A program made the translations under genes and the position numbers. From Pelotomaculum thermopropionicum SI (GTDB lineage: Bacteria; Bacillota; Desulfotomaculia; Desulfotomaculales; Pelotomaculaceae), in contig AP009389.1 of the NCBI GenBank assembly GCA_000010565.1, positions 1,054,001-1,118,000 on the forward strand: a stretch of DNA of 64,000 nucleotides, written 5' to 3'. Positions 1-64,000 of the stretch are shown here, in pieces. Under the pieces are notes generated by a model that made no database searches, was not told the origin of the DNA, and saw only the letters and a list, made by a program, of their open reading frames with translations. Positions within the stretch are counted from its first letter, which is position 1. The number at the start of each line of letters is the position of its first letter.

Positions 1-335
<335 letters not shown>

Positions 336-381
336 TTAAAAAGCTTGCTTGCGAGAGCGCTGTGCAGTTTTGAGAGAACGC

Positions 382-454
382 GGGTCAGGCTTAATGATTC
401 TTAAAATTTTTTGCAAATAGGTTTAAGATTTTTAAGAATCATTAGGTCCGACCC
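382..454 (+). other. 23S-5S spacer hairpin
   Basis: A long inverted repeat in the 23S-5S spacer: 382-406 pairs with 430-454, about 25 bp with one mismatch and two G-U pairs, around a loop of 23 bases. Double-stranded stalks of this kind in rRNA spacers are typical RNase III processing substrates; that role is inferred here. Confidence 0.7.
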
Positions 455-465
455 TTAAGAAAAGT

Positions 466-582
466 TTCTGGTGACGATATCGGAGGGGGTACACCCGTTC
501 CCATCCCGAACACGGTAGTTAAGCCCTCCAGAGCCGATGGTACTTGGGGCGAAGGCCCCCGGGAGAGTAGGTCGTCGCCAGA
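466..582 (+). rRNA. rrf: 5S ribosomal RNA
   Basis: A sequence of about 117 bases with the conserved 5S core CCCATCCCGAACACGG at about 500-515. The two ends (TCTGGTGACGAT and GTCGTCGCCAGA) pair to form helix I. It follows 23S directly and ends just before a terminator hairpin. The exact ends are uncertain by one or two bases. Confidence 0.97.
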
Positions 583-590
583 AAAATTTT

Positions 591-621
591 TAACCCCATG
601 GCATTGCCGTGGGGTTTTAAC
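591..621 (+). terminator. rRNA operon terminator
   Basis: GC-rich hairpin AACCCCATGG / CCGTGGGGTT (592-601 with 607-616) followed by T residues, directly after 5S rRNA. It fits a Rho-independent terminator for the rRNA operon. Confidence 0.8.
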
Positions 622-701
622 TTGTTTTAAACTAAAAAGTGTATAAAAACATAGGGGAAGGGAGAGAGAGAGAAACGGACGGCGGTTTGGAAAGGGGCAA
701 G

Positions 702-1076
702 TTGCGCCTGGAAAGGGATGCTTTTGCCCGGTATCTCGGCATTGTGATTGATGAAATAAAACCCGGTTATGCCCGTGCAACCATGAAGGTTACAAAAGAG
801 CTGTTAAACGGGACCGGGATCACCCACGGAAGCGCCGTGTTCGCCCTGGCGGACATAGCATTTGCCGCTGCCAGCAATTCACACGGGCCTGAAGCAGTCG
901 GTTTGAACGTGAATATAAATTATCTGAAAGCTACCAGAGAAGGTGCAACATTAACGGCCGTTGCCAGGGAGGAGAATTTGACAAGAAGAACGGGTGTCTA
1001 CCGGATGGAAGTGATGGATGAAACCGGTGTTCTGGTGGCCGTGGCGGAGGGCCTGGTTTACCGGCGGAATGATTAA
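702..1076 (+). CDS. PaaI-family hotdog-fold thioesterase
   Basis: A single hotdog domain of about 124 residues resembling PaaI/YbgC-like acyl-CoA thioesterases. The signature region is NGTGITHGSAVFALADIAFA, with the HG(S/G) turn and the following Asp expected of the PaaI active site. The end VAVAEGLVYRR is a typical terminal strand. The frame is open upstream to GTG 639, but that stretch encodes a Gly/Glu/Arg run from a purine-rich segment and has no ribosome site. TTG 702, with AAGGGG five bases upstream, is preferred. The family hydrolyses acyl-CoA, often aromatic or hydroxylated; the substrate here is unknown. It is a monocistronic gene with its own terminator. Confidence 0.85.
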   Translation: MRLERDAFARYLGIVIDEIKPGYARATMKVTKELLNGTGITHGSAVFALADIAFAAASNSHGPEAVGLNVNINYLKATREGATLTAVAREENLTRRTGVYRMEVMDETGVLVAVAEGLVYRRND

Positions 1077-1090
1077 ATCAAAAAGAAAAT

Positions 1091-1118
1091 CCCCTTTATT
1101 TGCATAAAGGGGCTTATG
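1091..1118 (+). terminator. Terminator between convergent genes
   Basis: Perfect 9-bp stem CCCCTTTAT / ATAAAGGGG (1091-1099 with 1104-1112) followed by a T-rich run. It lies between the convergent thioesterase and LysM genes and may serve both strands. Confidence 0.75.
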
Positions 1119-1123
1119 TTTTC

Positions 1124-2029
1124 TTATAAACCGGCGGCTCTGCGAACTGCCGCCTGGTGGTCGGGGTCGATCCTGTTGGTTTCGTGGGTGCGGCTGTTCA
1201 GAAAATGAAGGTCGAAGTGGCCGTCAAAGTCGTTGCCGTAAATATCCTGGCTTGTCCCGTGCGGCATTCCGGCCATTGAGCAGGCAATAGCCCGGCCGTT
1301 TAAGAGAAGTACCGCCGGTCTGCGGTCCCAGCTCCACTCGCCTCCAAAAACTTCTTTCATTATCCGGGAGTCTTCTGCGGTAAGGGGCTCGCAATCGGCA
1401 TGGTTGGTTCCAAACAGGCGGTATATTTGGAACTGTCTTCCTGTTTTAAAGTCCTGCAGGTATGCCGTGCTGCCTCTGGGGAACAGCTCGTCCACCTCTG
1501 ACCAGTCGACCGGTTCCACGGTTATCGACCGCTTTTCTTTCCCGGAGGAAGGTACGGCCGGGCGGGAAGCGGAACCTCTGCTTACCGGCTGGTAGGCGGC
1601 TGATGTGCCGGGTATAACCAGCACTTGCCCGACCTGCAGCATATCGGACTCCAGGCCGTTAGCTTCTTTAATCGCTTCTACGGTGGTTCCGGTTTTGCTG
1701 GCAATCAACCAGAGGCAGTCTCCGCTGGTTACGGTGTAACAGGCCGTTGCGCTGTTGCTGCCGTAATTGTCTTGAGCGGAAGACGGCTCCCCAGGAATGA
1801 TCAGGTTTTGCCCTACTTGAATAAAATCAGAGTTCAGGCCGTTTAACTCTTTTAGGGTTTCCACGGTGGTTCCGTACCTGCCGGCAATCAGCCAGAGGCA
1901 GTCCCCCTCGGCTACTGTGTAGGTAAACGAGCCGGCTGCAGCGGCGGTCCCGGGAAAGCAAGCGCTGAAAGATGCGGCTGAAATCAGCGCGCTTAACATT
2001 AACCTGAAGAAAAATTTTTTTAAGTTCAT
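1124..2029 (-). CDS. Secreted protein with two LysM domains and conserved C-terminal domain
   Basis: 301 residues. A signal peptide (about 1-32, Lys-rich start then hydrophobic, cut near AAAA) precedes two LysM peptidoglycan-binding repeats at about 36-80 and 96-141, each with the YTV..GDCLWLIA core and a Cys in the GDCLW turn. After a Ser/Pro-rich linker comes a domain of about 130 residues that I know from other Clostridia next to LysM repeats but cannot name. Its marks are HADCEP, EWSWDRRP, SMAGMPHG, DGHFDLHFLNSRTH and DPDHQAA. The His/Asp-rich pattern suggests an enzyme, but no catalytic role can be assigned. It is a single gene on the minus strand, with AAAGGGGG before the ATG. It is likely cell-wall or spore-coat associated by analogy with LysM proteins. 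Confidence 0.8.
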   Translation of the reverse strand: MNLKKFFFRLMLSALISAASFSACFPGTAAAAGSFTYTVAEGDCLWLIAGRYGTTVETLKELNGLNSDFIQVGQNLIIPGEPSSAQDNYGSNSATACYTVTSGDCLWLIASKTGTTVEAIKEANGLESDMLQVGQVLVIPGTSAAYQPVSRGSASRPAVPSSGKEKRSITVEPVDWSEVDELFPRGSTAYLQDFKTGRQFQIYRLFGTNHADCEPLTAEDSRIMKEVFGGEWSWDRRPAVLLLNGRAIACSMAGMPHGTSQDIYGNDFDGHFDLHFLNSRTHETNRIDPDHQAAVRRAAGL

Positions 2030-2294
2030 TATTCGCCCCCTTTGAAAAAATGATGAAGTATTGACTTATTACCTGCTTTTCTTTTTGGCCGGTTTCAGGC
2101 AGGTGTTTACAAAAAAAGCGTTATTACATCAACTTTCTACATGTTTTTGCTTTTTCCTCCCACCTGCCCAAAAAATAGACAATACTTCCATCTGTCCGGT
2201 CTATTTTCCGGGATTTTCTGGTGTCGGGAGGGACCGGTTTAAATAGTCAGCAAGACGGGTTTTGTATTGGATCTAAAAAAGGAGGAAAGCTGCT
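2030..2294. other. Divergent intergenic region lysM-yebC
   Basis: About 265 bases between divergent genes, holding the upstream regions of both. The minus-strand ribosome site (AAAGGGGG) and the yebC ribosome site GGAGGAAAG (2281-2289) are clear. No strong sigma-A promoter is convincing; TAGACA at 2176 with TCTATT at 2200 is only a weak candidate for yebC. No credible gene is seen. Confidence 0.4.
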
Positions 2295-3026
2295 GTGTCT
2301 GGTCACTCAAAATGGTCGACGATAAAAAGAAAAAAAGCAAAGGTCGACGCCCAGCGGGGGAAAATCTTCACCCGCCTGGCGAGGGAAATTATCGTTGCAG
2401 CGCGCCAGGGTGGCGGAGATCCGGAAAGCAATGTGCGCCTTAAGGCTGCTATTCAAAGGGCCAAGGAAGCCAACGTGCCCAACGAAAACATCATGCGCGC
2501 CATTCAGAAGGGAACCGGTGAACTGGGGGGGGCAAATTACGAAGAGATAATTTATGAGGGCTATGGTCCCGGCGGCGCGGCGGTTATGATTGAAATCATG
2601 ACCGATAACCGTAATCGCACTGCAGGAGAGATCAGGCATATTTTTGCCAGAAACGGCGGCAGTCTGGGGGAAACGGGGTGTGTGGCATGGATGTTTGAGG
2701 AAAAGGGTCTGATTGTTGTGGAAAAAAAAGGAAGCGAACCTGACGAGGACAGTTTAATGCTTCTAGCCCTGGAAGCCGGTGCGGATGACTTTAAGGCCGA
2801 GGAAGATTCATATGAAATAACGACTGCGCCGGGCGACCTGCAGAAGGTGAGGGGGGCCCTGGAGGGGGCCGGGGTGAAGATCGCCCTGGCGGAGGTTGCA
2901 ATGATTCCGCAAACCACGGTGAAGCTTGAGGGTGACGATGCCGAGCGGATGACCAGGCTGGTGGATGCCCTGGAGGAGCACGATGACGTGCAAAACGTTT
3001 ATGCAAATTATGAAATTGAAGATTGA
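2295..3026 (+). CDS. yebC: YebC/PmpR family protein
   Basis: 243 residues, full length for the TACO1/YebC family. The N-terminus [20 protein letters not shown] is diagnostic, followed by [11 protein letters not shown], the [15 protein letters not shown] region, and the C-terminal half with WMFEEKG and AEVAMIPQT. Family members were named as transcriptional regulators; newer work links them to ribosome rescue at proline-rich stalls. The cellular place is the cytosol. The GTG start is set by GGAGGAAAG six bases upstream. It precedes ruvC-ruvA-ruvB, the usual order yebC-ruvC-ruvA-ruvB in many bacteria, which supports the assignment. Confidence 0.97.
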
Positions 3027-3093
3027 AAGACCCTCACTTAAAGGATTGACTTTTTTTTTGTAGAATAAAGCCGTGGTAAGGGAGGGTCAAAAA

Positions 3094-3588
3094 TTGCTGA
3101 TTATGGGCGTGGATCCCGGTACTGCCATTACCGGATACGGCATTGTAGAATATGCCGGCAACCGCTTTGCGCTGGTTGAATGCGGCTGTATCCGCACTAT
3201 GCCCGGTGTGCCGCCGGCCGAAAGGCTCCAGGCGCTCTACGGAGAGCTTGTGGAGATAATTAAAAGGCACCGTCCGGAGCATTTTGCTGTGGAAGAAATT
3301 TTTTTTAATAAGAATACCCGCACGGCCTTAACCGTAGGGCAGGCCAGGGGGGTTACCGTGCTTGCCGCGGCTCAGTCCGGCCTACCGGTATTTGAGTATA
3401 CGCCTCTTCAGGTCAAACAGGCCGTGGCGGGCTTCGGGCGGGCCGGGAAAACACAGGTGCAGTACATGGTCAAGACCATCCTTGCCTTGCCAGAAGTGCC
3501 TGCGCCGGATGACGTGGCCGATGCGCTGGCGGTGGCCATATGCCATGCCCACCACTACACCTGGGAAAGGAAACTGAAACTGAAATGA
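3094..3588 (+). CDS. ruvC: Crossover junction endodeoxyribonuclease RuvC
   Basis: About 164 residues, normal for RuvC, the Holliday junction resolvase that nicks junctions held by RuvAB. The four acidic catalytic positions are visible: Asp in [13 protein letters not shown], Glu in FAVEEIFF, and the C-terminal [10 protein letters not shown] pair. [16 protein letters not shown] and [14 protein letters not shown] are family blocks. TTG 3094 is chosen because GGAGGG at 3081-3086 sits 7 bases upstream; an in-frame GTG at 3073 lacks a ribosome site. The stop overlaps the ruvA start (ATGA), showing translational coupling. Confidence 0.97.
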
Positions 3589-4175
3589 TAAGCTATATCA
3601 AGGGCAAGCTGGCCGAGGTCCAGGCCGGTGCCGTGGTGCTGGACGTGGGCGGTATCGGCTACAGGGTGCAGGTGCCTTTGTCCGTACTCAACAAACTGCC
3701 CGCCAGAGGCGAGGATGTTTTGCTTTACACCCACCTTGCGGTCAGGGAAGAAGGTTTTTTCCTGTACGGCTTTAGCGATCAAAACGAACTAGGGTTTTTT
3801 TTGAAGCTTTTAGGTGTATCCGGTATCGGCCCCAAGGTTGCCCTGGCCATTTTGACAATTTTTTCGCCCGACGAACTGGGCCGGATTATTATTGGCGGAG
3901 ATACTGCTGCTTTAACTAGGGTGCCGGGGGTGGGTAAGAAGACTGCCGGAAGGATAATACTTGAGCTGAAAGACAAGGTTACCGAAACTACCCTCGAAAG
4001 GGAGCCGCTTTCCGGCCGCAGCGGAGTTGAAGCTGACGCCGTGGAGGCGCTGGAAGCGCTTGGGTATACTGCGGCAGAGGCCCTTAAGGCCGTTAAAGAA
4101 GTGCTGAAGGGGCCGGGCCAGCCTTCTGCCGCTGAAATAGTCAGAGAGGCTCTGCGGCTTCTGGTTAAACGTTAG
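3585..4175 (+). CDS. ruvA: Holliday junction branch migration protein RuvA
   Basis: 196 residues, the family length. It starts [13 protein letters not shown] at the ATG overlapping the ruvC stop. Domain I is an OB fold (1-63), domain II carries two helix-hairpin-helix motifs ([14 protein letters not shown] at about 71-84 and [20 protein letters not shown] at about 107-126), and domain III (about 150-196) is the RuvB-contacting three-helix bundle. RuvA tetramers hold the four-way junction and load RuvB. It is separated from ruvB by a 106-base gap with a strong hairpin. Confidence 0.98.
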
Positions 4176-4191
4176 CGCTGCGGCTTGAAAG

Positions 4192-4225
4192 GCCGGTAGG
4201 CGGGAGGTTCCCGCAAGGTGCCGGC
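4192..4225 (+). other. ruvA-ruvB intergenic hairpin
   Basis: A two-step stem: GCCGGT (4192-4197) with GCCGGC (4220-4225), and inside it GCGGGA (4200-4205) with TCCCGC (4209-4214). There is no T-run right after it, so it is more likely an mRNA stability or processing element than a terminator. Confidence 0.45.
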
Positions 4226-4281
4226 TAGGCGCCGTAAAAAAGCATACAAAAATATATTCCCGCTGTATATAGAAAAGTGGG

Positions 4282-5319
4282 GTGCATAATATTATGAAAG
4301 ACAGGCTGATATCGGCTGTTGCCCGCCCGGAGGATGCTGATGTTGATACCAGCCTCCGCCCGCGTCTGCTTGCGGAGTACATCGGCCAGGAAAAGGTTAA
4401 GGAGACCATTTCCGTTTTTATTCAGGCCGCTCGCGGACGGGGCGAGCCTCTGGATCACGTCCTGCTGTTTGGCCCGCCGGGGCTGGGAAAAACCACCCTG
4501 GCCAACATTATTGCCAACGAAATGGGCGTAAGCATCAGAACCACCTCAGGGCCGGCCGTGGAGCGGCCTGGCGACCTGGCGGCCATTTTGACCAGCCTGT
4601 CCCAAGGGGACATTCTGTTTATTGACGAGATTCACCGCCTGAGCAGGACGGTGGAAGAAGTTCTTTACCCCGCCATGGAGGATTATGCCCTGGATATCGT
4701 CATCGGCAAGGGGCCCGGCGCACGGTCGTTAAGACTGGAGCTGCCGCGCTTTACCCTGGTTGGAGCCACCACCCGGGCGGGACTGCTCACATCCCCATTG
4801 CGCGACCGCTTTGGCGTAATTAGCAGGCTGGAGTATTACCGCCCGGAAGATCTGGTGCTGATTGTAAACAGGTCGGCGCGCATCCTGGGAATTGAAATTA
4901 CGGCAGAAGGGGCTTTTGAAATTGCCAGGCGGTCCCGGGGCACGCCCAGGGTAGCCAACCGGCTTCTGAAACGGGTGAGGGATTACGCCCAGGTGCGGGC
5001 AAACGGGGTAATTACCTGTGAAGTGGCGGTTGAAGCACTTAAATTTCTTGAAGTTGATCCGCTGGGTCTGGATTTTGCGGACAGGAGGCTGCTTTTAACC
5101 ATTATCCAGAAGTTTGGCGGTGGGCCGGTCGGCCTGGAAACTATTGCCACGGCCGTTAATGAAGAGCCGGAAACGGTGGAAGATGTCTACGAACCCTATC
5201 TGATCCAGCTCGGCATGCTGGCGCGCACGCCCCGCGGAAGGGTGACCACTCCGCTCGCTTTCCGGCACCTGGGTCTTGAACCGGCCCGGGAAGAGACCGA
5301 TCAGGTATCTTTGTGGTAA
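4282..5319 (+). CDS. ruvB: Holliday junction branch migration ATPase RuvB
   Basis: 345 residues; hexameric AAA+ motor driving branch migration with RuvA. Walker A is [11 protein letters not shown] (about 63-73), Walker B is LFIDEIHRL (about 113-121), sensor 1 region LVGATTRAG, arginine finger region PLRDRFG, sensor 2 in [15 protein letters not shown], and a C-terminal winged helix ending with [13 protein letters not shown]. The GTG at 4282 or the ATG at 4294 may be the start; the shorter form MKDRLISA is typical. The weak ribosome site AGTGGGG is just upstream. It is the third gene of the ruv block. Confidence 0.98.
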
Positions 5320-5385
5320 GCTTTTCTGCAGGTCCGGCGTAAAGCTGCTGTTTCAAAGCGGCCGGAAGGAAAGGAGTGGTCGTCT

Positions 5386-5940
5386 ATCAGAATTCTTCTT
5401 CATATTTGCTGTGGCCCTTGTTCAATTTACCCGCTGGATTGCTTAAAACAAAAAGATTTTGAAATAAAAGGCTATTTTTTTAATCCAAACATACATCCCT
5501 ACACCGAATTCCTCAGGCGCAAGGAAACAATTCAGAAATATGCAGAAGAAACTGGCCTCGACATGATATTTGAAAACGGCTACTGCCTTGAGGAGTTCAT
5601 CCAGGGCATAGTGTACAGGGAGTCCCGCCGCTGCCACTTCTGCTACGCCATGCGCCTGGACCGGGCCGCCCGGGTGGCCAAAAGAGGAGGTTTTGACTGC
5701 TTCAGCACCACCCTTCTGGCCAGCCCCTACCAGAAGCATGAACTAATCCGGGAAATCGGGCGGGAAACGGGAGATAAATACGGCATCCCGTTTTTTTACA
5801 TGGACTTCAGGCCGGGCTACCGGGAGGCGACGGCGCGTTCCAGGGAGTTGGGCATGTACCGCCAGCAGTATTGCGGTTGCATCTACAGCGAGCGGGATCG
5901 TTACTACAAGCCGCAAAAAAGGGGGAAGGATGACAGTTGA
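5386..5940 (+). CDS. queH: Epoxyqueuosine reductase QueH
   Basis: QueH (former DUF208) reduces epoxyqueuosine to queuosine in tRNA. The N-terminal motif ILLHICCGPCS (CCxxC) and later Cys residues in RRCHFCYAMRL and QQYCGCIYSERD match the Fe-S and metal ligands of the family. The frame is complete and about 184 residues from the expected beginning, but it lacks any ATG, GTG or TTG between the in-frame stop at 5317 and ATG 5563, which would delete the CCxxC motif. The ribosome site AAAGGAG (5370-5376) points to the ATC codon at 5386, exactly where the family starts. So either a rare ATC (or CTG 5326) start or a base error is present. The stop overlaps the next gene; queA and tgt follow nearby. 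Confidence 0.88.
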   Translation: MRILLHICCGPCSIYPLDCLKQKDFEIKGYFFNPNIHPYTEFLRRKETIQKYAEETGLDMIFENGYCLEEFIQGIVYRESRRCHFCYAMRLDRAARVAKRGGFDCFSTTLLASPYQKHELIREIGRETGDKYGIPFFYMDFRPGYREATARSRELGMYRQQYCGCIYSERDRYYKPQKRGKDDS

Positions 5941-6155
5941 TGTGGGATTCACTGGGCAAGATGCTCCTGTTTTTCGGCATATTGTTAGCGGCAACAGGCG
6001 GACTGATGCTGGTGGGGGGCAGGCTTTTTGGACTGGGCCGTCTTCCCGGGGACATCTTTATTCAGAAGGGCAACTTCAGCTTTTATTTTCCGCTGGTAAC
6101 CTGCATTATCCTGAGCGTTTTGTTAACAATTGTTCTAAACCTTATTCGCCGGTAA
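5940..6155 (+). CDS. DUF2905 small membrane protein
   Basis: About 71 residues with two hydrophobic helices (about 7-27 and 46-67) separated by GRLPGDIFIQKGNFSFYFP, the conserved signature of DUF2905. Function is unknown. It starts at an ATG overlapping the queH stop (TTG 5937 is an alternative), with GGGGGAAGG about ten bases upstream. Tight coupling to queH is common in this lineage. Confidence 0.85.
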   Translation: MWDSLGKMLLFFGILLAATGGLMLVGGRLFGLGRLPGDIFIQKGNFSFYFPLVTCIILSVLLTIVLNLIRR

Positions 6156-6289
6156 GGCCGTCCGGGCCGCCGGCATTTTTATGGCTCAAAACAGGGGCAG
6201 CATTTTGGAGGTATTTTACCTAAACTCCAAAGGATTTTGTCATTTTTTGTTGAACTACTTTTTGGAAAGACACACAGTCAAGTGGAGGA

Positions 6290-7684
6290 ATGCAGGTGAG
6301 AATTACAGCTCTTATCTCCGGCCTTGTTTTTGCCTTTACGGCTTCTTTAATTGCCCTGGTGCCTGCAGCGGACGCTTCTTCACCCTTTGTTCCCTGCACC
6401 GTCAGGGTGGCCTTGACCAGGCAGGCCGATACTCTTAGCATAAAGGCAGGCGGCAATTATCAACTGGTCGATAAATCAACTGGAAAAGTTATAAGCAGGC
6501 TGGAACGGAATGAAGCTTTGCAGGCAAGCGTGCGGAACAACCGTCTGGAGCTTAAAAGCGGAAAAAAGCTGTTCGGCCCTTTTTCCGGGCCGGTGCTGGT
6601 GCAGGAGACGGTGTTTCATAAATGGGTTAAAGGCGGTAGCGGGGAAAAATACGAAAAGTATTCGGCCGATGGCCTGGTGGTACTGAACGGCAGCGGCAGG
6701 ACGGTATCCCTTGATGAGGTGGCCGTTCCTTACGTTAAATCGTCTGGTGGAACCTCCGCCCTGCCCGGAAGCGGGGAATTGAACCTGCTTGCGCTGACCA
6801 CAGGCGAGGGAACCAGAAGATACCGCGGCAGTGTGGAGCTGCAGGTGGAGGGCGGCAAAATTATTGCCGTTAACGAGCTGAACATTGAGGATTACCTGCG
6901 CGGCGTGGTGCCTTCCGAAGTTTATCCGGACTGGCCGCTCGAGGCCTTAAAAGCCCAGGCAGTTGCCGCCCGCAATTACGCCATGCAGCAGGTTGAGGCC
7001 ACCAGGGGACAGCGGTTTAATCTTGAATGCACCCAATACAGCCAGGTTTACAAAGGCTACGATGCCGAAACGCCGGCTACCAACCGGGCGGTGGAAGAAA
7101 CCCGCGGAGTGGTCATGCTCTGGCGGGGCAGTTTAATTGCCGCATATTTTCACTCCAGCAGCGGGGGGTACACCGAAAACAGCGAGGACGTCTGGACCAG
7201 CGCCCTGCCTTACATAAAAGGAAAGGCCGATCCGTACGACAAAAACAGCCCGCATTACAACTGGCAGGTGCAGTTTACCGCCGGGCAACTGGCGGCCAGG
7301 CTCAAAGAGGCCGGCTACCCCTTTGAAAAGGTTACCGACATCGAGGAACTGGCCCGGACGGCGTCGGGCAAGAGGGTGGAAAAAATTGCGGTGAAAGGCA
7401 CCGATACCTCCGGAAAATCCCTCCGGGTTGAAATATCCAACGCCGACAGCGTGCGAATGGCCCTGGGCTTAAAAAGCGCCCTGTTCACCATGAAAAAGAC
7501 TTACGACGGCGGCAAAAACCTCAAGCAGGTGGATATAACCGGCAGCGGCTTCGGCCATGGCCTGGGGCTTTCCCAGTGGGGGGCTTACGGCATGGCCAGG
7601 CAAGGTTATAATTACCAGGATATTTTGAAATACTATTACACGGGCATCAACATTGTAAACAATTACGGCAGGACAACGTCCTGA
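6290..7684 (+). CDS. SpoIID/LytB domain protein (lytic transglycosylase-like)
   Basis: 464 residues. A signal peptide (about 1-29) is followed by a divergent N-terminal region and the SpoIID domain at about 190-300, with IEDYLRGVVPSEV, the LKAQAVAARNYA block containing the catalytic-type Glu/Gln context, and the SSGGYTENSEDVW motif. The C-terminal part has SGFGHGLGLSQWGAYGMA, also conserved in SpoIID. SpoIID cuts denuded glycan strands during spore engulfment. This copy lies by queH/queA rather than next to spoIIQ or murA, so it may be a vegetative or spore-cortex paralogue. The start ATG is inferred from the signal peptide and AGTGGAGG upstream. Confidence 0.9.
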   Translation: MQVRITALISGLVFAFTASLIALVPAADASSPFVPCTVRVALTRQADTLSIKAGGNYQLVDKSTGKVISRLERNEALQASVRNNRLELKSGKKLFGPFSGPVLVQETVFHKWVKGGSGEKYEKYSADGLVVLNGSGRTVSLDEVAVPYVKSSGGTSALPGSGELNLLALTTGEGTRRYRGSVELQVEGGKIIAVNELNIEDYLRGVVPSEVYPDWPLEALKAQAVAARNYAMQQVEATRGQRFNLECTQYSQVYKGYDAETPATNRAVEETRGVVMLWRGSLIAAYFHSSSGGYTENSEDVWTSALPYIKGKADPYDKNSPHYNWQVQFTAGQLAARLKEAGYPFEKVTDIEELARTASGKRVEKIAVKGTDTSGKSLRVEISNADSVRMALGLKSALFTMKKTYDGGKNLKQVDITGSGFGHGLGLSQWGAYGMARQGYNYQDILKYYYTGINIVNNYGRTTS

Positions 7685-7749
7685 AAACCGGAAGCCGGTT
7701 CCATGTAACCGGCGCAGCAGGAACACGGCCAGGAGTTGAATAAGGCAAG

Positions 7750-8775
7750 GTGAACCTTTCAGATTTTGACTACTTTCTCCCGGATGAACTGATTGCGCAG
7801 GAGCCGCTCCCCGAGAGGGACATGTCCAGGCTGATGGTCGTCCGCCTCGACGGGAAAGAGTTCGAACACCGCCTTTTTAAAGACATTGTTGATTACCTGA
7901 ATCCGGGAGATGCTCTGGTTATAAACGAAACAAAGGTGATTCCCGCCCGACTTGTGGGCAGAAAGGAAGGAACCGGGGCGCGCATTGAGCTGCTCCTGTT
8001 AAGGCGTCTTGACTCGAGCCGCTGGGAGGCCCTGGTCCGGCCGGGGAAAAAGGCCCCCAAAGGAACGGCGGTAGTATTCGGGGAAGGCCTTCTGGCATGC
8101 CGGATCCTTGACAGCACCGCCTACGGCGGCAGGGTGGTTGAGTTTAGCTTTGAGGGTCTTTTTGAGGAGGTTCTGGAGCGGGTAGGCGTAATGCCGCTCC
8201 CGCCGTACATTAAGAAACCTCTTTTAGATCAGCAGCGTTACCAGACCATTTACGCCCGGCAGGCAGGGTCTGCGGCGGCCCCCACTGCCGGGCTGCATTT
8301 TTCTCCAGGTCTATTGAGCCGGATCAGGGAAATGGGTGTTGCTGTTATACCTGTCCTTTTGCACGTAGGACTGGGCACCTTTCGCCCGGTGAGGACGGAG
8401 GACATCCGCAGGCACCGGATGCATGCCGAATACTATGAAATAACGGAGGAAGCCTCCCGGGCCATAGCGGAAACCAGGGCCCGCGGCGGCAGGGTGATTG
8501 CCGTGGGCACCACCACCACCCGCTGCCTGGAAAGCGCAGCGGAAGAAGGCGGGAGGGTGCGCCCAGGCTCCGGATGGACCGAAATTTTTATTTACCCCGG
8601 TTACCGCTTTAAGGTAATCGACGGCCTGGTTACCAACTTCCACCTGCCAAAATCGACCCTTATCATGATGGTTGCCGCCCTGGCCGGGCGGGAGCGGATC
8701 CTGGCCGCATACCGGGAGGCGGTCGGGCTGAGGTACAGGTTTTTCAGTTTTGGGGATGCAATGCTGATCATCTAG
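7750..8775 (+). CDS. queA: S-adenosylmethionine:tRNA ribosyltransferase-isomerase QueA
   Basis: 341 residues, family length. QueA moves the ribosyl group of SAM to preQ1 in tRNA to form epoxyqueuosine. Typical blocks: [19 protein letters not shown] at the N-terminus, [54 protein letters not shown] and the C-terminal [22 protein letters not shown] start. It is followed by tgt, giving adjacent steps of queuosine synthesis, with queH upstream. Confidence 0.98.
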
Positions 8776-8925
8776 TTTTCTGCCTTACTGTCCCAAGTCA
8801 GGCAGTCAGGGCAAACCCGGCATGTTTTTGCTGCATCCCCGGATTTTTAGCATGCACAGGCTGTACTTTTGGCGCAAAAAAGGTTAGAATGGGAAATAGC
8901 TGTGGGCGGAACACGGAGGAATTGA

Positions 8926-10038
<1,113 letters not shown>

Positions 10039-10123
10039 AAATGAATATTGAAAATTTCCCTCAAAAAAAGGTTTTTAACTTTTTGGGAAGAATAAAAACT
10101 ACGGGAAGAAAGGGGGTCTGAGA

Positions 10124-10420
10124 GTGTTTAACAATTCCCAAATGATTTCTTTGCTGTACATTATAGGCCTGTTCGCTTTGCTTTACTTCCTGATGATCCG
10201 GCCTCAGCAGCAACGCCAGAAAAAGCACCAGGAGATGCTGAGGAAGCTTAAGCCGGATGACAGGGTAATCACCATCGGCGGGATTTACGGCACTGTCGTT
10301 AAAATAAAGGACGACTCCGTTATTTTAAGGGTGGCCGACAATGTCCGGATGGAGTTTTTGAAGAGCGCTATCTCCCAGGTCACTGCCAGCAAGGAAGAAG
10401 CAGAGAAGGGCAAGGAGTAG
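10124..10420 (+). CDS. yajC: Preprotein translocase subunit YajC
   Basis: 98 residues with one N-terminal membrane helix (about 7-25), then the YajC marker FLMIRPQQQRQKKHQEML and the small SH3-like domain LKPDDRVITIGGIYGTVV. It is the accessory subunit of the SecDF complex. GTG start with GAAAGGGGG upstream. The tgt-yajC-secD-secF order is classical; here an HD-domain gene is inserted before secD. Confidence 0.97.
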   Translation: MFNNSQMISLLYIIGLFALLYFLMIRPQQQRQKKHQEMLRKLKPDDRVITIGGIYGTVVKIKDDSVILRVADNVRMEFLKSAISQVTASKEEAEKGKE

Positions 10421-10461
10421 ACCGGATGTCTACTCTTTTTCTCAATTCTCGCAAACTGCCG

Positions 10462-10489
10462 TTTGGGGGCGCTCCTTAACGTGTATAAT
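10462..10489 (+). promoter_or_regulatory. Weak promoter candidate before the HD gene
   Basis: A perfect TATAAT at 10484-10489 with only a poor -35 (TTTGGG at 10462-10467, spacing 16). It lies 67 bases upstream of the HD gene in the only sizeable gap of this operon, so a secondary start site is plausible. Confidence 0.4.
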
Positions 10490-10556
10490 AAAGCTATGCG
10501 AAGCGGGGGCGCCCTTAAGTGCGCTCTTTCTAAAGAAATAGGGGGTTTTCTGGAAA

Positions 10557-11216
10557 ATGATTACCCTTGAGGATATAAAAAAAGACCCGGTTGTTGACGC
10601 TTTTATCCGCAAGGGCAACAAGTACCTGGGTGTTATGGGTTATACCGAACACAGCTACCGCCATGTCAATCTGGTTTCCAGCATAGCCAGGAACATCCTG
10701 GAACGTCTGGGGTATCCCCCCAGGCAGGCCGAACTGGCTTCCATTGCCGGGTACATGCACGACATCGGGAATGTGGTCAGCCGCAACGACCACGGCATTT
10801 CCGGGGCGGTGATTGCCTACCCGATCCTGATGCAAATGGGCATGCACCCGGATGAAATTGCCACCGTCATCTCGGCAATTGCCAACCACGAAGAGCAGTA
10901 CGGGCATGCCGTCAACAGCGTGGCGGCAGCTTTGATTGTGGCCGACAAGTCCGATGTGCACCGCTCCCGGGTGCGCAATCCGGATTTTGCCACCTTCGAC
11001 ATTCACGACCGGGTAAACTACGCCGTCGAGCACTCCTTCCTGTGGGTTGCGGAAGACAAGCGCACCATCACCATGGAGCTGACCATTGACATTGACATCT
11101 GTCCGGTAATGGAATATTTTGAAATATTCTTAAGCCGCATGATCATGTGCAGGCGGGCGGCAGCTTTTCTGAAGTGCAAATTCGAGCTGGTGGTCAACGG
11201 GGCCAAGTTGCTGTAG
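10557..11216 (+). CDS. HD-domain phosphohydrolase
   Basis: 219 residues with an HD metal-dependent phosphohydrolase domain. Metal ligands: His in YTEHSYRHV, the HD pair in AGYMHDIGNV, an NDHG motif, and NHEEQYG followed by VADKSDVHRSR. The substrate is not known; cyclic nucleotides or nucleotides are typical for the superfamily. The C-terminal part ends VVNGAKLL. It lies between yajC and secD, 38 bases before secD, a position I recall from related Peptococcaceae. The ATG at 10557 has the weak site GGGGTTTTCTGG upstream. Confidence 0.85.
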   Translation: MITLEDIKKDPVVDAFIRKGNKYLGVMGYTEHSYRHVNLVSSIARNILERLGYPPRQAELASIAGYMHDIGNVVSRNDHGISGAVIAYPILMQMGMHPDEIATVISAIANHEEQYGHAVNSVAAALIVADKSDVHRSRVRNPDFATFDIHDRVNYAVEHSFLWVAEDKRTITMELTIDIDICPVMEYFEIFLSRMIMCRRAAAFLKCKFELVVNGAKLL

Positions 11217-11254
11217 CTTTTTTTTATCAGACGGGCGAGGGGGAAAAGAATGAA

Positions 11255-12490
11255 ATGAAGTGGGACAAGATCCTTAAACTGGCGGGAATAATTCTGGCCG
11301 TTGCGGCAGTGGCCGTCCTGGCCGTGTGGCCGGTGTTCCCGGGAGTCAAGTGGCTTCCCTTTACCAAGTTAATAAAACAGGGCCTCGACCTTAAAGGGGG
11401 AGTTCACGTAGTCCTGGAGGCCACGGATACGCCCGAGGCTCCTGTTACTCCGGAAAGGGTTAAACAGGCCATGGCCATCATTGAGAACAGGGTCAACGCG
11501 TTTGGCGTTGCCGAGCCAATTATTCAGCAGCAGGGTTCGCGGCGAATCATTGTGGAGCTGGCAGGAGTGGAAGACCCGGATGAAGCCATCCGCACGCTCA
11601 TAAAAACTGCCTATCTGGAGTTTAAAACCGAGGACGGGACAACCGTGCTTACCGGCCGTCATTTGAAGAACGCTGTTGAATCCAAGGACCCCCAGAGCGG
11701 GCGAATTACGGTTAATCTGGAGTTTGAGCCGGAGGGCGCCAAGATATTTGCCGACGTAACCGCTGCCAATGTAGACAGGCGGATAGCCATCCTGCTTGAC
11801 GGGAATGTGCTTCAGGCCCCGGTGGTGCAGGAGCCGATACCCAACGGCCGGGCTGAAATTACCGGTTACGAGTCGCTGGAGGAGGCGCATAACATTGCAA
11901 TCCTGCTCCGCTCCGGCGCCCTGCCGGTAAAACTGGAGGTAATGGAAAAGCGGACGGTAGGCCCGACGCTGGGGGCGGACTCCCTGAACAGGTCCGTTAA
12001 GGCCGGCATTGCCGGGCTGGCGGCAATTTTAATATTTATGGCAGCCTATTACCGGGTGCCGGGCCTGGTGGCCAACCTGGCGCTTGTTATTTATGCCCTT
12101 TTGGTATTGATAATTTTTGCCGCTCTTAACGTGACCATGACTCTGCCTGGCATTGCCGGATTTTTGCTGTCCATGGGCATGGCGGTGGATGCCAACGTAA
12201 TTATTTTTGAGCGCCTGAAGGAAGAACTGTGGACCGGCAAGACGCTGCGTTCGGCCATTGACGTCGGGTTTAAGAGGGCCTTTGTGGCCATATTCGACTC
12301 AAACGTAACCACCCTGATTGCCGCAGCAGTTCTTTACTACTTCGGAACCGGGCCGATTAAGGGTTTTGCCGTGACGCTCTCCATCGGTATCCTGGTCAGC
12401 ATGTTTACCGCCATTGCCGTGACCAGGTGGCTTTTGCACCTGGTGGCCGCCAGCAACCTGGTGCGGAACGTCAAAATGTACGGGGGATAG
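11255..12490 (+). CDS. secD: Protein translocase subunit SecD
   Basis: About 411 residues. SecD with SecF uses proton motive force to help late steps of Sec export. TM1 is at about 9-27, followed by GLDLKGGVHVVLEA (D1 motif), the periplasmic P1 head, and five more helices from about 245. The conserved Asp/Arg core lies in GMAVDANVIIFERLKEEL and the FKRAFVAIFDSNVTTLIAA region. The frame is open further upstream, but ATG 11255 (MKWDKIL) fits the family and has GAGGGGG upstream. secF follows after 13 bases. Confidence 0.97.
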   Translation: MKWDKILKLAGIILAVAAVAVLAVWPVFPGVKWLPFTKLIKQGLDLKGGVHVVLEATDTPEAPVTPERVKQAMAIIENRVNAFGVAEPIIQQQGSRRIIVELAGVEDPDEAIRTLIKTAYLEFKTEDGTTVLTGRHLKNAVESKDPQSGRITVNLEFEPEGAKIFADVTAANVDRRIAILLDGNVLQAPVVQEPIPNGRAEITGYESLEEAHNIAILLRSGALPVKLEVMEKRTVGPTLGADSLNRSVKAGIAGLAAILIFMAAYYRVPGLVANLALVIYALLVLIIFAALNVTMTLPGIAGFLLSMGMAVDANVIIFERLKEELWTGKTLRSAIDVGFKRAFVAIFDSNVTTLIAAAVLYYFGTGPIKGFAVTLSIGILVSMFTAIAVTRWLLHLVAASNLVRNVKMYGG

Positions 12491-12503
12491 GGAGGAGATT
12501 CAC

Positions 12504-13403
12504 TTGATGTTAAGGGAAAGAATGCCTTTCCACTTTATAAAGCTGAGAAAGATCTGGTACGCCATTTCCGTCCTCATTATCGTGCCAGGTATTATATCGC
12601 TTTTCAGCCAGGGCCTGAATATGGGTATCGACTTCAGTGGCGGCAGCCTTTTCGACCTGAAGTTCAATCAGCCCACCGCTGTAGAACAGGTCAGGAGTGT
12701 GCTTGGCGGCTTCGGCCTGGAAGGAGCTTCTATACAGCGCAGCAATGAGACCGACTTTCTAATCAGAACCAGGGAACTGACCGAAGAAGAGAGCACAAAG
12801 GTGGTTCAGGCTCTGAATGAAAAACTCGGAGGGGTTACCCTGCAGCGCAGCGAGCGGGTCGGGCCGGTAGTCGGGCGCGAGCTGATCATGAAGGCGCTTG
12901 GGGCGCTGGCCGTAGCCTCCGTCTTAATGGTCATTTATATTGCCTGGCGCTTTGAGTTTAAACAGGGCGTAGCTGCCATAATCTCGCTGCTGCACGATGT
13001 GCTGGTGGTTGTGGGCATATTTTCCATTTTCCAGATTGAGATTGACAGCGCCTTTATAGCCGCAATCCTGACCATCATCGGATATTCAATCAACGATACA
13101 ATAGTTATTTTCGACCGGATTCGCGAGAACCTCCTGAACAAGAAAAAAGGCGATGCCCTTGAGGATATCATTAACGCCAGCCTGTGGCAGACCATTGCCC
13201 GTTCCATTAACACGGTGCTGACGGTGGAATTCGTCCTGGTGGCCCTGTTGTTGCTGGGCGGCACCACCATCCGCAGTATGGTCCTGGCCTTGCTGGTGGG
13301 CGTTACCAGCGGCGCCTATTCCTCCATTTTTAACGCCAGTCCGCTGTGGTTCGATTTTAAGAGGCTGGAGCGCCGGGGCCGGCCCCGGACGGCCCGGGCC
13401 TGA
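12504..13403 (+). CDS. secF: Protein translocase subunit SecF
   Basis: 299 residues with six predicted membrane helices. Marks are GIDFSGGSLFDLKF near the N-terminus, GRELIMKALGALAVA, the TIIGYSINDTIVIFDRIREN block (D4/D6-type motif) and SINTVLTVEFVLVALLLLGG. It works as a complex with SecD and YajC. TTG 12504 or ATG 12507 is the start, both well placed after GGAGGAG (12491-12497). It ends in an Arg-rich tail before a terminator region. Confidence 0.97.
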   Translation: MMLRERMPFHFIKLRKIWYAISVLIIVPGIISLFSQGLNMGIDFSGGSLFDLKFNQPTAVEQVRSVLGGFGLEGASIQRSNETDFLIRTRELTEEESTKVVQALNEKLGGVTLQRSERVGPVVGRELIMKALGALAVASVLMVIYIAWRFEFKQGVAAIISLLHDVLVVVGIFSIFQIEIDSAFIAAILTIIGYSINDTIVIFDRIRENLLNKKKGDALEDIINASLWQTIARSINTVLTVEFVLVALLLLGGTTIRSMVLALLVGVTSGAYSSIFNASPLWFDFKRLERRGRPRTARA

Positions 13404-13503
13404 TCTAAAAGGGCCGGACGGCGCTTCAGGCACCATCCGGACCCTTTTAAGCGGGAGGTTTTAATTTGCCCTCTGGCGGAAAATACAGGCGGTTTTCTTA
13501 AAA

Positions 13504-13529
13504 GGCGGGAAAAACCCGCCTTTTTTGCG
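13504..13529 (+). terminator. secDF operon terminator
   Basis: GGCGGG / CCCGCC stem with an AAAAA loop and six T residues (stem 13504-13509 with 13515-13520). About 100 bases after secF; a second, weaker GC hairpin at about 13408-13446 precedes it. Confidence 0.85.
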
Positions 13530-13630
13530 GTTGCCCGGTATATTCGGACAAGCAGATTTTTTTTCAGGCTTTCGGGAAAAATATCAGTGTTGGCAAGATT
13601 GGTACCTTTTCGGTTCTGATGGTGATGAGC

Positions 13631-13933
13631 ATGGAGAGCGAAAGCCATGGCCCGCTTCTGACCGCTTTGCGGGAAAGGATAGAAGATCTGGCGGTTAAAA
13701 TGGAAAAAATGAAGCTGGCAGAATACGTCGAACTGCTCGGCAACCCCTGGCGGCTCATGTACATAAACCTGCTTGCCGGCCTGGCCAGAGGGGTCGGCAT
13801 AGCGGTGGGGTTTACCGTTCTAGGAGCCGTTGTTTTGTATTTCCTAAAAAAAATAGTGATGCTCAACCTTCCCTGGATCGGCGGTTTTATTGCCGAAATA
13901 GTAAGGGTGGTGCAGTTGAAGGTTGGCCCGTAA
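13631..13933 (+). CDS. DUF5665 membrane protein
   Basis: About 100 residues: a charged N-terminal helix (RIEDLAVKMEKMKLAEYVELL), then YINLLAGLARGVGIAVGFTV and a membrane segment leading into a short amphipathic end. This matches DUF5665, a family of unknown function common in Clostridia and Bacilli. Four in-frame start codons lie at 13619-13633; ATG 13631 is preferred because GGTGATG at 13621-13627 matches the 3' end of 16S rRNA. Six bases separate it from the next gene. Confidence 0.75.
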   Translation: MESESHGPLLTALRERIEDLAVKMEKMKLAEYVELLGNPWRLMYINLLAGLARGVGIAVGFTVLGAVVLYFLKKIVMLNLPWIGGFIAEIVRVVQLKVGP

Positions 13934-13939
13934 AAAAGA

Positions 13940-14668
13940 ATGGAGGTAGAAGCGGTGCAGCAGGAAATGCTTATGAAGTTCAAGCAGCGCCTTCTTGATG
14001 AGAGGGAAAATTTAACCCGCCGGATCGATTTCATAGACGGTCAGGGGCTTGGGGTGGCGATGGAGGACTCCATCGGCGAGCTTTCAACCTGCGACAACCA
14101 CCCGGCGGACATCGGCTCCGAGCTGTTTGAGCGGAGCAAGGATTTCGCCCTGCGGGAGAACGCCATGCTTGCCGTTGCAGCTATAGACCGCGCTCTTGCC
14201 AAAATAGAGAACGGAACTTACGGAAAATGCGATAACTGCGGCAGGGAGATACCTCTGGAAAGACTCGAGGCCGTGCCTTCAACGGTCTGTTGCAAAAAGT
14301 GCAAGGAAGCGGAAGAAAAGAACACGCGCCCGGAGGCGCGACCGGTGGAGGAAGATGTTCTCGCCAGGCCGTTTGCCAGGACGTGGAACGATGCAACCGG
14401 AGACGTTATGTATGACGGGGAGGATGCCTGGCAGGAAGTGGCCCGCTATAGCGAAACCACCGACGAATGGTCAAGAGGGGGCACCTATTACGGTTATTCC
14501 GAATTCGACCTGGTTGAGGACAGGGGATCGGTGGAGGAAGTTGACAACATTCCTTATGAGGTTGGCGACGATGGGGTTATCTACAAGAATTTTCGCGGGA
14601 TTGACGACGAAAGCGCTCCGGCCGAAAAGGTGGATACGGGGCTTGAACACGGCGATGGCCGCAAATAA
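13940..14668 (+). CDS. yteA: YteA-type TraR/DksA zinc-finger protein
   Basis: 242 residues. An N-terminal coiled coil (about 1-95, with NHPADIGSELFERSKD typical of YteA) leads to a four-Cys DksA/TraR-type zinc finger, CDNCGREIP...CCKKC, at about 95-120. The rest is a YteA-like tail rich in acidic residues (WNDATGDVMYDGEDAWQEVARY, in parts). YteA proteins occur in spore formers and are annotated as sporulation-associated; no activity is proven. The ATG follows the DUF5665 stop closely with AATGGAGG context. Confidence 0.88.
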   Translation: MEVEAVQQEMLMKFKQRLLDERENLTRRIDFIDGQGLGVAMEDSIGELSTCDNHPADIGSELFERSKDFALRENAMLAVAAIDRALAKIENGTYGKCDNCGREIPLERLEAVPSTVCCKKCKEAEEKNTRPEARPVEEDVLARPFARTWNDATGDVMYDGEDAWQEVARYSETTDEWSRGGTYYGYSEFDLVEDRGSVEEVDNIPYEVGDDGVIYKNFRGIDDESAPAEKVDTGLEHGDGRK

Positions 14669-14690
14669 AAACGCAGCATTTTGCCTTTTG

Positions 14691-14719
14691 TTGACAGCCG
14701 GCCGTTGATGGTACATAAT
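14691..14719 (+). promoter_or_regulatory. Sigma-A promoter of uspA
   Basis: TTGACA (14691-14696), 17-base spacer, CATAAT (14714-14719). It lies 50 bases upstream of the universal stress protein start and just after the yteA stop. Confidence 0.75.
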
Positions 14720-14768
14720 TTGAGTATATATATTTTTTTTGCAAATTACCCGCTGGGGGGATAACCGA

Positions 14769-15209
14769 ATGGAACGCAAAGTGCTCCTGGCCTCGGACGG
14801 CTCGGAAAACGCCCTCCGGGCGGCGGATTTTGCGGCCGGGCTGGCCGCGTCCCTGCCGGATCTCAAAATAACCGTACTGGTTGTTAACGACGTCCTGGAG
14901 AAGATGAAGTACTATTCTCCTCTGCATTCCCCGGTAATTTTTGAGGAATTCGATGCCTTCTTTAAGGCCAAGTCGGAAGACGCCCTGAAAAGGACGCTCG
15001 AAGCGCTCGAAAAGCACGGCCTGCAGGCCGAGGGTGTCATTAAAGTGGGAAACCCCGCCCAGGAAATAGTGAACTTTGCCCGGGAGGGCGGCTTTAAACA
15101 AATTGTAATAGGCAGCAGGGGGCTGGGCAGCCTGAAAGGAATAGTTCTCGGGAGCGTCAGCTTGAAGGTCGTGCACCTGGCCGACTGCCCCGTTACGGTT
15201 GTGAAATAA
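14769..15209 (+). CDS. Universal stress protein, UspA family
   Basis: 146 residues with the Usp alpha/beta fold. It begins RKVLLASDGSENALRAADFA (Asp of the ATP site) and ends with the nucleotide-binding pattern G-x2-G-x9-G-S/T, seen as GSRGLGSLKGIVLGSVSLKV. So it is probably an ATP-binding type. The role is general stress resistance, unspecified. ATG 14769 has GGGGGG eight bases upstream; an upstream TTG would read through the ribosome site. It has its own promoter. Confidence 0.93.
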   Translation: MERKVLLASDGSENALRAADFAAGLAASLPDLKITVLVVNDVLEKMKYYSPLHSPVIFEEFDAFFKAKSEDALKRTLEALEKHGLQAEGVIKVGNPAQEIVNFAREGGFKQIVIGSRGLGSLKGIVLGSVSLKVVHLADCPVTVVK

Positions 15210-15245
15210 AAAGCCCTAACGGCGCTCTCTAATTCTTTAATCCCG

Positions 15246-15725
15246 TTAATGCAGGGACTTTTTAAAATCGTTGGGCCGCCTGGATTCTAGCAGCTCTTTT
15301 AACTCCTGCTGCTGCTCTTCGCTGAGCAGGTCCTTGATGGCCAGAGTGCCCTGGGCCACCTTCTCGCTCAGGTAGATGGGCGTCTCGGTGCGGAGGGCAA
15401 GGGCAATGGCGTCGCTGGGGCGGGAGTCGATTACCAGCTTGTTCCCCTGGTGCCACATGTGCAGTTCGGCAAAATAAGTACCGTCCCTTACGTCAACAAT
15501 TACAACCATGCTCAGCTTAGCCTCCAGCCGGTCGCAAATGGACTTTAAAAGGTCGTGGGTCATGGGGCGGTCAAGCCTGATTCCTTGCAGGGCGAGGGCA
15601 ATGGCATGGGCCTCAAAATGGCCTACCCATATGGGCAGGGCTTTCAGTTCTTCCTCGTCTATGAGCAGGACAACCGGGTTCATCATGATGTCGTAAGCAA
15701 TTTCCTTTACCTTGACGGGGATCAT
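15246..15725 (-). CDS. Bifunctional nuclease (BFN/DUF151) family protein
   Basis: 159 residues of the DUF151/BFN family. Signature: NPVVLLIDEEELKALPIWVG, then EAHAIALALQGI, RPMTHDLLKSI and SRPSDAIALALRTETPIYL. Plant members have DNase/RNase activity; bacterial members are of uncertain role. ATG start at 15725, read on the minus strand, with AAGGTGAT upstream. It converges on uspA with only 36 bases between the stops and no clear terminator there. Confidence 0.9.
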   Translation of the reverse strand: MIPVKVKEIAYDIMMNPVVLLIDEEELKALPIWVGHFEAHAIALALQGIRLDRPMTHDLLKSICDRLEAKLSMVVIVDVRDGTYFAELHMWHQGNKLVIDSRPSDAIALALRTETPIYLSEKVAQGTLAIKDLLSEEQQQELKELLESRRPNDFKKSLH

Positions 15726-15830
15726 TTTATCACCTTCTTTGCAGGAATTTCGTCAGGCTGGACATCTTGCCTGGACCCAAAACGGTTTGGCGTTCCCGGC
15801 ACAGCCGGTTTAAGAGCTGAAAGTTAGAGC

Positions 15831-15865
15831 AAGCCCCCGCCGTAAACGAGGGCTTTAGTTTTTTT
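15831..15865 (+). terminator. Orphan plus-strand terminator
   Basis: AAGCCC (15831-15836) and GGGCTT (15850-15855) form a stem followed by TTAGTTTTTTT on the plus strand. The nearest upstream plus-strand gene ends at 15209, with a minus-strand gene in between. A short plus-strand transcript beginning upstream of or antisense to the BFN 5' end would explain it. Confidence 0.5.
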
Positions 15866-15951
15866 GATAAAACAGGTGCTGTTACTTTTATTCTAAATGT
15901 ATCCGCTAATAATTGTCAAACTTGTTTTTTAGCAAAAAGGCGGCAGTTATG

Positions 15952-15980
15952 TTGCCGCATAGCCTTTCTTGTGTTATACT
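15952..15980 (+). promoter_or_regulatory. Promoter of the cation-efflux leader
   Basis: TTGCCG (15952-15957), 17-base spacer, TATACT (15975-15980), with a T preceding G at the extended -10 position. The start of transcription would be near 15987, giving a leader of about 117 bases. Confidence 0.7.
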
Positions 15981-15986
15981 TTTCTT

Positions 15987-16085
15987 TAAGTCAGGCCGGG
16001 TTAACCGGCCGGGCCGCAAGGCAGCGGTTTTGCCCGCGGGACCCATCCGACATTTTGAGATGAGTGCCGCGGGTTTTATTGTTTT
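15987..16085 (+). promoter_or_regulatory. Attenuator-like leader RNA of the cation-efflux gene
   Basis: Three hairpins follow the promoter. One is GGCCGG / CCGGCC (15994-16010). A second has stem CCGC / GCGG (16014-16017 with 16024-16027) extended by GGG / CCC at 16011-16013 with 16033-16035. The third is a terminator, CCCGCGG (16033-16039) with CCGCGGG (16067-16073), followed by TTTTATTGTTTT. The second hairpin and the terminator share 16033-16035, so they exclude each other. That is the layout of a transcription attenuator or riboswitch. It precedes a metal exporter, so a metal ion is a natural candidate ligand; I could not match it to the NiCo or yybP-ykoY consensus. Confidence 0.6.
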
Positions 16086-16103
16086 AGATTGGAGTGAACA
16101 GGC

Positions 16104-17027
16104 TTGAATAAAAAGATTAGGGCCGCGCGCTTGTCAATAATTTCGAATACCATACTAACCTTTGGCAAGCTGGCCGTGGGCATTTCCATGAACTCCGTAA
16201 GCGTAATATCGGAAGCGGTGCATTCCGGCATGGATCTGGTGGCCGCCCTGATTGCCTTTTTCTCCGTCAGGGAATCGTCCAAACCTGCCGACGAACGGCA
16301 TCACTACGGCCACGGCAAATTTGAAAACCTGGCCGGCATCCTCGAAGCCCTTTTAATACTGGCAGCAGCAGTCATGATTATCATTAACGCCTGGACAAAG
16401 CTGCGCGGCGGGATGGAAATTCATTCCCTGGGCCTGGGGGCGGCGGTAATGGTCCTGTCGGCGCTCGTGAACTTTTTTGTGTCCAGGGAGTTGATGCGGG
16501 TGGCCCGGGAAACCGATTCCCCGGCGCTGGCTGCAGATTCGTGGCACCTGCGCACGGATGTTTATACCTCGCTGGGCGTCCTGGCCGGGATCGCCGCCAT
16601 CAAGGCAACCGGACTGGCGGTGCTGGACCCGCTTATAGCTATGGGGGTGGCCGTGCTGATCCTGAAGGCGGGAATTGATCTCATCCGCGACTCCATGCGG
16701 AGCATGCTCGACGTGCGCCTGCCGGTGACGGAAGAGAAAGAGATCAGGGAGGTTCTGAAAAAGTATTCCGGGCAGTTCGTGGAGTTTCATAAACTAAGAA
16801 CAAGAAAGGCCGGTTCTCAGCGCTACATCGATCTGCACCTGGTGGTTCCAAGGGAGTGGGCCATTAAAAAGGTTCATTCTCTGTGCGACCAGATCGAGGA
16901 GGATATCGGCCGCAGGTTTGCGGACTCGCATGTCCTGATTCATACCGAACCGTGCGGCCAGTGCTGCGAGGAGTGCAGCAAGGCCGAAGGAGACAACCGG
17001 GCAGGGACCGGTTGCGGATCTTCATAG
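16104..17027 (+). CDS. Cation diffusion facilitator (CDF) metal exporter
   Basis: 307 residues, normal CDF length with six membrane helices in the first 200 residues. Metal-site region one is SEAVHSGMDLVAA (HxxxD) and region two is ADSWHLRTDVYTSLGV (HxxxD); the ADERHHYGHGKFENLAGI block is the family signature. The C-terminal cytosolic domain (from about 205) includes HKLRTRKAGSQRYIDLHL. A Cys-rich tail (CGQCCEECSKAEG and a last GCGSS) extends beyond the usual end and could bind soft metals. TTG start with GGAGTG upstream. Expression is probably controlled by the leader RNA before it. Confidence 0.93.
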   Translation: MNKKIRAARLSIISNTILTFGKLAVGISMNSVSVISEAVHSGMDLVAALIAFFSVRESSKPADERHHYGHGKFENLAGILEALLILAAAVMIIINAWTKLRGGMEIHSLGLGAAVMVLSALVNFFVSRELMRVARETDSPALAADSWHLRTDVYTSLGVLAGIAAIKATGLAVLDPLIAMGVAVLILKAGIDLIRDSMRSMLDVRLPVTEEKEIREVLKKYSGQFVEFHKLRTRKAGSQRYIDLHLVVPREWAIKKVHSLCDQIEEDIGRRFADSHVLIHTEPCGQCCEECSKAEGDNRAGTGCGSS

Positions 17028-17050
17028 CAAAAAGCTTTTGCCATACGGGG

Positions 17051-17079
17051 CCGGAAATAAATTTTCCGGTTTTTTTTAT
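17051..17079 (+). terminator. Terminator of the CDF gene
   Basis: CCGGAAA (17051-17057) with TTTCCGG (17063-17069) followed by a run of eight T, shortly after the CDF stop. Confidence 0.85.
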
Positions 17080-17150
17080 TATTTTACTTATTTTTAACTA
17101 GATAGATGACCATACTATTATTAATAAAACCTGGAAGGAGGGTGGCAGGA

Positions 17151-17420
17151 ATGACTTCCACGCTTGTGGAGTACTTTACCGGAGTGCAGCACCGCCTGCC
17201 CTGCGAGGCGGAAAGAGTGTTAAAGGCTCTGGAAGACCACGGGCCGATGAATAAGGAAGAGCTGTCTTTGACGGCAAAGGTAAAAAGGGCTGTGCTGGAC
17301 CATGTGGTAATGCAGCTCTATGCCCTTGGCCTGGTGGAAGTGACAACCGAGGGGAAGAGCAAAATGTGCAGCCTTACAAGCCTGGGATGGGACTTTCTTG
17401 GCCTCAGCAAAGCCGGTTAA
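17151..17420 (+). CDS. Small winged-helix protein
   Basis: About 89 residues. The middle (about 22-70) reads as a winged helix-turn-helix: AERVLKALEDHGPMNKEEL, then VKRAVLDHVVMQLYALGLVE, ending with a beta wing VTTEGKSKMCSLTSLGWDFL. It resembles MarR/PadR-like single-domain regulators, but no family name is certain. ATG 17151 has GGAAGGAGGG upstream; an in-frame ATG at 17106 lies before that site and is rejected. The stop codon lies inside its own terminator stem. Confidence 0.75.
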   Translation: MTSTLVEYFTGVQHRLPCEAERVLKALEDHGPMNKEELSLTAKVKRAVLDHVVMQLYALGLVEVTTEGKSKMCSLTSLGWDFLGLSKAG

Positions 17421-17440
17421 CAATAACCGGCACTTTTTTT
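17412..17440 (+). terminator. Terminator overlapping the winged-helix gene stop
   Basis: GCCGGTTA (17412-17419) with TAACCGGC (17424-17431), then CACTTTTTTT. The stem includes the stop codon, so termination is right at the gene end. Confidence 0.85.
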
Positions 17441-17455
17441 AGGTCTGTTTCTGCG

Positions 17456-17484
17456 TTGTCAAACCAGGCGGGGTCGATTATAAT
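17456..17484 (+). promoter_or_regulatory. recJ promoter
   Basis: TTGTCA (17456-17461), spacer of 17 and TATAAT (17479-17484). The predicted start of transcription is about 17490-17492, only a few bases before ATG 17495. Confidence 0.75.
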
Positions 17485-17494
17485 CTTAATATCT

Positions 17495-20206
17495 ATGAAA
17501 AGTTTTGCCAAGCCCCACCAAAAAATCTGGCGGGTTAAAACTCCCGCCCCCGTATTATGTCAGATTTTCGCCCGCAAACTGGACATTTCTCCTGTTACCG
17601 CCCAACTGCTGATCAACCGGGGCATTTACACTGTGGAGCAGGGCCGCGCCTTTATCGGCAGCGAGCTGAGCCGTCTGCACCGCCCGGAGCTTTTAAGGGA
17701 CATGGATACGGCCGTCGCCAGAATTTTGCAGGCCGTAGAGGCGGGTGAAAAAATCCTGATCTACGGCGACTACGATGCCGACGGAATAACCGCCACGGCC
17801 CTTCTAATAAAAGTTTTCCGGCGTTTGGGAGCAGATGCGGATTATTACATTCCCGGCCGGCTTGAAGAGGGCTACGGCGTTCATCTTGAACCGCTGCAGA
17901 AAGCCCTGCAAAAAGGAACGGGCCTGGTGGTGACGGTTGACTGCGGGATAAGCGCCCTGGCGGAGGCGGAATGGGCAAGGGCTAACGGGCTGGATCTGAT
18001 CATAACCGATCACCATGAGCCGCCGCCGGAAATACCCAACGCCTGCGCCGTAATCAACCCCAAAAGGCCGGACTGCAGCTATCCGTTTAAGGAACTGGCG
18101 GGCGTCGGCCTGGCCCTGAAACTGGCGCAGGCGCTGCTGGAACGGACCGGCGCAGGAGAGAAAGCCTGGCTGGACTACCTGGACCTCGCCTGCCTGGGTA
18201 CCGTGGCCGACATCGTGCCCGTTCAGGGAGAAAACCGTATTCTGGTTAAACACGGCCTGCCCAGGCTGGCCGGCACCGGCAGTCCGGGATTGCAGGCCCT
18301 GATGGCGGTAAGCGGGATCAAGGGGGACAATTTAAGCCCCCGCGAGGTAGGCTACGCCCTTGCCCCCAGGTTGAACGCGGCCGGCAGGATAGGCACGCCG
18401 CAGATGGGGGTAAGGCTTTTAATGACCGATGACCTGGAAGAAGCGCGGCATCTGGCCGGCGAGTTAAACAGGTACAATCAGGTCAGGCAGAAAATCGAGT
18501 CTAAAGTTTTTGAGGAGGCTTTAAGCCTGCTGGAAGCAGATCCCGGACTGGCGGAAGCCCCCGTGCCGGTGCTTGCTTCGCCGGGCTGGCACGCGGGCGT
18601 AATCGGCATTGTGGCTTCCCGCCTGGCAGAAAAACTTTACCGCCCGGTGCTTTTGATATCTCTTGAGGGGGAACTGGGCAGGGGGTCGGCCAGAAGCATT
18701 CCCGGCTTTAACGTCTACAAGGCGCTAAGCCACTGCCATGAGTACCTTCTGGAATACGGCGGGCATGCCCTGGCTGCCGGCTTTAAAGTCGAAGGCGGCA
18801 TGGTGGAGGATTTGCGAAAGAAGATAAACGGTTACGCCAGAACGGCCGTTGAAGCCGAAAAACTGATTCCTTACCTGGAGCTGGACGGCATTGTTGAGGT
18901 GGGGCAGGTTTCCGAAGAACTGGTAAACGAAATTAAGCTCCTCAGTCCCTTTGGGCCCAGCAATCCCGATCCGCTGCTGTGCTGTCTCGAAGCTTTTGTT
19001 CTGGAGAGCCGGGTAATAGGCAAAGGGTCTTCCCATTTAAAGCTGCGCCTGCGCGGGAAAAACACGGTAATGGACGGCATAGGCTTTAACCTTGGAGCCT
19101 ATGCCGAGGTCCTGGCTACCGCAGAAAAGGTCGACCTGGCTTTTGTGCCGGGCATAAACGAATATAACGGCAGAAGATCACTGCAGTTGGAGGTAAAAGA
19201 CCTGGGAATTCCGGCGGTTCTGGATCTGACCGGGGGAATCCAGGAGGGCGCCTTTTCAGGCGGGATATACCCCGTCCCTGCCGGGGAGCCCGGCGGAGAT
19301 AAAGAAGAGCTGTTCGTGCCGGAGTTCGTTTTAAAGGCCCTTTACGGCCGGGAATGGCCTGAGAAGGAAATTTTGCCGGAAAAGATACAGGATGTGGATG
19401 TGGCCGACTGCCGCGGTTCGGCCGACAGGCCGGGCAGCCTGGCGCGACTGGCAGAGCAGGAGGAGCCCACACTGGTGATTACTTCATGCGGCTATCAGAC
19501 GATAGAGCTTTTCCATTACCTGCAACTGTCCAGGCCGGCTTTGAAAGGGCAGGTTGCTTTTTGCCACGGCTTTTTAACGGGCCAGGATAGATCTGAAATT
19601 GCAGAAAAGTTCAGGGAAGGCAGGATCAAAACTCTAATTGTCACTCCTTCGGTTGCCCGCTCTGTCGGGCCTTATGCCGGACAGGCGGTGCTCTATCACC
19701 TGCCTTTCAGCCCGGCGGAGATAAACAGCGCGGCCTGTTCGCTGCGGCCGGGCGGCAGGTTGTACTTGTTTTTCGGCCCGGAGGATTTAGAAGATAACCT
19801 GGCCGGTCTTGGCATTATGGCTCCAGATAGGAAATATTTAGCTTGCCTTTATAAAATAATAAGACATTTGGCGGAGCGGGATGCCGGTCAAAAAGGGCAG
19901 ACTGAGCTGGATTTATCCCTGGCCGCCAGAATTCTGGCAAAGACCGGCTTTGGTTACAGCAACGTATTTGCGGTAAGGGTTGCGCTGGCCGTTTTTGAAG
20001 AGTTGGGGCTTCTCAAAATTTTAAGGAAGGGAAGTTCCTGCAGCCTTGTGCTGCATCCGGTTTCCGGGGATAAAAAAGACCTGATGGAATCGCAAATCTA
20101 CCGGCGCCTTTTTTTGATAAAGGAGGAATCGGCCGGCTGGATGAGAAAATTTCTAGACGTGCCTTTACATGAACTATTCAGCATCCAGACATTGCAAAGG
20201 GGGTAA
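17495..20206 (+). CDS. recJ: Single-stranded-DNA-specific exonuclease RecJ
   Basis: 903 residues; 5'-3' ssDNA exonuclease of repair and recombination. The DHH domain motifs are YGDYDADGITATALL (about 89-103), CGISALAEAEWA, ITDHHEPPPEIPNA (the DHH) and VGLALKLAQALLERTGAG; the DHHA1 domain has GSARSIPGFNVYKAL and YGGHALAAGF; an OB region follows to about 560. The last 330 residues, longer than in basic RecJ, resemble the RecJ C-terminal domain of Bacilli, with a helicase-like stretch (GRIKTLIVTPSVARSVGPYA). ATG 17495 matches the family start (W.VK...LLINRGI); no ribosome site precedes it and the -10 box is 10 bases upstream, which suggests a leaderless mRNA. Confidence 0.95.
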   Translation: MKSFAKPHQKIWRVKTPAPVLCQIFARKLDISPVTAQLLINRGIYTVEQGRAFIGSELSRLHRPELLRDMDTAVARILQAVEAGEKILIYGDYDADGITATALLIKVFRRLGADADYYIPGRLEEGYGVHLEPLQKALQKGTGLVVTVDCGISALAEAEWARANGLDLIITDHHEPPPEIPNACAVINPKRPDCSYPFKELAGVGLALKLAQALLERTGAGEKAWLDYLDLACLGTVADIVPVQGENRILVKHGLPRLAGTGSPGLQALMAVSGIKGDNLSPREVGYALAPRLNAAGRIGTPQMGVRLLMTDDLEEARHLAGELNRYNQVRQKIESKVFEEALSLLEADPGLAEAPVPVLASPGWHAGVIGIVASRLAEKLYRPVLLISLEGELGRGSARSIPGFNVYKALSHCHEYLLEYGGHALAAGFKVEGGMVEDLRKKINGYARTAVEAEKLIPYLELDGIVEVGQVSEELVNEIKLLSPFGPSNPDPLLCCLEAFVLESRVIGKGSSHLKLRLRGKNTVMDGIGFNLGAYAEVLATAEKVDLAFVPGINEYNGRRSLQLEVKDLGIPAVLDLTGGIQEGAFSGGIYPVPAGEPGGDKEELFVPEFVLKALYGREWPEKEILPEKIQDVDVADCRGSADRPGSLARLAEQEEPTLVITSCGYQTIELFHYLQLSRPALKGQVAFCHGFLTGQDRSEIAEKFREGRIKTLIVTPSVARSVGPYAGQAVLYHLPFSPAEINSAACSLRPGGRLYLFFGPEDLEDNLAGLGIMAPDRKYLACLYKIIRHLAERDAGQKGQTELDLSLAARILAKTGFGYSNVFAVRVALAVFEELGLLKILRKGSSCSLVLHPVSGDKKDLMESQIYRRLFLIKEESAGWMRKFLDVPLHELFSIQTLQRG

Positions 20207-20212
20207 ATATAA

Positions 20213-20728
20213 TTGGACTTGAAGAAAAAAATCAGGGAGGTGCCGGACTTTCCCCGGGAAGGCATCAATTATAAAGACATCTCCACCCTGCTCCTCGACG
20301 GGGAGGCTTACCGGCAGGCCGTGCAGGAACTGGCCAGACAGTGCCGCTATAAAGCAGCCGACCTGATTGTTTGCCCCAAACTGCGGGGTCTGGTCATTGG
20401 CGCGCCCCTGTCCTACATTCTGGGTACGGGGCTGGCCGTGCTTCAAAGGCCGGTCAGGCTGCCGGGGGATGCTTTAAGCTGGCAGGGCATGGCGCTTGGG
20501 GAGGATTCATTTTACCTGAGCCGGGAGGCAGTAAAGCCTGAAATGAAGGTTCTGGTGGCGGATGAGCTGCTTGCAACGGGAGGCACGGCCTTTACGGCCA
20601 TTAAGATGATTGAGGAACTGGGCGGTGAGGTGGTCGGCACGGTTTTTTTAATTGAACTTACCGGTTTAGGTGGTAGAGCAAAGCTTAATGATTATGATAC
20701 AATATCACTAGTTCAATATAATTTTTAA
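20213..20728 (+). CDS. apt: Adenine phosphoribosyltransferase
   Basis: 171 residues, full length. Apt makes AMP from adenine and PRPP. The N-terminus KKKIREVPDFPREGINYKDI is typical, and the PRPP loop is VLVADELLATGGTAFTAIKM (about 120-139), with Glu in place of the usual second acidic Asp. LTGLGGRAKL near the end is the base-contact region. TTG start with AAAGGGGG upstream, 6 bases after recJ. The order recJ-apt-relA is conserved in Firmicutes. Confidence 0.97.
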   Translation: MDLKKKIREVPDFPREGINYKDISTLLLDGEAYRQAVQELARQCRYKAADLIVCPKLRGLVIGAPLSYILGTGLAVLQRPVRLPGDALSWQGMALGEDSFYLSREAVKPEMKVLVADELLATGGTAFTAIKMIEELGGEVVGTVFLIELTGLGGRAKLNDYDTISLVQYNF

Positions 20729-20744
20729 AGGAAATTGATCGGTT

Positions 20745-23042
20745 ATGGAAACTCCTGCCTATATTTATTCCGGGGATGAACTTCTCTCCCAGGCCGGGCC
20801 GGTCAAGCCGGAAGGCAAAAGCATGCCGGCGGAACCCCAAAAGGTTGATCCGGAGGCATTATTTAAAGAGCTGCTGGAAAAAATCAAATCATACAACCCC
20901 AAGGCAGACTTATCTGTTGTTGTTGCCGCATACGAATTTGCGGCAAATGCCCACCGGGAACAAAAGCGGTTTTCGGGCGAGCCCTTTATTGTTCACCCCC
21001 TGGAAGTGGCAAAAATACTGGCAGAGCTGGAACTGGACCAGGAAACTCTGGTTGCCGGGTTGCTGCACGATGTAGTTGAAGACACAGGGGTAACCCTGCA
21101 GGATATCAGGGAGCAGTTCGGCGTTGAAACAGCTTTGCTGGTTGACGGAACGACCAAGCTAAGCAGGATCGAATACAAGTCCAAGGAAGAACTGCAGGCC
21201 GAAAACCTGCGCAAGATGTTCCTGGCCATGGCCAAGGACATCCGGGTGATTCTGATTAAACTTGCAGACCGCCTGCACAACTTGCGCACTTTAAAATATC
21301 ACCCTGAGCCCAAGCAAGTGGAAATTGCCAATGAGACCCTGGAAATATTTGCCCCATTGGCCCACAGGCTGGGGATTTACAGAATAAAGTGGGAACTGGA
21401 GGACCTGTCCTTCCGCTTTAAGGAGCCGGACCGGTACTTTGAGCTGGTAAATAAAATTGCCAGCACGCGTGACAAACGCGAAGAATACATCCGTTCGGTA
21501 ATTTCTATCTTGGCCGGAAAGCTTGAAGAGGTCGGGATAGAGGCCGAGATACAGGGCCGCCCCAAGCATTTCTACAGCATATATGCGAAGATGATCGAGC
21601 AGCAGAAGGATCTTAACGAGATCTTCGACGTCATGGCTGTGCGCTGCCTGGTGGAAACGGTGCGGGACTGCTATGCCACGCTGGGAATTGTTCACACAAT
21701 GTGGACGCCCATTCCAGGGCGGTTTAAAGACTATATTGCCATGCCCAAGTCGAACATGTACCAGTCGCTGCACACCACTGTAATCGGTCCCCAGGGAGAA
21801 CCGCTGGAGATACAAATCCGCACTAGGGAGATGCACCGGACGGCCGAGTACGGGATTGCGGCCCACTGGCGCTACAAAGAAGGCGGGCGGAGCGACCGCG
21901 AATTTGATAAGAAACTGGCCTGGCTGCGCCAACTTCTGGAATGGCAGCACGATCTGCGGGACGCCAGGGAATTCATGGAAAGCCTGAAAATCGACCTGTT
22001 TGCCGACGTGGTTTTTGTTTTCTCACCCAAGGGCGACGTTATTGAACTGCCGGCCGGCTCGATACCGCTTGACTTTGCCTACCGGATTCATACGGACGTG
22101 GGGCACCGCTGCGTGGGAGCCAGGGTCAACGGCCGGATTGTGCCTTTAGAATATAAACTGAAAAACGGGGATATAGTTGAAATCCTCACTTCTAAAAACA
22201 GTGGCCCGAGCCGGGACTGGCTGAATATAGTCAAGACTTCCAATGCCAAAACAAAAATAAGGCAGTGGTTTAAAAAGGAGAAGCGGGAGGAAAATATCCT
22301 TAAAGGGAAGGAAATATTTGAGCGCGAGGCTAAGAAGCAGGGAATAGAGGCCGATTTAATCAAAGGGGAAAAACTTGCCGAGATAGGGAAAAAGTTCAGC
22401 TTTTTCAGCCTGGACGACCTTTTCGCAGCTATCGGCGACGGGGCAATAACGGCAAACAGCATTCTTTCCAGAATCAAGATCGAGGAGGCAAAGACGGAGA
22501 AAAAGGGGCTTCTGGCCGAAGAAGTGCAGGTTTTGAAGAACGGCATCAGGCCTTCGGCCGGATGGGGCAAGCCCACCCAAGGCATCCGGGTCAGGGGCAT
22601 CGACAACCTCCTGATCAGGCTGGCCCACTGCTGCAATCCGGTACCGGGCGATCCCATTACGGGTTATATTACCAGAGGCCGGGGTGTTTCCATACACCGC
22701 AGCGATTGCCGGAACATCGTTACCTACCAGCGCTATGAAAGAGAGCGGCTGGTGGAAGTAGCCTGGGACGAGGAATTTACCGAGCCATTCCAGGTCAAGC
22801 TTGAGATAAACGGGATAGACCGGGCGGGGCTTTTAAGCGATGTAATGGCCGTGCTGAAAGAAATGAAAATCAGCGCCAACTGGGTCACCGCCAGGGGCAA
22901 GAAGGACGGTTGGGCCGTTATCGAGCTGGTGCTGGAGCTGAGGAGCCTGGAGCAGCTCGATTATATCACAGACAAGATCCTGCGCGTGAAAGACGTATAT
23001 GAAGTGAAGCGGGTCAGCTTCAGCGGTCAGCCGTTAAACTAG
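20745..23042 (+). CDS. relA: Bifunctional (p)ppGpp synthetase/hydrolase RelA/SpoT
   Basis: 765 residues. The HD hydrolase domain has FIVHPLEVAKIL, the HD in LLHDVVEDTG and LADRLHNLRTL (about 80-200). The synthetase domain (about 240-360) has GRPKHFYSIYAKM and the YQSLHTTVIGPQG motif. TGS (about 410-470), a Cys-containing zinc/CC domain (HCCNPVPGDPITGYITRG) and a C-terminal ACT domain (from about 690) complete it. Active hydrolase and synthetase motifs both appear intact, so the enzyme is bifunctional as in other Firmicutes Rel proteins. ATG 20745; an N-terminal stretch of about 26 residues precedes the conserved part, and ATG 20823 is an alternative. Confidence 0.97.
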   Translation: METPAYIYSGDELLSQAGPVKPEGKSMPAEPQKVDPEALFKELLEKIKSYNPKADLSVVVAAYEFAANAHREQKRFSGEPFIVHPLEVAKILAELELDQETLVAGLLHDVVEDTGVTLQDIREQFGVETALLVDGTTKLSRIEYKSKEELQAENLRKMFLAMAKDIRVILIKLADRLHNLRTLKYHPEPKQVEIANETLEIFAPLAHRLGIYRIKWELEDLSFRFKEPDRYFELVNKIASTRDKREEYIRSVISILAGKLEEVGIEAEIQGRPKHFYSIYAKMIEQQKDLNEIFDVMAVRCLVETVRDCYATLGIVHTMWTPIPGRFKDYIAMPKSNMYQSLHTTVIGPQGEPLEIQIRTREMHRTAEYGIAAHWRYKEGGRSDREFDKKLAWLRQLLEWQHDLRDAREFMESLKIDLFADVVFVFSPKGDVIELPAGSIPLDFAYRIHTDVGHRCVGARVNGRIVPLEYKLKNGDIVEILTSKNSGPSRDWLNIVKTSNAKTKIRQWFKKEKREENILKGKEIFEREAKKQGIEADLIKGEKLAEIGKKFSFFSLDDLFAAIGDGAITANSILSRIKIEEAKTEKKGLLAEEVQVLKNGIRPSAGWGKPTQGIRVRGIDNLLIRLAHCCNPVPGDPITGYITRGRGVSIHRSDCRNIVTYQRYERERLVEVAWDEEFTEPFQVKLEINGIDRAGLLSDVMAVLKEMKISANWVTARGKKDGWAVIELVLELRSLEQLDYITDKILRVKDVYEVKRVSFSGQPLN

Positions 23043-23057
23043 CGAGGGGGAAAAAGT

Positions 23058-23507
23058 GTGCGGGCGGTGGTACAGAGAGTTGCTCGCGGTTCTGTGACGG
23101 TTGAAGGCTCGGTGAGAGGTGAGGTGGAACGCGGGCTGGTCGTCCTTTTAGGCGTCGGCCGCGGCGACACCGACGACGATGCCGGGTACCTGGCCGATAA
23201 GGTTGCCAATATGAGAATATTCGAGGACGGGCAGGGCAAAATGAACCTTTCCGTCCTTGACGTAAAAGGTTCCGTTCTGGCCGTGTCGCAGTTTACCCTT
23301 TACGGCGACTGCCGGAAGGGCAGGCGGCCGGGTTTTTCCGGGGCCGCCCCGCCTGAGGAGGCCCGCCGGCTGTTTGAATTATTTGTGAAGGAACTGGAAA
23401 AATACGGGTTAAAAGTGGCCACAGGTGTTTTTCGCGAACACATGACCGTGGAAATAATAAACGACGGACCTGTGACCTTGCTTCTTGACAGCAAAAAAAA
23501 TTTCTGA
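23058..23507 (+). CDS. dtd: D-aminoacyl-tRNA deacylase
   Basis: 149 residues. Dtd removes D-amino acids from tRNA. The cross-subunit Gly-cisPro motif is seen in [10 protein letters not shown] near the C-terminus, and the SQFTL(Y/F)GD motif is [17 protein letters not shown] at about 75-91. GTG start after GAGGGGG (SD), 15 bases after relA. The relA-dtd-MBL hydrolase order is common in Firmicutes. Confidence 0.97.
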
Positions 23508-23528
23508 AGACGGAGGTATCTGTTAGAG

Positions 23529-24152
23529 GTGATTTTTGTAGGATTTCCTGTGGGTATGATGGAGTCGAACTGCTACATAATAGGATGCGAGGAGACCAGA
23601 GAGGGGGCCGTGGTCGATCCCGGCGCCGAGGCGGAAAAAATTTTAAAAAAGGTTGAGGAGCTTGGCTTAAAGATAAAGTACATAATTCTTACGCACGGCC
23701 ACATCGACCATATCGGCGCCCTGGCGGGAGTGCAGCAGGCTACCGGGGCGCAGGTGTTAATCCATGCCGAAGATGCCCCGATGCTTACCGACGCCCGGAA
23801 AAACCTTTCGATGTATGTGGGGCCCAATTTATCTTTAAAACAGGCCGACCGCCTTCTTCAGGAAGGGGACATAATTAGTGTAGGCAAAATTGCCATCGAG
23901 GTAATTCATACTCCCGGGCACACCAGAGGCAGCATCAGCCTGAAATGCGCGCCGGACATCATACTTACCGGAGACACGCTGTTTGCCGGCTCGGTAGGCC
24001 GTTCCGATTTTCCCGGCGGAAGCCACAGCCAGCTTATCGCTTCAATAAAAAATAAACTGCTGAAGTTCCCTCCCGGCACCGGTGTTTACCCGGGCCACGG
24101 GCCGAAGTCGACCATAGGCGAGGAAAAGCTCTATAATCCATTTTTAGGGTAG
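23529..24152 (+). CDS. MBL-fold metallo-hydrolase (YqgX/glyoxalase II-like)
   Basis: 207 residues of the metallo-beta-lactamase fold. The metal motif is LTHGHIDHIGAL (HxHxDH), followed by HTPGHTRGS and TGDTLFAGSVGRSDFPGG, with the last His in YPGHGPKSTIGEE. This is the YqgX-type small hydrolase often annotated as glyoxalase II-like; substrate unproven. GTG start at 23529, AGGTATCTGTTAGAGG upstream as a weak site. It ends before the T-box region. Confidence 0.93.
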   Translation: MIFVGFPVGMMESNCYIIGCEETREGAVVDPGAEAEKILKKVEELGLKIKYIILTHGHIDHIGALAGVQQATGAQVLIHAEDAPMLTDARKNLSMYVGPNLSLKQADRLLQEGDIISVGKIAIEVIHTPGHTRGSISLKCAPDIILTGDTLFAGSVGRSDFPGGSHSQLIASIKNKLLKFPPGTGVYPGHGPKSTIGEEKLYNPFLG

Positions 24153-24159
24153 GCCTTAA

Positions 24160-24187
24160 TTGACAAAAATGCGGATTCTGGTAAAAT
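24160..24187 (+). promoter_or_regulatory. Promoter of the hisS-aspS operon
   Basis: TTGACA (24160-24165), 16-base spacer, TAAAAT (24182-24187). Transcription would begin near 24195, just before the 5' hairpin of the T-box leader. Confidence 0.75.
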
Positions 24188-24197
24188 AATAACGTTA

Positions 24198-24600
24198 AGG
24201 GGACACACCTCCTTGAGGTATGTCCCCATTATATGGCAAAAGCGATGACCGGGAGGAGTAGGCGCATTTGCTCATGGCAGGGAGGGAGGGCCTTAAGACT
24301 GAAAGCCTTCCTCAGAGGCAGGCGTTGAAAAACACCCGGAAGCGGCCCCCGAAAGTGCGGAGTGCATCAGTAGGCCGGCCCGGCTACCTCCGTTATCAGG
24401 CCTAAAGGGATAACCGCAGGCAATAGCCGGCTTTTGGTGCCGCGACCGGCTACCGGAGAAAGTTTCGGTGAAGCTTCTTTTGTGCGCCGGCCGCTGCGCT
24501 TTACCTGAAGGTTTTCCGAAAAAGGGTGGCACCACGGATGTTTGCTGTCCGTCCCTGACTTGCGCTTTTGCATGTCCGGGGCGGTTTTCTTTTTACCGAG
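24198..24600 (+). promoter_or_regulatory. T-box riboswitch leader of hisS-aspS (Asn-type specifier)
   Basis: A leader of about 400 bases. It opens with a hairpin (GGGGACA / TGTCCCC, 24198-24226). Stem I begins GCGATGACCGGGAGGAGTA at 24242-24260; lower helix CCGGG (24249-24253) pairs with CCCGG (24335-24339) and upper helix GGCGC (24261-24265) with GCGTT (24322-24326). Between them the 3' strand is GAAAAACA, the same GAAA-codon-A layout as in B. subtilis glyQS, which gives AAC (Asn) at 24331-24333. The T-box AGGGTGGCACCACGG is at 24523-24537; its UGGC bulge fits a tRNA with G73, as in tRNA-Asn and tRNA-Asp. A terminator (CCGTCCC / GGGGCGG then TTTTCTTTTT) is at about 24550-24598. Uncharged tRNA would favour the antiterminator and expression. 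Confidence 0.88.
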
Positions 24601-24611
24601 GAGGGATTACC

Positions 24612-25889
24612 ATGCTGACCACACGGCCGCGGGGCACCAACGACATCCTGCCCGGCGAGGTGGAAAAGTGGCAGTATATTGAAAGCCAGTTCCGCCGTAT
24701 CTGCAGGGAATACGGATACGGCGAGATCAGGACGCCCGTTTTCGAACACACCGAGCTTTTTCTGCGCGGCGTGGGCGATACCACGGACATAGTGGAAAAA
24801 GAGATGTACACTTTTACCGACCGGGGCGGGCGCAGCATTACTTTGAGGCCTGAAAATACAGCCCCCGCAGTACGAGCATACCTGGAAAACAGGCTTTACG
24901 CCGGCCCGCAGCCGGTAAAGCTGTTTTACGCGGGGCCGATGTTCCGCTACGACCGCCCCCAGGCCGGGCGGTTCAGGCAGTTTCACCAGCTTGGGGTGGA
25001 GGTTTTCGGTTCTCACGACCCGGCGGTGGATGCCGAGGTTATGGCCATGGCCATGGATTTTTACGGCAGGCTGGGATTGAAAAATCTGGAGCTGCACATA
25101 AACAGCGTCGGCTGTCCGGTCTGCCGCCCGCTGCTGCGCCGCAGGCTGCAGGATTATTTCCGGCCGCACCTGGAAAGGCTGTGCAAGAACTGCCGCAGCC
25201 GTTTTGACAAAAACCCCTTGAGGGTTCTCGACTGCAAAGAGGCCGCTTGTGCGGAAATTGGCGCGGACGCCCCTTTTGCGATTGATTGCCTTTGTGAAAG
25301 CTGTCTGGAACATTTTGAAAAGGTGAAAAAGTATCTGGAACTGCTCAATGTTTCTTATACCGTAAACCGGCGCCTGGTGCGCGGACTGGACTACTACACC
25401 CATACTGCCTTTGAAGTCACGGCGCGGGACATAGGCGCCCAGTCCTCCATTGGAGGGGGCGGGCGGTACAACGGGCTGGTGGAAGTCTGCGGCGGTCCGC
25501 CAACGCCGGGAGTCGGGTATGCCCTTGGACTGGAGCGGATTATTCTGGCTTTAAGGCAACAGGGAATAGGCCTGCCCGGAGAAAGCGGGCCGGAAGTATT
25601 CCTTGCCACTGCCGGACAGGCCGTTATGCCAGAGGCATTTGGGCTGCTTTTCAGGCTCCGTTCGGCGGGAATATCGGCCGACAAGGATTACCTGGACCGG
25701 AGCCTGAAAGCCCAGATGAAATATGCCGGCAAGATCGGGGCCAGATACGCTGTCATCATCGGCGAAAGCGAACTCAAGCAGGGCACCGTTCTGGTGCGTG
25801 ACATGGCGGCTGGTGAGCAGTCGGCCGTAAAGCTGGACGGCGTCCTGCAATACCTCAGGGAAAAAATAACAGGCCGGAAACAGAGTTAA
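24612..25889 (+). CDS. hisS: Histidyl-tRNA synthetase
   Basis: About 425 residues, class II synthetase. Motif 1 region starts [20 protein letters not shown], motif 2 has [26 protein letters not shown] (in parts), the histidine loop is [17 protein letters not shown], and motif 3 is [13 protein letters not shown]. The C-terminal anticodon domain (about 325-420) is present. ATG 24612 follows GAGGAGGG; the frame is open upstream into the T-box leader, which is non-coding. It heads the hisS-aspS operon, 25 bases before aspS. Confidence 0.98.
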
Positions 25890-25914
25890 AGCAAGCGTTG
25901 GGAGGGTGCACGAG

Positions 25915-27726
25915 ATGATTGAGTTTATGGACGGGTTAAAACGGAGCCATTACTGCGGGGAATTGAGGGTTGAACATGCCGGCCTGGAGGTGGTTTTAAC
26001 AGGCTGGGTGCAGCGGAGAAGGGATCACGGGGGACTGATTTTTATCGATTTAAGGGACAGAACAGGCATAGTGCAGGTTGTATTCAGCCCGGACCTGCAC
26101 GAAGAAGCCTTTTTAAAGGCGGAAGCGGTGCGGAACGAATATGTGCTGGCCGTGCGGGGCACGGTCCGGGAGCGCCCGGAAGGTACTGCCAACCCAAACC
26201 TCGCTACCGGCCAGGTCGAGGTGCTGGGCTGCGAGCTGAGAATTTTGAACCGGGCAAAAACGCCGCCTTTTTATATTGAAGACGGTGTGGACGTGGATGA
26301 AAACCTGCGCCTCCGCTACCGCTACCTTGACCTGCGCCGGCCGGAGATGCAGGAAGCCCTTATTTTTCGCCACCGGGCGGCAAAATCGGTCCGGGATTTT
26401 CTGGACGAGCACGGGTTTTTGGAAATAGAGACCCCCATGCTGACCAGGAGCACCCCGGAAGGAGCGCGGGACTACCTGGTTCCAAGCCGCGTCAACCCCG
26501 GCAGGTTTTACGCCCTGCCCCAGTCGCCCCAGCTTTTCAAGCAGATTTTGATGGTAGCCGGCATGGACAGGTATTTTCAAATTGCCCGCTGTTTCCGGGA
26601 CGAGGACCTGCGGGCGGACCGCCAGCCCGAATTTACCCAGATAGACATAGAAATGTCGTTTGTAGACGTGGATGATGTTCTGGAACTGACGGAGGGCATG
26701 GTTGCAAGGCTGTGCAGGGAGGTTGCCGGTTTGGACATTCCCCGGCCGTTCCCCCGCCTGTCATACCGTGAGGCAATGGACCGCTTTGGATCGGACAAGC
26801 CGGATACCCGTTTCGGAATGGAGCTGAAAGATATATCAGACATTGCTTCCGGGTGCGGGTTCAAAGTTTTTGCCTCCGCTGTTGCCGGCGGCGGCCAGGT
26901 GAAGGGAATCAACGCTGCAGGGTGCGGTTCGTTTAGCCGGAAGGAAATTGACGACCTGACCGCCTTTGCCGCCGTTTACAAGGCCAAAGGGCTGGCTTAT
27001 TTTATCGTGAACGAAGAAGGGGTAAAATCGGCCATATCCAAGTTTTTCACCGAAGCGGAACTGTCCGCCATCCTGGAACGGATGGATGCAAAACCGGGGG
27101 ATCTTTTGCTCTTTGTGGCCGACAAGCCAGAAGTGGTGGCAGCTTCGCTGGGTGCTTTAAGGCTTCACCTTGGTGAGCGCCTGGGGCTGATTCCTGAAGG
27201 CACTTACCATTTCCTTTGGGTTGTGGACTTTCCTTTGCTGGAATACAACCAGGAAGAGGGCCGCTACGAGGCCATGCACCACCCTTTCACCTCGCCAAGG
27301 GAGACCGATATTCCGTTGCTTGAGAGCGACCCGGGCAGGGTGCGGGCCAAGGCTTACGATCTGGTGCTGAACGGGACCGAGGTGGGGGGCGGGAGCATCC
27401 GCATTCACCGCCGCGACGTTCAGGAAAAGGTTTTTACCGCAATAGGTATTGACCGGGAGGAAGCATCCGAAAAGTTCGGCTTTTTGCTGGAGGCATTTGA
27501 ATACGGCACGCCGCCGCACGGCGGCATTGCTCTTGGCTTTGACCGCCTGGTTATGCTTCTCGCCGGCAAAAATACGATCAGGGACGTTATTGCCTTCCCG
27601 AAAACTCAAAGCGCCACCGACCTGATGACCATGGCGCCGGGGCCGGTGGCGGAAGAGCAGTTAAGAGAGTTGCACATAAGAACCGTTTTGAAAATCAGAG
27701 AACGGGAAAGGTTAACGGCCAGGTGA
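25915..27726 (+). CDS. aspS: Aspartyl-tRNA synthetase, probable non-discriminating type
   Basis: About 603 residues, bacterial-type AspRS: OB anticodon domain (about 12-110), catalytic domain with motif 2 [20 protein letters not shown], the inserted GAD domain (about 290-420), and motif 3 [21 protein letters not shown] carries His and RPEG carries Gly at the positions equivalent to His31 and Gly82 of the P. aeruginosa enzyme, which are associated with charging of both tRNA-Asp and tRNA-Asn. Discriminating enzymes usually have Leu and Lys there. This suggests a GatCAB route to Asn-tRNA. ATG 25915 is 8 bases after GGAGGG; the GTG at 25906 overlaps that site. Confidence 0.97.
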
Positions 27727-27801
27727 TTTTAGAATTCCAATGAATAAATATCCAGACTGCTCTGCAGACTATTTATCAAGGAATTGCCTGCTTCAAGGCA
27801 C

Positions 27802-27830
27802 TTGTAAAGTGGAGGGCGGTATGTTAACAT
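27802..27830 (+). promoter_or_regulatory. 6S RNA promoter
   Basis: TTGTAA (27802-27807), 17-base spacer, TAACAT (27825-27830). It places the transcript start near 27837, just before the closing stem of 6S RNA. Confidence 0.55.
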
Positions 27831-27836
27831 AAAGAT

Positions 27837-28031
27837 GATAGCGCAATACCCTGCTGTGTGCGTGATCAGCCTTGAAGTTTTGAGCCAACACCATTAGAAA
27901 GGGAGCCCGGACTCTGAATGTGGCTTGTATGCCTCTCATGCAGAGGAAACAAAAAGCATTCAGGAGGGCACCCACCTGTTGAGAGCAGGTTCAAAAAACT
28001 TTTGGGGATCACGGCATGAGTGGGGTTTTTT
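27837..28031 (+). ncRNA. ssrS: 6S RNA
   Basis: A non-coding stretch between aspS and tcdA, where Bacillus bsrA (6S-1 RNA) also lies. The conserved element TGAAGTTTTGAGCCAAC is at about 27873-27889. The ends pair as a long closing stem: ACCCTGCTGTGTGCGTGATC (27848-27867) with GATCACGG...GTGGGGT (about 28007-28026), mostly paired with some mismatches, and T residues follow to 28031. The central region would be the open bubble that mimics an open promoter and binds sigma-A RNA polymerase. The role is growth-phase control of transcription. Ends are approximate. Confidence 0.85.
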
Positions 28032-28049
28032 GTGAAGGAAAAAATTGCC

Positions 28050-28171
28050 GGGTTTTCAGTAGCGGCCGTTAAAGGCCGGCGGCTGAAAGCCCTTTATCTT
28101 TGTTTGCGGGGATATCGGCCGTTGCGGCGCAGTGTTCTAACCGGGGGGCCCCCGTTTCCGGCCGCATCCCC
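28050..28171 (+). other. Structured leader between 6S RNA and tcdA
   Basis: Two strong hairpins in 122 bases. The first pairs GGGTTTTCAG (28050-28059) with CTGAAAGCCC (28083-28092) and holds an inner CGGCC / GGCCG stem. The second pairs GGGGAT..CGGCCG (28108-28121) with CGGCCG.ATCCCC (28159-28171). An open reading frame spans this region, but the tcdA ribosome site and family start lie after it, so it is taken as untranslated. Confidence 0.5.
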
Positions 28172-28217
28172 GGAGAGCTGCCGGACCCTGTCCCGCCGAA
28201 AGGAGGTGTTGCAGCTA

Positions 28218-28931
28218 TTGGAGCGTTTTTCCCGTACTGTCATGCTGATAGGCGATGAAGGCCTTGCGGTTTTAATGAGAAGCAAGGTGGCCGTTTTCGG
28301 GCTGGGCGGCGTCGGTTCCTTTGCCGCAGAGGGCCTTGCCAGGGCAGGCGTGGGCGAGTTTTACCTGGTGGATTTCGACGTTGTGGATATTACCAACATC
28401 AACAGGCAAATTCATGCCTTGAGCGGTACGGTGGGCAGGCCGAAAGTCCTGCTGATGGCGGAACGGATTGGTCAGATAAACCCGGCGGCGCGGGTTACGG
28501 CCTTGCAAAAAAGGTACGTTGCCGGCGAGGGGGAAGGGCTCATTCCGGCAGATGCGGATTACCTGGTGGATGCCATAGACGATGTTGCCGCGAAAGCGGA
28601 TTTGATTTTCAGGGCCGTCAGGATGGGCATTCCTGTCATTTCCGCCATGGGTGCGGGAAACAAGCTGGATCCGGGTAAATTTGAGGTGGCCGACATATCC
28701 TGCACGTCAACCTGCCCTCTGGCCAGGGCAGTTCGGAGGAAGCTTAAGGCAGCAGGCATCGGGCAGGGGGTTAAGGCTGTTTATTCAAGGGAAAAACCTG
28801 TAAAACCGGCTAAAGACTGCTTTGACCTTAATGCCAGGCGCATTCCGGGAAGCATATCTTTCGTGCCCTCAGTTGCCGGCCTGCTCATGGCGGGGGAAGT
28901 AGTCAGGGATTTGCTGGACAAAAACAGGTAA
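28218..28931 (+). CDS. tcdA: tRNA threonylcarbamoyladenosine dehydratase TcdA
   Basis: 237 residues. TcdA (CsdL/YgdL, an E1-like enzyme) dehydrates t6A to cyclic t6A at position 37 of ANN-decoding tRNAs using ATP. It begins ERFSRTVMLIGDEGLAVL; the ATP-binding GLGGVGSFAAEGLAR is at about 31-45, followed by DVVDITNINRQIHAL, VDAIDDVAAKADLI and the CTSTCPLARAVRRKLK loop. TTG 28218 is chosen: AAAGGAGG at 28199-28206 is well spaced and family members start here. The frame is open to 28020, but upstream sequence looks non-coding. Confidence 0.95.
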   Translation: MERFSRTVMLIGDEGLAVLMRSKVAVFGLGGVGSFAAEGLARAGVGEFYLVDFDVVDITNINRQIHALSGTVGRPKVLLMAERIGQINPAARVTALQKRYVAGEGEGLIPADADYLVDAIDDVAAKADLIFRAVRMGIPVISAMGAGNKLDPGKFEVADISCTSTCPLARAVRRKLKAAGIGQGVKAVYSREKPVKPAKDCFDLNARRIPGSISFVPSVAGLLMAGEVVRDLLDKNR

Positions 28932-29037
28932 AAAGGCAATTTTTTATGTGTATTAAAGTTTTGTTTCTCAGGGCAATCTTTATAACTAACCCGTATTTCT
29001 GGCATAATTGTTACCGGTATATGCTTATCCATACTGA

Positions 29038-29066
29038 TTGACAAGGGTTTTTCAGGGTATTATAAT
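29038..29066 (+). promoter_or_regulatory. Promoter upstream of trxA
   Basis: TTGACA (29038-29043), 17-base spacer, TATAAT (29061-29066). This is a near-consensus sigma-A promoter with a leader of about 115 bases before trxA. A second TTGACA at 29111 has no good -10 partner. Confidence 0.85.
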
Positions 29067-29188
29067 TTATGAGGGATGTTAGGCGAAAGTTTAGGCATTT
29101 ATTTAATTTTTTGACAATTTTACGCTTCAATGTGTCATGTTTTAGGTGAGAGAAACGCGAATTTAAGATTCTGAAAGGGGAGATTTCC

Positions 29189-29518
29189 ATGGCCAGCGAG
29201 AAAGTCCTTATCCTGAATGGCAGCGACTTTAACAGGATAATTAGTGAGTCCGCCACCCCCGTGCTGGTGGATTTTTGGGCAGATTGGTGCGGTCCGTGCA
29301 AGATGATAGCTCCCGTGGTGGAAGAAATAGCGGAAGAGTTTGAAGGACAGGTCCGGGTAGGCAAGCTCAATGTTGACGAAAACCAGAGTATGGCCGCCAG
29401 TTTGAAAGTCATCAGCATTCCAACCCTGATCCTTTTTAAAGGAGGGCAGGAGGTGGAGCGGTCGATTGGCTATAAAACAAAGGATGAGCTCCGCCGCTTG
29501 CTGGAGAAACATTTATAA
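29189..29518 (+). CDS. trxA: Thioredoxin
   Basis: 109 residues, a single thioredoxin fold. The active site is FWADWCGPCKMIAPVVEEIA (WCGPC at about 32-36), the cis-Pro is in ISIPTLILFKGGQEV, and the C-terminal helix is DELRRLLEKHL. It reduces protein disulfides in the cytosol. ATG 29189 has GAAAGGGGAG upstream. It has its own strong promoter and terminator, so it is monocistronic. Confidence 0.98.
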   Translation: MASEKVLILNGSDFNRIISESATPVLVDFWADWCGPCKMIAPVVEEIAEEFEGQVRVGKLNVDENQSMAASLKVISIPTLILFKGGQEVERSIGYKTKDELRRLLEKHL

Positions 29519-29530
29519 AATAAACGGGTC

Positions 29531-29558
29531 CAAGCACGCTTTGACGTGCTTTTTCCTT
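29531..29558 (+). terminator. trxA terminator
   Basis: AAGCACG / CGTGCTT stem around CTTTGA (29532-29551), followed by TTTTCCTTTT. Confidence 0.85.
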
Positions 29559-29660
29559 TTATTTGAGCTATTATGTTTGTAAAATTAATTTTTATTTTAA
29601 AAAAACTTTTATGCCTTTAAAGAAAATATTAAGCATAACGGTGTAAGGTGGTGAGCGGGC

Positions 29661-30983
29661 TTGAACCTTTTCGAACAGGCAATGAAAAAAAACTTGGCCA
29701 TGGCCGCCCCCCTGGCCACCCGGATGCGGCCCAGGACGCTGGATGAGTTCGAGGAACAGCACGGTGTAGCAGGTCCCGGAACGCTGTTGCGGCGTTTAAT
29801 TGAAGAGGACAATATTTCTTCTGCAATCTTTTTCGGGCCGCCTGGAACCGGCAAAACCACCCTGGCCAGCATAATTGCCGGGATGACCAGGGCCCATTTT
29901 GAAACGATAAACGCCGTAATGGCCGGGGTGGGCGATATCAAGCGGGTGGTGGAAGAGTCCAGAGAAAGGCTGGCCCTTTACAATCAGAAGACAATTCTCT
30001 TTATCGACGAGATTCACCGCTTTAACAGGACCCAGCAGGACGCCCTGCTGCCTTTCGTGGAGAACGGCCAGATCATTATGATTGGGTCCACAACGGAAAA
30101 TCCCATGTTTGCAGTGAGCCGCCCCTTGCTGTCCCGCTCGCAGCTATACCGCTTTGAGCCCCTTTCCGATGAAGCGGTGCGCCGCATTTTAACGCGGGCA
30201 CTGCTGGACGAAGAAAGAGGGCTGGCAGGATACAGGGCGGAGGTTGCCGGGGAGGCTCTGGATCACCTGGCCGCGGTGGCAAACGGGGATGCCAGGGCCG
30301 CCCTGAACGCCCTTGAACTGGCCGTTCTGGCCACGCCGCCGGGGGAAGACGGAATACGCCGGATATCCCTGGCGGCGGCGGAAGAGGCTGTCCAGAAACG
30401 AGTTTTAAAGTACGACCGGACGGACGAGCATTACGATGTCATATCTGCGTTTATCAAGAGCATGAGGGGATCAGATCCGCATGCTACTCTTTACTGGCTG
30501 GCCAGAATGATTTATGCGGGAGAAGATCCGGAGTTTATCTGCCGCAGGATCATGATTCACGCTGCTGAGGATGTCGGCCTGGCGGATCCAAACGCACTGG
30601 TTGTTGCTGCCGCTGCAGCCCAGGCGGTGGAACGGGTTGGCCTGCCTGAGGCTAGAATTATCCTGGCAGAGGCGGCCCTTTATATAGCTGCAGCCCCGAA
30701 AAGTAATTCTGTGATGAAGGGTATAGATGCCGCTTTAAAGGCGGTGGAAAAGGAGCGGGCCGAACCGGTGCCGCCTCACCTGCGGGGCACAGGCTACAAG
30801 GGAGCGGCCACTTTAGGACACGGTATGGGATACAAATACCCCCACGATTATCCCGGCCATTACGTCAGCCAGGAATACCTGCCGCCCAACATGGCCGGCA
30901 AAAGGTTTTACCAGCCGTCGGAAAACGGTCTGGAGAAAGAAATTAAGAAAAAAATGGCCGAAAGGCGTTTAACTCCCCTTTAG
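29661..30983 (+). CDS. rarA: Replication-associated recombination protein RarA (MgsA)
   Basis: 440 residues, AAA+ clamp-loader-like ATPase acting at stalled forks. Walker A is FFGPPGTGKTTLASII (about 55-70), Walker B is [15 protein letters not shown], sensor 1 is IGSTTENPMF, arginine region RPLLSRSQLYRF. The C-terminal MgsA domain has KYDRTDEHYDVISAFIKSM, SDPHATLYWLARM and GYKYPHDYPGHYVSQEYLP. TTG 29661 after GGTGGTGAG. The organism should carry other repair genes too, but none is adjacent; the next 500 bases are non-coding. Confidence 0.97.
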   Translation: MNLFEQAMKKNLAMAAPLATRMRPRTLDEFEEQHGVAGPGTLLRRLIEEDNISSAIFFGPPGTGKTTLASIIAGMTRAHFETINAVMAGVGDIKRVVEESRERLALYNQKTILFIDEIHRFNRTQQDALLPFVENGQIIMIGSTTENPMFAVSRPLLSRSQLYRFEPLSDEAVRRILTRALLDEERGLAGYRAEVAGEALDHLAAVANGDARAALNALELAVLATPPGEDGIRRISLAAAEEAVQKRVLKYDRTDEHYDVISAFIKSMRGSDPHATLYWLARMIYAGEDPEFICRRIMIHAAEDVGLADPNALVVAAAAAQAVERVGLPEARIILAEAALYIAAAPKSNSVMKGIDAALKAVEKERAEPVPPHLRGTGYKGAATLGHGMGYKYPHDYPGHYVSQEYLPPNMAGKRFYQPSENGLEKEIKKKMAERRLTPL

Positions 30984-31070
30984 GGTGATCCGGGCCGGCA
31001 TTGAAAGACTCCTTTTTGGACATTTAACAAAAATTACCGTAATTTTTTTTGTTTATACGGGCAAAATACA

Positions 31071-31466
31071 GTCACAAGGGTTCGTAATGGCCGAGCCCAG
31101 ACTGTTGCAGGGTCAAAGAGGCTCTGCAGCAGTCGGCCAAAGGTTAATACCGGGTCGTAAGGGCTCGGTATTAGCCGGAGGGCAGACCGGTGAATGTTCC
31201 GGCAGGCTCTGCAGCAGTCTGAACGATTGCTGCAGGGTCACAAGGAATGTTCACCGGTCGAGCTAAGACCGTCATGGGTGTCGGATGCTTGCCGTTGGTT
31301 GCAGACAGGGGTTTGCAGCAGTCGAGAGATTGCTGCAGGCTCCCTAGATATCCATGACGGTCGAGCAAAGGTCATTACAGGTTCCGTAACGGTCTGCGGC
31401 AGTCGAAAGATTGCCGCAGGCTGTGCAGGAATCTGTAATGGCTGGAGCGTAGGTCATTACGGGCTC
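31071..31466 (+). ncRNA. Array of imperfect palindromic hairpin units (candidate structured RNA)
   Basis: About 400 bases with no credible gene. Complete units: 31185-31259, 31267-31362 and 31370-31443. Each has an outer stem of 11-16 bp (for example GACCGTCATGG with CCATGACGGTC) and an inner stem of about 10-11 bp around CTGCAGCAGTC / GATTGCTGCAG. Inner loops are UGAAC, GAGA and GAAA; the last two are GNRA tetraloops. In the third unit the stem is CTGCGGC / GCCGCAG instead of CTGCAGC / GCTGCAG, a compensating double change. Smaller relatives are at 31088-31139 (the GACTGTTGCAG arm is inverted) and 31142-31176. Half units at both edges can pair (CGTAATGGCC 31083-31092 with GGTCATTACG 31452-31461). 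Linkers such as GGTCGAGC recur. I know no family that matches. Confidence 0.7.
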
Positions 31467-31475
31467 TTAACATAG

Positions 31476-31511
31476 GAACCTTCCTCTTTTGAGGAAGGTT
31501 TCTTAGTTTTT
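31476..31511 (+). terminator. Terminator after the palindromic array
   Basis: GAACCTTCCTC (31476-31486), loop TTTT, GAGGAAGGTTTC (31491-31502), then TTAGTTTTT. This is a strong Rho-independent terminator closing either rarA read-through or a separate RNA. Confidence 0.88.
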
Positions 31512-31556
31512 ACAACAAGTTTAATTACTTAGCAGAGTAATTTACTTGGTTTTAAA

Positions 31557-31585
31557 TTGACAATATCCGAGTACCGTGCTAAGAT
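31557..31585 (+). promoter_or_regulatory. Promoter of the isc operon
   Basis: TTGACA (31557-31562), 17-base spacer, TAAGAT (31580-31585). Just upstream, AATTACT (31523-31529) and AGTAATT (31536-31542) form an inverted repeat that could be an operator, perhaps for the adjacent Rrf2 regulator; this is untested. Confidence 0.75.
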
Positions 31586-31625
31586 ATATTTTGTAGCAGA
31601 ATAAGGGAAAGGGGAAATAAAAAAA

Positions 31626-32095
31626 GTGCATTCCTTGCGGCTTTCCACAAGAGGGCATTACGGGCTGAAGGCCATGTTCGACCTGGCCCAGCGTTTCGGC
31701 ACTGAACCCATCCCCTTAAAAGCGTGGCGGAAAGGCAGAACCTGTCCGAGCATTACTGGAGCAGCTATAGCCATGCTGAGAAGGCAGGCCTTGTAAGAAG
31801 CGTGCGCGGCGCCCAGGGGGGGTATATCCTGGCCAGGGAGCCGGCCGAAATTACGGTGGGAGATGTCATCCGCGCCCTGGAGGGGCCTATTGCCCCGGTT
31901 TCCTGTGTGAGTGAAGAAGCTCCCGGAAAGTGTGACGAGGCCGACTACTGCATAACGCGTACCGTCTGGGCGAGGGTGCGGGACGGCATTGCCAGGGTGC
32001 TGGACTCCATCAGCCTGGCAGACATATGCCTGGAGGCAGAAAAAGCACAGCAAAGAACGGCGGCAGCGCGATTTGAGCCGGAAGCCGAGCATTGA
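31626..32095 (+). pseudogene. iscR: Rrf2/IscR-type regulator, reading frame disrupted
   Basis: The gene should encode an Rrf2 winged-helix repressor of about 155 residues with an Fe-S cluster. GTG 31626 (or TTG 31635), with GGGAAAGGGG upstream, starts LRLSTRGHYGLKAMFDLAQR, a normal N-terminus, but the frame breaks near 31719 (TTAAAAGCG), one base short of reading on into VAERQNLSEHY. Three more single-base deficits near 31756, 31767 and 31782 would turn YWSSYSHAEKAGLV into the expected YLEQL.AMLRKAGLV-type recognition region. The rest is normal: VRSVRGAQGGYIL and the three cluster Cys in SCVSEEAPGKCDEADYC. All deficits look like lost single bases, so sequencing error or decay are both possible. 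iscS follows after 15 bases. Confidence 0.8.
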
Positions 32096-32110
32096 AAAGG
32101 AGGACGTTTC

Positions 32111-33319
32111 ATGCGCAGGGTATATTTCGATCACGGTGTCACCACCCCCCTGGATCCGGCGGTTCTGGAAGAAATGTTGCCGTTTTTAAAAGAGCAGTTT
32201 GGGAATCCTTCAAGCTTTCACTGGTTTGGAAGGCCGGTGCGCAAGGCGGTGGAGGAAGCCCGGGAGAAGGTGGCGGCGGCAATTGGGGCCGATCCGAAGG
32301 AGATCGTGTTTACCAGCGGCGGCACCGAATCGGTCAATATAGCAATCGCCGGGGCGGTTACGGCCAACAGGAATAAAGGAAATCACATCATTACCTGCAC
32401 GGTGGAGCATCACTGCTCATTAAACACCTGCAAGGGGCTGGCCAGGCAGGGGTATGAGGTTACCTTTGTACCGGTGGATTCCTGCGGCATGGTCAATGTT
32501 GAGCAAATTGCCTCTGCTATTACCGACAGGACCATTTTAATCAACATTATGCACGCCAACAACGAGGTGGGTACCATCCAGCCGGTGGCCGAAATAGGGC
32601 GCCTGGCCAGGGAGCGCGGGATTATCTTCCACACCGATGCCTGCGCTTCCTTCGGCAAAATCCCGGTCAATGTGGAGGAGATGGGGGCGGACCTGCTTTC
32701 AGTTTCGGCCCACAAGGTTTACGGCCCGAAAGGCTGCGGCGCCCTGTACATCCGCAAGGGTACCAGGTGGAGCCCCGTGTTTCACGGCGGCGCCCAGGAA
32801 AGGCTGCGCCGGTCGGGCACCGAAAATGTTCCGGGCATAGTCGGTTTCGGCAAGGCGGCGGAGATGGCTGCCGCCGGGCTGGAAGAAGAATCCGCCCGCC
32901 TCAAGGTGCTGCGGGACAGGGTGATCAGGGGCGTCCTCGGCCGGTTCGAGCACGTCCAGTTGACCGGGCACCCGGAGAAGCGCCTGCCGAACCACGCCAG
33001 TTTTTGCTTTAAGTTTATTGAAGGGGAATCGATGCTTCTATCCCTCGACATGCAGGGGGTGGCCGCTTCCAGCGGTTCCGCCTGCACGGCCGGCTCGATG
33101 GAGCCGTCCCACGTTTTGACATCCATGGGGATATCGCCGGTGGATGCCTACGGTTCGCTTATGGTGACCCTGGGCAAGGGCAACAGCGAGGAGGAGGTGG
33201 ACTATTTCCTGGAGACGCTGGAGCCGATTGTAAAAAAACTGAGGGAGATGTCCCCTCTTTGCGCGTTTGATCATTGTGAAACAGAGGAGGCTTGCATTTC
33301 ATGTACAGCGAGAAAGTAA
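32111..33319 (+). CDS. iscS: Cysteine desulfurase IscS/NifS family
   Basis: 402 residues; PLP enzyme taking sulfur from cysteine. The PLP His is in TVEHHCSLN, the Asp in FHTDACASFGKIP, the Schiff-base Lys in SVSAHKVYGPKGCG (about 204), and the mobile Cys in SSGSACTAGSMEPSHVL (about 325). The N-terminal MRRVYFDHGVTTPLDP has GV where DNAAT or DHNAT is usual. The C-terminus ends with a Cys-containing tail (CETEEACISC). AAAGGAGG precedes the ATG. It overlaps iscU by 19 bases, so the two are coupled. It probably supplies sulfur to IscU and MnmA. Confidence 0.96.
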   Translation: MRRVYFDHGVTTPLDPAVLEEMLPFLKEQFGNPSSFHWFGRPVRKAVEEAREKVAAAIGADPKEIVFTSGGTESVNIAIAGAVTANRNKGNHIITCTVEHHCSLNTCKGLARQGYEVTFVPVDSCGMVNVEQIASAITDRTILINIMHANNEVGTIQPVAEIGRLARERGIIFHTDACASFGKIPVNVEEMGADLLSVSAHKVYGPKGCGALYIRKGTRWSPVFHGGAQERLRRSGTENVPGIVGFGKAAEMAAAGLEEESARLKVLRDRVIRGVLGRFEHVQLTGHPEKRLPNHASFCFKFIEGESMLLSLDMQGVAASSGSACTAGSMEPSHVLTSMGISPVDAYGSLMVTLGKGNSEEEVDYFLETLEPIVKKLREMSPLCAFDHCETEEACISCTARK

Positions 33320-33672
33320 TCGAACATTTCAGCAATCCCAGAAACGTCGGGGAAATTCCGGACGCCGACGGTGTTGGGGAAATCGGCAACCAGGTTTGTG
33401 GCGACATTACCAAAATTTTTATCAAGGTCGAAGATAATGTAATAAAGGATATAAAATTTAAAACTTTCGGCTGCGGGGCTGCTATTGCCTCCGGCAGCAT
33501 GCTTACCGAAATGGCAAAAGGGAAAACTATAGAGGAAGCCCTCCAGATCACCAATAAACACGTGGCCGATATGCTGGGCGGGCTGCCGCCACAAAAAATG
33601 CACTGCTCCAACCTGGCGGCCGATGCCCTGTACAAGGCCATTGAGGATTACAAGAGCAGGCAGGCCGGATAA
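33301..33672 (+). CDS. iscU: Iron-sulfur cluster scaffold IscU/NifU-like
   Basis: 123 residues. Scaffold on which Fe-S clusters are built from sulfur given by IscS. It starts MYSEKVIEHFSNPRNVGE, and carries the three ligand Cys in NQVCGD, FGCGAAIASGS and HCSNLAADAL. The C-terminus is short, as in clostridial NifU-like proteins. ATG 33301 lies inside the end of iscS (AGAGGAGG upstream). mnmA follows 49 bases later. Confidence 0.96.
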   Translation: MYSEKVIEHFSNPRNVGEIPDADGVGEIGNQVCGDITKIFIKVEDNVIKDIKFKTFGCGAAIASGSMLTEMAKGKTIEEALQITNKHVADMLGGLPPQKMHCSNLAADALYKAIEDYKSRQAG

Positions 33673-33721
33673 CCTGCGGCTTAAAGGATTTGCAGGAAGA
33701 AAATCAGGACAGGGTGAGCCA

Positions 33722-34819
33722 GTGGAAAAAACAAAGGTTGTTGTAGCTATGAGCGGCGGGGTGGACAGCTCGGTAACCGCCGCCCTTCTGCTTGAACAGG
33801 GCTTTGAGGTAATAGGCATTACCATGCAGATATGGAACCCCGGGGAGGAGGCGGAGAGCAAAGGGGAGCGTACCTGCTGTTCCCTGACCGCCATTGACGA
33901 TGCCAGACGGGTGGCGGATAAACTTGGCATTTCCCATTATGTTTTAAATTTTCGCAGTATATTTGAGGAGAAGGTAATCGACTACTTCACCTCCGAATAT
34001 CTGCGCGGGCGCACGCCCAACCCGTGCATTGCCTGCAACCGCTACGTCAAGTTTGAAGCCCTGCTGGACCGGGCCCTGTCCATAGGGGCGGAATACATAG
34101 CAACCGGCCATTACGCCCGCCTGGGGTACAGCGGGGAATACGGGCGTTATACCGTGCGCCGGCCGGTTGACCGGCGGAAAGACCAGACTTATGTTTTATA
34201 CGGGATGACCCAGCGCCAGATTGCCCGGACAATGATGCCTTTGGGCAATTATACGAAGGGCCAGGTAAGGAAAATAGCTGAAGATTTCGGCCTGCCGGTG
34301 GCCGGCAAGGCTGAAAGCCAGGAAATCTGCTTTATTTTGGATGACGACTACCGCAGGTTTTTGCGGGAAAAGGCTGCCGGCATTAAACCAGGGCCGTTTC
34401 TGAACATGAAAGGCGAGGTTATCGGCAGGCATAACGGGATACCCTTTTATACGGTGGGCCAGCGCAGGGGCCTGGGCCTGGCAGCGGGTGAACGTCTGTA
34501 CGTGGTCAAAATAGACCCGGAAAACAATGCCATAACTTTAGGTCCCGAGGAGGCCGTCTGGGGTAGAAGCCTGATAGCGGCGGATGTAAACCTTATTCTT
34601 TACGAAAGCCTGGAGGAACCGCTGGAGGTAGAGGCGCAGGTGCGTTACAACGCCAGGACTTCCCCTGCCACCCTGGTACCTCTTCCGGAAGGTCGCGTTG
34701 GTGTTCATTTCCATACACCCCAGCGCTCCATCACGCCGGGTCAGGCGGTGGTTTTCTACCGCGGGGACTACCTGATCGGCGGCGCCACCATAGAAAGCAC
34801 AGGTGATTTTTTCCGTTAA
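33722..34819 (+). CDS. mnmA: tRNA-specific 2-thiouridylase MnmA
   Basis: 365 residues. MnmA thiolates U34 of tRNA-Lys, Glu and Gln with sulfur relayed from IscS. The P-loop is MSGGVDSSVTAALLLEQG, a catalytic Cys is in NPCIACNRYVKF, and the second is in AESQEICFILDD; DQTYVLYGM and YTVGQRRGLGLA are typical. GTG 33722 (MEKTKVVVAMSGG) is preceded by AGGACAGGG. The frame extends upstream into iscU but the family begins here. The gene ends before a strong terminator. Confidence 0.97.
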   Translation: MEKTKVVVAMSGGVDSSVTAALLLEQGFEVIGITMQIWNPGEEAESKGERTCCSLTAIDDARRVADKLGISHYVLNFRSIFEEKVIDYFTSEYLRGRTPNPCIACNRYVKFEALLDRALSIGAEYIATGHYARLGYSGEYGRYTVRRPVDRRKDQTYVLYGMTQRQIARTMMPLGNYTKGQVRKIAEDFGLPVAGKAESQEICFILDDDYRRFLREKAAGIKPGPFLNMKGEVIGRHNGIPFYTVGQRRGLGLAAGERLYVVKIDPENNAITLGPEEAVWGRSLIAADVNLILYESLEEPLEVEAQVRYNARTSPATLVPLPEGRVGVHFHTPQRSITPGQAVVFYRGDYLIGGATIESTGDFFR

Positions 34820-34851
34820 AACTGTAGGTAATATTGCAAAATAGCGGACCG

Positions 34852-34878
34852 GCTCCCGTTAAATGCGGGAGCTTTTTT
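34852..34878 (+). terminator. isc-mnmA operon terminator
   Basis: GCTCCCG (34852-34858) with CGGGAGC (34866-34872), then TTTTTTC. Confidence 0.9.
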
Positions 34879-34900
34879 CATCGCATTATTTCCGGTTAAG

Positions 34901-34929
34901 TGGACATAATAGCTAATAAAAAATAATTA
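34901..34929 (+). promoter_or_regulatory. Promoter of the small zinc-ribbon gene
   Basis: TGGACA (34901-34906), 17-base spacer, TAATTA (34924-34929). It lies 43 bases before the TTG of the next small gene. Confidence 0.55.
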
Positions 34930-34971
34930 TGTAACGAGGTATTCACCGTAAATTTTTAGGAGGCGACAGTT

Positions 34972-35145
34972 TTGAGGTGCCCGGTGTGCGGCGGAAAGGC
35001 TACCGGAAAAGTAGGTATTGACCAGTATTACTGCTGGGATTGCTGTGTTGAATACCGCATCAATAAAGAAGGCGTACAGATTTACGAACTGGCAGAGGAC
35101 GGCAGTCTGGTAGCCTTTGATCCGCAAAACGAATTCTTACTTTAA
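34972..35145 (+). CDS. Small zinc-ribbon protein
   Basis: 57 residues from TTG 34972. A strong ribosome site, TAGGAGGCG, is at 34957-34965. The N-terminus MRCPVCGG and the later YYCWDCCVEY give a CxxC...CxxC zinc-ribbon of about 25 residues. The rest, INKEGVQIYELAEDGSLVAF, reads as a beta hairpin. I cannot name a family; related small proteins occur in Peptococcaceae before AI-2E permease genes. A 23-base gap separates it from the next small gene. Confidence 0.75.
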   Translation: MRCPVCGGKATGKVGIDQYYCWDCCVEYRINKEGVQIYELAEDGSLVAFDPQNEFLL

Positions 35146-35168
35146 AAGGGGCGAGGGGGTGACATCGC

Positions 35169-35357
35169 ATGCGGATAGGATTTTGGAGAGGCGTTATAAC
35201 CGGAGGCATTATCGGCGCTGTCATTAGCATGATAGCCGGCGCCCGGCACAGGCAGGAACATAGGGGAATCCTCGGATACGGTTCCAGACGGGTCAGGTCC
35301 AGGGCGCACAGGGTAATCCGGGGGGTGACCAAGACGGTTAACGACCTTTTAAAGTAA
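35169..35357 (+). CDS. Small YtxH-like membrane protein
   Basis: 62 residues: a Gly-rich membrane helix (GVITGGIIGAVISMIAGA, about 9-26) followed by a very basic tail with many Arg and His. The layout resembles YtxH or related small membrane proteins, but identity is not certain. ATG 35169 is preceded by GCGAGGGGGTGA. It follows the zinc-ribbon gene closely and is followed by a terminator-like hairpin, then the permease. Confidence 0.65.
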   Translation: MRIGFWRGVITGGIIGAVISMIAGARHRQEHRGILGYGSRRVRSRAHRVIRGVTKTVNDLLK

Positions 35358-35397
35358 TCGTTAAAGGACCGCAAAATTTTTACCTGCAACTATTTTC

Positions 35398-35427
35398 AAA
35401 GTGGGGGAGGGAAGCCCTCACTTTTTC
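35398..35427 (+). terminator. Terminator between the small gene and the AI-2E permease
   Basis: AAAGTGGGGGA pairs with GCCCTCACTTT (one mismatch), then TTCC. It sits directly before the permease start, so it may attenuate as well as terminate. Confidence 0.5.
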
Positions 35428-35428
35428 C

Positions 35429-36478
35429 TTGGTGGTGAACTTTTTGCACTGGTGGAGAAGAAGGCGGAGTATTCTCTTTTTTGCGGTCATGGCCGTAATG
35501 GCGGCGGGTCTTTTTTACTTTATGCGGGGGCTGGTTTTTTCTTTCGTACTGGCGGCCTTCATAACCTATCTGCTTAATCCCCTGGTAAATGCCATTGAAA
35601 AAAGGGGCGCGCCCAGGACTTCCGCAATTCTGATGGCCTACCTGGCGTTGTTTATTTTTGTGGCTGGCGTGTTCATGTACGGGATGCCCCGCATTATCGA
35701 ACAGCTTAACGTGCTGGCGGAAACGCTGCCCGTCTATACAGGGAGGGCCAGGGAGATTATTGACTCCATCCAGGCCCGTTATACCGGCCTGGGCATTCCG
35801 GACGGGGTCAGGCAGATCATTGACGAATGGGTTTCAAGCCTCGAAGGCGGCATTATGCACCTGCTCAAAGAGGCGGTGGCCGCCCTGATCGGGATGGCGG
35901 GATACATTTTTAAAATTCTCCTGGCCCCCGTGCTGGCCTTTTATTTTTTAAAAGATTTTGACCTGATAAAAAGAAAAATTACCATGTTTATACCGGAAAG
36001 CTACAGGGAAGAAGTTTTTGAGCTGTTCAGGGAAATAGACAAAGTTCTGGGCAGCTTTATAAAGGGCTACATCCTGGTGGCAGCCATGGTAGGAGGCCTT
36101 TCTGCAATTGCCATGGCCGTGTTGGGGGTTGAATTTGCCTTGATGCTGGGTCTTTTTGCCGGCCTGACCGAGTTAATCCCCTATTTCGGCCCGGTGATCG
36201 GGGCCGTGCCCGCCGTAGGGCTGGCCGCCCTGAAATCGAAGTGGCTAGCGGTTAAGGTGGCAATTGCCTTTTTCGTCATTCACCAGCTTGAAGGAAACAT
36301 AATTTCCCCCAAAATACTGGGGAACAAGGTCGGCCTGCACCCGCTTGTTATTATCTTCAGCCTGCTGGCGGGGGAAAAGCTGTACGGCCTGACCGGAATG
36401 CTGCTGGCCGTCCCGGCGGCAGCCGTTTTCCGGGTGGTTTTAAACTATGCTTGCCGGAAAATCGTTTTCCGGCCTTAA
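35429..36478 (+). CDS. AI-2E family transporter (PerM/YtvI type)
   Basis: 349 residues with about eight membrane helices. Markers are FVLAAFITYLLNPLVNAIEK at the N-terminal third, an amphipathic region (YTGRAREIIDSI), PVLAFYFLKDFDLIK, GSFIKGYILVAAMVG and the C-terminal GNIISPKILGNKVGLHPLVI block. The family is named for putative autoinducer-2 export, but most members are of unknown substrate; some export ions. In-frame TTG 35429, GTG 35432 and GTG 35435 are alternative starts with no good ribosome site. Confidence 0.92.
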   Translation: MVVNFLHWWRRRRSILFFAVMAVMAAGLFYFMRGLVFSFVLAAFITYLLNPLVNAIEKRGAPRTSAILMAYLALFIFVAGVFMYGMPRIIEQLNVLAETLPVYTGRAREIIDSIQARYTGLGIPDGVRQIIDEWVSSLEGGIMHLLKEAVAALIGMAGYIFKILLAPVLAFYFLKDFDLIKRKITMFIPESYREEVFELFREIDKVLGSFIKGYILVAAMVGGLSAIAMAVLGVEFALMLGLFAGLTELIPYFGPVIGAVPAVGLAALKSKWLAVKVAIAFFVIHQLEGNIISPKILGNKVGLHPLVIIFSLLAGEKLYGLTGMLLAVPAAAVFRVVLNYACRKIVFRP

Positions 36479-36498
36479 TACACTAAAATCCGTCATTC

Positions 36499-36528
36499 TT
36501 GACACCGCACAGGTATATTTTGTATAAT
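36499..36528 (+). promoter_or_regulatory. alaS promoter
   Basis: TTGACA (36499-36504), 18-base spacer, TATAAT (36523-36528): a near-consensus sigma-A promoter with a leader of about 100 bases before alaS. Confidence 0.85.
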
Positions 36529-36556
36529 TAAGGCGCAAAAGGCAGGGAAAAAAGAC

Positions 36557-36604
36557 CCCTTTCCTTCCCTTAAAGGCATTTTTTTGGGGGAAAGGGCTTT
36601 TTTT
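36557..36604 (+). terminator. Terminator-like hairpin in the alaS leader
   Basis: CCCTTTCC (36557-36564) with GGAAAGGG (36589-36596) followed by seven T, placed between the promoter and the alaS ribosome site. This suggests regulated read-through. No T-box sequence is visible, so a different mechanism is implied. Confidence 0.6.
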
Positions 36605-36636
36605 AGTTGCTTCTTTTTTGGGAGGTATTCATTTGG

Positions 36637-39269
36637 ATGACCGGCAATGAAATCAGGGAGAGTTATTTAAAGTTTTTTGAAAAAAAAGGGCACAAAATTT
36701 TACCCAGCGCTTCCCTAATCCCTTTAAACGACCCCAGCATCCTGTGGACGGCAGCCGGTATGGTACCATTCAAGCCGTTTTTTACCGGCGCAGCCAAGCC
36801 GGAATATACCAGGGTGACAACCTGCCAGAAGTGCATCCGTACCCCGGATATTGAGTCGGTCGGGAAGACCGCCCGGCATCACACCTTTTTTGAAATGCTT
36901 GGAAATTTTTCTTTCGGTGACTACTTTAAAGAAAGCGCAATTCCCTGGGCCTGGGAATTTGTCACCGAGCACCTGCGCCTGCCGGCAGACAAGCTGTGGA
37001 TTTCGATCTTTCTGGATGACGACGAGGCCTTCGAAATTTGGAACAAAACGGTAGGCGTGCCGGCCGGGCGCATCGTCAGGATGGGCAAGGATACCAACTT
37101 TTGGGAGATAGGTGTCGGTCCGTGCGGTCCATGCTCGGAAATTTACGTCGATTTGGGCGCAGAAAGGGGCTGCGGTTCACCGGAGTGCAAGGTGGGCTGT
37201 GACTGTGACCGTTTCCTGGAAATATGGAACCTGGTCTTCATTCAATTTTTCAAGGATGAAGAGGGCAACTATACACCGCTTACCAGCAAGGGAATTGATA
37301 CCGGCTTTGGCCTGGAAAGGGTGGCGTCGGTTATGCAAGGCGTACCTACAAATTTCGACACCGACCTTTTTAGAGAAATAATGGATTTCACCGCCGGTCT
37401 TTTCGGACTCAAATACGGCGTTGACGGCAGGGTGGATGTAGCCTTGAAGGTCATTGCCGACCACTGCAGGGCAATAACCTTTGCAGTTGCCGACGGGGCC
37501 CTCCCTTCAAACGAGGGCAGGGGTTACGTAATCAGGCGCCTGTTGAGGCGGGCGGTCCGCTTCGGCAGGCTGCTGGGCATAGAGGATCCCTTCTTGCATG
37601 AAGTATCCGGAGCCGTTGTCCGCCAGATGGGCAGAGTTTATCCGGAACTGGTTACCCAGCGGGAGCACGTTTTCAGAGTGATTCGCAGAGAGGAGGAGCG
37701 CTTTGGCGAGACTCTGGCCCAGGGCACCGAGATGCTTAACCGGCTAATTGCCGAGGCCAGGCAGGCGGGAAGTGCGGTTGTTTCCGGCGAGGATGCCTTC
37801 AGGCTGTACGATACTTACGGCTTTCCCCTGGAACTGACCCAGGAGATGGCCGGAGAGCAGGGCCTGACGGTCGATACGGACGGTTTCGGCAGGGCGATGG
37901 AGGAGCAGCGGCAGCGGGCCAGAAGCGCCAGGCAGGAGACGGATTACATTTCCGGACGCGATGCCATGTTTAAGAAGATGCGCGAAGAAGTGGGAGAAAC
38001 CGTTTTTGTGGGCTATGATGCTCTGGAAGCCACAGGCCGCGTATTAAGAATTGTGCAGGGCGGAAAAAGACTGGAGTCGGCACAGGCCGGGGAAGAAGTG
38101 GAATTTATTCTCGATGTTACCCCGTTTTATGCCGAATCGGGCGGCCAGGTAAGCGACCGCGGGAAAGTTACGGCGGCTGACCTTGAAGTGGAGATACATG
38201 AAGTGACGAAGCCGGTGGAAATCTTTTCGTCCACAGGGGAAAGGTTGTAGCCGGCATTCTCAAGGAGCACGACACGGTGACGGCCAGGGTGGACCCGGCA
38301 AGAAGGGCGGCGACCTGCCGCAACCATTCCGCCACCCACCTTCTGCATAAGGCTTTGAAAGAAGTGCTGGGCGGCCATGTAAATCAGGCCGGTTCGCTGG
38401 TGGAGCCGGAGCGGCTGCGCTTTGACTTTACCCATTATGCTGCGGCTACCCCCGAGGAACTGCAAAAGGTAGAGGAACTGGTGAACAGGATGGTGCTTTC
38501 CGCCCTGCCGGTGGAGGCGTTTGAAACTTCCCTTGCCGAGGCGCGGAAGATGGGAGCGGCGGCCCTTTTCGGGGAAAAGTACGGGGAACGGGTCAGGGTT
38601 GTAAAAATGGGCGACTTCAGCCTGGAACTGTGCGGCGGGACCCACCTGCGGAACACCGCGGAAGTCGGCCTGTTCAAGCTGCTGGGTGAAAGCAGCGTGG
38701 GCGCCGGACTCAGGCGGATAGAGGCGGTCACCGGGGAAGGGGCGCTTAGCTACGTCAAGGCCAAAGAGGAACAACTGGCCGAAATAGCCAGGCTGGTCAA
38801 GGCCGCGCCACACGAGGCGGTTCGCCGGGTGGAGGGCCTGCTGCAGACTGTCAGGGACCTGGAAGCAGAAAACGAGGCGCTGCAGGCCAGGCTTGCCAGG
38901 TATCAGGTGCAGGACTTAATGGACCGGCTCAGGGAGGTTAAGGGCGTAAAAGTGCTGGCCGGCCAGGCTGCCGCCCCCGATATGGACAGCCTAAGGGGCA
39001 TGGTGGACCTTCTGCGGGACCGGGTCGGATCCGGCGTAATAGTCCTGGGCAGCGCCGGGGAAAACAGGGTAAACCTGGTGGCGGCCGTAACAAAAGATCT
39101 GGTGGAGAAAGGCCTTCATGCCGGTAAGCTGGTCAAAGAACTGGCCCCCGTGGTCGGCGGCGGAGGCGGCGGGCGGCCCGAGATGGCCCAGGCCGGAGGC
39201 AAAGACCCCTCCCGTCTAAAAGAAGCTCTGGAAAAAACCTATAAGGCTGTAGAAAGCCAGTTAAAATAA
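36637..39269 (+). CDS. alaS: Alanyl-tRNA synthetase (frameshifted as given)
   Basis: Two frames together encode a full AlaRS of about 878 residues. The first runs from ATG 36637 (GGGAGGT upstream) to a stop at 38250, and holds the catalytic core: FFEKKGHKILPSASLIP, ARHHTFFEMLGNFSFGDYF, the GPCGPCSEIYVDLG motif and GFGLERV. The second holds the editing domain with NHSATHLLHKAL and CGGTHLRNT, and the C-terminal coiled coil and DHHA1-like part (GGGGGGRPEMAQAGG). The switch point is about 38224-38231, where TTTTCGTCC is one base short; read on, VHRGKVVAGILKEHDTV continues the family. The enzyme is essential, so a lost base in the sequence is most likely. Confidence 0.9.
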
Positions 39270-39362
39270 ATATTTTTGTTTCAGAAGCGCTTTATTCTGC
39301 GGTTTTTAGGATAAACCCTGTTCAGTTGCAATTGCCGGCGATGTACCGGTTTATTAAGATTT

Positions 39363-39400
39363 AACCCGGCCTGGCGGTGCGTCAGCCGGGTTTGCTTTTT
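39363..39400 (+). terminator. alaS terminator
   Basis: AACCCGGC (39363-39370) with GCCGGGTT (39385-39392), then TGCTTTTTAT. It lies between alaS and the convergent GNAT gene. Confidence 0.85.
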
Positions 39401-39449
39401 ATAGCGGACATATTATACAATTTAAGGAAATAATATTACTATGAAAATG

Positions 39450-39926
39450 TTACGGGCCAAAGACATCAATGTCAATGATCATGGCTACCTCTTCGCAATT
39501 GGGGAACTTCGGGCAATTAACGCATTCCTTCCAGACTTTTTGCGGCAGCGACTCCTTCGGCACCACCCTGAAGCCGCATTTTTCGAAGAACTCCTGCTGG
39601 TAGGTCAGCGCAAACACCCGGGGTAGGGCCAGTTCCCGCGCTTCTTCAATAAACATTTTAACCAGGCCGCTGCCTATGCCCTGCCTGGCATATGCCGGGT
39701 CAACGGCCAGCGCCCTGATTTCGGCTAGGTCCTCCCAGATAATGTGCAGTGAGCCTGCCCCTACCACCCGGCCCCGGTCCTCGGCGATGGTGAATTCACG
39801 GAGACCTTCATAGAGCATGGTGCGCGGCCTTGCCAGCATTAGCCCTCTGTCGGCATAATAGGTGATCAGCGCGTGGATGGGCTCCACATCGGTAATTCTT
39901 GCTTTGCGGAATTTCATAGGGGGCAT
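39450..39926 (-). CDS. GNAT N-acetyltransferase (ArgA-like short form)
   Basis: 158 residues. The acetyl-CoA site is DPAYARQGIGSGLVKMFIEEA; YQQEFFEKCGFRVVPKESLPQKVWKECVNCPKFPNCEE (in parts) resembles the short N-acetylglutamate synthases of Clostridia and related GNATs. The KFRKARITDVEPIHALI start is typical. ATG 39926 has GAAAGGTG upstream; the frame continues to 39986 but into the promoter region. It is the only minus-strand gene in this region, and a role in arginine synthesis is possible but unproven. Confidence 0.85.
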   Translation of the reverse strand: MPPMKFRKARITDVEPIHALITYYADRGLMLARPRTMLYEGLREFTIAEDRGRVVGAGSLHIIWEDLAEIRALAVDPAYARQGIGSGLVKMFIEEARELALPRVFALTYQQEFFEKCGFRVVPKESLPQKVWKECVNCPKFPNCEEVAMIIDIDVFGP

Positions 39927-39953
39927 TTCACCTTTCTTTAAAAACTGATAACT

Positions 39954-39982
39954 ATTATATATTACTTGGGCAGACCGCTCAA
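39954..39982 (-). promoter_or_regulatory. Promoter of the GNAT gene
   Basis: On the minus strand: TTGAGC (39982-39977), 17-base spacer, TATAAT (39959-39954), 28 bases upstream of the ATG. Confidence 0.75.
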
Positions 39983-40069
39983 TCACTTTTTCAAAAAGGG
40001 TTATTTTAGCACAAGAGGAAAATAGGCATTGCTGGAGAATATAAGCATTAATTGAAAGGAGGGCTGAAG

Positions 40070-40330
40070 ATGTCTTGGGATGTTTCAGAAAAAACGATGA
40101 TGTTCAAAGTGCAGGCTGAAGACGTCAACCAGGCCCGGGATATTTTGCTCCAGGTTTACGCCGCCTTAAAGGAAAAGGGCTACAATCCGATCAACCAGCT
40201 TGTGGGGTATCTTTTGTCCGGGGATCCGGCTTATATAACCAGCCACGGCAATGCCCGCAGCCTCATCAGGCGCCTGGAGAGGGACGAGTTGCTGGAGGAA
40301 CTGGTTAAAAACTATCTCGGCCGGGAATAA
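40070..40330 (+). CDS. IreB family protein (UPF0297)
   Basis: 86 residues. It matches the IreB/YrzL family: [19 protein letters not shown], then [54 protein letters not shown] (in parts), the conserved core. In Enterococcus IreB is phosphorylated by the IreK kinase and affects cephalosporin resistance; only one N-terminal Thr is seen here. ATG 40070 follows GAAAGGAGGG. It is followed by an aldo-keto reductase, then ruvX and yrzB; the usual alaS-ireB-ruvX-yrzB block is thus interrupted by the GNAT and reductase genes. Confidence 0.92.
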
Positions 40331-40355
40331 ACAGCTTGCGGAGGTTGAAAATTAA

Positions 40356-41303
40356 TTGCAGTACAGGGTTCTTGGAAGAACCGGCATGAGGGTATCCCGG
40401 CTTTGTTTCGGTGCACTGACCATCGGTCCGCTTCAGGCCAACCTGCCTGTAAGAGAAGGGGCGGGGGTTATCCGCAGGGCTCTGGAAGCAGGAGTGAATT
40501 TTATTGACACCGCCGATCTTTACGGAACCTATCCCCACATTCGCGAGGCTATCAGAGGATTCGGCCGGGACGTTATAATTGCGTCAAAATGCTACGCTTA
40601 CACCTATCAGGGAATGCGCGAAAAAGTGGAAAGAGCGCTTAAGGAACTGGATAGGGATTATATAGATATCTTTTTGCTTCACGAGCAGGAGTCAATTTTA
40701 ACGATTAAAGGCCACTGGGAAGCGGTGGAGTATCTTCTGGAGGCCAGAAAAAAAGGAACGGTGCGCGCCATAGGCATTTCCACCCATCACGTAAAAGGCG
40801 TTCTGGATGCAGCCGGGGTGGCGGAACTGGACGTGATCCACCCGCTGATCAATATAGCCGGGATCGGGATCAGGGACGGAGATGCAACGGATATGCTGAA
40901 GGCCGTCGAGACTGCCGCCGGCGCGGGCAAAGGGCTGTATGCCATGAAGGCCCTGGGCGGTGGGAATTTGCTTAACCGGACGGAGGAGGCCTTTGAATTC
41001 ATCATGTCCGTTCCGGGCCTGGCCTCGGTTGCGGTGGGCATGAGCACGGCCGAAGAAGTGGAATACAACACCAGGCTTTTCAGCGGCCAACCGGTTTCAG
41101 AAAGCTTGAAGGTAAAAGTTCGGCGCCGTCCCAGGCGCCTTCATATTGAAGAATGGTGCCGCGGCTGCGGCCGGTGCGCGGAGAGGTGCCGGTCCGGCGC
41201 CCTGTCCGTCAGGAACGGCAGGGCAACGGTGGACAGAAGGCTTTGTACCTTATGCTGTTATTGCGGTGCCGCCTGCCCGGATTTTTGTATAAAGGTGATC
41301 TGA
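40356..41303 (+). CDS. Aldo/keto reductase with C-terminal ferredoxin domain
   Basis: 315 residues. The AKR barrel shows RTGMRVSRLCFGALTIG, NFIDTADLYGTYPHIREAI (catalytic Asp/Tyr), ASKCYAY (Lys), DIFLLHEQ, and a C-terminal VAVGMSTAEEVEYN. The last 50 residues have two 4Fe-4S motifs: CRGCGRCAERC and CTLCCYCGAACPDFC, the latter with an added Cys. This pairing is common in anaerobes and suggests that electrons pass via Fe-S rather than only NADPH. Substrate unknown. TTG start with GGAGG upstream. It ends 5 bases before ruvX. Confidence 0.92.
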   Translation: MQYRVLGRTGMRVSRLCFGALTIGPLQANLPVREGAGVIRRALEAGVNFIDTADLYGTYPHIREAIRGFGRDVIIASKCYAYTYQGMREKVERALKELDRDYIDIFLLHEQESILTIKGHWEAVEYLLEARKKGTVRAIGISTHHVKGVLDAAGVAELDVIHPLINIAGIGIRDGDATDMLKAVETAAGAGKGLYAMKALGGGNLLNRTEEAFEFIMSVPGLASVAVGMSTAEEVEYNTRLFSGQPVSESLKVKVRRRPRRLHIEEWCRGCGRCAERCRSGALSVRNGRATVDRRLCTLCCYCGAACPDFCIKVI

Positions 41304-41308
41304 GCGCA

Positions 41309-41773
41309 ATGCGCATAATGGGTCTTGATTTAGGGGATAAAAAAATAGGAGTGGCGCTCAGCGACCCGATGGGGTGGACCGCCCAGGGGCTAGACGTTAT
41401 TGCCGTTAAAGGCCCTCCCGAGGCATCTGTTGAAAGAATTAGCGAGCTTGTGCGGCAGTACGGCGTTGGGAAGATCGTCGTCGGCCTGCCCAGGAACATG
41501 AACGGCAGCTTTGGCCCCCGGGCAGAAAGGGCCAGGGCTTTTGCCGGGTGCCTGGCCGGGGCCCTTAACCTGCCGGTGGAGCTGTGGGACGAGAGGATGA
41601 CCACCCTGGAGGCAGAAAAGCTCCTGATTGAGGCCGATTTAAGCAGGGCCAGGCGGCGGCAGGTGATCGACAAGATGGCTGCCGTTTTAATCCTGCAGAG
41701 TTTTCTTGACTCCCAGGGCCGTCCAAGAAGGGAGGCCGGCGGTAAAAATCCAGGCGGTCCGGAGGAGCCCTGA
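41309..41773 (+). CDS. ruvX: Putative Holliday junction resolvase RuvX (YqgF)
   Basis: 154 residues with the RNase H-like fold. It begins MRIMGLDLGDKKIGVALSD (catalytic Asp), and has VGLPRNMNGSFGPRAERARAF and the DERMTTLEAEKLLIEADLSR motif and later VIDKMAAVLILQSFLD. YqgF processes the 16S rRNA 5' end in some bacteria. ATG 41309, AAAGGTGATC upstream. The frame extends upstream into the reductase gene, but the family starts here. It is followed by yrzB. Confidence 0.95.
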   Translation: MRIMGLDLGDKKIGVALSDPMGWTAQGLDVIAVKGPPEASVERISELVRQYGVGKIVVGLPRNMNGSFGPRAERARAFAGCLAGALNLPVELWDERMTTLEAEKLLIEADLSRARRRQVIDKMAAVLILQSFLDSQGRPRREAGGKNPGGPEEP

Positions 41774-41779
41774 TTTTTC

Positions 41780-41808
41780 TTGACAGGTGGTTATTTTTGA
41801 TATACAAT
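41780..41808 (+). promoter_or_regulatory. yrzB promoter
   Basis: TTGACA (41780-41785), 17-base spacer, TACAAT (41803-41808). It lies just after ruvX, so yrzB can be expressed alone. Confidence 0.75.
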
Positions 41809-41835
41809 TGGGAATAAACTTTAATAGAGGTGAAT

Positions 41836-42102
41836 ATGGTGACCGAAACAGAAGAGGTAATCACCCTGGTGGATGAAGAGGGAGTGGAGCACGATTTTAC
41901 CGTTATCGACATCATCGAGGTAGACGGTTCGGAATACGCCATCCTGCTTCCAATGGAAGATGAATGCGAGGAAGCGATAATCCTGAAGCTGACTCACGAT
42001 GAAAACGGTAACGAACTGCTGGTTGATATAGAAGACGACGAGGAATGGGAAAAGGTGGCTGATGCCTGGGAAGAAATGCTGGCCGAGGAGGAAGCTGATT
42101 AA
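41836..42102 (+). CDS. yrzB: DUF1292 protein YrzB
   Basis: About 88 residues, very acidic. The DUF1292 core is ITLVDEEGVEHDFTVIDIIE and EYAILLPMEDECEEAIILKL, with a Glu-rich end. Function is unknown; it accompanies ireB and ruvX in Firmicutes. AGAGG at 41826-41830 supports ATG 41836 or GTG 41839. A terminator follows. Confidence 0.9.
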   Translation: MVTETEEVITLVDEEGVEHDFTVIDIIEVDGSEYAILLPMEDECEEAIILKLTHDENGNELLVDIEDDEEWEKVADAWEEMLAEEEAD

Positions 42103-42116
42103 GGTTTTAAAAGCAG

Positions 42117-42156
42117 AGCTGGTTGCGGGGTTTACCCCCACAGTCGGCTTTTTTTG
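42117..42156 (+). terminator. yrzB terminator
   Basis: AGCTGGTTGCGGGG pairs imperfectly with CCCCCACAGTCGGCT, then seven T (end near 42155). It separates yrzB from vanW. Confidence 0.75.
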
Positions 42157-42169
42157 TGTAAGGTGAGGG

Positions 42170-43801
42170 GTGGGCTTTTTGCTGCCGGTTAAAATAACCC
42201 GCATCATTTACGGCCTTTTAATTGCCGCCGCCGTTGTAATACCGCTGGTGTTATTCAGTTCAGGCTTTTTTGCCGCTGTGTCTAAAAGGGTTTTGCCAGG
42301 GATCGAAGTTATGGGCATCAGCCTTGAAGGGCTGAATAAAGCCGAGGGCCTGGCCAGGCTGGCGGAACTGGAAAAGGAGCTCCGGGCAACCAGGGTGCTG
42401 CTCAGGTACCAGGAGGATAGCTGGCCCCTGTTGCTTAACGAAGTAGGATTTAACTTAAACGAGGAAGAAATCATGGAAGCCGCCCTTAGCGCCGGCAGGA
42501 GCGGCCCCCTGCTGCAGCGCTGGCAGGAAAGAAAACGCTTTAAGAAAACAGGCCTGTCCTTAAAGCCGGTAATCGAATTCGACAGGGAGAAACTGGCCGG
42601 GCGGGTTAATGAACTGGCCGCGAAAATTATAGTTAAGCCCAGGGATGCTTCTTTTCAAATAAACAGCGACGACACGGTGACGATAATTCCCGGCAGTAAC
42701 GGCATTGGCGTCGATCTGGGCAAACTGGAAGAAGATATTATCAATGTTTTAAGCGAAGGAAAAAAACGCGAGGTGAATCTCTCCCTGACCACCGTGCCGC
42801 CGGCCCGCTCCACCGAGCTGCTTGAATCAATGGGCGTCAAAGGCCTTCTGGCCAGCTATACCACCAGTTTCGACCCTTCCAAAACAAGCCGCACCTACAA
42901 CATCAGCGTGGCGGCAAAGGCTTTTGACGAACTGCTGATCCGGCCGGGACACGAGGTTTCTTTTAACAAGGTGGTTGGCCCCCGCAGCTCGGAGGCCGGT
43001 TATAAAACCGCTCCGATAATAGTTAACAATGAATTCGTAGACGGCCTGGGGGGCGGGGTATGCCAGGTATCGACCACCCTGTATAACTGCGTTCTGCTGG
43101 CCAACCTCGACATTATAGAGCGTTCCAATCACTCCATTCCGGTCAGCTATGTTCCCATCGGGCGCGATGCAACCGTAGTTTATGATGCCATCGATTTTAA
43201 GTTTCGCAATAATACCGGAGATTATTTATACGTAAAATCGTATGTCTCAAACGGCCACATTACGTTTAAAATGTACGGCAACACTGCTTACAAAAGGGAT
43301 GTTTCGGTAAATACCTGGATCGTCAAGGAAATTGAGCCCAAGACGGTTTATGAAACCGACCCCAACCTCCCCAAAGGCGAACAGGTAGTCAAGCAGGAAG
43401 GATCAAAAGGTTTTATAGTGGCGGCAGAGCGGGTGGTAAGGAAAAACGGGGTAGTGGAAAAGAGGGAAATGCTTCCGTCCAGCGACTACAGCCCCGTTAA
43501 TAAGATTATCGCGGTAGGGGTGATGGAGAGGGCCGTGCCGCAGATTGCCCCCTCCACCCCTGCTCCTTCTCCGGTCCGGTTAAACGAGCAGGTTTCCGGC
43601 AGCCAGGGGAATGCGGCTGTAACCGGGCCGGCCGGCCCCGGCGGGAGTGACGGGGATCAGGCACCCGCTTCAGGCAGCGGCAGCCCGGCCGTTATGGTCA
43701 TTCCGGGCTCCAAACCGCCCGCGGGCGGCGGGGATGCCGGCGGAAGCAGAGCGCCCGGCGGCTGGAGCGCACCGCCGGAACGGAACGGCGCGTCACCGTA
43801 A
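42170..43801 (+). CDS. VanW family protein
   Basis: 543 residues. An N-terminal membrane helix (about 8-32) is followed by a peptidoglycan-binding-like domain (PG_binding_4 type, about 40-210), the VanW domain at about 225-380 (ARTYNI-like SRTYNISVAAKAFDELLI, NKVVGPRSSEAGYKTAPIIV, GGVCQVSTTLYN and YVPIGRDATVVYDAIDFKFRN, quoted in parts), a G5-like stretch, then a Gly/Pro/Ala-rich tail of about 80 residues. VanW is found in vancomycin clusters but has no proven activity. GTG 42170 or TTG 42179 may be the start; the ribosome site GGTGAGGGGTGG favours TTG 42179. Confidence 0.92.
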   Translation: MGFLLPVKITRIIYGLLIAAAVVIPLVLFSSGFFAAVSKRVLPGIEVMGISLEGLNKAEGLARLAELEKELRATRVLLRYQEDSWPLLLNEVGFNLNEEEIMEAALSAGRSGPLLQRWQERKRFKKTGLSLKPVIEFDREKLAGRVNELAAKIIVKPRDASFQINSDDTVTIIPGSNGIGVDLGKLEEDIINVLSEGKKREVNLSLTTVPPARSTELLESMGVKGLLASYTTSFDPSKTSRTYNISVAAKAFDELLIRPGHEVSFNKVVGPRSSEAGYKTAPIIVNNEFVDGLGGGVCQVSTTLYNCVLLANLDIIERSNHSIPVSYVPIGRDATVVYDAIDFKFRNNTGDYLYVKSYVSNGHITFKMYGNTAYKRDVSVNTWIVKEIEPKTVYETDPNLPKGEQVVKQEGSKGFIVAAERVVRKNGVVEKREMLPSSDYSPVNKIIAVGVMERAVPQIAPSTPAPSPVRLNEQVSGSQGNAAVTGPAGPGGSDGDQAPASGSGSPAVMVIPGSKPPAGGGDAGGSRAPGGWSAPPERNGASP

Positions 43802-43856
43802 ACGGCCTGGGTTTTAATCAGCTAATCCTTTAGCCTTTAGGCCAGCCTTAAACACA

Positions 43857-43876
43857 GGCAGGCCGGAGCCTGCCGG
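43857..43876 (+). other. vanW-mltG intergenic hairpin
   Basis: GGCAGGC / GCCTGCC with a CGGA loop, flanked by complementary TTTAAA-like arms. It is a stable hairpin with no long T-run, in the 118-base gap between vanW and mltG. Confidence 0.45.
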
Positions 43877-43919
43877 TTTAAAGTGTCTCCTACGGTCTGG
43901 CCGGAGTATTGGGAAGACT

Positions 43920-44981
43920 ATGATGATCATGGTTAAGGAAAATAAAAACAAAGAAAAAATTGCGGCGGGCCGGGTTTTCAAGGGTTCCAGGATTTTTTTC
44001 GCGATCCTGGCGGCCTTTTTGGGGCTGGCCGCGATTTTGACCATAACCCTGCTTTCCCCGGTGGCGTCTGAAAAGAACGTCAGGGAGACGGTGGTCGACA
44101 TTCCTGTTGGAGCTACGGCCGGTCAGGTCGGAAAAATATTAAAGCAGAACAGTCTGGTGCGCAGCTCCCTGGGTTTTACCCTTTACTGCCGCTGGAAAGG
44201 TCTGGACGGCCAGATTAAGGCGGGGGAATACCTGCTCAGCAACGGCCTTTCCACGCCGGATATCCTGCGCGAACTGGTGGACGGGCGCCTGGCCGTGCAG
44301 ACTTTTACCGTGCCCGAGGGGTTCACTTCGGCCCAGATTGCAGACCTGCTTGCTTCCATGGGGCTGGCCGATAGGGAGAGGTTTTTTGAGGCTGCGGCAG
44401 GCGGGGATTTCCCCTATTCCTTTCTGCGGGACCTGCCGAAAGACCGCAGACGCCTGGAGGGCTACCTTTTTCCCGATACCTACCAGGTAGCCAGGGGGAG
44501 CAGCGAGGCCTCCATAATAGATATGATGCTCAGGCGGTTTGAGAAAGAGATGAACGATCTGGATTATCATACCAGGGCAGGCAGGCTGGGCCTGACCCTG
44601 CATCAGGCCGTAACCGTTGCCTCAATGGTGGAGCGGGAGGCCGTGCTTGAAGAAGAAAGGCCCATCATTGCCGGGGTGATTTACAACCGCATGGCCATGT
44701 CCATGCCCCTGCAGATAGATGCCACCGTTCAGTATGCCATCGGCACGGTCAAGCCCAAAATCTACTATAAGGACCTGGAGATCGATTCCCCGTACAACAC
44801 CTACAAAAACGAGGGGCTGCCGCCGGGCCCCATTGCAATGCCTGGCAGGTCTTCCCTTCTGGCCGCGGTCAACCCGGCCCGGACCGATTATCTTTATTAT
44901 GTGGCCAAGCCCGACGGCTCGCACGCTTTTGCCAGGACGCTGGACGAGCATAACGCCAACAAGGAGAGGTACCTCCAGTGA
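43920..44981 (+). CDS. mltG: Endolytic peptidoglycan transglycosylase MltG
   Basis: 353 residues. N-terminal membrane helix (about 21-42), LysM-like domain, then the YceG/MltG catalytic domain. The ASMVEREAVLEEERPIIAGVIYNRM region contains the catalytic Glu, and PLQIDATVQYAIG, YNTYKNEGLPPGPIAMPGRSSL and PDGSHAFARTLDEHN (in parts) match the family. MltG cuts nascent glycan strands at the membrane and sets their length. ATG start. Its stop overlaps the U32 gene start (GTGA). Confidence 0.96.
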   Translation: MMIMVKENKNKEKIAAGRVFKGSRIFFAILAAFLGLAAILTITLLSPVASEKNVRETVVDIPVGATAGQVGKILKQNSLVRSSLGFTLYCRWKGLDGQIKAGEYLLSNGLSTPDILRELVDGRLAVQTFTVPEGFTSAQIADLLASMGLADRERFFEAAAGGDFPYSFLRDLPKDRRRLEGYLFPDTYQVARGSSEASIIDMMLRRFEKEMNDLDYHTRAGRLGLTLHQAVTVASMVEREAVLEEERPIIAGVIYNRMAMSMPLQIDATVQYAIGTVKPKIYYKDLEIDSPYNTYKNEGLPPGPIAMPGRSSLLAAVNPARTDYLYYVAKPDGSHAFARTLDEHNANKERYLQ

Positions 44982-46246
44982 AACCCGATTCTTTTTCAAA
45001 GGGGGCCGGCCCCCCCGGGAAAAAACCGGAACTTCTGGCCCCCGCCGGGGATTTGGAAAAGTTGAAGGTTGCCGTTCTTTACGGCGCCGACGCCGTCTAC
45101 CTTGGTGGGCGGCATTTTAGCCTGCGGGCCCAGGCGGCCAACTTCAGTGAAGAGGAGATGGCCGAAGGTGTACGGTTTGCCCATGCAAGAGGGGCCCGGG
45201 TTTATGTGGCGGTTAACGTGTTCGCCCACAACAAAGACCTGGCCCGCCTGCCCGAATATATCCAGTCGGTTTATGCAGCCGGAGCCGACGGGGTAATTGT
45301 TTCAGACCCGGGCGTGCTTGACTTGGTAAGGCGGCATTGCCCCGGCCTGCCGGTTCACTTGAGCACCCAGGCCAATACGACGAACTGGGCTTCGGCCCGG
45401 TTCTGGGAGCAGATGGGGGTGTCCAGGATTGTCCTGGCCCGCGAGCTTTCCCTGGAAGAAATTAGAGAAATCAGGAGCAAAGTGGGGGTGGAGCTGGAGG
45501 TTTTCATCCACGGGGCGATGTGCATATCCTACTCCGGGCGCTGCCTCTTGAGCAGTTACCTGGCGGGGCGGGACGCCAACCGGGGCGACTGTGCCCAGTC
45601 CTGCCGCTGGCGCTACTCGCTGGTGGAAGAAAAAAGGCCCGGCGAGTACCTCCCCGTTGAGGAGGACGGCCGGGGAACGTACATCCTCAGCTCCCGCGAC
45701 CTCTGCCTGATAGAATATATTCCCCAACTGGCCGGGGCCGGGATAGACAGCTTTAAAATCGAAGGGCGGATGAAGAGCGTCAATTACGTGGCAGGGGTGG
45801 TAAAAGCCTACCGGCAGGCAATCGACGCCTATTTTAAAGACCCGGCTAATTACCGTTTTAATCCGGCCTGGCTTGATGAGATCGGCAAGGTGAGCAACCG
45901 CGAGTTTACCACCGGCTTCCTTTTCGGAAAGCCGGGCGGGACGGGCCAGCACTGCGGCAGCGACATTTACCGCCGCAGCTATTCCTTTGTTGGCATTGTG
46001 CGCGGTTACGAGCGGGATACCGGCCTGGCCGTGGTGGAGCAGCGCAACCGTTTTGCGGTTGGCGACGAGGTGGAAATTGTTACCCCTCAGGGCGGCCCGT
46101 TGATTTTAAGAATTAAGGCAATCTATGATGAAGAGGGCAACCCCCTGGAAGCCGCTCCCCACCCCAGGCAAATAGTTAAAATACCTTTCGGTGAAAATCT
46201 GCCAGACTATTCGATCTTAAGAAAACCAATGGAGAACGGGTATTAA
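44978..46246 (+). CDS. Peptidase U32 family protein (TrhP-like)
   Basis: 422 residues. The U32 signature EVFIHGAMCISYSGRCLLS is present with the Cys cluster (GDCAQSCRW), and KPELLAPAGDLEKLKVAV is the N-terminal block. In E. coli and B. subtilis members such as TrhP/YrrN-YrrO hydroxylate U34 of tRNA rather than degrade protein. GREFTTGFLFGKP and the late beta domain (VEIVTPQG) are typical. The mltG-U32 order is as in B. subtilis, but only one U32 gene is present here. GTG overlaps the mltG stop. Confidence 0.93.
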   Translation: MKPDSFSKGAGPPGKKPELLAPAGDLEKLKVAVLYGADAVYLGGRHFSLRAQAANFSEEEMAEGVRFAHARGARVYVAVNVFAHNKDLARLPEYIQSVYAAGADGVIVSDPGVLDLVRRHCPGLPVHLSTQANTTNWASARFWEQMGVSRIVLARELSLEEIREIRSKVGVELEVFIHGAMCISYSGRCLLSSYLAGRDANRGDCAQSCRWRYSLVEEKRPGEYLPVEEDGRGTYILSSRDLCLIEYIPQLAGAGIDSFKIEGRMKSVNYVAGVVKAYRQAIDAYFKDPANYRFNPAWLDEIGKVSNREFTTGFLFGKPGGTGQHCGSDIYRRSYSFVGIVRGYERDTGLAVVEQRNRFAVGDEVEIVTPQGGPLILRIKAIYDEEGNPLEAAPHPRQIVKIPFGENLPDYSILRKPMENGY

Positions 46247-46313
46247 GGTATAAAAAGGAAATTTCTGGGCCATGCTAAAAAAAATGCCTTAAAATAGAAA
46301 GGCAGGTATTGCT

Positions 46314-48032
46314 GTGGATATTTTGAGGCAGAAAAGGCTGGTCCAGATTTTTTTTATTTTCTGGCTGTGCTTTCTGGGGCTGATCGCCCGGCTGTGGCTG
46401 ATCCAGATCAGAGACGGCCCGGTTTACTCCGCGCTGGCCCTGGAGCAGGGGAGTTACTGGGTATCGCTGGAGGATGCGCCCAGGGGCAAAATACTGGACC
46501 GCAACCTGGTTCCCATAGCCGGGGAAAGAAGGGAAGACCGGGTGGTAGTATTTCCCATGGTTATGAAGGACAGGGAAGAAGTGGCAAGAGGGCTGGCGGA
46601 CGTTTTGCAGGCTGATTTTAATGAGGTCAGGCGCCGCCTGGAAGGAGGGGCCGGGTACCTGCCTTACCGGGTGGCACCGGAGCAGTCGGCCGCAATAAAA
46701 GAGAGAGGCTGGCCGGGCGTGCTGGTGCTGCCCGTCCTGTTCCGCTACGGTGAACGCACCCTGGCCGCCCAGACGGTCGGCCACCTGGGCAAAATCTCTT
46801 CCCATGACGAGTTTTTGCGTCTCAAGGAGCAAAGCAAAAAAATCTACCATTACGGGGACATGGTCGGTAAAACAGGGCTGGAAAGGTATTACGAAGAGGA
46901 ACTGAAAGGTTTAAGGCCGCTTGAAGCGGTCAGGGTGTTTACCGATGCGGCCGGCAGGCTGCTGGGCGGGCCCTCCTTTTACCTGGAAAAGCAGGCAGAA
47001 GACAGGGAAAGGCGGGACCTCGTGCTCACAATAGACGGCCGCATTCAAAAGGCTGTAGAGGACGTCATGGACCGGCGGGTGCCCGGCGGCGCGGTGGTGG
47101 TAATGGAGGCGGGCACTGGAGACATACTGGCCATGGCAAGCCGGCCCGGCTTTAATCCGGCCGTTCCCGGGCAGGGCGCTGCAGGGGGAGCCGGGGAAAG
47201 CTTTTTAGACCGCTGCACTGCGCTGTACCAGCCGGGATCCATTTTTAAAATAGCGGTTGCCGCCGCCGCAATTGAGGAGGGCATTGTGAAGGAAAGAAGC
47301 CGGTTTGCCTGCCGCGGCGAAAAAGATGACATGATCCGCTGCTGGAAGGACGAAGGGCACGGCGAAACAGACTTTGCACACGCCTTTGCCGGGTCCTGCA
47401 ACCCTGCCTTTGCCCAGATCGGCTTGAAGCTGGGTGCGCTTAAGCTGATTGAATATGCCGGGCGGCTGGGCCTGGACGAGCAGACTGTCATCGGCTACCC
47501 GGTGCCTTTTGACCGGCGCCAGGATCTCAGGCTTATCGGGGAGCCTTATAACCTGGTAAACAGCAGTATCGGCCAGGGGCCGGTGCTGGTGACGCCGGTT
47601 CAGGTTGCCTCCATGTTGAACGCGGTGGTATCCGGCGGCATTTACCGGCAGCCGCGCCTGGTCATGGAGGTCCGCCAGAGCGGCAGTTCCGTCCGGCAGT
47701 TTCTTCCGGATGAAGGCCGGCCGGCCATTTCGCCGGAGACCGCGGCCAGGCTGCGCTCCCTTTTGGAGCTGGTCGTTGACGAGGGGGTGGGCAGGGAGGC
47801 TCAGGTCGATGGCTGCGGCAGCGCCGGCAAAACCGGCTCGGCCCAGACCGGCGATGCCGCCGGCACGGTCCACGCCTGGTTTGCCGGCTACGCTCCACGG
47901 GCCAACCCGCGTTACATCGCGGTCGTTTTAATTGAAGGCGGAGCCAGCGGCGGCCGTTCGGCAGCCCCTGTTTTTAAGGAAATTATGGAGCAGATCGTTC
48001 GTTTAGAGGCAAACTCTGGTTTGACGGAATAG
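46314..48032 (+). CDS. Penicillin-binding protein (transpeptidase, class B type)
   Basis: 572 residues. One membrane helix at about 9-27, a dimerisation-type N-terminal domain with APRGKILDRNLVPIAG, then the transpeptidase domain. Active-site motifs: SxxK in YQPGSIFKIAVAAAAIEEG (Ser about 307), SxN in GSCNPAFAQIG (about 363) and KTG in GKTGSAQTGDA (about 505). It cross-links peptidoglycan; the paralogue group resembles the PBP2/FtsI line, not tied to division or sporulation by context. GTG start with GAAAGGCAGG upstream. Confidence 0.92.
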   Translation: MDILRQKRLVQIFFIFWLCFLGLIARLWLIQIRDGPVYSALALEQGSYWVSLEDAPRGKILDRNLVPIAGERREDRVVVFPMVMKDREEVARGLADVLQADFNEVRRRLEGGAGYLPYRVAPEQSAAIKERGWPGVLVLPVLFRYGERTLAAQTVGHLGKISSHDEFLRLKEQSKKIYHYGDMVGKTGLERYYEEELKGLRPLEAVRVFTDAAGRLLGGPSFYLEKQAEDRERRDLVLTIDGRIQKAVEDVMDRRVPGGAVVVMEAGTGDILAMASRPGFNPAVPGQGAAGGAGESFLDRCTALYQPGSIFKIAVAAAAIEEGIVKERSRFACRGEKDDMIRCWKDEGHGETDFAHAFAGSCNPAFAQIGLKLGALKLIEYAGRLGLDEQTVIGYPVPFDRRQDLRLIGEPYNLVNSSIGQGPVLVTPVQVASMLNAVVSGGIYRQPRLVMEVRQSGSSVRQFLPDEGRPAISPETAARLRSLLELVVDEGVGREAQVDGCGSAGKTGSAQTGDAAGTVHAWFAGYAPRANPRYIAVVLIEGGASGGRSAAPVFKEIMEQIVRLEANSGLTE

Positions 48033-48086
48033 TAGAGGTAGACTAGAATAATAGTATAATAAAAACCGGGGCGGGATTGTTCTGAC

Positions 48087-48854
48087 ATGATTGTGCGTGG
48101 AGAGCAAATCAGGGCGCTGCGGGAAGAACGGGGCTACACCTTGCAGGACCTGGCCAGGCGGACAAATTTGTCCTTGTCTTATTTGAGCGAGATTGAAAGG
48201 GGTTCAAAACGTCCGTCTCTGAAAACCATTGACAAGCTGGCCGCCGCATTAAACGTGGCCAAGGCCCAGCTAATTAAGGGGGACGTGACCGATTCCGGAC
48301 TTTCTCTGGGGGATAAAATCAGAATGCTGAGGGCCGAGAAAAATATGTCCCTGCAGGAGCTTGCCCAGGCTTCAGGCATTTCCCTCTCGTATTTAAGCGA
48401 GATTGAGCGGGGAACGGTGTACCCTGCGCTGACCACCTTGAAGCGCATTGCGGCGGGGCTGTCGGTGCCGCCGGCGGCTTTGATCGGGCACGAGACCACG
48501 CTGGGGTGCAAATTGAGGGCGCTGCGCGAAGAGTACGGGTTGACCCAGGCCCAACTGGCTTCTATGGCCGGCGTGACGGCCGGCCTGATCGGGCAAATCG
48601 AGCAGGGCAAGGTTCAGCCTTCTCTTAAAACCCTGGAGAAAATAGCCGAGGTGATGGGCGTTACCCCCTGTTACTTCATTATGGAATCCGGCGCGGTGGA
48701 TCAGATGCTGAGCGTAATGAACCCCGAAGTAAGGGATTTGCTGATGCACCCCAACGTCCAGTCGGTTTTAGGCCTGGTCAGTAACCTGAACGAAAAGGAG
48801 CTTCAATTTATCCTCAACTTTATAAAGCTTTTCAAGAAGTCCGAACTGAGCTAG
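48087..48854 (+). CDS. Triple XRE-type HTH regulator
   Basis: 255 residues. Three tandem XRE/Cro-type helix-turn-helix domains at about 5-65, 75-135 and 139-195: IRALREERGYTLQDLARRTN, then IRMLRAEKNMSLQELAQASG, then LRALREEYGLTQAQLASMAG, each followed by an SYLSEIERG or GLIGQIEQG recognition element. A C-terminal helical region (about 200-255) may dimerise. Three complete DNA-binding units in one chain is unusual; no target is known. ATG start; TATAAT at 48055-48060 lies upstream without a good -35. It is followed by a SHOCT protein after 16 bases. Confidence 0.92.
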   Translation: MIVRGEQIRALREERGYTLQDLARRTNLSLSYLSEIERGSKRPSLKTIDKLAAALNVAKAQLIKGDVTDSGLSLGDKIRMLRAEKNMSLQELAQASGISLSYLSEIERGTVYPALTTLKRIAAGLSVPPAALIGHETTLGCKLRALREEYGLTQAQLASMAGVTAGLIGQIEQGKVQPSLKTLEKIAEVMGVTPCYFIMESGAVDQMLSVMNPEVRDLLMHPNVQSVLGLVSNLNEKELQFILNFIKLFKKSELS

Positions 48855-48870
48855 GAAAGGTTGTGCTGTT

Positions 48871-49122
48871 ATGATGACTGGATTTGACGGAAACTGGGGC
48901 GGCTGGGTGTTTGCCATGCAGTTGTTGTTTTCCTGGCTGGTGCCGCTGGCCGTAATTGCCCTGCTGGTTTTCTGGGCGGCGGTATGGGGCAGGGAGCGGA
49001 AAACCGGCCTGGGCAATCCGCATGCGGCGGATCCCCTCCATGTTTTAAAGCTGCGCTATGCTAAAGGAGAGATTTCCTCCGAGGAATATCACCGGATGAA
49101 AGAAGATTTGAAGCGGGATTAG
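48871..49122 (+). CDS. Small membrane protein with SHOCT domain
   Basis: 83 residues. A membrane helix at about 15-41 (LLFSWLVPLAVIALLVFWAA) is followed by a SHOCT motif: PLHVLKLRYAKGEISSEEYHRMKEDL. SHOCT is a short C-terminal domain found in many membrane proteins and thought to mediate oligomerisation. Function is unknown. ATG 48871 or 48874 after AAAGGTTG. It is the last plus-strand gene before a bidirectional terminator. Confidence 0.85.
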   Translation: MMTGFDGNWGGWVFAMQLLFSWLVPLAVIALLVFWAAVWGRERKTGLGNPHAADPLHVLKLRYAKGEISSEEYHRMKEDLKRD

Positions 49123-49126
49123 CTTT

Positions 49127-49152
49127 AAGGCCCACCTGTAGCAGTGGGCCTT
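49127..49152. terminator. Terminator between convergent SHOCT and glutaredoxin genes
   Basis: AAGGCCCAC (49127-49135) pairs with GTGGGCCTT (49144-49152). It lies between convergent genes and could act on either strand. Confidence 0.75.
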
Positions 49153-49154
49153 GC

Positions 49155-49388
49155 TTATGAAAGCAGTTTTTCCAGTTCGCTACGGTTAAATCCAACCACC
49201 ACTTTATTGCCCACCGTAATTGTCGGCACGGCCAGCCGGCCGGTCTTTTTCAGCATTTCCTCCCTGGCCTTTTCGTCCTCCGCAACATTCAGCTCTCTGT
49301 AGCTTATTCCTTTTTGTGAAAGAAACTCCTTCACATGGCTGCAGTGCGGTCAGGTGGGGGTGGTGTAAACCGTGATGTTGCGCTCCAT
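49155..49388 (-). CDS. Glutaredoxin-like selenoprotein (in-frame TGA at the active site)
   Basis: A frame of 77 codons plus stop from ATG 49388, with AAAGGAGAG well placed upstream, reads through one TGA at codon 13 (49352-49350). It translates to MERNITVYTTPT, then TGA, then PHCSHVKEFLSQKGISY, ELNVAEDEKAREE, GRLAVPTITVG (cis-Pro) and VVVGFNRSELEKLL. TGA occupies the first Cys position of the CxxC motif, giving U-P-H-C. A hairpin 14 bases after TGA resembles a bacterial SECIS. The family is small glutaredoxin/NrdH-like redoxins that reduce disulfides. As selenocysteine it would be a rapid redox protein; if TGA is a plain stop the gene would give only 12 residues. The sequence of the whole fold is intact around the TGA, which favours recoding. 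Confidence 0.85.
49315..49335 (-). promoter_or_regulatory. SECIS-like hairpin
   Basis: On the minus-strand RNA, UGUGAAGG and UCUUUCACA form a stem of about 8 bp (one G-U) with an AGUU apical loop holding the GU expected of bacterial SECIS elements. The loop G is 23 bases after the UGA, within the usual range for SelB binding. Confidence 0.6.
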
Positions 49389-49461
49389 GTCCGCTCTCCT
49401 TTTTTCCCTTATTGTCTGCAGGAGCAGGAAAAAATATGCGGCCCGCCTGCTCATCCGCCAT

Positions 49462-50256
49462 CTACTTTTTAGCAATTACAGACCAGCCCAGCGGGAAATT
49501 TTTCGCCCTGTCGAAGCGGTCTAAGGCGAAAAGCAGCCCCTGGGCCGCCCGAACGGCCGCCGAGCAGAGCAGCCTTAAGGGCAGGAGCGCAAGGCCTTTA
49601 AGGTTTATTTTGCCGCTTCTGATGCCGGCGCCGGGGAACAATGACATGATCAGGGGAATTTCGTATGCCCATCTCGTAAACATCCCGCCCAGCGGGGCTA
49701 TAGCAACTTCATTAAATCCAGCCTCACTGCAAATAGACCTCAAGCCGTATGAGGTGTACCTGAAAAAGTCGTGCGGCACCTGGTGTTCGCCGTGGGCCAT
49801 GGGAACAGTCAGGAAGAGCTTGCCCCCGGGCTTGAGAACGCGGAACAGCTCTTTAACCGTTTCTCTGGGTTGTTCCAGGTGTTCAAGAACCTCGGTGCAG
49901 AGGATCGCCTCAAAGGTTTTGTCGGCAAAGGGAAGGTTATCCAGCGGCGCGATATAGTCCAGGTTGCCGTAATTCCAGCTCTCCTCGCCGATTGCCAGGT
50001 CGACGGAGACGTACCAGCAGTGGGAAAAGTACTTTTTATAGGCGCACTCACCTGCGCCGGCGTCAAGTATTGTTGTGCCGGGAGGGAGGCTTTCTGACAC
50101 AAGTTTTACAAAGCTGTTTACGTACCAGCGGCCGGTGTCCTTAAATTTGGAGATGCTTGTAAAATCATCGTTTAATTTTGGAGCTGAAGGCTCCTTGCAG
50201 GCCGGCAAGACTTTTGGTGATCCGGCGGTTTGCCCGGCGTTGTCGGAGAAAGGCAC
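49462..50256 (-). CDS. Class I SAM-dependent methyltransferase
   Basis: 264 residues. The SAM-binding fold shows motif I ILDAGAGECAYKKYF (about 65), motif II VDLAIGEES, ILCTEVLEHLEQP (motif IV region) and FRVLKPGGKLFLTVPM (motif VI). This is the Methyltransf_11 type common in glycan clusters; substrate unknown. The open frame extends to 50577, but GTG 50256 has AAAGGAGTG 9 bases upstream and is preferred. It is divergent from the SDR gene, at the left edge of the glycan locus. Confidence 0.88.
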   Translation of the reverse strand: MPFSDNAGQTAGSPKVLPACKEPSAPKLNDDFTSISKFKDTGRWYVNSFVKLVSESLPPGTTILDAGAGECAYKKYFSHCWYVSVDLAIGEESWNYGNLDYIAPLDNLPFADKTFEAILCTEVLEHLEQPRETVKELFRVLKPGGKLFLTVPMAHGEHQVPHDFFRYTSYGLRSICSEAGFNEVAIAPLGGMFTRWAYEIPLIMSLFPGAGIRSGKINLKGLALLPLRLLCSAAVRAAQGLLFALDRFDRAKNFPLGWSVIAKK

Positions 50257-50397
50257 AATTGAACACTCCTTTGGCCCTGTTTGAAAAAGGGGGAGGGGTA
50301 ATTTAAAGAGATAATTTGGGGGGCACGGTATATCATATGCCGGATTTGTAATACCTGCTTCTTTTTTTGCCGGGGGAAAATAAAAGGGACGGTTGTG

Positions 50398-50425
50398 AAG
50401 CTGCCGGAAAGGCAGCTTTTTTTTG
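50398..50425 (+). terminator. Orphan plus-strand terminator
   Basis: AAGCTGCC (50398-50405) with GGCAGCTT (50411-50418) and eight T, on the plus strand. No plus-strand gene lies upstream within 1.2 kb, so a small RNA or an upstream-initiated leader is implied. Confidence 0.6.
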
Positions 50426-50475
50426 CTAATTTCGCCTGAAGAAGGATCTGAGTGGCGGAAGCAGGGGGAACCTTT

Positions 50476-50504
50476 TTGCCTCCAATTCCATATCATGCTA
50501 TAAA
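50476..50504 (+). promoter_or_regulatory. Promoter of the glycan locus
   Basis: TTGCCT (50476-50481), 17-base spacer, TATAAA (50499-50504). It lies 58 bases before the SDR start and downstream of the orphan terminator. Confidence 0.6.
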
Positions 50505-50561
50505 TGTAATTTCTAAGATATATTAATAGAGTTTGGCTGCAACTGAAAAGAGGGCGAAGTG

Positions 50562-51980
50562 GTGACAGCAAAAGCAAAGCCGGTGTTGATTATTGGAGCC
50601 GGAGTGGCCGGCGGAGTTGTGGCGGAGGTTCTGTCTAAAAACCGGAACAGGGAATTCGAACCGGTTGGTTTTGTGGACGACGATCCAGAAAAACAGCAAA
50701 AGATCCTGCACGGCCTGCCGGTTCTGGGAACCAGGGAGGATATTCCTGCCCTTGTAAGGCGGCTCAATATCGAGGAAATAATTATCGCCATTCCCTCCGC
50801 ACGGGGACAGGTTGTCAGCCAGATCGTGGAGATCTGCCAGAGGAGCAGGGCGCGGTTGAAAATCCTGCCGGGATTTTACGACCTGATCACCGGAAGGATC
50901 AAAATCAGCAAGATCAGGGACGTGGAAATAGACGACCTGCTCGGCCGGGAACCCGTTTTCCTGAATGTGGAGCAGGTTGCCGGGTACCTGGCCGGGCGGA
51001 CCGTGTTGATAACAGGCGCCGGCGGTTCCATAGGCTCCGAGTTGAGCCGCCATCTGGCGCGGTTTTCACTGAAAAAGCTGATCTTGCTGGGGCGTGGAGA
51101 AGGCAGCATTTACGAAATAGAGTCCGACCTGAGGGATAATTATCCAGGACTGGGAATGGAGGCGGAGATCGGTGATATCAGGGATCGGCCCCGTATGGAT
51201 AAGATATTCGGCAGCCACAAGCCGGACGTGGTGTTTCATGCTGCAGCCCACAAGCACGTTTTTTACATGGAGCGGTGCCCTGACGAAGCCGTTAAAAACA
51301 ATATCATCGGGACCAGGAATGTTGCTGAAGCGGCCTTCCGGAACGGCGTCGGCACGTTTATTTTAATCTCCTCGGATAAGGCGGTAAATCCTGCCAGCAT
51401 CATGGGTGCCACCAAGCGGGTGGCGGAAATGATTATTCAAACCATGAACGACAGGGGAGGAACGCGTTTTGCCGCCGTTCGCTTTGGCAACGTCCTGGGC
51501 AGCCGGGGCAGCGTGGTTCCGCTGTTTAAAAGGCAGATTGCGCGAGGGGGGCCCGTAACCATAACCCATCCCGGCATGGTCCGCTACTTCATGACCACCG
51601 GCGAGGCGGCGCAACTGGTCATCGAGGCCGGAGCTCTGGCCCGGGGCGGGGAAATATTCGTCCTGGACATGGGGCGGCCGGTGAAGATCATAGATCTGGC
51701 CAGAAACCTGATCCGGCTGTCCGGCTACGAGCCCGGAAAAGACATCCGGTTCCGGTTTACGGGGATGCGCCCGGGTGAAAAGCTGGTTGAGCAGTTGGTA
51801 GGAGATGATGAGGAGGTTGTGCCGACCGGGCACAAACGCATTTTTGCCATATCCGGCCGCCGCTGGGAGCCTGCAAAGCTCAAGGCCCTTTTAGACGCCT
51901 TTGAAAACCCGGGCTTTTCCTACCAGGAGCGGGAGATAATAGCCCTGCTGCAAACAGTTTTGCCGGACTTTAAAAAATAA
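50562..51980 (+). CDS. Polysaccharide biosynthesis SDR (CapD/FlaA1-like dehydratase), soluble form
   Basis: 472 residues. An N-terminal CoA-binding-type Rossmann domain (VLIIGAGVAGGVVAEVLSK, about 8-130) is followed by an extended SDR domain (GRTVLITGAGGSIGSELSRH at about 146, PDVVFHAAAHKHV, and the SSDKAVNPASIMGATKR region). It resembles UDP-GlcNAc 4,6-dehydratases that start bacillosamine or related sugar synthesis; the SSDKA...MGATKR motif carries the Met/Lys type active site. The family usually has four N-terminal membrane helices, which are absent here. GTG 50562 follows AGAGGG. Substrate is inferred. Confidence 0.88.
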   Translation: MTAKAKPVLIIGAGVAGGVVAEVLSKNRNREFEPVGFVDDDPEKQQKILHGLPVLGTREDIPALVRRLNIEEIIIAIPSARGQVVSQIVEICQRSRARLKILPGFYDLITGRIKISKIRDVEIDDLLGREPVFLNVEQVAGYLAGRTVLITGAGGSIGSELSRHLARFSLKKLILLGRGEGSIYEIESDLRDNYPGLGMEAEIGDIRDRPRMDKIFGSHKPDVVFHAAAHKHVFYMERCPDEAVKNNIIGTRNVAEAAFRNGVGTFILISSDKAVNPASIMGATKRVAEMIIQTMNDRGGTRFAAVRFGNVLGSRGSVVPLFKRQIARGGPVTITHPGMVRYFMTTGEAAQLVIEAGALARGGEIFVLDMGRPVKIIDLARNLIRLSGYEPGKDIRFRFTGMRPGEKLVEQLVGDDEEVVPTGHKRIFAISGRRWEPAKLKALLDAFENPGFSYQEREIIALLQTVLPDFKK

Positions 51981-52005
51981 CCTTACTTGGGATGGTGTCC
52001 AGTGA

Positions 52006-53352
52006 ATGCCGGTGTTAAAAAGGCATGGGGAAGAACTGGCATGGGTTTTAAAAGATAAAATAAACAGCCGGTCGGCAGTAGTTGCTGTGGTCGGCCTGGG
52101 CTACGTGGGCCTGCCGATGGCGGTCGAACAGGCCAGGGCGGGGTTTCCTGTGGTGGGGATAGACAGGGATGAAAAAAAGGTGGAGCAGGTTAACAGCGGC
52201 CACAGCTATATTCGCGATGTCCCCGGGGAAGTTCTTCAGACCCTGGTAAAGGGGGGCAGGCTGAGGGCGCACCATAGCTTTGACCCGCTCGGCGGGGCCG
52301 ACGTCGTCATTATCTGCGTCCCAACCCCCCTGAAATCAATGAAGCAGCCGGACCTGTCCTTTGTGATATCGGCCGCCGGGGAGGTGGCCGGCCGGATCAG
52401 GCCGGGCCAGTTAATCAGCCTGGAAAGCACTACCTTTCCGGGAACAACCCAGGAAATCGTTCTTCCCATCCTGCAGTCCGGCGGCTATACCGCAGGAGAA
52501 GACTTCTTTCTGGTGTTTTCTCCGGAGAGGGTAGATCCGGGCAACAAATGTTACACCGCCCCGGATATCTCCAAGGTAGTAGGGGGGGTCACCCCGGTCT
52601 GCCTGGATGTGGCATGCGCTTTCTACAGGCAGAGCATCAAAAAGGTCGTGCCGGTGTCGTCCCCCGCCGTTGCAGAAATGACGAAAATTTTTGAGAATAC
52701 CTACCGGGCGGTGAACATTGCCCTGGTCAACGAGTTCATGCTCCTGTGCGACCGGATGGGGTTGGACATCTGGGAAGTTGTGGAGGCGGCAGCAACCAAG
52801 CCGTTCGGTATCCATACCTTCTACCCCGGGCCGGGAGTGGGCGGGCACTGCATCCCCGTAGATCCGTTTTACCTGGCCTGGAGGGCCAGGGATTACGGCT
52901 TTCACACCCGCTTCATCGACCTGGCCGGGGAGATAAACGCCCAGGCCCCGGAATACGTAGTTCAAAAACTGATCGGCCTGCTCAACAGGCAAAAGAAATG
53001 TTTGAACGGGGCAAAGATCCTGGTTCTTGGCGTGGCTTACAAAAAGGACGTCGACGATGTCAGGGAGTCGCCGGCCACGAAAATCGTCGGCCTGCTCCTA
53101 AAAAACGGGGCCGCCGTTTCGTATTACGACCCTTACGTGCCGGTCTTCCGGCTTTCGCAAAAGGAAGCTCATTGCCTGGAAAGCGTGCCGCTGTCGGCGG
53201 AAGAAGTGGCCGGGGCGGACTGCGTCCTGATTTTGACCGATCACAGTTGCGTCGACTACCAGTGGGTGGTCGAACATGCCGGGCTAATCCTGGACGCCCG
53301 CAACGCCACCAGGGCCGTCCGGCGGGGCAGGGAAAAAATAACCAGAATTTAA
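52006..53352 (+). CDS. Nucleotide-sugar dehydrogenase (UDP-ManNAc/UDP-Glc type)
   Basis: 448 residues. NAD site VAVVGLGYVGLPMAVEQARAG (quoted in parts), then CVPTPLKSM, PGTTQEI and FSPERVDPGN; central domain with AEMTKIFENTYRAVNIALVNE; active-site Cys in GPGVGGHCIPVDPFYL (about 280). It makes a nucleotide sugar uronate; closeness to WecC suggests UDP-N-acetylmannosaminuronate, but the exact sugar cannot be read from sequence. ATG start; GTG 52003 is an alternative. It follows the SDR after 25 bases. Confidence 0.92.
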   Translation: MPVLKRHGEELAWVLKDKINSRSAVVAVVGLGYVGLPMAVEQARAGFPVVGIDRDEKKVEQVNSGHSYIRDVPGEVLQTLVKGGRLRAHHSFDPLGGADVVIICVPTPLKSMKQPDLSFVISAAGEVAGRIRPGQLISLESTTFPGTTQEIVLPILQSGGYTAGEDFFLVFSPERVDPGNKCYTAPDISKVVGGVTPVCLDVACAFYRQSIKKVVPVSSPAVAEMTKIFENTYRAVNIALVNEFMLLCDRMGLDIWEVVEAAATKPFGIHTFYPGPGVGGHCIPVDPFYLAWRARDYGFHTRFIDLAGEINAQAPEYVVQKLIGLLNRQKKCLNGAKILVLGVAYKKDVDDVRESPATKIVGLLLKNGAAVSYYDPYVPVFRLSQKEAHCLESVPLSAEEVAGADCVLILTDHSCVDYQWVVEHAGLILDARNATRAVRRGREKITRI

Positions 53353-53360
53353 CGGGGAGG

Positions 53361-54680
53361 GTGAAGAAAATAAGAATTCCGCTTGTATTGCTGCTCCTGA
53401 CCGGCATCCTGACAGGCGTTCTGACCAACGAAAAAACGCTGATGGTACCGGTAGTCCTGCTGTTCAGCGGGGCCGTCCTGTTTCTTGCCGGCGCGCACCG
53501 GATTCCGGTGCCGGACAGAAGGTTCCTGACCGTGCTGGGCCTGTGGGCGCTGCTGGCCAGGCTGCTCTTTATCGTGGCCACGCACAGCTTTGACACGCCC
53601 TTTATCAGCTATATCAGGACCTCGGATGCGCTTTATTACGAGCACATCGGCCGGGTGATTGCCGGGGCCTGGCAGGAGGGCAGCAACATCATCGTCCCGT
53701 CCAGCAACTACGGGTATTTTTACTGGAACGGCCTGATTTATTTTCTGGTGGGATTCAAGCCGGACATTGTCCGTATCCTGAACTGCGTTACGGCCCTGGG
53801 AGTGGGGCTGAATCTTTACTTTATCTCTCTCAGGCTGGGCGGTTCCAGGGCGGCCAAGACAAGTTTTGTCCTGGCGGTGTTTTTCCCGTCTTTTATTCTC
53901 TGGTCGTCCCTTAATTTGAAGGAAAGCCTGGTCATTTTCCTCATTACCCTGATTGTAAAGCAAAATCTGGAGCTGATGGAAAGGTTTGCGCCGGGAAAGG
54001 TGCTGTCCATGGCCGTCCTGCTGGTGCCGCTGGTTTCGTTGCGGTTTTATGCCGGAATACTGCTGGCCATCTGTGTTGCCCTGTCGTACATTTTTACGGC
54101 GACCAGGTTTCTCTTGTGGCAGCGCCTGATTTACTCCCTGGCCATTTTCCTGGCGGCGGGGCTTGTTCTGCAGCAGATGGGATACGGCTTTTTAGGAACC
54201 GACTATGTTTTCAACCAGAGCATAGAGACCATCGGGGAGCAGCACCAGAGGGCGGCTTACGGGGAGGCCGCCTACGCCGGTGACGTTGTTTTCCGCAGTT
54301 ACGGCGACGCGCTGAGGTACCTGCCCAGGGGGATCTTCTATTTCCTGTTCGCACCCCTGCCCTGGCAGGCCATGGGCCCGCTGCGGTTCATCACCATTCC
54401 GGAGATGGTGCTTTTATACTTCCTTTACGTTTATTTTACGGCCGGGACCAGGCACCTCTGGCAGGTCCGGCGGGGCGACTGCCTGTTTCTTCTGGTCGTG
54501 ATCGGTCTCTTCGGGCTCATTTACAGCCTGGGTTCTTCCAATATGGGAGGGCTGTATCGCGTTCGCCTGCAGGTGATTATGATAGCCTTTATTTTCATCA
54601 GCGCAGGGATGCAGCGAAGCCGGGCGCTGAACAGAATTTCCTGGCGCCTGTCCAGAAAAAGGCTCATTCCGCAGCAGTAA
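53361..54680 (+). CDS. Multi-pass membrane protein, probable glycosyltransferase or polymerase
   Basis: 439 residues with about ten membrane helices. The first extramembrane loop has SYIRTSDALYYEHIGRVIAG, resembling the acidic loop of ArnT/PMT-type lipid-dependent glycosyltransferases, and the later part includes AAYGEAAYAGDVVFRSYGD. O-antigen polymerase is an alternative. GTG 53361 is chosen after GGGGAGGG; the frame is open far upstream into the dehydrogenase gene but that region is in its shadow. The position in the glycan locus supports a role in transfer or polymerisation. Confidence 0.7.
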   Translation: MKKIRIPLVLLLLTGILTGVLTNEKTLMVPVVLLFSGAVLFLAGAHRIPVPDRRFLTVLGLWALLARLLFIVATHSFDTPFISYIRTSDALYYEHIGRVIAGAWQEGSNIIVPSSNYGYFYWNGLIYFLVGFKPDIVRILNCVTALGVGLNLYFISLRLGGSRAAKTSFVLAVFFPSFILWSSLNLKESLVIFLITLIVKQNLELMERFAPGKVLSMAVLLVPLVSLRFYAGILLAICVALSYIFTATRFLLWQRLIYSLAIFLAAGLVLQQMGYGFLGTDYVFNQSIETIGEQHQRAAYGEAAYAGDVVFRSYGDALRYLPRGIFYFLFAPLPWQAMGPLRFITIPEMVLLYFLYVYFTAGTRHLWQVRRGDCLFLLVVIGLFGLIYSLGSSNMGGLYRVRLQVIMIAFIFISAGMQRSRALNRISWRLSRKRLIPQQ

Positions 54681-54689
54681 CACCCGAAC

Positions 54690-54718
54690 GGGCGGTGCGG
54701 CGGCGGCAGGCACCGCCC
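54690..54718 (+). other. Hairpin in the glycan locus
   Basis: Perfect 8-bp stem GGGCGGTG / CACCGCCC in the 178-base gap before rmlA. There is no T-run, so it is probably not a terminator; it may protect the upstream mRNA. The rest of the gap holds no gene; weak TATATT (54786-54791) could be a -10 box. Confidence 0.4.
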
Positions 54719-54858
54719 TGCGGGGCCGTGTGCCGGCAGTTTGAGAGGGGGTTGTTTTATTGTGTCATATCCCCATTGCCTTTTATATATTAAAGTATGG
54801 CCGTGAAGAAGTAATTTTTAGAAAACTCTTAGCTACCAGCGGGCAGGGAAGTGTTAAG

Positions 54859-55926
54859 GTGAAGGCTTTAATTTTAAGCGGCGGAAAGGGCACCAGGCTG
54901 AGGCCGCTAACCTATACCACGGCAAAACAGCTCATACCCGTGGCCAACAAACCCATCCTGGAGTTTGTGGTGGAGCAGATCTGCCAGGCCGGGATCAGGG
55001 ACATCGGCATGATCATCTCCCCGGAAACCGGTGAACAGGTGAAGGAGGCCATTGGCTGCGGGGAGCGCTGGGGGGCGCGGATAACGTACATCCTGCAGGA
55101 AAAGCCGGCAGGACTTGCCCATGCGGTAAAGACGGCCAGACCTTTCCTGGGGGATTCTCCCTTTTTAATGTTTTTGGGCGACAACCTCGTGCAGGGCGGT
55201 GTCGGCCAACTGGTCAAGGACTTTGCCGGCTCCCGGGCCGACGCAATGATCCAGTTGAAAGAGGTGGCCGACCCGTCCCAGTTCGGGGTTGCCGTGCTGG
55301 GGGAAAACAACCGGGTGATCCGCCTTGTGGAAAAACCCAAGGAGCCGCCGGGCAACCTGGCCCTGGTGGGCATCTACCTGTTCGGTTCCGCGGTGCACCG
55401 GGCTATAGAAAGGATCAAGCCGTCCTGGCGCGGTGAGCTGGAGATTACCGATGCCATTCAGGAAATGATTAACTTGGGCTGTAGCGTAGACGCCAGGATT
55501 CTGGACGGCTGGTGGCTGGACACCGGCAAAAAGGACGACATCCTGGAGGCAAACCGGGTGGTCCTGGACGAATATGCCCGCCTGGAAATCAGCGGGACGG
55601 TGGACCGGTACAGCCGCATTACGGGCAGGGTGTCAATCGGGCGGGGAAGCGAGGTCAAAAACAGCATCGTTCGCGGTCCGGCAGTGATCGGCGACAGGGT
55701 AGTCATAAGAGATTCCTTTGTGGGTCCCTATACCGCCCTGGGCCGGGAAAGCGTGCTGGAGAACGTGAGCATTGAGCATTCGGTTGTGCTGAATAACTGT
55801 TATTTAAAGGACGTGGAACACATTGAGGACAGCCTGATTGGCAACAACACCAGGGTGGGCAGAAAAAGGGACCGGCATAAAGCCGTCCGCCTGTTCCTGG
55901 GGGATGACTCTGAAGTTTTTGTTTAG
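54859..55926 (+). CDS. rmlA: Glucose-1-phosphate thymidylyltransferase, long form
   Basis: 355 residues. It converts glucose-1-phosphate and dTTP to dTDP-glucose, the first step to dTDP-rhamnose. N-terminal signature [20 protein letters not shown], then [19 protein letters not shown], the [10 protein letters not shown] loop, and [21 protein letters not shown]-terminal left-handed beta helix (about 245-350) is present, so it is the long type rather than the 290-residue short type. GTG 54859 matches the family start; upstream open frame is not coding. It is the first of the rml genes. Confidence 0.93.
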
Positions 55927-55934
55927 CCTGGGAG

Positions 55935-56405
55935 GTGGGCAAAATCGAGCTGATTGAAGGTGTGGAGGTCAGGCGCTTAAAGGTAATCCCGGACGAGCGG
56001 GGTTTCCTGATGGAAATGCTGCGCAGCGACTGGCCGGAATTCATGAACTTTGCCCAGGCCTATGTAACTGCCTGCTATCCGGGGGTAATCAAGGCCTGGC
56101 ATTACCACAAACTGCAGTGGGATCACTTTGTCTGCGTGGCCGGCATGGCCAGGACGGTCCTGTACGACCCGCGGGAGGGCAGTTCCACCAAAGGAAAGGT
56201 GAACGTATTTCACCTGGGATACCTCAATCCCGTCCTGCTGAAAATTCCGCCCATGGTATACCACGGATTTGCGGCAGAAGGAGATAAAACCTCCCTTATT
56301 GTTAATTTCCCTACCCGCCTGTATAATTACGGCCAACCCGACGAGTTCCGGCTTCCGTACGACGACCCGTCCATACCGTACCGGTGGGAGGCCGTGCACC
56401 GGTGA
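55935..56405 (+). CDS. rmlC: dTDP-4-dehydrorhamnose 3,5-epimerase family protein
   Basis: 156 residues, a little shorter than typical RmlC (about 180). The cupin core shows VKVIPDERGFLMEMLRSDWPEF-type (in parts), AYVTACYPGVIKAWHYHKLQWDHF (His catalytic dyad region) and IPPMVYHGFAAEGDKT. It should give dTDP-4-dehydro-L-rhamnose. Short relatives such as the WxcM/FdtA types exist, but the order A-C-D-B supports RmlC. GTG start, ends overlapping rmlD (GTGA). Confidence 0.88.
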   Translation: MGKIELIEGVEVRRLKVIPDERGFLMEMLRSDWPEFMNFAQAYVTACYPGVIKAWHYHKLQWDHFVCVAGMARTVLYDPREGSSTKGKVNVFHLGYLNPVLLKIPPMVYHGFAAEGDKTSLIVNFPTRLYNYGQPDEFRLPYDDPSIPYRWEAVHR

Positions 56406-57247
56406 GGGTGATGGTTGCCGGCGCCGGAGGGATACTGGGCCGGGCGGTGACGGCCGAGTTTGCCGGGCGGGGAGCAGAAGTGATAGCCCTGGGCCGCACC
56501 GACCTGGACATTACTGACCTTGCCCGGGTGAGGAGTGCCGCGGGAACCTGGAAGCCCGGCCTGGTGGTTAACTGCGCCGCCTGCACCAATGTTGACGGAG
56601 CCGAGGCGGAGCCCCGCCGGGCCTTCCTGGTCAACGGCCTGGGGCCCCGCAACCTGGCCGTTGCCTGCCGGGAGACGGGGGCGGTGCTGGTGCACATCAG
56701 CACCGATTACGTTTTCGACGGGAGTAAGCCGGGCACCTATACCGTCTATGATGAGCCGCGCCCGCTCAATGTTTACGGCTTAAGCAAGCTCTGGGGGGAA
56801 AAGGCGCTGTTATGCATAGGGGGCCCTTTTTACCTGGTGCGCACGAGCTGGCTTTTCGGGCCGGGAGGGAACAATTTCGTCACCACCATTTTGCGGATTG
56901 GCCGGGAGCGGGGCCGTGCCCGCGTGGTGAACGACCAGCAGGGCTGTCCCACCTATACCCTGGACCTGGCCCGGGCCATAGCCGATTTAAGCGCCAGCGG
57001 CTGCTACGGGATCTATCATGTCACCAATCAGGGCAGCACCACCTGGTACGGTTTTGCAAAGGAAATATTCGGGCAGGCAGGGCTTAAGGTTGATCTGGCC
57101 GCCTGCAGCACCGTGGAAATGAAGCGCCCGGCCCGGCGCCCGAAAAATTCCGTCCTGGATCCTTTTCCGCTGGCGGAGACCATCGGCTACCTGCTGCCTC
57201 CGTGGCAGGACGCCCTGGCCAGGTACGTGGCTGTACTTAACAGGTAG
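56402..57247 (+). CDS. rmlD: dTDP-4-dehydrorhamnose reductase
   Basis: 281 residues, SDR fold. It has RVMVAGAGGILGRAVTAEFA at the NADPH site, LVVNCAACTNVDGAEAEP, ISTDYVFDGSKPG and the active-site YGLSKLWGEKA (YxxxK). The last part RPARRPKNSVLDP resembles the RmlD sugar-binding end. It completes dTDP-L-rhamnose. GTG start overlaps the rmlC stop, so the two are coupled. Confidence 0.95.
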   Translation: MRVMVAGAGGILGRAVTAEFAGRGAEVIALGRTDLDITDLARVRSAAGTWKPGLVVNCAACTNVDGAEAEPRRAFLVNGLGPRNLAVACRETGAVLVHISTDYVFDGSKPGTYTVYDEPRPLNVYGLSKLWGEKALLCIGGPFYLVRTSWLFGPGGNNFVTTILRIGRERGRARVVNDQQGCPTYTLDLARAIADLSASGCYGIYHVTNQGSTTWYGFAKEIFGQAGLKVDLAACSTVEMKRPARRPKNSVLDPFPLAETIGYLLPPWQDALARYVAVLNR

Positions 57248-57279
57248 TAAGGTTTATATATACTGGAGGTAATTTTTTT

Positions 57280-58251
57280 ATGAAGCTTCTCGTTACCGGA
57301 GGAGCTGGTTTTATTGGCTCGAATTTCATCCACTTCATTCACCGGAAGCACTGGGACTGGCAGATCGTTAACCTCGACAAGCTGACCTACGCAGGCAACC
57401 TGAAGAACCTCGAGGGATTGGACGTTGATCGCCACCGTTTTGTCAGAGGGGATATAGCTGATCCGGACGTGGTTAACGAGCTTGCCGGCGAAAGGCCGGA
57501 CGCAATAGTGAATTTTGCAGCCGAGTCCCACGTAGACCGGAGCATCAGCAACCCTTCCCCGTTCATCGACAGCAACGTCAAGGGCGTCCAGGTCCTTCTC
57601 GAGGCTGCCAGGCGGTTCGGCATAAAAAAATTTATACAGGTGTCCACCGATGAGGTGTACGGTTCTCTCGGGCCGGACGGGGCCTTCAACGAGAATTCGC
57701 CCCTTGCCCCCAACAGCCCTTACTCAGCCAGCAAGGCGGCAGCCGACCTGCTGTGCCGCGCCTACTATAAAACCTACCACCTGCCCGTGATCGTTACCCG
57801 CTGTTCCAATAACTTTGGGCCGCGCCAGTACCCCGAGAAATTTATCCCGGTGGTTATAACCTGCGCCCTGGCAAACAGGCCGGTGCCGGTTTACGGCGAC
57901 GGGCTGAACGTCCGCGACTGGCTCTACGTGGCCGACCACTGCCGTGCCCTGGAGGCGGTCATCCTCGCCGGCCGGGCGGGAGAAGTTTACAACATTGGTG
58001 GCGGCCGGGAGTTGACCAACCTTGAACTGGCCGGTGAAATACTCAGGCTGCTGGGCAAGCCGGCCAGCCTGATCCGGTTTGTGGCGGACCGGCCGGGCCA
58101 CGACCGGCGCTATGCCGTGGACAGCAGCAAGATCAGGCGCGAGCTGGGCTGGCGGCCTGTCTGCGAATTTGAAAAAGCGCTTGGTGAAACCGTCCGCTGG
58201 TACGCTGCAAGCCGCGGCTGGTGGGACCATGCAGGGGTGCCGGGGGAATGA
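57280..58251 (+). CDS. rmlB: dTDP-glucose 4,6-dehydratase
   Basis: 323 residues, extended SDR. The NAD site is TGGAGFIGSNFIHFIHRKH; catalytic blocks are NFAAESHVDRSI, VSTDEVYGSLG and the PYSASKAAADLL YxxxK motif; RCSNNFGPRQYPEKFIP and VRDWLYVADHCRALEAV complete the family signature. It acts between RmlA and RmlC. ATG 57280 has TGGAGGT upstream. The stop overlaps the following glycosyltransferase start (ATGA). Confidence 0.97.
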   Translation: MKLLVTGGAGFIGSNFIHFIHRKHWDWQIVNLDKLTYAGNLKNLEGLDVDRHRFVRGDIADPDVVNELAGERPDAIVNFAAESHVDRSISNPSPFIDSNVKGVQVLLEAARRFGIKKFIQVSTDEVYGSLGPDGAFNENSPLAPNSPYSASKAAADLLCRAYYKTYHLPVIVTRCSNNFGPRQYPEKFIPVVITCALANRPVPVYGDGLNVRDWLYVADHCRALEAVILAGRAGEVYNIGGGRELTNLELAGEILRLLGKPASLIRFVADRPGHDRRYAVDSSKIRRELGWRPVCEFEKALGETVRWYAASRGWWDHAGVPGE

Positions 58252-59387
58252 GGGTACTTTTCCTGACAACGGCTTCATGGAACGACCCGCCCAGCCGGTA
58301 CAGGGTGCACCAGTACCTGCCGGGCCTGAGAAAAATGGGAATTGCCGCCCGCTGCAGGGCCGGCGTATCGGATTACGTCTACAAACGGTTTGCCCCGTAC
58401 AGAGGCTGGTGGGCCAAGGCCGTCTTCTTCGGGCTGGGGGCGCTTTCCCGGATTATGGCCTGCCTGGTTATCTGGCGCTACGATGTAGTATTCATCCAGC
58501 GACTGGTACTGCCCCACGTCTTCCCTCTCCCCGAAATGCTCGTCTGCCTTGTTGCCAGGCTGTTGGGCAAAAGGATAGTTTTTGACTTTGACGATGCTAT
58601 CTTTGCAACCTCGCCCCACCGCAAAAAAACCCTGGCGGAGAGATTTACCGACGCCAACCGGGTGGCCAGGATAATAGCCCGGTGCGATGCAATAATAGCA
58701 GGCAACACCTACCTGGCCGGCTATGCCCGGCAGTATAACCGTAATGTGACCGTAATTCCCACCTGCATCGACCTGGCCCGCTACCCGGTGAAAAAGGCTG
58801 AGAAGGCCCCGGGCGAACCTTGCGTGATCGGCTGGATCGGCATGCCGGGATCACTGCCCTATCTCAATATCCTGAAGCCGGTCTTTCAGGAAATTGCCGC
58901 AAAGCACAACATCCTGGTCCGGATAATTGGCGGCCGGGACTACGACTGCCCGGGGGTGCGGGTGGAGCACCGCCCCTGGACCTATACGGACGAGGTAAAC
59001 TGGATCCTCAGCTTTGACATCGGGGTGATGCCTCTCACCGAAAGCGAGGAGGCCCGGGGAAAATGCGGGCTTAAGCTGCTTCAGTACATGGCCGCCGGAA
59101 TTCCCGCGGTGGCCTCGCCCGTAAGCGCCAATAGGGAAATAGTGATGGACGGGGTGAACGGCTATCTGGCCGCTTTTGCGGAGGAATGGACGGAAAAGCT
59201 TTGCAGCCTGCTCCGTTCGCCCCGGCTGCGCCGGGCCATGGGCGAACGGAGCAGGGTGACCGTTGAGCAGCACTTTTCCCTGGAGGCCGGCTTGCAGAAA
59301 CTGGCCGGAGTGCTCAGGGGGGACGGTTTGCCCGGCGGGGCGGAGAAGGGCGGCGGGAGGAAGGCATGGAACGTTTCGCGCTGGTAA
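58248..59387 (+). CDS. Glycosyltransferase family 4-like
   Basis: 379 residues, GT-B fold. Start MRVLFLTTASWNDPPSRYRV at the ATG overlapping the rmlB stop. N-terminal half has FDFDDAIF; the C-terminal half has GWIGMPGSLPYLNILKP and the EX7E-like SFDIGVMPLTESEEARGKCGLKLLQYMAAG (in parts). It likely transfers a rhamnose or related sugar onto a lipid carrier. It overlaps the amj gene by 22 bases, so its expression is coupled to that flippase. Confidence 0.88.
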   Translation: MRVLFLTTASWNDPPSRYRVHQYLPGLRKMGIAARCRAGVSDYVYKRFAPYRGWWAKAVFFGLGALSRIMACLVIWRYDVVFIQRLVLPHVFPLPEMLVCLVARLLGKRIVFDFDDAIFATSPHRKKTLAERFTDANRVARIIARCDAIIAGNTYLAGYARQYNRNVTVIPTCIDLARYPVKKAEKAPGEPCVIGWIGMPGSLPYLNILKPVFQEIAAKHNILVRIIGGRDYDCPGVRVEHRPWTYTDEVNWILSFDIGVMPLTESEEARGKCGLKLLQYMAAGIPAVASPVSANREIVMDGVNGYLAAFAEEWTEKLCSLLRSPRLRRAMGERSRVTVEQHFSLEAGLQKLAGVLRGDGLPGGAEKGGGRKAWNVSRW

Positions 59388-60247
59388 TGGCTTTAACCGG
59401 ATTCATTCACCTGGTTATTACCCTCAGTTACGCCGTCAGGCTGGCCGGCCTGCGGACAGGGCGGCTCTTAACGGCGGTTTCGATTTTTAACGTGATTAAC
59501 CTGCTGGCCGGCGCAGCCAATACCGTGCAGGCGCCCCTTTTAACATCAGCCGTAGAGCACGCCATAAAGGCCGGCCTGGTGCAGGCCGGGACGCCGGCCG
59601 CAAGCGATCTGGCGGTTCAGCAACAGGCCTACCGTGAACAGCTTAGCCTGCTGGCCGGGCGGATTCGCCTAGTGATCCTGTCCTCAACGGCCGGCACTCT
59701 GGCCGGGGCGCTTTTCACCCCGGCCTTCGTAAGGATTTTTGCCAGGGCGATCCATATTTTTGAAGAAGCCGGGTCGGTCCCCGGCATGTTTGTCAGGCTC
59801 ATTTTTTCTTATCTGCCGGCGCGAATAAAACGGGGCGGCCTGTTTGTGCTGCCCCGTTTAAGCTCGCTTTTCTACTGGGCCGGGCGCAGGCTGCTCATTC
59901 CCAGAACCTTCCTGGCAGTTAATGTTTTCGTCACCGGTTTGTTTACCACCGGCGTGCTCTCCGCCCTTTACGCCGGCGCCCTGTACCCCGATTTCCGCTC
60001 CACGGCCGCGGCCCTTTCAGCAATTGTAAACGGCGTTGCCGTTGCTATCGTAGCCCTGGTGGTGGAGCCGACGGCCTCGCTGATTACCGACGAGGCAATG
60101 CAGGGCAAAAGGGGCGAGGAGGATGTCAAACAGATGGCTTTTTACATGATCATATCCAGGATTTTGGGCACCCTCCTGGCCCATGCGCTTTTTCTGCCCT
60201 GTGCCCGTCTGATAAAATATGTCGTAATGCTGCTGTCGGAGCAGTAA
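59366..60247 (+). CDS. Amj family lipid flippase (first copy)
   Basis: 293 residues with about six to eight membrane helices. It matches the Amj/YdaH family (DUF2837): LTGFIHLVITLSYAVRLAGLRTGRLL, NVINLLAGAANTVQAPLLTSAVEH and STAAALSAIVNGVAVA (in parts). Amj in B. subtilis is an alternative lipid II flippase to MurJ. Here the position after the glycosyltransferase suggests it flips an undecaprenyl-linked glycan instead, which is inference. ATG 59366. A paralogue lies 2 kb downstream. Confidence 0.9.
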   Translation: MERFALVMALTGFIHLVITLSYAVRLAGLRTGRLLTAVSIFNVINLLAGAANTVQAPLLTSAVEHAIKAGLVQAGTPAASDLAVQQQAYREQLSLLAGRIRLVILSSTAGTLAGALFTPAFVRIFARAIHIFEEAGSVPGMFVRLIFSYLPARIKRGGLFVLPRLSSLFYWAGRRLLIPRTFLAVNVFVTGLFTTGVLSALYAGALYPDFRSTAAALSAIVNGVAVAIVALVVEPTASLITDEAMQGKRGEEDVKQMAFYMIISRILGTLLAHALFLPCARLIKYVVMLLSEQ

Positions 60248-60264
60248 AGCTGCCGGGCCCTCTT

Positions 60265-61296
60265 TCAACTGGCCGGCGTTTTGTTTTCTGCCCGGCTTTT
60301 GCCCGGGCCAAAAAGCTTTTTCAGCCACCTTGCCGCCAGGCTTGAGAGGGAAGGAAACGGCCCCGTTATGGATTCGATGTAGGCTGCCGGCACCTTTCTT
60401 TTTTTCTGGACTGCCTGCCGCTTCTTGAGGGTGGCGGGCAGATTTTTCACAAGCTGCAAGTATATTGAAAGCACCGTTTTCAGGTCTCTGGTTTTGGCCA
60501 GGTAAATCAGGGAAACAAGCAGGTGGACGGCGAGAAAGGCCGGCAGCATTTTTAACAGCAGCTTAAGGGGCAGGTTTTTCAGGTGGACGAAGACGATATT
60601 CCGCTGCAGAAAGAGAAAGCGCCTGGCCGGCATCCGGTCCGAGGTGGCCTGATGGATGTGATAAACCACCGCGGTGGGGACGTAGAGGCATCTGTAACCC
60701 ATTAACTGGGCCCTTAAGCCGAGGTCCACGTCTTCGTAATAGGCAAAAAAGTCCTCGTCAAAAAGCCCCGTTTCCATGAGCATTTCCCGGCGGTAAATGG
60801 CGGCCCCGGCGCATGCGGAAAACAGCCACCGCGGCCGGTCGTACTGGCCCGCGTCAATTTCCCCCTTGCCGGTAATGTTGCCGTAAAAGGCCAGCCTGTC
60901 GCCGGCGTTGTCAATTAAATTCCTTTGAAAAAAGTTCAACATTTTCGAGGCGCAGAATCCGGCCTCCGGATTCTGTTCCAGGGCTTTGATCAATTCCCCC
61001 AGCCATTTAGGGTCCGCTTCGGTATCGTTGTTCAGCAGGGCGATGTATTTGCCCGCCGCCGCCCGGATGCCGCGGTTTATGGCCCGGCTGAACCCCTCGT
61101 TCCGGGAAAGCCGGATGAGCCTTACCTCCGGGTAGCAGGCTTGGATCATCTCCGCGGAGCCGTCGCTCGAGCCGTTGTCCACCACGATTATTTCAAAGTC
61201 ACGGCAGGTCTGGCGCCTCAGAGAGGCAAGGCAGGTTTGCAACAGCATCCTTCCATTCCAGTTCGGAATTACGACCGATGCCAGCGGTGCGGACAT
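60265..61296 (-). CDS. Glycosyltransferase family 2 (rhamnosyltransferase-like)
   Basis: 343 residues. GT-A fold with SVVIPNWNGRMLLQTCLASL, VVDNGSSDGSAEMI, ALLNNDTEADPKWL (DxD-type) and FFAYYEDVDLGLRAQLMGYR. This matches the RfbF/WbbL-type GT2 that adds rhamnose. A C-terminal hydrophobic stretch (about 240-290) and a basic tail are present. ATG 61296 lies one base after the upstream gene stop, so the two are coupled. The frame extends further upstream but into the methyltransferase gene. Confidence 0.92.
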   Translation of the reverse strand: MSAPLASVVIPNWNGRMLLQTCLASLRRQTCRDFEIIVVDNGSSDGSAEMIQACYPEVRLIRLSRNEGFSRAINRGIRAAAGKYIALLNNDTEADPKWLGELIKALEQNPEAGFCASKMLNFFQRNLIDNAGDRLAFYGNITGKGEIDAGQYDRPRWLFSACAGAAIYRREMLMETGLFDEDFFAYYEDVDLGLRAQLMGYRCLYVPTAVVYHIHQATSDRMPARRFLFLQRNIVFVHLKNLPLKLLLKMLPAFLAVHLLVSLIYLAKTRDLKTVLSIYLQLVKNLPATLKKRQAVQKKRKVPAAYIESITGPFPSLSSLAARWLKKLFGPGKSRAENKTPAS

Positions 61297-61297
61297 A

Positions 61298-62128
61298 TTA
61301 TCCCAGCCTTTGCGTAATATCTTCAGGCCTGGCCGGCCTGCAGGGCAGAAAAACTTTGGCGGGTTTTTTCCAGACCAGCAGGCAGGCGTAATAAGGCGGC
61401 ACATTGTCCTTTTTCTTTAAGAAAAGGCTGTACCTCAGCGCCGTCAGGAGCCCGGCATAGGGCACCTCTTTTAGCTTCATGACTTCCAGCCAGACGCGGC
61501 CGTTCTGTATTCCTTCCAGGTGGGCGCCGGGGAAAATGTTTAAAAGCTCCTCCACGCAGGGCAGGCCTGCCTCCAGATGTTCCCTGGTATTTTTCTCCCA
61601 AGTTCCGAACTTCTGCCGGTACCAGTCGTAATATTGCCGGTCGAATACCGATCCCTGAAAGGTTCCGTCCGAACTGTCGGCAGGACAGTAAATTATAACG
61701 GCATTTTTGGCCACGCGTTTGAGTTCGCTGCAGTATGCCGGCTTTGCCGGGGCGGGAACGTGTTCTATTGAAGCTACGGATATGACCATGTCAAATTCGC
61801 CGTCCTTAAAAGGCAGGCTGCAGCCGTCGGCTAAAACGGCCTGCAGGTTTAACTTTTGCCTGGCCCGGAAGACGGCCTTTTCATCCAGATCCGCCACCGT
61901 AATGTTAAAACGCTCCGGCTTAAGGAAGTTTTTGATTATTCCGTCGCCGCCTCCCACGTCGAGTACGCTGGCCGGTGCGGCGTTCCCGCAGCATTCGTAA
62001 ATCTTGTCGGTCACCGCCTTGTAACGCTGCCACCTGTCCACGGGAAAAAAGCCGCATCTTTTTTCGAATATGTGCCTCAGTACGTTGTCGGGTATAAGGC
62101 AGAGCCGCAACAATGAATTAAGCTTCAT
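61298..62128 (-). CDS. Class I SAM-dependent methyltransferase
   Basis: 276 residues. Motif I is VLDVGGGDGIIKNFLKPE, followed by VADLDEKAVFRARQ, the DGCSLPFKDGEFDMVISVASIEHV block (motif IV) and VKNAVIIYCP-like RVAKNAVIIYCPAD. This is Methyltransf_11. It may cap or modify a sugar or lipid; substrate unknown. ATG 62128 has GGGGTG upstream. It is the first gene of a two-gene minus-strand unit with the GT2 gene, divergent from the second amj. Confidence 0.88.
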   Translation of the reverse strand: MKLNSLLRLCLIPDNVLRHIFEKRCGFFPVDRWQRYKAVTDKIYECCGNAAPASVLDVGGGDGIIKNFLKPERFNITVADLDEKAVFRARQKLNLQAVLADGCSLPFKDGEFDMVISVASIEHVPAPAKPAYCSELKRVAKNAVIIYCPADSSDGTFQGSVFDRQYYDWYRQKFGTWEKNTREHLEAGLPCVEELLNIFPGAHLEGIQNGRVWLEVMKLKEVPYAGLLTALRYSLFLKKKDNVPPYYACLLVWKKPAKVFLPCRPARPEDITQRLG

Positions 62129-62257
62129 GTCAACACCCCTGATTTGGAAATTTATTTCTATGCTATTAAAACTTTTCTTTGATTGTTCATCTTGTGGCGG
62201 GTCATTTCCTGATGCAGGACGATATATTAAAAAAGATAAAGTTCACCGTGGTGAAAA

Positions 62258-63130
62258 ATGGACCGCTTACTGGTTATAATGGCGCTTACCGCGCTGGTGC
62301 ACCTGATCAGCACCCTGGCCTACTCGGTCCGGGTGGCCGGGGTGCGCACCCGGCGCCTGATGACGGCCTTTTCCCTCTACAACATAATTTATCTTCTGGC
62401 AAGCGTTTCCAATAACATTCAGGCACCCCTGCTCACCTCTATTATGGAACACGGCATCAGGGCCGCTTTGCTGGAGGCGGGGATTAGCGGCCCTCCTGAG
62501 CAATTGGTCTGTCTTGAAGCCTACAAGGAGCGCCTGAGTTTGCTGGCCGGGCAAATCCGCATGGTAATTGCCGCTTCCACCTTCGGGACGTTGCTGGGGG
62601 CGTTTTTAATCCCGCTCTTTGTGCGGATTTTTATCCGGGCAATTGGCCTGTTCGAAGAAACCGGTTCGGTGGCCCGTGCCTTTGTAAGGCTTTTTTCAGC
62701 CTGCCTTTCGCCGGGGCGCCGGCGGCAGGGGCGCCTGCCCCTTCTCCTTGCTTTGAGCAGGATTGCAGCCTGGAAAAGGCCAACGATTCCGGTTAATTTT
62801 CTTCTGGCCAATATTATCGTAACGGGGCTTTATACCACCGGTGTCCTCTCGGCCCTTTACGCCGGGGCCATGTTTCCCGACTTTCGTTCGACTGCCGCAA
62901 TGCTGGCGGCGGTGGTAAACGGCGCGGCCACCGTCCTGGGCGCAGTGGTGGTGGAACCGGCGGCCTCCTCGATTACCGACGGGGCGCTGCGCGGGGAAAG
63001 GGACGAGGCCGATGTAAAGCAAATGGCCTTTTACATGGCCTTAACCCGCCTGCTGGGAACGGTTTTGGCCCAGGTGCTCTTTCTGCCCGGCGCATACTTT
63101 ATTAAATTTCTGGCGCAGCTTCTGGCATAG
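62258..63130 (+). CDS. Amj family lipid flippase (second copy)
   Basis: 290 residues, paralogue of the first Amj copy with the same blocks: LTALVHLISTLAYSVRVAGVRTRRL, IIYLLASVSNNIQAPLLTSIMEHG, and TTGVLSALYAGAMFPDFRSTAAML (in parts). The order of helices is the same. It probably flips a lipid-linked precursor; the pairing with the first copy suggests two substrates or recent duplication. ATG 62258 has GGTGAAAA upstream. It overlaps the downstream minus-strand gene by 29 bases at the 3' ends. Confidence 0.9.
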   Translation: MDRLLVIMALTALVHLISTLAYSVRVAGVRTRRLMTAFSLYNIIYLLASVSNNIQAPLLTSIMEHGIRAALLEAGISGPPEQLVCLEAYKERLSLLAGQIRMVIAASTFGTLLGAFLIPLFVRIFIRAIGLFEETGSVARAFVRLFSACLSPGRRRQGRLPLLLALSRIAAWKRPTIPVNFLLANIIVTGLYTTGVLSALYAGAMFPDFRSTAAMLAAVVNGAATVLGAVVVEPAASSITDGALRGERDEADVKQMAFYMALTRLLGTVLAQVLFLPGAYFIKFLAQLLA

Positions 63131-64000
63131 GCGCATCCGGTTCGAGCAGCCTGTGCCTTTTTATTTCTTCCGCCACCAGCCGGGCGGCCAGCCCGGCCCC
63201 GGCAGTGTTCCAGTGGGTGTCGTCGAAGTGGTAAAGGTCGTTGCCCTTATTGATTTCGTCCCGGAAGGCCCCGATCAGGTTTACGGCAAGCACGCCGTTT
63301 CTTTTCAGCTCTTCGGTCAGGCGGTCGATAAAGCGGGCATCGCCGCTTAATTTTTCCTCATCGGCAATCTGCTCGTAATAGGCGTTGTACTTGTCCGGGA
63401 CGGCAAGGAAGATGAGGGTAATACCGTGCTTTTTCAGCTCTCTGTCGACGTAAGCGATGAATTCCGCCGACCGCCTCAGATCTTGCTCGAAGTTGGGCCG
63501 CTTGAAAGAGTAAAGGTCGTTTTTGTAAAACAGAAGCTCTTTCCCGTTCTTCAGCCTGACCAGCCCGGCGTCGCCGAGCAGCGGCTTTCCGGCGGCAAGG
63601 TAAGCCAGGTTGTTGATCAAGAACTTGACGTTGGCCAGGTTGACCGCTCTTAGCCGCTTCGGAGATTTCCCCTTCTTTTCCCAGTTCTCGTTGTACTCCA
63701 GTTTTTTTCTGGCATTTGCGTAATAGCAGGGGACGTTGGCGAGATTGAAAACATCAGCGCTGATGTTTCTCTCAGCGCTTTCCCAGACCAGGACGCGCGC
63801 TTCTTTAATCAGGCCGCCCTGCAGGAAGGCAAAGGGGTCCTCCACCCCGTTTGCGGCCATGTTGTAGCAGTTAACGCCCAGGATTTGTTCCAGGAGGTTG
63901 TTAAAGCGCTGGCCGTCGCCGTTGAAAAGCATGAACGAGTCGCCCACTGTGACCACCGGGAAGACCGCCCTGCCGCCGTAATTTTTGTTCAGGTAGCCCA
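63102..64000 (-). CDS. AlgX/AlgJ-like SGNH acyltransferase domain protein (partial)
   Basis: The gene runs past the window edge at 64000, with at least 299 codons seen. The SGNH-type GDSF motif is in VTVGDSFMLFNGDG, and the catalytic DxxH is in YHFDDTHWNTAGAGLAAR near the C-terminus. This matches AlgX/AlgJ-like domains (DHHW family) that O-acetylate polysaccharides with a membrane MBOAT partner. The frame is open upstream to the window end, so the true start is not visible. It likely modifies the glycan made by this locus. Confidence 0.85.
   Translation of the reverse strand, partial: GYLNKNYGGRAVFPVVTVGDSFMLFNGDGQRFNNLLEQILGVNCYNMAANGVEDPFAFLQGGLIKEARVLVWESAERNISADVFNLANVPCYYANARKKLEYNENWEKKGKSPKRLRAVNLANVKFLINNLAYLAAGKPLLGDAGLVRLKNGKELLFYKNDLYSFKRPNFEQDLRRSAEFIAYVDRELKKHGITLIFLAVPDKYNAYYEQIADEEKLSGDARFIDRLTEELKRNGVLAVNLIGAFRDEINKGNDLYHFDDTHWNTAGAGLAARLVAEEIKRHRLLEPDAPMPEAAPEI

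Follow-up and report, generated by a model that had tools for sequence, protein, structure and literature searches.

Glutaredoxins with a UxxC motif, which contain the rare amino acid selenocysteine (Sec), have been on record since about 2006. We presume that the solved structures 7c10, 7c12, and 7c13 belong to the Sec glutaredoxin of Alkaliphilus (Clostridium) oremlandii. For Moorella thermoacetica, Geobacter sulfurreducens, and Alkaliphilus metalliredigens, glutaredoxin selenoproteins were predicted from a UGA codon, a bacterial SECIS element, and the existence of cysteine-containing homologs (PMC1794560); Pelotomaculum does not feature in that paper. A further source lists a UxxC glutaredoxin, with a biochemical reference, among selenoprotein families, and gives the A. 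oremlandii protein as both biochemically and structurally characterized (Kim 2011 and Lee 2014, via PMC13188914). Sec glutaredoxins are therefore an established family, and the novelty implied by a first-pass annotation of the gene described here was overstated. Our literature search found no paper that names this gene of the anaerobic bacterium Pelotomaculum thermopropionicum.

The gene occupies positions 49155–49388 on the minus strand of a 64,000-nucleotide stretch of the P. thermopropionicum SI genome (hereafter, the window), and encodes a glutaredoxin-like protein of 77 amino acids. An ATG and a strong ribosome-binding site had been noted for it, and both are indeed in place: the start codon (49388–49386) lies 7 nt beyond a Shine-Dalgarno AGGAG (49396–49400), and similar sites are located ahead of most orthologs. 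The frame ends at a TAA (49157–49155), directly followed by a terminator-like inverted repeat, AAGGCCCAC...GTGGGCCTT, without a clear T run (49127–49152, minus strand). As had been claimed, a TGA (49352–49350) takes the place of the first cysteine of the CxxC motif at codon 13 and is followed by PHC, so that the N-terminus reads MERNITVYTTPT-U-PHC when the TGA is translated as U. The complete translation is MERNITVYTTPTUPHCSHVKEFLSQKGISYRELNVAEDEKAREEMLKKTGRLAVPTITVGNKVVVGFNRSELEKLLS. It contains the glutaredoxin motifs U13-P-H-C16 (the codon for C16, the presumptive resolving cysteine, is at 49341–49343), the cis-Pro A-V-P-T, and the C-terminal V-V-V-G-F, the latter two also as originally described, and all are conserved among the orthologs. 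The read-through protein matches Pfam Glutaredoxin (PF00462) over residues 5–64 with 71.7 bits (cut-off 22.9), the TGA being inside the match. It also exceeds the curated cut-offs of two NCBIfam models, TIGR02196 (YruB-family glutaredoxin; 97.3 bits vs. 88.55) and NF041212 (Uxx_star; 68 bits vs. 66). With a UxxC motif, the protein has both redox residues, whereas UXX-star family 1 is given as UxxT in PMC13188914.

The closest solved structure is glutaredoxin 7c10, in its TCPHC form (phmmer E-value of 1.7e-19, residues 2–76). The two proteins have in common the Sec or Cys at position 13, the PHC, a VKEFLS helix, the cis-Pro VP, and VVVGF. However, in our phylogenetic tree 7c10 groups not with the clade of the window protein, but with a second UPHC clade in the same bacterial class, which shares about 40% identity with that protein and in which U and C alternate (U in L090–L096 vs. 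C in L097). Some proteins of the second clade (L091, L093, L095, and L096) are also extended at the C-terminus, and the extension has a CxxC-like motif.

We searched 113 genomes of this class in all six frames and obtained matches in 89; almost all of the close matches contained exactly one internal TGA. The TGA is found at the identical codon in 47 distinct orthologs from several families of the class, all of which also have a cysteine at the position of C16. These observations bear on the possibility that the glutaredoxin gene is in decay and the TGA a true nonsense mutation. The frame is, after all, interrupted, and a similar second copy elsewhere in the genome could render the window gene redundant. 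Nevertheless, the orthologous frames are open past the shared TGA, the second copy contains the TGA too, and either side of the codon is conserved and under strong purifying selection, where decay had been named as grounds for rejecting a selenoprotein. Downstream of the TGA, dN/dS between the window gene and its Pelotomaculum relatives is just 0.06–0.07, and pN is far below pS, which shows that the gene is not decayed; pN is also lower than pS upstream. Because the TGA is conserved and dN/dS downstream is low, we consider the pseudogene explanation refuted, with virtually no chance of being correct.

An in-frame UGA does not by itself fix the amino acid that is inserted, and the codon might be read as another residue (tryptophan, or one carried by a near-cognate tRNA), or be merely leaky, without the involvement of Sec machinery. 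Against this, the only exchange observed at the position is with cysteine, which is what the first-pass annotation had suggested looking for. Cysteine is encoded at the exact Sec codon in more distant homologs, namely those of Patescibacteria, two archaeal MAGs, four members of one family (f16), and genome G111, and in one close relative, Pelotomaculum sp. PtaU1.Bin035 (G094). None of the homologs compared has tryptophan at this position, and none of them lacks a residue there. In the ortholog of PtaU1.Bin035 (L026, 5001–5228; also L067), TGT replaces TGA while the SECIS hairpin described below is wholly intact. This could reflect a recent Sec/Cys switch that left a remnant SECIS, or a sequencing error in the MAG; remnant SECIS elements have been described for other families (PMC1794560). 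An 80-row tree requires about six changes between U and C, at least three of which are forced by well-supported branches; the tree is based on few columns, many of its forks are weak, and it leaves the direction of the changes unsettled. In Desulfofundulus-type loci, although not in the window, a thioredoxin gene adjoins the Sec glutaredoxin gene in convergent orientation (L031, 5344–5661; L032, 5315–5632; L033, 5349–5666). In addition, a Peptococcaceae-type Sec glutaredoxin is located on a contig labelled Actinobacteria (L034, 489–713), but the coordinates on this contig are the same as those of G028, a genome of the class studied here, and the Actinobacteria title is therefore probably wrong.

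Also weighing against insertion of another amino acid is the complete Sec machinery of the genome, which comprises a single contig of 3,025,375 bases. Profile searches identified selA (620 bits), selB (380 bits), and selD (402 bits), each above its cut-off, and a tRNA-SeC (selC) with a TCA (UCA) anticodon is present, so that the predicted Sec capability of the organism was borne out for all four genes. The SelD gene (1935066–1935989) agrees with the coordinates reported for P. thermopropionicum SelD, 1934961–1935986 (PMC2432076), and has a TGA of its own, in frame and within the classical CAGU motif. SelD is thus a selenoprotein, UGA must be decoded as Sec for at least one more gene of the genome, and the CAGU motif provides independent evidence of UGA recoding. 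We also considered whether SelA and the UGA form occur together in genomes of the class, but rejected this as evidence, since SelA is nearly universal there (107 of 113 genomes) and the comparison has no discriminating power. Given the machinery, the exclusive exchange with cysteine, and a conserved SECIS-type hairpin past the UGA, we attach next to no probability to a non-Sec reading of the codon.

The hairpin, a predicted bacterial SECIS element of 9 bp at 49335–49315 on the minus strand, has the sequence UGUGAAGGA-GUU-UCUUUCACA. It starts 14 nt past the TGA, as had been noted together with its GU-containing loop, and the GUU loop itself (49326–49324) is 23 nt from the UGA. Among the 47 orthologs, the loop is GTT in 43, GTA in three, and TTT in one, with G as its first base in 46. 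Synonymous codons within the hairpin are fixed, where usage elsewhere in the protein is mixed (the sequences are related, so these counts are not independent): Val+6 is GTG in 47/47 orthologs, compared with 38% of Val codons elsewhere; Glu+8 is GAG in all 46 orthologs that have Glu, compared with 26%; and Leu+10 is CTT or CTC in 47/47, compared with 24%. Ser+11 is TCN in every one of the 47. Mean pS is 0.33 in the hairpin codons vs. 0.75 past the hairpin. In the upper stem, four pairs are standard in 47/47 orthologs and two further pairs in 42/47, and because the stem is nearly invariant, it displays little true covariation. The lower stem is looser; positions 14 and 34 pair in 13/47, and many of the sequences allow an alternative register in which a U is bulged. 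Cysteine homologs from other lineages do not keep the fixed codon pattern. Folded as a lone sequence, the hairpin is ordinary (z = −1.27; 19 of 200 shuffles were equally good), and an Rfam search of the locus at a relaxed threshold returned no family, and just two chance matches. The case for the hairpin is therefore comparative rather than energetic, and the frozen codons, set against mixed usage elsewhere, mark it as the predicted SECIS element. Together, selABCD, the U/C exchange, the purifying selection around the TGA, and the conserved hairpin all support the Sec-using redoxin proposed at the outset. On this sequence evidence, we are nearly certain that the locus is a functional selenoprotein gene, in which SelB-dependent insertion of Sec at UGA codon 13 would yield a 77-residue U-P-H-C glutaredoxin.

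The second UGA-containing copy is located at 2491171–2491401 of the contig (G000:C1; L021, 1501–1731). It is 81% identical to the window gene, with the TGA and the same hairpin, and sits in a different neighborhood with a GNAT-like gene ahead of it. Two copies of this close type were not found in any other genome among the 113 of the class, and the second copy is apparently specific to this genome. The window gene itself stands alone. Downstream, on the opposite strand, are genes which, from reading their sequences, encode a penicillin-binding protein, a U32-type peptidase, and a helix-turn-helix (HTH) protein. These neighbors are kept as synteny rather than as an operon, and are on the other strand, so we rejected an operon-based assignment of function. 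In several relatives, the glutaredoxin gene is also syntenic with a gene (window 48087–48854) whose product has three HTH repeats in succession and a shared tail. Elsewhere in the window (23058–24152), a D-Tyr-tRNA deacylase-like frame is closed by a TGA, beyond which an MBL-fold-like one runs on without a change of reading frame; these are probably just adjacent genes.

We envisage SelB, along with Sec-tRNA(Sec), binding to the hairpin just past UGA codon 13 and Sec being inserted at this codon, giving a 77-residue protein with a thioredoxin fold and a U-P-H-C active site. By analogy with the family, the U13 selenolate would attack disulfides, or similar oxidized substrates, leaving C16 to resolve the intermediate. 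Re-reduction is probably performed by a thioredoxin reductase-type system, rather than by glutathione. The genome encodes TrxB (399.5 bits), and a profile search for PF04262 found no glutamate-cysteine ligase of that type for glutathione synthesis; the presence of the former and absence of the latter make a thioredoxin-type reductant the likelier one.

With regard to substrate, the Sec redoxin might serve a specific selenoprotein partner instead of general disulfides. The precedent is the A. oremlandii glutaredoxin, which is reported to reduce a selenoprotein MsrA, going by a title cited in PMC13188914 (its reference 85). We think a specific partner unlikely, given that the window gene has no operon partner, the conserved cell-wall and HTH genes beyond it being on the other strand, and that MsrA of any kind was not found in the genome (no match to PF01625, a profile that matched in 12 of 14 control genomes). 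MsrA was consequently rejected as a candidate, and its absence is a second difference from the A. oremlandii system. A more elaborate version, in which two diverged copies of a glutathione-independent Sec glutaredoxin act with a dedicated partner other than MsrA, strikes us as quite improbable; were it true, thermophilic syntrophs would have a selenium-dependent thiol relay that has not yet been described.

Our preferred reading, a Sec glutaredoxin, makes the window gene a real further member of a known family, and leaves the understanding of selenoproteins unchanged. Its value lies in showing that a gene which annotation can easily miss, because the TGA splits its frame, is real, and in extending the family by a set of Sec glutaredoxins that is well supported and spans the lineage. 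The close relative in which UGU stands for UGA next to an intact hairpin is, unless it reflects a sequencing error in the MAG, a helpful case, provided by nature, of a recent switch between Sec and Cys.
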